The position numbers and the translations under genes are program-made. DNA of 15,850 nt from Thermoflexales bacterium (GTDB lineage: Bacteria; Chloroflexota; Anaerolineae; Fen-1058), in NCBI GenBank assembly GCA_016931085.1, contig JAFGFO010000059.1, forward strand, positions 1 to 15,850. Reading direction: 5' to 3'. The notes below the pieces were generated by a model. It worked only from the letters and a program-made list of their open reading frames with translations, was not told the origin of the DNA and searched no databases. Positions 1 to 15,850 of the stretch are shown in pieces. Numbering within the stretch: position 1 is the first letter of the stretch; every line of letters begins with the position of its first letter.

Positions 1-82
1 ACCTGCCACAGGTGCGGCGGCTATCCGCAGGACGCCTTTGGCGTAGAAAGCCGCCCTACAAAACGCTCTCTCCGACAGGCTC
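1..82. repeat. MITE-like structured repeat, copy R1 (left end outside window)
   Basis: The right part of a repeat that recurs at the other end of the window (copies R2 and R3). Positions 1-57 match R3 with a single difference (position 13). It contains the ACGCC-TTT-GGCGT hairpin and ends in the terminal inverted repeat at 67-82 (TCTCTCCGACAGGCTC), immediately followed by CTAG at 83-86. No coding potential is seen. The left terminal repeat lies beyond the window edge. Confidence 0.85.
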
Positions 83-118
83 CTAGCAGGCGAAATTCCC
101 GTTTCTTCCAATCTGGTG

Positions 119-141
119 TATACTATGCTACGCATAGTATA
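119..141. promoter_or_regulatory. Perfect 10-bp palindrome overlapping a possible -10 box
   Basis: Arms at 119-128 (TATACTATGC) and 132-141 (GCATAGTATA) are perfectly complementary around a 3-nt centre. TATACT at 119-124 could be a -10 element, though no good -35 is visible. A 19-nt stretch (123-141) recurs exactly at 15549-15567, upstream of the inward-facing gene at the other end of the window. This suggests an operator, or a dispersed repeat, placed over the promoter of the GAF gene. The binding protein is unknown. Confidence 0.55.
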
Positions 142-213
142 TGCGCAGCACGAGATATAGGTTTGAGCGAATCGTCCGGCTCGAGCCAACAGTCGCGCAC
201 AGGAGATAATCTT

Positions 214-882
214 ATGAGCACACCAGCCATACGCTTCTTGCAAGAGGAAAGCGCCCGCCTGCAAAAAGAAAACAAGCTGCAACAAGAACAAATTCACACC
301 CTGCATCGCTATATCGATGCCCTGGTCGAGCTGTACTGGACAGGCCTGCACCTGCCCGATCGTGACCATCTACTCACCATCGACGGGTGCTTGCACACTA
401 TCCGCAGGACGATTGGCGCAGCGGATGGTTCCGTGACCTACCTGGATCCGTCCACCGGCGAGCTGGTCTTTATCACCGTCCACGGCGAGCTGGGGCAACA
501 CCTGATCGGCCTGCGTATCAAAAGCGACGTGGGGATCGTCGGCTGGGCTCTGAGCAACAACGAGCCGGTGATCGTCAACAACCCGCGCCAAGACTGGCGT
601 TTTTTTGACCAGATCGACCAGGAATTCAGCTTTCTCACCCGCTCTATCATGTGCGTGCCGGTGGCCCACCACAGCAAACCCATTGGCGCGATCGAGCTGC
701 TCAACAAAGAGGGGAACCAAGAGTTCACCGAGGTTGACGTCAAGCTCGTCTCGGTCCTGGCGCACCTGACGGCCGTCATCCTGAGCAAGCTGGAAGACGC
801 GGGCACGCGCGAGTGGATACCGGCTAAAGCCGCGCCACGCCCCACCAGCCTTTCGCCCCAAGACCTGGAAGCTCTGCTTTAA
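214..882 (+). CDS. GAF-domain protein with N-terminal coiled coil
   Basis: A 222-aa predicted cytoplasmic protein. Residues 8-32 are rich in E, K, Q and L and look like a coiled coil for dimerisation. Residues about 47-192 form one GAF domain; typical elements are GIVGWALSNNEPVIVNNP (107-124), RSIMCVPV (143-150) and IGAIELLNK (157-165). A proline-containing tail follows. There is no kinase, cyclase or DNA-binding domain, so it is probably a stand-alone small-ligand or redox sensor, or an adaptor. The ATG at 214 is chosen because AGGAG lies 8 nt upstream (201-205). A TTG at 163 in the same frame has no comparable site. It is the first gene of a tight run: the next gene starts 6 nt after its stop. 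The ligand and partner cannot be told from sequence. Confidence 0.85.
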   Translation: MSTPAIRFLQEESARLQKENKLQQEQIHTLHRYIDALVELYWTGLHLPDRDHLLTIDGCLHTIRRTIGAADGSVTYLDPSTGELVFITVHGELGQHLIGLRIKSDVGIVGWALSNNEPVIVNNPRQDWRFFDQIDQEFSFLTRSIMCVPVAHHSKPIGAIELLNKEGNQEFTEVDVKLVSVLAHLTAVILSKLEDAGTREWIPAKAAPRPTSLSPQDLEALL

Positions 883-888
883 TCTCAC

Positions 889-1701
889 ATGAAACTGGCT
901 GTCAACTATTCGCTGCAAGCCGCCGTGCTGCTGCGCGATGGCGCGATCGCGCTCGATGCGTTCAAGTGCCCCGATTGGCCCGACGTGATTGCGGAGGCCG
1001 GTGCCCAACACCCCCTGTACGTTCACTTTGGCTTCCGGGCTGGCTCCGGCGCGCTCGAGACGGTCGATTGGAAACACGTCGAAGATGTCCTGGCCCAAAC
1101 CGGCACCCCCTACGTCAACCTCCACCTCTACCCGCGCGTGGCAGATTTTGGCGTGGACGACCCGGCCGATGTTGACGACGAGACGGTCGCCCGGCGCATG
1201 ATCTGCGACGTGAAGCTGGTCGTCGAGCGCTTCGGACCAGAGCGAGTGATTGTGGAGAACATCCCCTACCCGGATCCCGACAGCGCCGTCCTGCGCACGG
1301 CCGTCGAGGTCAAGACGATCCGCCGTGTCGTGTGCGAGAGCGGGTGCGGCTTCTTGCTCGACATCGGGCACGCCCGTATCGCCGCCAGGAGCCTCCAGAT
1401 GGACGAGCGTGCCTATATCTCCCAACTGCCCGTCGAGCGCCTGCGCGAGCTGCATGTGACCGGCCTCGAGCACGATGGCCAATACCTGCGCGATCACAGG
1501 CCCATGACGGACACCGATTGGCCCACGCTGGAGTGGGTGCTGGGCAATATTCGAGCCGATAACGGGTGGGCCAAGCCGTGGGCCGTGGTCTTTGAATACG
1601 GGGGCATCGGCGACAAGCTCAAGAATCACAGCCAGGCCAAGGTGCTGGCAGCCCAAGTCCCTCGCCTGTACGAATTGGTGCACCGGGGGCTATCGGAATA
1701 G
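889..1701 (+). CDS. DUF692/MNIO-like TIM-barrel protein
   Basis: A 270-aa protein without a signal peptide. The order of motifs fits the DUF692 (UPF0276) TIM-barrel family, whose studied members (MbnB and relatives) are multinuclear non-haem iron oxidases that modify peptides. Candidate metal ligands are His46, His79 (NLHLYP), Glu123 (VENIPY), Asp158 and His161 (LLDIGHARI), His189 (ELHVTGLE), Asp202-His203 and Glu236 (VFEYGG). The region GCGFLLDIGH to ELHVTGLE is the most family-like part. It sits 6 nt after the GAF gene and 3 nt before the deacetylase gene, with no clear Shine-Dalgarno of its own, so translational coupling is likely. No precursor peptide or DUF2063-type partner is adjacent. 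The alternative is a xylose-isomerase-like sugar epimerase or isomerase barrel, which the sugar-related neighbours would favour. The fold is fairly sure; the reaction is not. Confidence 0.65.
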   Translation: MKLAVNYSLQAAVLLRDGAIALDAFKCPDWPDVIAEAGAQHPLYVHFGFRAGSGALETVDWKHVEDVLAQTGTPYVNLHLYPRVADFGVDDPADVDDETVARRMICDVKLVVERFGPERVIVENIPYPDPDSAVLRTAVEVKTIRRVVCESGCGFLLDIGHARIAARSLQMDERAYISQLPVERLRELHVTGLEHDGQYLRDHRPMTDTDWPTLEWVLGNIRADNGWAKPWAVVFEYGGIGDKLKNHSQAKVLAAQVPRLYELVHRGLSE

Positions 1702-1704
1702 CCT

Positions 1705-2553
1705 ATGAAGTTCGCGCTTGACTCGGCCGAAATCTTTGTGCCCGACGGGCGGCCCGCTGCGCAAGCCCTGGCGCGGACGACCCACATGGCCATCGCCGCT
1801 CACCACGACGACATCGAGGGCATGGCTTGCGACGGCATCCTCAAGTGCTTTCGGCATCATGACAGGGGCTTTTGCGGGGTGGTCGTCACCAATGGCAGCC
1901 GCTCGCCCAGGAGTGATTTGTACAAGGCTTATAGCGACGAAGACATGCAAGCGATCCGGCGCCAAGAGCAAAAGAAGGCCTCCATAGTAGGTGAGTACGC
2001 CGCCCAGGTACTGCTCGACCATCCCAGCCCATCGGTCAAGGACAGCTCTAACAAGACGATCGTGCAGGATATCCGCCTGCTTGTACAAGCCGCCCAGCCA
2101 GAGGTAGTCTACACCCACAACCTGGCCGACAAGCACGATACCCACGTGGCCGTGGCGCTCCGTGTGATCGAGGCGCTGCGGGCGCTGCCGGCCGGGCAGC
2201 GCCCGCAGCGCCTGTACGGCTGCGAAGTCTGGCGCGACCTGGACTGGATGGTTGACGCCGACAAGGTGGTGTTTGATTGCTCCGCTCACGAGAGCCTGCA
2301 GGCCGCTTTGCTGGGGATATTCGATTCGCAAATAGGCGGCGGGAAACGCTACGACCTGGCAACGATGGGCCGGCGGAGAGCCAACGCAACTTATTATGCT
2401 TCGCATGACGTGGACATGGCCACCGGGCTGAGTTTCGCTATGGAGCTCACGCCGCTGATCCAGGCGACCGAGTTAGCGCCAGCGGCTTTTGTTCGAGAAT
2501 TCATCGAGCGCTTTGCGCAGGATGTCACGGCGCGGTTGGCAAAATTGGCCTAG
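1705..2553 (+). CDS. PIG-L/LmbE family N-acetyl-sugar deacetylase
   Basis: A 282-aa protein of the zinc-dependent PIG-L deacetylase family, which removes N-acetyl groups from GlcNAc-containing substrates (MshB, PIG-L, BshB). The metal site is visible: AHHDD at residues 32-36 (usually AHPDD) and H138-x3-D-x-H-x2-H147 in THNLADKHDTH. By family analogy His33, Asp36 and His147 bind zinc, and the second Asp of the first motif is the catalytic base. The Pro-to-His change inside the first motif is unusual but leaves the ligands intact. ATG at 1705 is 3 nt after the previous stop. Downstream lie a GH4 glycosidase and a GlcNAc-kinase-like gene, pointing to amino-sugar catabolism rather than thiol or GPI synthesis. 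The precise substrate is unknown. Confidence 0.85.
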   Translation: MKFALDSAEIFVPDGRPAAQALARTTHMAIAAHHDDIEGMACDGILKCFRHHDRGFCGVVVTNGSRSPRSDLYKAYSDEDMQAIRRQEQKKASIVGEYAAQVLLDHPSPSVKDSSNKTIVQDIRLLVQAAQPEVVYTHNLADKHDTHVAVALRVIEALRALPAGQRPQRLYGCEVWRDLDWMVDADKVVFDCSAHESLQAALLGIFDSQIGGGKRYDLATMGRRRANATYYASHDVDMATGLSFAMELTPLIQATELAPAAFVREFIERFAQDVTARLAKLA

Positions 2554-2573
2554 CACAGATAATATGGTATCAT
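2545..2573 (+). promoter_or_regulatory. Probable sigma70 promoter for the GH4-kinase pair
   Basis: The -35 TTGGCC (2545-2550), a 17-nt spacer and the -10 TATCAT (2568-2573) preceded by TGG (an extended -10, TGN). Expected transcription start is near 2580, about 70 nt before the ATG at 2650. The -35 overlaps the last codons of the deacetylase gene. This would let the GH4 and kinase genes be expressed separately from the upstream three genes. Confidence 0.5.
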
Positions 2574-2649
2574 AGTCACGTTGAGGAATTTTTCCGCCGC
2601 GTCGAACGGGTGGGGCAATAAGGCAATTTGCGATTTGAACGAGGCTGAT

Positions 2650-3942
2650 ATGAAAGTCGCTGTGATAGGGGGAGGCTCGAGCTATACCCCCGAATTGATT
2701 TGTGGCTTCTTGGAGCGCACGCGAACGTTCCCCCTGGCCGAGTTGTGGCTCGTCGACATCTCGCAGGAACGCCTGAACATCGTGGGCAAATTTGCCCAGC
2801 GCATGGTGGCGGCGCGGGGAGCACCTTTTAGCGTTCACTTGAGCACCGACCAGCGTGAGGCGATCCGCGGCGCCAGTTACGTCACCACCCAGTTACGGGT
2901 AGGCGGCATGGCTGCCCGGCGGGAGGACGAGTACCTGGGCCGCCGGCACGGGCTGGTTGGACAAGAAACCACCGGCGTGGGCGGCATGGCCAAGGCGCTA
3001 CGCACCATACCGGTCATTTTAAAAGTGGCTCAGGACATACGCGAGCTGGCGCCGGGGGCAATGCTGGTCAACTTTACCAATCCAGCCGGCCTGGTCACCG
3101 AGGCGTTGAGCCGCTACGCACCCGAGGTCACGGCGGTAGGCGTGTGCAACGTGCCCATCACGGCCAAGATGGGTATGCTCGAGCTATTGGACAAGCGGCA
3201 TGGGCTGAAGCTCGACCCGCAGCAGGTCGAGCTCAAGACGCTGGGGCTGAACCACCTCTCGTGGCACTCGGGTCTCAGCGTGGATGGCCAGGATTTGTGG
3301 CCACAGGTGTTTGCAGGCTTCCTGGCTGAGCTTGAGGAGGCGGACGAGCCGGAGTGGGACCTGGCGACCATCAAGACGCTTCAACTGGTGCCCAACTATT
3401 ACCTGAAATACTATTATTACACCGGCCAGATGGTCGCCAAGCAGGCAAAATGGCCGCCGTCGCGTGCCGAGGAAGTGATGGCGCTCGAAAAAGACTTGCT
3501 GGCCCAATATGCCCAGCCGGATCGCTCGGAGCCGCCGCAGGACTTGATAGAACGCGGCGGCGCGTATTATTCCACCGTCGCTACCCAACTGCTCAACGCG
3601 CACTATAACGACCTGGGCGAGACGCACGTCGTCAACACACCGCACGGGGGGGCGGTGGCCGGCTGGCCGGCCGATTGGGTGATGGAGATGCCCTGCCTCC
3701 TCGACAAGCAAGGGGTGCACCCTATCCCAACCGAGCCGCTCCCACTGGCCTGCTTTGGCCTCATCGCGCACGTCAAGGCGTACGAAATCTTGACGGCAGA
3801 GGCGGCCGTCAACGGCGAGCGAGCGGCGGCCTACCAGGCGCTGCTGGCCCATCCTCTCGGCCCCTCGGCCGAGCGCGTGCAGGCCGTCTTGGACGATATG
3901 TTGGAAACGAACCGGGAGCACCTGCCGCAATTTTGGGCCTAG
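2650..3942 (+). CDS. Glycoside hydrolase family 4 (6-phospho-beta-glucosidase-like)
   Basis: A 430-aa cytoplasmic enzyme of GH4, the NAD- and Mn-dependent family that cleaves glycosides by oxidation at C3, elimination and addition. The N-terminal Rossmann motif VAVIGGGSSYTPEL is at residues 3-16, and NFTNPAGLVTEAL (141-153) is the conserved TNPxG region. Metal ligands by analogy are Cys166 (VCNVP, 165-169) and His202 (GLNHLSW). CNVP is the version typical of 6-phospho-beta-glucosidases, in contrast to the alpha-specific GH4 enzymes. The start is ATG at 2650, with GAGG at 2641-2644; the in-frame TTG at 2581 would add a tail ahead of the Rossmann strand and is rejected. The kinase gene begins 11 nt after the stop. 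No PTS gene is in the window, so a phosphorylated substrate would have to come from a kinase or be taken up from elsewhere. Confidence 0.9.
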   Translation: MKVAVIGGGSSYTPELICGFLERTRTFPLAELWLVDISQERLNIVGKFAQRMVAARGAPFSVHLSTDQREAIRGASYVTTQLRVGGMAARREDEYLGRRHGLVGQETTGVGGMAKALRTIPVILKVAQDIRELAPGAMLVNFTNPAGLVTEALSRYAPEVTAVGVCNVPITAKMGMLELLDKRHGLKLDPQQVELKTLGLNHLSWHSGLSVDGQDLWPQVFAGFLAELEEADEPEWDLATIKTLQLVPNYYLKYYYYTGQMVAKQAKWPPSRAEEVMALEKDLLAQYAQPDRSEPPQDLIERGGAYYSTVATQLLNAHYNDLGETHVVNTPHGGAVAGWPADWVMEMPCLLDKQGVHPIPTEPLPLACFGLIAHVKAYEILTAEAAVNGERAAAYQALLAHPLGPSAERVQAVLDDMLETNREHLPQFWA

Positions 3943-3953
3943 CCGAGAAAGTG

Positions 3954-4931
3954 ATGAGTGACTATTTTTTAGGCATTGACATTGGCGCCACCAAAAGCCA
4001 CGCGCTGGTGGCCGACAAGGCCGGGCGCGCGCTGGGCCTGGGTGTGGGGCCGGCCGGCAACCACGAGGTCGTCGGGTACGAGGGCCTGATCAGGACGCTG
4101 AACGCGATTGCCGGCGATGCGCTCCGGCAGGCAGGCATCTCGAAGGACCAGTTGGCCGGGGCCGGTCTGGGCGTGGCCGGTTACGACTGGCCGTCGGAAC
4201 GAGAGCCAACGCGTGCCGCGATCCAGACCCTGGAGCTGGCCGTGCCCTACGAATTCGTCAACGATACCATGATTGGATTGCTGGCCGGGACGACCCAGGC
4301 CTGGGGCGTGGCCGTGGTATCCGGCACGAGCAACAACTGCTGGGGGCGTGACCGCCAGGGGCGCGAAGGCCAGATGACGGGCTGCGGCCCTTTTATGGGC
4401 GAATATGGCGGCTCCAGCGAGCTGGTAGGCCGGGCAATCCAGGTCGTCGCCATGGCCTGGACGCGGCGCGGACCGGCCACGCGCCTGACGGAGGCGCTGA
4501 TCGAGCGGGTCGGCGCTCGCGACGCGCTCGACCTGCTGGAGGGGCTGGCATTGGAACGCTATGCTTTGACGGCTGCCGACGCCCCACTCGTTTTCAAGGT
4601 GGCAGCCGAGGGAGACGAGGTGGCCCGCCAGGCGATCGAGTGGGCCGGGCGCGAGTTGGGCAGCCTGGCCGTCGGCGTCATCCGCCAATTGGGCTTTGAA
4701 GACCTGGAGTTCGAGGTGGTCATGATCGGCAGCATGTTCAAAGGCAGCCAGCGGCTGGCCGAGACCATGCTGGCCAGCATTCAGTTGGTCGCGCCTGGCG
4801 CGCGCCTGGTGCGGCTGAACGCCCCGCCCGTCGTCGGCGGCGTGCTGCTCGGCATGGAACAGGCGGGCGTCGAGGGGGGCAGATTGCGCGGCACCTTGAT
4901 CGAGACGACCAATGCGCTATTTCGGAAATAA
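3954..4931 (+). CDS. BadF/BadG/BcrA/BcrD-type ATPase, N-acetylglucosamine-kinase-like
   Basis: A 325-aa ASKHA-fold sugar kinase related to eukaryotic-type GlcNAc kinase. Visible motifs are the phosphate-1 loop DIGATK (9-14), FVND (101-104) with the probable catalytic Asp, the phosphate-2 loop SGTSNNCWG (123-131) and GCGPFMGEYGG (143-153). The Cys and Asn run in the second loop differs from the usual GTGS. ATG at 3954 is chosen (an in-frame GTG lies one codon upstream, at 3951); the ORF remains open further upstream, but that stretch overlaps GH4 in another frame. Spacing of 11 nt after GH4 indicates one transcript. Likely job: ATP-dependent phosphorylation of GlcNAc, GlcN or a disaccharide, making or clearing the GH4 substrate or product. 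BadF-type enzyme activators share the fold but usually carry cysteines for an iron-sulfur cluster, which are not obvious here. Confidence 0.85.
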   Translation: MSDYFLGIDIGATKSHALVADKAGRALGLGVGPAGNHEVVGYEGLIRTLNAIAGDALRQAGISKDQLAGAGLGVAGYDWPSEREPTRAAIQTLELAVPYEFVNDTMIGLLAGTTQAWGVAVVSGTSNNCWGRDRQGREGQMTGCGPFMGEYGGSSELVGRAIQVVAMAWTRRGPATRLTEALIERVGARDALDLLEGLALERYALTAADAPLVFKVAAEGDEVARQAIEWAGRELGSLAVGVIRQLGFEDLEFEVVMIGSMFKGSQRLAETMLASIQLVAPGARLVRLNAPPVVGGVLLGMEQAGVEGGRLRGTLIETTNALFRK

Positions 4932-5064
4932 CCGCCAAGGCGCTACGCCTAGCGGCCCGCCGCCGCGCAGCGGCGGACACGGGCAGAACGCGAAGAAGAA
5001 TAAAAAAGGCTTGGCGCCCTTTGCGGTGAAAAATTCTTATTTTCGTCTTTGAGGAGCGTCGCTC
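4932..5064. other. Intergenic region with GC hairpin
   Basis: 133 nt between the kinase and glycosyltransferase genes. It holds a 7-bp GC stem (4957-4963 with 4970-4976) that is not followed by a T-run, so it is at best a weak terminator. A TTGGCG at 5011-5016 with TCTTAT at 5035-5040 (18-nt spacing) is a poor promoter candidate for the gene at 5065. Confidence 0.4.
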
Positions 5065-7095
5065 ATGCGTTCTATGCTTGTGAAACGAAGACAAAAACTG
5101 GTACAGCTTCTTGTGTGGCTGGCCATCTTGCTGCTGGCAACTTTTCTGCGCTTTTATCACCTGGACTGGACCGAATACAAGCTGGACGAGGCCAACATCT
5201 CGCGCCTGGCGCTGGACATGGTACGCTACGGCAAGGTGCCTGTCTGGGGCTTGGGTTCTTCGGTGGGCATCTACAACGGCGCCTTGTCAGAGTGGCTGCT
5301 GGCGATCCCCTACGCGCTCTCCTCCAACCCGCTGGTGGCCACCGGCTTTGTGGCCGCGTTCAACGTGCTGGCGGTGGCCATGACCTACGCCTTTACGCGC
5401 AAACTAGCCGGCCCCCGCGCCGCCTGGATGGCGACCCTCCTGTTCGCCGTCGCTCCCTGGGCAGTCATCAACAGCCGCAAGCTGTGGGCGCAAGACTTGC
5501 TGGGGCCGTTCGTCATCGCCTACGTGTGGACGGCTTACCTGGCCTTTATCGAAAAAAAGCCGTGGTGGCTGGTCGTGCACGCCCTGGCGCTTTCGGCCTG
5601 CATCCAACTGCATTACAGCGCCTTGACGTTGGTGTTCCTCAGCGCTTTTTACGTGCTCGTCTTTTGGTGGCGCAGGTGGCCGTGGAAGGTGCTGCTGACC
5701 ACGGTAGCGGCCGGCTTGCTGAGCATGGGGCCGTTTCTGTATCTCGACGCGATCACCATCGCGCCGGACATGATGACCGGCCAGCCGCACGCCTTTCCCA
5801 ACGTGACGCGCATCGTTCAGACGGTGCTGTACCGCAAAGCCGTGGTGGACGCGACCGCCTTCCAGATGGCGTGGATCATGACCACCGGCCACGACTTGCA
5901 CAGCCTGGCCGGCCCGCAAGAGTTTCGCAATTTTTTGGACAGCACGCTGCCGCTGGGACCAGTTTTGACCGGCTTGGGCCTGCTGGTGACAGCCGCTTGG
6001 GGCTGGGCATTGTGGTGGGCAGTGCGCCGTTGGCGCGCGGCCAGCCAGCGGGACTCGAAACCAGCCAGGGCCGGCTTCCTGGTGGCCATGGGGGTCGTTT
6101 TCCCGATCCTGTTGTTCGTGTGGCACAGCACGCCGGTCTACCCCCATTACTTGATCTTGCTTTACCCATGGCCGTTCGTGTTGGTGGGGATGCTGATCGA
6201 CTGGCTGGCCGAGCGTCGCCCGGCCTGGCGAGTGGGGTTGTGGGGCGGGACGCTGGTGGTCGTGATCGCCGCTGCGCAAGTGTACAACTACCTGGCAATC
6301 ACGCACTTTGTCGTCGGGCGAGACACGCCGGGCGGCTATGGCACGCCGGCGGGTCAAACGCTGCGCGCCGTCAAGAGCGCCGAGCAAGTAGCACGCGAGC
6401 TGGGCGGCAGCATCGTGGTGATGGCCGACGGCGACAACGTGGAGGCCGACAATATCGCGTCCATCTGGGACGTGCTGGTAGATCCGGCCTTTGACCCGCG
6501 CGTGGTCGACCGGCGCAGCGCAGGTATGTATCCAGACGGCCCAGCCGTCGTGGTCTATGCACCGGGCGGCAGCGCTGGCACACCCGATGTCATCCGCCTG
6601 TCACTGCGCCCCGGCGAGGGCGAATATGAATTATTCAAGTGGCAAGGCATCGCCAAAAGCCAACTGAGCGAATTTCAGGTGCCGGAGATGGGGCGCTGGG
6701 CGAATGGCGTGCATTTACTAGGTACCGATGATTCGCACGAGCTGCGCCCGGGGCAGACGTTTGAATGGTGGATATTTTGGCGCGTCACCTCACCACCGCC
6801 GCCCGGCGCCGACTATCATTGGTTCAACCATCTTGTTGACGCCGAGGGCAAGCGGGTGGGACAGGCTGATGGGGTGGGTTTCCCGGCGCGCAGTTGGCGC
6901 GTTGGGGATATCGTTATGACCTGGTTCGAGGTGCCCATCGCGCCGGACGCCGCACCCGGCACGTACACGATGCGGGTGGGGATGTACACCTATCCGGACA
7001 TTCAAAACGTGCCGGTGGTGGACGAGGCTGGCAATCCCGTGTCAGACGCGGTGGAAGTCGGGCCGCTGGAAATCGTGCCCGCCGAGCGAGAATGA
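5065..7095 (+). CDS. Multi-pass membrane glycosyltransferase (GT39/PMT-like) with C-terminal beta domain
   Basis: A 676-aa integral membrane protein. The first transmembrane segment is at about residues 12-29, followed by an external loop with Asp34 and the Asp41-Glu42 pair (LDEANI), the acidic motif used by GT-C fold transferases (PMT, ArnT) for catalysis on polyprenyl-phosphate sugars. About ten further hydrophobic segments run to about residue 415. Residues about 433-525 form a soluble region, and about 545-672 a beta-rich domain (GVHLLGTDD, LRPGQTFEWWIFWRV, PGTYTMRVGMYTY). Start ATG 5065 has GAGGAG 8 nt upstream. It lies 133 nt after the kinase gene and 108 nt before the YfhO-type gene in the same direction. 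It probably transfers a lipid-linked sugar to an envelope glycan or protein outside the membrane; donor and acceptor are unknown. Confidence 0.8.
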   Translation: MRSMLVKRRQKLVQLLVWLAILLLATFLRFYHLDWTEYKLDEANISRLALDMVRYGKVPVWGLGSSVGIYNGALSEWLLAIPYALSSNPLVATGFVAAFNVLAVAMTYAFTRKLAGPRAAWMATLLFAVAPWAVINSRKLWAQDLLGPFVIAYVWTAYLAFIEKKPWWLVVHALALSACIQLHYSALTLVFLSAFYVLVFWWRRWPWKVLLTTVAAGLLSMGPFLYLDAITIAPDMMTGQPHAFPNVTRIVQTVLYRKAVVDATAFQMAWIMTTGHDLHSLAGPQEFRNFLDSTLPLGPVLTGLGLLVTAAWGWALWWAVRRWRAASQRDSKPARAGFLVAMGVVFPILLFVWHSTPVYPHYLILLYPWPFVLVGMLIDWLAERRPAWRVGLWGGTLVVVIAAAQVYNYLAITHFVVGRDTPGGYGTPAGQTLRAVKSAEQVARELGGSIVVMADGDNVEADNIASIWDVLVDPAFDPRVVDRRSAGMYPDGPAVVVYAPGGSAGTPDVIRLSLRPGEGEYELFKWQGIAKSQLSEFQVPEMGRWANGVHLLGTDDSHELRPGQTFEWWIFWRVTSPPPPGADYHWFNHLVDAEGKRVGQADGVGFPARSWRVGDIVMTWFEVPIAPDAAPGTYTMRVGMYTYPDIQNVPVVDEAGNPVSDAVEVGPLEIVPAERE

Positions 7096-7179
7096 GGGTA
7101 GAACGCGCAGCTACATTATGCGTCTATCTATCTCCCTTATCACCGCCGGTGAAGATGACAGCATCGCCGGTTGAGCACT

Positions 7180-7199
7180 TGAGACCTGAAACCTGAAAC
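7180..7199 (+). repeat. CTGARAC heptad repeat before the YfhO-type gene
   Basis: Three heptamers in tandem (TTGAGAC, CTGAAAC, CTGAAAC). The same 20-nt string occurs on the opposite strand at 13177-13196, directly before ubiX, and both copies are preceded by TTGAGC. It carries an in-frame TGA (7180-7182) that closes the frame upstream of the next gene. Confidence 0.75.
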
Positions 7200-7203
7200 G
7201 ATC

Positions 7204-9576
7204 TTGATACTTCTTTCCTGGTCCCAACTCGTGATCCTGGCCATCCTCTGGCTGGCGGCTTTCCTCTTTGCCCGCTGGCGGGGCGGGCCGCGCGCGCTTC
7301 ACCTGGACGTAGCAGCGATTGGCGGCCTGGCCCTGGCCTGTCTGGGCTTTTACTGGCAAATCTTTTTCAACGGCGCGTGGATGCCGCCGGGCGGCGGCGA
7401 CATAGCCTCGTTCTTGTGGCCCATGTACAGCTTTGCCGCGCGCAGCCTGAAAGCGGGTGTGCTGCCGTTGTGGAACCCCCACCTGTACGCCGGCGCACCC
7501 TTCGCCGCCGACAACCAGTCCGGCCTGTTTTACCCGATCAATGTGCTCGTGTTCCTCCTGGCCCCTACCCTCACCTACGAGACAGTCGAGCTATTGTCGG
7601 TCTGGCACGTGTGGTGGGCCGGGGTGGGGACCTACGTCTTGCTGCGTGACATGAGCACACGCCGCCTGCCGGCGTTGGGAGGAGCGTTGGCGTTCATGTT
7701 TTCCGACCTGTTCGTCACCCACTTTGGCAACACCAATCTCATCGCCGTGGCGGCCTGGCTGCCATGGGTATTTGCCGCCTTCAGGCGCGCGCGTGGCCCG
7801 CGCGGCTCGTATCGTTGGGCGTTGGCGGCCGGCGCGTTGTGGGGGATCGCGGCGCTGGCGGGGCACATGCAGATCACACTGTTGATCGGCCTGTGGCTGG
7901 CAGGGTACGCGCTCTATCAGGCCGGGCTGGAGCTTGCTAAGGGTGGGCCGGCTCTGCCCCGTCGAAAGCTTGGGCGGGCGCTGCGCCCCCTGCTTGTGGC
8001 CATCTTGAGCGGCGGCGTGATGCTAGGCTTTGCCGCGCTTATGCTGATACCGGCTTACGAGATGGCGCGTTACACGGGGCGGGCAGCCCTGGCCTACGAC
8101 GAGGCGGCGCGTTATTCGCTGCCGCCGGCGGCCTTGTTGGGCCTGGTCGTGCCGGGCCTGTTCGGACGTGGGGCGGGCGCACTGCCTGCCTGGGAGCGGG
8201 TCGAGGTGGGGTATATCGGCATCCTGCCATTAGCCTTGGCGCCGCTGGCGGGCGCGCTGGGGGGACGTCGTCGCAAGGGAAGCGAAACAGCCTTTTTGGC
8301 CATCGCGGCCCTGGCGGCCCTGGCCCTGGCTATGGGCGGCTACAGCGTGCTGCACGGCTGGGTCTATCGTTTCGTGCCTGGATTCAACCAAATGCGCGCG
8401 CCGGCGCGTGCCGTGCTGCTGTTCGATTTTAGCGTGGCGTTGTTGGCCGGCCTGGCCTTGGACGCCTGGCTGAGCGCGCTTTCCCGCCGCGCGCGCCGCG
8501 CGCTCCAGGCAGCCGCGCGCGGCCTGGCCTGGTTGGGTGTCGGGTTGGCAGGGATGGGCTTACCGCTGCTCTATTTTATGGTGACCATGTCACGCGGGGA
8601 CACCGGCCTGCTGGGGCGCAACGTGGCGGTGTTCAATGGCCTGGCCATGGCCATCCTCCTGGTAGGGGCCAGCGCGCTGTTGATGCTCGCGCGCGCCAGC
8701 GCGTGGCTCAAGCCGCGCGCTGTAAGCGTCTTGGCGATAGCCCTGCTGGCCTTTGACCTTTTCACGCTCGGCTCGCCGGTAGACATCGAACCGAACGATC
8801 CGGCCTCAGGCTCCCAATACCCCAAGATCGTATCATTTTTGAGCGAGCAGGCCGATCTCTTTCGCATCGAGGTCGCCTCTGGCCTGTGGCAGCCTGACGC
8901 GGCCTTGCTCCACGGCCTGTACGACGTGGGGGGCATCTATAACCCACTCAGCCTGGCGGCTTACCAGACCTACGTGGGGGGAATGGGCTCGCGGGGCAGC
9001 CCGCTCTACAATGCCTTGAACGTCAAGTACGTGTTGGCCGACAAGGGACAGCCGCCGGGCGACGCGCGCTTTGTGCCGGTGATGGCGGACGATCCCCGCC
9101 TGGACGTGTATCTCAACACAGCAGCTTTGCCGCGCGCATGGCTGGTGGGGAGCAGCGTCGTCGTCTCGGGGGGAGGGCAGGCCTGGCAGGCCATCCACGC
9201 GCCGGATTTCGATCCGAGCATCACAGTCGTGGTGGAGAACGGTGTGGAGCTGGACAGCAGCCTCCCGCCTGGCGACGCGCACCTGGCGATTGAGCGCTAT
9301 AGCGCAAACGAGATGCATCTGTCAGCTAACGTGCCCGTCCCGGCTTACCTGGTGTTGAGCGAGGTGTATTACCCTGGCTGGCGCGCCTGGGTAGACGAGC
9401 GCCCGGTGGCGGTCTTGCCGGCTGACTTTGTCCTGCGGGCCGTGTATCTTGAGCCAGGGGTGCACCGCCTACGCTTGGCTTTCCAGCCGTCGTCTTGGAC
9501 ACTGGGCCTGCTGGTGAGCATCATCACCTGGTTGGCCCTGGCCGTCGTGTCCCTGGCTGCCCGGCGGCCAAAATAA
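7204..9576 (+). CDS. YfhO-family membrane protein
   Basis: A protein of up to 790 aa resembling the bacterial YfhO family, large GT-C-like membrane proteins implicated in decorating cell-wall or membrane glycans. Hydrophobic segments begin within the first 20 residues. Conserved-looking elements are GDIASFLWPMYSFA (about 65-78), PLWNPHLYAGAPFAADNQSG (about 88-107) and FNQMRAPARAVLLFDF near the middle. A soluble beta-rich region from about residue 545 includes YYPGWRAWVDERPV (about 721-734), and a last transmembrane segment spans about 762-785. The start is uncertain: TTG at 7204 is the first usable codon after an in-frame stop at 7180, no Shine-Dalgarno is visible, and a GTG at 7231 is an alternative. 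It follows a second membrane transferase, suggesting a shared envelope-glycan role. Confidence 0.8.
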   Translation: MILLSWSQLVILAILWLAAFLFARWRGGPRALHLDVAAIGGLALACLGFYWQIFFNGAWMPPGGGDIASFLWPMYSFAARSLKAGVLPLWNPHLYAGAPFAADNQSGLFYPINVLVFLLAPTLTYETVELLSVWHVWWAGVGTYVLLRDMSTRRLPALGGALAFMFSDLFVTHFGNTNLIAVAAWLPWVFAAFRRARGPRGSYRWALAAGALWGIAALAGHMQITLLIGLWLAGYALYQAGLELAKGGPALPRRKLGRALRPLLVAILSGGVMLGFAALMLIPAYEMARYTGRAALAYDEAARYSLPPAALLGLVVPGLFGRGAGALPAWERVEVGYIGILPLALAPLAGALGGRRRKGSETAFLAIAALAALALAMGGYSVLHGWVYRFVPGFNQMRAPARAVLLFDFSVALLAGLALDAWLSALSRRARRALQAAARGLAWLGVGLAGMGLPLLYFMVTMSRGDTGLLGRNVAVFNGLAMAILLVGASALLMLARASAWLKPRAVSVLAIALLAFDLFTLGSPVDIEPNDPASGSQYPKIVSFLSEQADLFRIEVASGLWQPDAALLHGLYDVGGIYNPLSLAAYQTYVGGMGSRGSPLYNALNVKYVLADKGQPPGDARFVPVMADDPRLDVYLNTAALPRAWLVGSSVVVSGGGQAWQAIHAPDFDPSITVVVENGVELDSSLPPGDAHLAIERYSANEMHLSANVPVPAYLVLSEVYYPGWRAWVDERPVAVLPADFVLRAVYLEPGVHRLRLAFQPSSWTLGLLVSIITWLALAVVSLAARRPK

Positions 9577-9698
9577 TCCACGAAGAACACGAACGCTTCG
9601 CGCACGAAAGGCGCGAAGGGATTTCCGTCATCGGTGAGGGCGCTCATATGTTTATCGTCCAGGCCATCGAATGTGGCTCCCGTCTCGAATTGCCCTGT

Positions 9699-9727
9699 TT
9701 GACAGCTTGGCCGTTCTGTGGTATTTT
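9699..9727 (+). promoter_or_regulatory. Probable promoter of the acidic-protein gene
   Basis: A consensus -35 TTGACA (9699-9704), a 17-nt spacer and a weaker -10 TATTTT (9722-9727). The expected start near 9734 gives a leader of about 115 nt that carries all three tandem palindromes. Confidence 0.5.
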
Positions 9728-9757
9728 GTCGGCACAAATCGAGAGCTGTCTGTAGTA

Positions 9758-9814
9758 CGCCATTTCCGAATGGCGCCGCCATTTCCGAATGGCGCCGCCA
9801 TTTCTTAATGGCGC
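9758..9814. repeat. Three tandem 19-bp palindromes
   Basis: Three head-to-tail units of CGCCATTTCCGAATGGCGC (9758-9776, 9777-9795, 9796-9814). Each has arms CGCCATT and AATGGCG around a 4-nt loop. Units 1 and 2 are identical; unit 3 changes the loop from TCCG to TCTT and keeps both arms. They lie between a likely promoter and the strong ribosome binding site of the next gene. A related copy sits at 11251-11267 in the S1 leader. Confidence 0.85.
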
Positions 9815-9848
9815 CGTGTCCTTATTCCAATACAGGGAGGCGAGAGTT

Positions 9849-10079
9849 ATGGCCCGCATCCGGTGCCACTATAACGACTGTATCCATCTAGAGTCCAAGC
9901 TGTGCAGCGCGGATTCGATCGAGTTGGACCCCGAGATGGGGTGTCTGACGTATACCCAGGAAGAAAGCGAAGATCTGCCTGATGAAGAGGAATGGGAGGA
10001 AGAACTCTTTGACGAGGAAGACTGGGAGGAGTTGGACGAAGACGATTTGGAAGACGAAGACGAGGAAGAGGAATGGTAG
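9849..10079 (+). CDS. Small Cys4 protein with hyperacidic tail (DUF1540-like N-terminus)
   Basis: A 76-aa protein. The N-terminal part has four cysteines (Cys6, Cys11, Cys19, Cys32; spacing C-x4-C-x7-C-x12-C) with the pattern CSADSIEL after the third, resembling the small DUF1540 domain, probably a metal-binding knuckle. Residues 38-76 are almost pure acid: 29 of 39 are Asp or Glu, none is basic, and Trp49, Trp59 and Trp76 are spaced along it. ATG 9849 has AGGGAGG at 9834-9840, 8 nt upstream, one of the best ribosome sites in the window; an upstream in-frame ATG at 9789 lies inside the palindrome array and is rejected. The gene stands alone and ends before a bidirectional terminator. Such a tail could mimic nucleic acid or bind cations or basic proteins; that is inference. 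Confidence 0.75.
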   Translation: MARIRCHYNDCIHLESKLCSADSIELDPEMGCLTYTQEESEDLPDEEEWEEELFDEEDWEELDEDDLEDEDEEEEW

Positions 10080-10189
10080 TCCGTTTGCCTGGGTCGCGTG
10101 GCCCGGCAGGCCTGGCCCCACGTCTCCCGTCGCCGCCGAAGAGGGCCGAGCGGAAGCGTTTTTCCGGCCCACTGCGCTTTGCCTGGGGA

Positions 10190-10239
10190 AGCTTTTCAGA
10201 AACCGAGTTCTTCCTTAAAAACTCGGTTTTTGAAAAGCT
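10190..10239. terminator. Bidirectional hairpin terminator between convergent genes
   Basis: Arms 10190-10209 and 10220-10239 form a 20-bp stem with one G-T pair and a 10-nt loop. The core CCGAG/CTCGG is followed by TTTTT on the plus strand and by TTTCT on the minus strand. It lies 110 nt after the acidic-protein stop and 5 nt beyond the S1 stop, so it can end transcripts from both sides. Confidence 0.8.
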
Positions 10240-10244
10240 AATGG

Positions 10245-11210
10245 TTATTTGCGAGCCTGATGCTGTTGAAGCGTACGCTGCAGAATTTCGATTTGTGTCT
10301 GGCGCTGTTGGGCTTTTTGCTCAGGCGCCTGGCTGCTCGTCTTTTTAGGTGAGACCTGCTGCGCGGACTGGAAAGCCTGTTCCATAGCGGTCGGCAACGC
10401 CTCTTCTTCTTCCTCAGCCTCGGCTTGCTCCACAGGAGCGACCTCCTTCATGCTGAGTTGAATTTTCCGCCTGCGCTGGTCGACGTCCAAAACCTTGACG
10501 TCGATTTCTTCGCCAACCGAGATGAGCTCGGATGGATCCTGGATGAAGCCGCTGGCCAGCTCGCTGACGTGAATCAAGCCATCGCGTTCGGCGCCGATAT
10601 CCACAAAGGCGCCAAAGCGTTCCAGGCGGGTGACCTTGCCTCGATAGGTATGGCCCTTCTTCACCTGCTCCCAGGGGAGAGCTGGTGGTTCGAGTTTGGA
10701 CAAGCCGATTCGTTCTCGTTTTTTATCGACGCTGAGAATGTAGGCAGTCACCTCATCCCCTTCAGAGATCACGTCAGATGGCTTATTGATCCGCTCGCGT
10801 GCGAGTTGGCCGGTCGGGATCAGGCCTTCGCGCGGCCCGCCAAATTCCACAAAGGCGCCAAAGTCAGTCACGCTGGTGACCTTGCCACTTACCTGGAGAT
10901 CTTTTTTCAGATCCCCCCAATCGTAGCGCAGCGGCTCGAGCATCGTCAGGTTGACCATCTGCTTGCTTTGATCGACTTCTTTGACCCAAACCGAGACCTG
11001 GCTGCCAACCTGGAAGGCGTCGGCCACGCGCCTGACGCGATCCTGGCCTTCGGCTTTCATCTGCGAGATGTGCAGCATGCCAGGCCGTTCTACGCCGATG
11101 TCAACCAATGCGCCAAACAATTCAGTCTTGACGATCGTGCCCTCGACCAGCATCTTGGGTTTCAGCTCCCCGATCGAGCTGGGTGTCGTTTTTTGTTCCA
11201 ATTCGTCCAT
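10245..11210 (-). CDS. Three-domain S1 RNA-binding protein (ribosomal S1-like)
   Basis: A 321-aa protein with three S1 (OB-fold) domains at residues about 18-91, 104-173 and 184-256, each with the typical pattern G-x-V-x5-FGAFVDIG...GLIHVSEL (SGKVTSVTDFGAFVEFG, RGKVTRLERFGAFVDIG). The C-terminal tail (258-321) has an EEEEE stretch and a Gln/Lys-rich end. It is shorter than the six-domain proteobacterial S1 and resembles the short S1 homologues of Gram-positive-type lineages; it probably helps mRNA binding on the ribosome or acts as a general RNA chaperone. ATG at 11210 is preferred, with AAGGTG on the minus strand 6 nt ahead; a GTG three codons upstream (11219) would overlap that site. A consensus promoter and a hairpin motif lie directly upstream. 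Confidence 0.85.
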   Translation of the reverse strand: MDELEQKTTPSSIGELKPKMLVEGTIVKTELFGALVDIGVERPGMLHISQMKAEGQDRVRRVADAFQVGSQVSVWVKEVDQSKQMVNLTMLEPLRYDWGDLKKDLQVSGKVTSVTDFGAFVEFGGPREGLIPTGQLARERINKPSDVISEGDEVTAYILSVDKKRERIGLSKLEPPALPWEQVKKGHTYRGKVTRLERFGAFVDIGAERDGLIHVSELASGFIQDPSELISVGEEIDVKVLDVDQRRRKIQLSMKEVAPVEQAEAEEEEEALPTAMEQAFQSAQQVSPKKTSSQAPEQKAQQRQTQIEILQRTLQQHQARK

Positions 11211-11250
11211 AGCTTTCACCTTTCGTTAATCTATACGTCAAGAAATAGCG

Positions 11251-11267
11251 CGCCATTAGGAAATGAC
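11251..11267 (-). promoter_or_regulatory. Hairpin motif at the 5' end of the S1 transcript
   Basis: On the minus strand this reads GTCATTTCCTAATGGCG. It shares CATTTCC and AATGGCG, with identical spacing, with the palindromes at 9758-9814. In RNA it would still fold (GUCAUU with AAUGGC, one G-U pair). It begins about 6-7 nt after the -10 box, right at the expected transcription start. It could be an operator or a 5' mRNA hairpin. Confidence 0.55.
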
Positions 11268-11272
11268 ATGCC

Positions 11273-11301
11273 ATTATACCCTCACACGCGCGGGCTGTCA
11301 A
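11273..11301 (-). promoter_or_regulatory. Perfect-consensus sigma70 promoter for the S1 gene
   Basis: Minus strand: TTGACA at 11301-11296, a 17-nt spacer and TATAAT at 11278-11273. Both hexamers and the spacing match consensus exactly. The -35 lies inside the last codons of the amidase gene (the Ile-Asp-Ser codons), and the expected start is near 11266, about 55 nt before the S1 ATG. Confidence 0.85.
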
Positions 11302-12130
11302 TTGCCCCCGAGACCAGGCGTGCGTACAGCTCTGGCCGCCGGCCGCCTACGGTGTCCAGCTCAAACTCGCCAGGGCGGATGACCAGTCGTTTTTGGCGTG
11401 CCAGGCCAGGGTCGAACGTGGCCGTGATGATTTCCTCACCGAGGCCGGCTTGGGCCAGCCGGCCGCCGGCGGGATCCAGGATCACGCTCTTGCCGATAAA
11501 GTCAAAGCCGCGCTCGTGGCCGCAGCGATCACACGTTATCACAAAGACGCGGTTTTCCAAGGCGCGAGTAGGCGCGATGAAATCCGGCGCCGATTCGGCC
11601 CCTTCGGGCCAATTCGTGGGCAGCGCAATGATGTCTGCGCCGTTCAGCGCCAGGCAGCGCGCGGCTTCTGGAAAGCGCAGATCGTAACACACGAGCAAGC
11701 CCAAGCGCCCCAACTCCGTGTCATAGACCTGCAGGCCACTATCCCCTGGGTCTGCCAGCCTATCCACACCCAGGAAAGGCAGGTGCGATTTGCGGTAGCA
11801 GCCAATCAAGCCATGTGGCCCGACAAGCACAGCGCTGTTATAGAGCCGCTCGCCGGCGTCCTCAAGCATACCTATGACGGCATAGACACCTTTTGCCCGG
11901 CAAGCTTGAGCAAAAGCCTGCACAGACGGCCCAGGCACCGGCTCAGCGGCAGCCCGTGCCTCGTCCAGCGTGTCGAGACAATAACCGGACAGGGCCGCTT
12001 CGGGGAACACGATCAATTGCGCGCCCAGCCCCACAGCTTTATCGAGCAGATCAAGAATAATAGCGCGATTGTCCCCCACCTGCCCGATCTTGGGGTCCAT
12101 CTGGACCGCGGCAACGGTGATATTCGCCAC
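11282..12130 (-). CDS. Carbon-nitrogen hydrolase (nitrilase superfamily amidase)
   Basis: A 282-aa cytoplasmic amidase of the nitrilase superfamily with a clear Glu-Lys-Cys triad: Glu44 (FPEAALSG), Lys114 (YRKSHLPF) and Cys148 (LLVCYDLRFPE). A further typical segment is TRALENRVFVITC. Members hydrolyse small amides such as omega-amides, carbamoyl compounds or damaged metabolites; the sequence does not fix the substrate. The start is GTG at 12130, with GAGGAA 5 nt upstream on the minus strand (12136-12141). It lies 48 nt after the unknown 124-aa gene and probably shares its promoter. Its 3' end contains the S1 promoter. Confidence 0.9.
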   Translation of the reverse strand: MANITVAAVQMDPKIGQVGDNRAIILDLLDKAVGLGAQLIVFPEAALSGYCLDTLDEARAAAEPVPGPSVQAFAQACRAKGVYAVIGMLEDAGERLYNSAVLVGPHGLIGCYRKSHLPFLGVDRLADPGDSGLQVYDTELGRLGLLVCYDLRFPEAARCLALNGADIIALPTNWPEGAESAPDFIAPTRALENRVFVITCDRCGHERGFDFIGKSVILDPAGGRLAQAGLGEEIITATFDPGLARQKRLVIRPGEFELDTVGGRRPELYARLVSGAIDSPRV

Positions 12131-12178
12131 AGGCTTTCCTCGATGTATACAACGCCCTGGGTCAATGCCAGCGGCGCA

Positions 12179-12553
12179 TTAGACGAGCGGCGAGGCTGCC
12201 GGTCCCCAATCTAGGGGATCGTTCTCAGCTTGCTCGGCCTGGAGGCGAACCCACAGATGAAGCATGTGGCCTTCGTCCACTTCTGTCCAGCGGGCCGCGA
12301 CGATGTCGGCTTGCTGGCGCATGCCCATCTCGTCGGGAAAGTCCAACTGGGCCGGGCGATCTTCGCGCCAGGCGCTTTGGCAGCGTTCCACCAGGCGCGG
12401 CCCGTTGAGTGTGCGCATCTGGCAGTAAGCCACCTGGCGGGGGAGAACATCCTCGTGCAGCGACCAGGCCCACAGATCGTCCGCCGGGCGGAACTCGGGC
12501 TTGGGGCCTTCGACGATGGTGATGACTTCGTACTCTTCGTTCGATTGTTTCAC
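12179..12553 (-). CDS. Hypothetical protein, 124 aa
   Basis: Family not recognised. It is soluble, without signal peptide or transmembrane segment, tryptophan-rich for its size and acidic at both ends. Notable stretches are a beta-like EYEVITIVEGPKPEF at the N-terminus, DDLWAWSLHEDVLPRQVAYC and the paired strand-like MLHLWVRLQAE near the C-terminus, suggesting a small mixed alpha/beta fold. It starts at GTG 12553 with AAGGAG 8 nt upstream, behind a strong promoter at 12590-12618, which together with the clean open frame supports a real gene. It precedes the amidase by 48 nt in a likely two-gene operon. Confidence 0.7.
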   Translation of the reverse strand: MKQSNEEYEVITIVEGPKPEFRPADDLWAWSLHEDVLPRQVAYCQMRTLNGPRLVERCQSAWREDRPAQLDFPDEMGMRQQADIVAARWTEVDEGHMLHLWVRLQAEQAENDPLDWGPAASPLV

Positions 12554-12589
12554 GGTCGGCGCTCCTTAAAACTCGATTTTAGCGTGCTG

Positions 12590-12618
12590 ATTATAACGCT
12601 TGCCGCCCGCTTGGTCAA
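12590..12618 (-). promoter_or_regulatory. Strong sigma70 promoter overlapping the ubiX stop codon
   Basis: Minus strand: TTGACC (12618-12613), a 17-nt spacer and TATAAT (12595-12590). The -35 contains the TGA stop of ubiX (12615-12617). The expected start near 12583 gives a leader of about 30 nt for the GTG at 12553. Confidence 0.8.
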
Positions 12619-13175
12619 GTCGGCCACTCCTGGTACAGCGTGTTGTCAAAGCCCAGCCGCAGCAGGACACGCCCGACGATGTTGTCGATCAGCTCTTGGA
12701 GGGTTCGGGGTCGGGTGTAAAAGGCCGGAACAGGAGGAAAGATGACCGCCCCGCTGCCGGCCGCCTGGGCCATCAGGTGGATGTGACCGGGATGCAGGGG
12801 AGCTTCGCGCACGACCAGGATCAGCGGGCGACCTTCCTTGAGCGTCACGTCAGCCGCGCGCGACATCAGGTCTGCGTCGTAGGAGTGGGCCACCGCGCTC
12901 AGACGCTTGATCGAGCAAGGGACGATGACCATGCCGGAGGTGACGAACGAGCCGCTGGCAATCGCCGCACCTATGTCGTGCGGCGGGTAGACGGCGTCAG
13001 CCAACGCTTCCACGTCCGCGATCGCCCAGTCGCTTTCCTGCGCGATCGTTGTACGCGCGGCCGGGCTGATGACCAGGTGCGTTTCGGCCAGCCCGGCCTG
13101 TCGAAGGACCTCCAACAGCCGGATGCCCAAGATGGCCCCGCTGGCGCCGCTGATGCCGACGATTAAGCGCCTCAT
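12615..13175 (-). CDS. ubiX: Flavin prenyltransferase UbiX
   Basis: A 186-aa flavoprotein, the normal length for UbiX, which joins a dimethylallyl group to FMN to make the prenylated cofactor of UbiD-type decarboxylases. The N-terminal phosphate-binding loop GISGASGAILGIRLLE is at residues 7-22, then SGSFVTSGMVIVPCSIKRLS (74-93), with the conserved PCS and the SGS region, and REAPLHPGHIHLM (123-135). The ATG follows a CTGARAC heptad repeat by one base and has no Shine-Dalgarno. The gene lies 41 nt after def on the same strand. No ubiD is in the window; its partner must lie elsewhere. Confidence 0.93.
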   Translation of the reverse strand: MRRLIVGISGASGAILGIRLLEVLRQAGLAETHLVISPAARTTIAQESDWAIADVEALADAVYPPHDIGAAIASGSFVTSGMVIVPCSIKRLSAVAHSYDADLMSRAADVTLKEGRPLILVVREAPLHPGHIHLMAQAAGSGAVIFPPVPAFYTRPRTLQELIDNIVGRVLLRLGFDNTLYQEWPT

Positions 13176-13176
13176 G

Positions 13177-13196
13177 GTTTCAGGTTTCAGGTCTCA
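13177..13196 (-). repeat. CTGARAC heptad repeat abutting the ubiX start
   Basis: On the minus strand: CTGAGAC-like heptamer followed by two CTGAAAC units, then C and the ATG. The 20-nt string is identical to 7180-7199. In both copies TTGAGC lies just upstream (here contiguous, there separated by 3 extra bases). Confidence 0.75.
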
Positions 13197-13216
13197 GCTC
13201 AAGACTTGCAATCGCC

Positions 13217-13750
13217 CTATGTCCGTCGCTCATGCATCTCCACCTGTTCTTCGGTGCCCACTTCGATCGGCCAGATTTTCGCCGGGTCGTCGATGCGGTC
13301 GATGAACAGGACCCCGTCCAGGTGATCGATCTCGTGCTGGAAAACACGCGCCAGCCAGCCTTCGACTTTGAGCTTGATCTTGCGGCCGTGCCGGTCCAAG
13401 CCTTTGACGACGACGCTGGCGTGGCGATCGACTTCGCCGGCGTAACCGGGGACAGACAAGCAGCCCTCGTTGCCAGCCACGATCTCGTCTGACTTGAAGA
13501 GGTATTCCGGGTTGATCACCACGTACAGCTTGCCGCTGCCGGGCGTATCGGCGTCCTCTTCGATCTCGGCCACAAACAGGCGCACCGACTGTGCCACCTG
13601 GGGCGCGGCCAGGCCCAGGCCCGGCGCGTCGCGCATGGTCTCTACCATGTCGTCGATCAAGCCTGAAATCTGGGGCGTGATCCGCTTGATCTTTTTGGCC
13701 GGGCGGCGCAAGATGGGATTATCTGTGCCAATGATGTCTAACAGTGTCAT
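13217..13750 (-). CDS. def: Peptide deformylase
   Basis: A 177-aa metalloenzyme that removes the formyl group from nascent proteins. All three signature motifs are present: GLGLAAPQ (44-51), EGCLS (95-99, metal ligand Cys97) and QHEIDH (138-143, two ligand His and the catalytic Glu). The length fits the type I/III range. The ATG at 13750 has AGGAG 4 nt upstream on the minus strand. The frame is open further upstream, but that part lies inside the preceding gene in another frame. The gene begins 20 nt after the CNBD-PH gene stop and precedes ubiX, forming a probable three-gene operon. Confidence 0.95.
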   Translation of the reverse strand: MTLLDIIGTDNPILRRPAKKIKRITPQISGLIDDMVETMRDAPGLGLAAPQVAQSVRLFVAEIEEDADTPGSGKLYVVINPEYLFKSDEIVAGNEGCLSVPGYAGEVDRHASVVVKGLDRHGRKIKLKVEGWLARVFQHEIDHLDGVLFIDRIDDPAKIWPIEVGTEEQVEMHERRT

Positions 13751-13770
13751 AGTTCTCCTATCTATTGGGC

Positions 13771-15465
13771 TTAGGCTGGCGGCTCGGGCTGGCGTGCAGT
13801 TTGGCCAGTCACCTGGCTGTAAATCGAGAACCACTGCGCCATGGTAGAGAACTCGCGCTCGCGTTCGCGCAGCTCTTTTTGGCGGCGATAGCGCGCCAAC
13901 TGGTGGAAGATATCGCGCTGCACGCCGCGCGGGTCGAGGACGTAATCGAAGGTAAAGTCGCCGCCGGTCGCCGCCGTCTTGATGCGAACGCTGCCGACGT
14001 TGAGCAGGTTGGACCAGATGGTAGGCAGTTGCACCTGGATGTCTTGGATGTTTTCCAGATTGCCGTCCCGCCGGCTTTCTCTCAGCCCGAACGGCCAGCG
14101 TTCGATGTCGATAATATTGTTTGAGGTGAGGATATATTGGTCGTTGCCCCAGTCGGCCCATTCCCACACAAAGCGGCCGATGCCAATGACGATGACCAGC
14201 CACGCGATGGGTTCAAGCCCGACCGGCCATGAAGTGCGAGCGAACCAGGGCTGCAGCAGGGCGAACAAGCCTGCCATCACGACGCCGAGGACCATCGTGA
14301 TGATCGGCCATGCCAATTGCCGGATCAGAATGAGCCAGTGCTTGCGCCAGATCACCCTCCCTTCTTCTTCGATGCGCACCTGGAAGATGTGGCCCAGTCG
14401 CCGCCAAAAAGACAGGCGCGGGGCGATTGCCGGGATCGGCGAGCCGATGGTACGCACGGACTTGAGCAGGCTAGGCAACGGCGACCCAGGCGGGCGAGTC
14501 GCCTTTTCGATCTCGTAGCGAATGGCGGCCTGTTTTTCTTCACGCTTTTCAGCTTCTACTTCTGTTTTTTGTTGGACGATTTGCTGCTGGACGGCCTTGG
14601 CATTGGGCAGGTAGGTAAAGGTGATGCCGCGCACACCGCCGCCAGCGGTTGAAATATGCACGTGAGCAAAGTGAAACCAGGTGGCAAGCAGACCCTCGTG
14701 CTGCAGTTCGACGTTCTGCACGGCTTCCATGGGCAGCTCGGTGCGCGTCTCGCTCAAAAAGGCGACCCGCTCGATATGGACGACGCGGTGGCTGGTGACG
14801 ATGAGAAAATCGTTACTCCAATCGATATAGTACCATACCAGGAGCAAGAGCCAGGCCACCACAGCCGGGACGCTGACGATCCACTTCACCGGTCCCCATT
14901 TACCCATGTAGAGGAAGGCGACAAAGATCAAGGCGACACACGTAATCGCCGCCAACAAGGCGGTCGGGACGACACGCAGCACAGAGATCCAATGCCGGCG
15001 CGTGACCATGAGCGTCGTCTCATCGTCCAATTCCCAGAAAAAGTGCGGCTGCACACCCTCGATGCGCTCACCGCTTTTTTCAAGGATGTGCGCTTTAACG
15101 CGCGGCAGGCGTTGGAGCATGGCCTCGAAATGGCCTTCGACGAAGGAAAATGCGGCCACTTCGCCAACGGCAGAGGCCGTCGCACTGCGCACTTGTTTTT
15201 TCAGCAGCCCTTTCTCGCCAAAGAACTCGTCTCGCCCCATTCGAGTCAGAGTGGTCTCGGCGCCCGCCTCGTCGTGCACGCTCAGTAATATTTGGCCAGA
15301 CTCGATGACATAGAACTTGTCGCTCTCATCGTCTTGCTCAAAGATGATTCCTTCCGGCTTGAAGCGCTCTTGCCCGGCTATCTCGGCGACGAACTCGAGG
15401 TCGTCTTCGCTCAGGTTGGCGAAGAGCGATAAAGTTTGAAGGCGCGGAATGATATTTTCTGGCAT
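13771..15465 (-). CDS. Cyclic-nucleotide-binding domain protein with two membrane-anchored PH (DUF304-like) modules
   Basis: A 564-aa protein. Residues about 8-125 are a CRP-type cyclic-nucleotide-binding domain; the phosphate-binding cassette reads FGEKGLL...RSATA with Glu84 and Arg93 in place, so ligand binding looks possible. Then come transmembrane pair 1 (about 163-188 and 193-214), PH-like module 1 (about 215-290, YYIDWSNDFLIVTSHRVVHIER), a charged Gln/Glu/Lys coiled coil (about 290-325), transmembrane pair 2 (about 378-404 and 416-437), PH-like module 2 (about 440-512, WGNDQYILTSNNIIDIERWP) and a basic tail. The two halves look like an internal duplication of the YdbS/DUF304 unit. ATG 15465 has GAGGG 4 nt upstream; an in-frame GTG at 15492 is less likely. 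It probably senses a nucleotide at the membrane; output unknown. Confidence 0.85.
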   Translation of the reverse strand: MPENIIPRLQTLSLFANLSEDDLEFVAEIAGQERFKPEGIIFEQDDESDKFYVIESGQILLSVHDEAGAETTLTRMGRDEFFGEKGLLKKQVRSATASAVGEVAAFSFVEGHFEAMLQRLPRVKAHILEKSGERIEGVQPHFFWELDDETTLMVTRRHWISVLRVVPTALLAAITCVALIFVAFLYMGKWGPVKWIVSVPAVVAWLLLLVWYYIDWSNDFLIVTSHRVVHIERVAFLSETRTELPMEAVQNVELQHEGLLATWFHFAHVHISTAGGGVRGITFTYLPNAKAVQQQIVQQKTEVEAEKREEKQAAIRYEIEKATRPPGSPLPSLLKSVRTIGSPIPAIAPRLSFWRRLGHIFQVRIEEEGRVIWRKHWLILIRQLAWPIITMVLGVVMAGLFALLQPWFARTSWPVGLEPIAWLVIVIGIGRFVWEWADWGNDQYILTSNNIIDIERWPFGLRESRRDGNLENIQDIQVQLPTIWSNLLNVGSVRIKTAATGGDFTFDYVLDPRGVQRDIFHQLARYRRQKELREREREFSTMAQWFSIYSQVTGQTARQPEPPA

Positions 15466-15522
15466 CTTGCCCTCGTCAGTGATGCTCCTCACGCATACTA
15501 TGGCATACTGTGCCTATCCTAC

Positions 15523-15550
15523 GCGGCACATACCCTGCGGCACATACCCT
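15523..15550. repeat. Two perfect tandem 14-bp repeats
   Basis: GCGGCACATACCCT occurs at 15523-15536 and again, without a gap, at 15537-15550. The second copy runs into the palindrome at 15545-15567. It lies in the leader or promoter of the CNBD-PH gene (minus strand). Confidence 0.8.
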
Positions 15551-15567
15551 ATGCTACGCATAGTATA
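15545..15567. promoter_or_regulatory. Palindrome shared with the left-end promoter region
   Basis: Arms 15545-15554 and 15558-15567 match at 8 of 10 positions; 15549-15567 is identical to 123-141 in the same orientation. On the minus strand it contains TGGTATACT, an extended -10 form, about 95 nt ahead of the CNBD-PH start. It is a candidate operator over that promoter. Confidence 0.5.
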
Positions 15568-15591
15568 CCACAATTCGACCAGGCGCGGGAA

Positions 15592-15630
15592 CTAGACCCT
15601 AAAGGCAATTTGAAGACCTTGAGGGTCTAG
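15592..15630. repeat. 39-bp hairpin element with CTAG at both ends
   Basis: A stem CTAGACCCT (15592-15600) with AGGGTCTAG (15622-15630), one mismatch, then AAGG with CCTT and an 11-nt loop. CTAG at 15627-15630 is also the left border of the following MITE-like copy. There is no T-run, so it is not a classical terminator. Confidence 0.75.
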
Positions 15631-15750
15631 CAAGCTGTCGGAGAGACCTCCGTAGGGCAGGTTTCCATACCTGCCGCAAGCTCGGCGGCTATCCGCAGGA
15701 CGCCTTTGGCGTAGAAAGCCGCCCTACAAAACGCTCTCTCCGACAAGCTC
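15631..15750. mobile_element. MITE-like element, complete copy R2
   Basis: A 120-bp non-coding unit between CTAG at 15627-15630 and CTAG at 15751-15754. The terminal inverted repeats are AGCTGTCGGAGAGA (15633-15646, one base shorter) and TCTCTCCGACAAGCT (15735-15749). Inside are a 7-bp hairpin (15656-15662 with 15669-15675), GGCGGCT/AGCCGCC (15684-15690 with 15717-15723) enclosing an ACGCC-TTT-GGCGT hairpin (15700-15712), and GTAGG/CCTAC closing the set, a branched cloverleaf-like fold. It resembles a miniature inverted-repeat element; no transposase is nearby. Confidence 0.75.
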
Positions 15751-15754
15751 CTAG

Positions 15755-15850
15755 GAGCTTGTTGGAGAGACACCCGTAGGGCAGGTTTCCATACCTGCCA
15801 CAGGCGCGGCGGCTATCCGCAGGACGCCTTTGGCGTAGAAAGCCGCCCTA
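15755..15850. mobile_element. MITE-like element, copy R3 (right end outside window)
   Basis: Same orientation as R2, starting right after the shared CTAG with GAGCTTGTTGGAGAGA (15755-15770). It is nearly identical to R1 in the overlapping part and differs from R2 around 15799-15807. The junction R2-CTAG-R3 is itself a 36-bp near-perfect palindrome (15735-15770, one mismatch per arm). Confidence 0.75.

Follow-up and report, generated by a model that had tools for sequence, protein, structure and literature searches.

A repeat at both ends of the window

The window, by which we mean the whole stretch of 15,850 nucleotides analysed, carries flanking genes that look chromosomal by sequence, with Pfam matches for a GAF protein, an MbnB/TglH/ChrH-type protein, PIG-L, a GH4 glycosidase, a BadF-type ATPase and a YfhO-like protein, and further matches for triple-S1, CN hydrolase, flavoprotein, peptide deformylase and cNMP/bPH_2; a weak PMT_2 match fell below the cut-off. 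The MbnB/TglH/ChrH-type protein, encoded at 889-1701 (+) between the GAF and PIG-L proteins, matches PF05114, which covers RiPP precursor modification enzymes, at 46.8 bits (cut-off 25). An open reading frame of 96 amino acids at 9789-10079 (+), which contains several cysteines and whose C-terminal tail is strongly acidic, has no Pfam match, and two 23-nt inverted repeats, 96% complementary, lie 6 kb apart at 7180-7202 and 13174-13196. The closest protein match of the window lies on one JGI metagenome contig (85%), the next is at 51%, and the best among 396 class genomes is at 34%. For the last protein, the six best genome relatives are Chloroflexota MAGs, mostly Anaerolineae/Anaerolineales by name, at 26-31% identity, and of the 24 loci the other 18 match over short stretches and belong for the most part to other phyla. 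The host probably belongs to an Anaerolineae-like Chloroflexota lineage without close representation among the compared genomes, and the interpretation given below rests on Anaerolineae relatives rather than on the window's own genome.

Both ends of the window fall inside copies of a short repeat, which an earlier note on this DNA had described as MITE-like with CTAG borders. The one complete copy, R1, is 120 nt long (15631-15750) and has CTAG on its left at 15627-15630, by exact pattern match, and on its right at 15751-15754. Its left terminal inverted repeat (15631-15646, +; CAAGCTGTCGGAGAGA) was located by pattern match and end comparison and its right one lies at 15735-15750 (-); the two ends agree at 12 of their 16 positions, and the inner eleven (TGTCGGAGAGA) are a perfect match. 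The CTAG to the right of R1 is common to a second copy, R2, which begins at 15755 in the same orientation, was recognised by alignment and pattern match, and is cut by the window end (15755-15850, +), its right end lying beyond the window. A third copy, found by alignment at the left edge (1-82, +), is cut by the window start and bordered on its right by CTAG at 83-86. With one mismatch allowed, CTAGNNNNNTGTYGGAGAGA matches the window four times, each time with no mismatches (67-86, -; 15627-15646, +; 15735-15754, -; 15751-15770, +), and had no match in 200 shuffles of the window. CTAG itself is scarce in the window, with 13 found and 31.2 expected.

The repeat is short, lacks a transposase gene and is present in several copies, as expected of a MITE, and the CTAG borders hold on both sides of R1 and on the right of the left-edge copy. 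The three copies reported earlier are real as a repeat, although one is complete and two are truncated. The claim of recent or ongoing spread is weakened, since only one of the three copies lies wholly inside the window, and the local density may overstate copy number because both ends lie inside the repeat, as would be expected at an assembly break in a multicopy repeat. R1 is 90% identical to R2 over 100 nt and 93% identical to the left-edge copy over 89 nt. The common orientation of R1 and R2 and the CTAG between them would fit a recent local tandem duplication in place of two transposition events; however, R2 differs from the left-edge copy at only 1 of 58 shared positions and so stands closer to it than to R1, and we regard such a duplication as unlikely.

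A separate short hairpin bounded by CTAG (CTAGACCCT...AGGGTCTAG; 15592-15630), identified by sequence and fold, abuts R1, and its motif was absent from relatives in the loci scanned (L145 onward). A different palindromic repeat (ACTATGCTACGCATAGTATA) is present twice, close to the first at each end of the window (118-150 and 15536-15568).

A BLAST search with the R1 unit (E <= 0.001) through the class to which G001 belongs gave matches in at least 26 of 396 genomes; two candidates were scored in each genome, so that the counts are lower bounds. Among the genomes scored, G368 alone has near-full-length matches (77% and 74%), whereas in the others the similarity is mainly to the first hairpin (GTAGGGCAGGTTTCCATACCTGCC) and the sequence around it, which suggested that the unit has two layers, an outer and an inner one. 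The exact core GACGCCNNNGGCGTAGAAAGCCGCC had no match in genome contigs, a 26-mer related to the core had none in viral contigs, and the repeat had none among plasmids and phages. The 15-mer CTCTCCGACAAGCTC gave scattered single matches among the 80 listed of at least 120 viral stretches, which were judged to be chance.

Outer ends shared with IS1182-family insertion sequences

In G368, the same ends surround differing interiors. The end sequence CTAGNAGNNTGTCGGAGA occurs at 76 places in 30 of the 152 genomes of this relative's family (0 for the reversed control), and these places pair either as short elements of 105-200 nt or as long ones of 1.4-1.6 kb. Complete elements with these ends, 1,531-1,575 nt in length (1.53-1.58 kb), are present in G442, G453, G457 and G508. 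Those in G453, G457 and G508 contain open frames of 458-459 amino acids, for which the IS1182 model NF033551 (cut-off 270) gives 322-329 bits, and the element in G442 is of the IS1182 family too, with broken frames. The insertion sequences of G453 and G457 combine intact transposase frames with CTAG at both borders, and that of G508 has CAAG instead of CTAG at one border. The right end of R1, identified by pattern match and by comparison with the G453 element, differs from the end of that element, neighbouring positions included, at 1 of 23 positions (22 of 23 match). We conclude from these sequence comparisons that the outer frame of the repeat, as shown in relatives, represents the ends of an IS1182-family insertion sequence. 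The MITE-like character proposed earlier for the 120-nt non-coding unit is strengthened by this match, and mobility in trans gains support from autonomous IS1182-family elements with the same ends. The IS5-like transposase that had been suggested does not stand, as two elements with matching ends reached 325.9 and 322.5 bits with NF033551 (cut-off 270) and only 50.0 and 55.2 bits with the best IS5 models (cut-off 140).

An IS1182-family match lies near 9 of the 76 places with the terminal repeat, in 8 genomes and at distances of 58-174 nt; none was found in either of the relatives whose REP doublets are framed, G368 and G400. Genomes with an IS1182-family match are in modest excess among those carrying the terminal repeat (22 of 30 versus 13 of 30 without it, the latter being the first 30 such rows of the list and not a random draw; Fisher p 0.035), and matches over the cut-off occur in 5 versus 1 genomes, of 30 each. 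In G502:C49 (L285 501-1936), frame ends bounded by CTAG enclose a 400-amino-acid open reading frame like an IS1 transposase, at 79.7 bits, below the cut-off of 100.

The earlier note had also pointed to a 4-bp YTAR-like target. We joined the flanks of 11 copies and searched the junctions in 152 genomes (two candidates scored per genome, so that counts are lower bounds); a pair of ends could not be made out in the other 3 of the 14 copies. At least one of the 11 junctions tested has a fully aligned empty site: when the G492 copy is compared with G226, the alignment runs unbroken from one flank to the other, and in place of CTAG-element-CTAG there is one TTAG, preceded by one extra T. The copy in G458 gives one-sided support, with G459 93% identical over 467 nt through one CTAG from which the element is absent; the right flank is unalignable and the right border of this copy is CCAG, not CTAG. 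For the G368 copies at C104 and C134, orthologs without the element were found, with junctions too diverged to read a duplication, and the remaining seven copies had no readable empty site among the matches listed. A single YTAG in the empty site of a relative, set against CTAG on both sides of the filled site, makes target duplication the most likely reading of CTAG, including the borders seen in the window, and agrees with the target that had been proposed. A 4-bp repeat would also fit the IS1182 member ISPse1, whose table row in the excerpted source reads 1653, 16/16, 4, which we take as length, ends and target repeat (PMC3281130).

The REP doublet inside the frame

The interior of R1 reads GTAG-GGCAGGT-TTCCAT-ACCTGCC, followed by the reverse of GTAG-GGCGGCT-(enlarged loop)-AGCCGCC. 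The first unit (15652-15675, +) folds as a 7-bp stem with the loop TTCCAT and is paired in relatives as well; in the second (15684-15728, -), the fold has a 7-bp stem and an enlarged loop that holds a hairpin of its own. With GTAG directly 5′ of a short palindrome in two units that are inverted relative to each other, the interior constitutes a REP doublet, of the kind mobilised and recognised by RAYT (Y1/HUH) transposases. In the window (15684-15728) and in G368 (L151, L177), a short hairpin, not the same from genome to genome, enlarges the loop of the second REP, as if small palindromes were inserting into such loops.

The REP pattern (GTAGGKYNGGTTTCYATACCNRMC, one mismatch allowed) was found in 23 of 26 genomes, with 105 copies in G046 and none for the reversed control. 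Across 18 distinct units from relatives, 95.2% of stem cells are paired, a percentage raised by the omission of 5 of 23 24-mers judged to be chance (pairing at 3 or 4 of 7 positions); two REP-like sequences with poor pairing were kept. Both sides of the stem have changed in 20 cells, compared with 5.4 in shuffles, which ignore relatedness, and 0-2 in slid controls. Relatives thus carry many dispersed REP copies with compensatory stem changes, and the compensatory changes in the internal stems for which the earlier note had proposed a test are present. That note had also read these stems as a hint of an RNA role, which does not follow, since the two are hairpins of REP type, each tagged with GTAG, and belong to a different repeat system, and covariation is expected for REPs and gives no evidence of an RNA role for the MITE. 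One might argue for a functional RNA structure or a regulatory element, retained because of its fold and mobile only secondarily, from the compensatory changes together with the very stable branched fold of the repeat (RNA -59.1 kcal/mol, z -5.46; DNA -32.2, z -4.71, versus shuffles). However, the window has no Rfam family at the gathering score, and covariation of this sort is typical of REP hairpins, which occupy many unrelated sites; we consider this explanation very improbable.

Of the 26 REP-bearing genomes, 19 have Y1_Tnp (RAYT-type) genes over the cut-off, as do 5 of 14 control genomes, although the control is not a REP-negative comparison. The same REP lies within 1.5 kb at 2 of 30 RAYT loci (3 copies versus 0.37 expected), at about 285 nt from the gene in G064:C91 and on both sides of it, at about 200 and 83 nt, in G079:C21. 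Two loci that were fetched because a match lay near have a REP at about 180 nt (G079:C96) and about 1.2 kb (G054:C394). Counting G079:C96, the distance to the same REP is below 310 nt for three RAYT-type genes, one in G064 and two in G079. By position, the association between this REP and RAYT genes appears close where present, and sparse. In G253 (L229 1097-1994), a different GTAG palindrome, in four copies, flanks a RAYT-type gene on both sides and makes a further REP-RAYT pair in Anaerolineae.

Frame and cargo as a probable mobile unit

By eye, 13 of the 21 REP loci in G368 have no frame end and the rest have one or both. An automatic count gave 25 REP matches, 5 with the left end, 5 with the right end and 1 with both, a tally that takes in likely chance matches in L337 and misses degenerate ends and the one-base-shorter REP of L151. 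Conversely, the 14 distinct short framed elements hold a REP doublet in five cases (the window, three in G368 and one in G400), a CGCTAAG-type repeat in six (G368, G410, G441 twice, G458 and G492) and other sequence in three (G094, G378 and G423). The CGCTAAG-type repeat also occurs free, since in G441 it was found at 40 distinct places (40 of 69 candidates scored), 7 of them near an exact terminal repeat and 33 not. These comparisons show, in the relatives, that frame and REP cargo occur independently of each other.

Two species named below, A. variabilis and H. neapolitanus, are presumably Anabaena variabilis and Halothiobacillus neapolitanus. One could suppose that the whole 120-nt unit is a complex REP or BIME moved by RAYT alone, its outer inverted repeat being an extended or target palindrome; RAYT-type genes do occur in 19 of the 26 REP-bearing genomes, and REP dimers within longer palindromes are described, in the excerpted report, from A. 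variabilis and H. neapolitanus (PMC3733652). However, the outer repeat also bounds whole IS1182-family insertion sequences and elements free of REP, and CTAG is duplicated at one tested site, so that we find it quite unlikely that RAYT alone moved the unit.

We propose instead that each copy is probably a chimera, a non-autonomous IS1182-family MITE with a REP doublet as cargo, moved in trans into CTAG. An IS1182-type DDE transposase would recognise its ends in trans, insert the unit at CTAG and duplicate those 4 bp. The cargo would be a REPIN-like doublet of two inverted GTAG-tagged hairpins, from a family that has spread on its own in Anaerolineae and is of the kind recognised by RAYT. The copies in the window share frame, spacers, cargo and, where present, the unusual enlarged loop, and the chimera therefore probably spread as one unit after capture. 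Capture may have occurred by RAYT inserting a REP into a MITE, or by new ends forming around the palindrome. By inference, such a transposase is or once was encoded in the genome from which the window comes, and the cargo is acted on by a RAYT of that genome.

The usual account of REP repeats makes them passengers of a single dedicated transposase. In the present case, a REP hairpin doublet would sit within the frame of an insertion sequence that differs in both chemistry and target, giving one tiny element the signals of two mobility systems, and REP copy number in such genomes need not mirror RAYT activity alone. A tentative extension, which we hold to be possible rather than likely, is that IS1182-type ends in Anaerolineae are a general frame that repeatedly captures unrelated palindromic repeats, at least two of which are also independent, and so gives REP doublets a second, DDE-driven and RAYT-free way to spread; the hairpin of the cargo may guide capture.

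An IS1182-family MITE is in print, MITEPye1 of Paracoccus yeei (PMC11578231), which like the present unit is short and non-coding and has 18-bp IS1182-like ends, 4-bp direct repeats and long stem-loops. It comes from a different bacterial class, and its description, as excerpted, mentions no REP or other repeat cargo (PMC11578231). REP dimers are reported as GTAG-tagged palindromes in inverted orientation (PMC3733652; also PMC8266576), as in the window, and as lying near RAYT genes, with GTAG repeats recorded in Chloroflexi (PMC3733652, in part). Unlike those dimers, the doublet described here lies between insertion-sequence ends in a unit bounded by CTAG. The palindromes of A. variabilis and H. 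neapolitanus resemble it in enclosing a REP dimer within a longer inverted repeat; in that report those palindromes were never encountered without REPs and were not recognised as transposon ends (PMC3733652), whereas the present frame occurs with other cargo and on complete insertion sequences. Searches of open-licence literature, from which subscription work is mostly absent, listed no paper seen to identify such a REP-enclosing frame as insertion-sequence ends or to describe REP doublets as MITE cargo in Chloroflexota. As far as these partial sources extend, IS1182 MITEs (PMC11578231) and REP dimers inside palindromes (PMC3733652) are known and their combination is new. It offers a testable answer for the nature of the long palindromes around some REP dimers, which were noted in 2013 (PMC3733652, in part).

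The duplication of CTAG differs from IS1272, an IS1182-family member for which insertion without target duplication is reported in the excerpted source (PMC5678879). The same source says that the family includes palindrome-targeting members (PMC5678879), and palindromes are weakly enriched at the sites studied here, with a flanking arm of at least 7 nt at 2 of 21 sites compared with 2.2% of 318 control CTAGs (Mann-Whitney p 0.009); the signal was weak and a palindrome target was not adopted. Two G368 copies (L233 and L197) sit within small palindromes centred on CTAG or nearly so, with arms of 9 and 7 nt.
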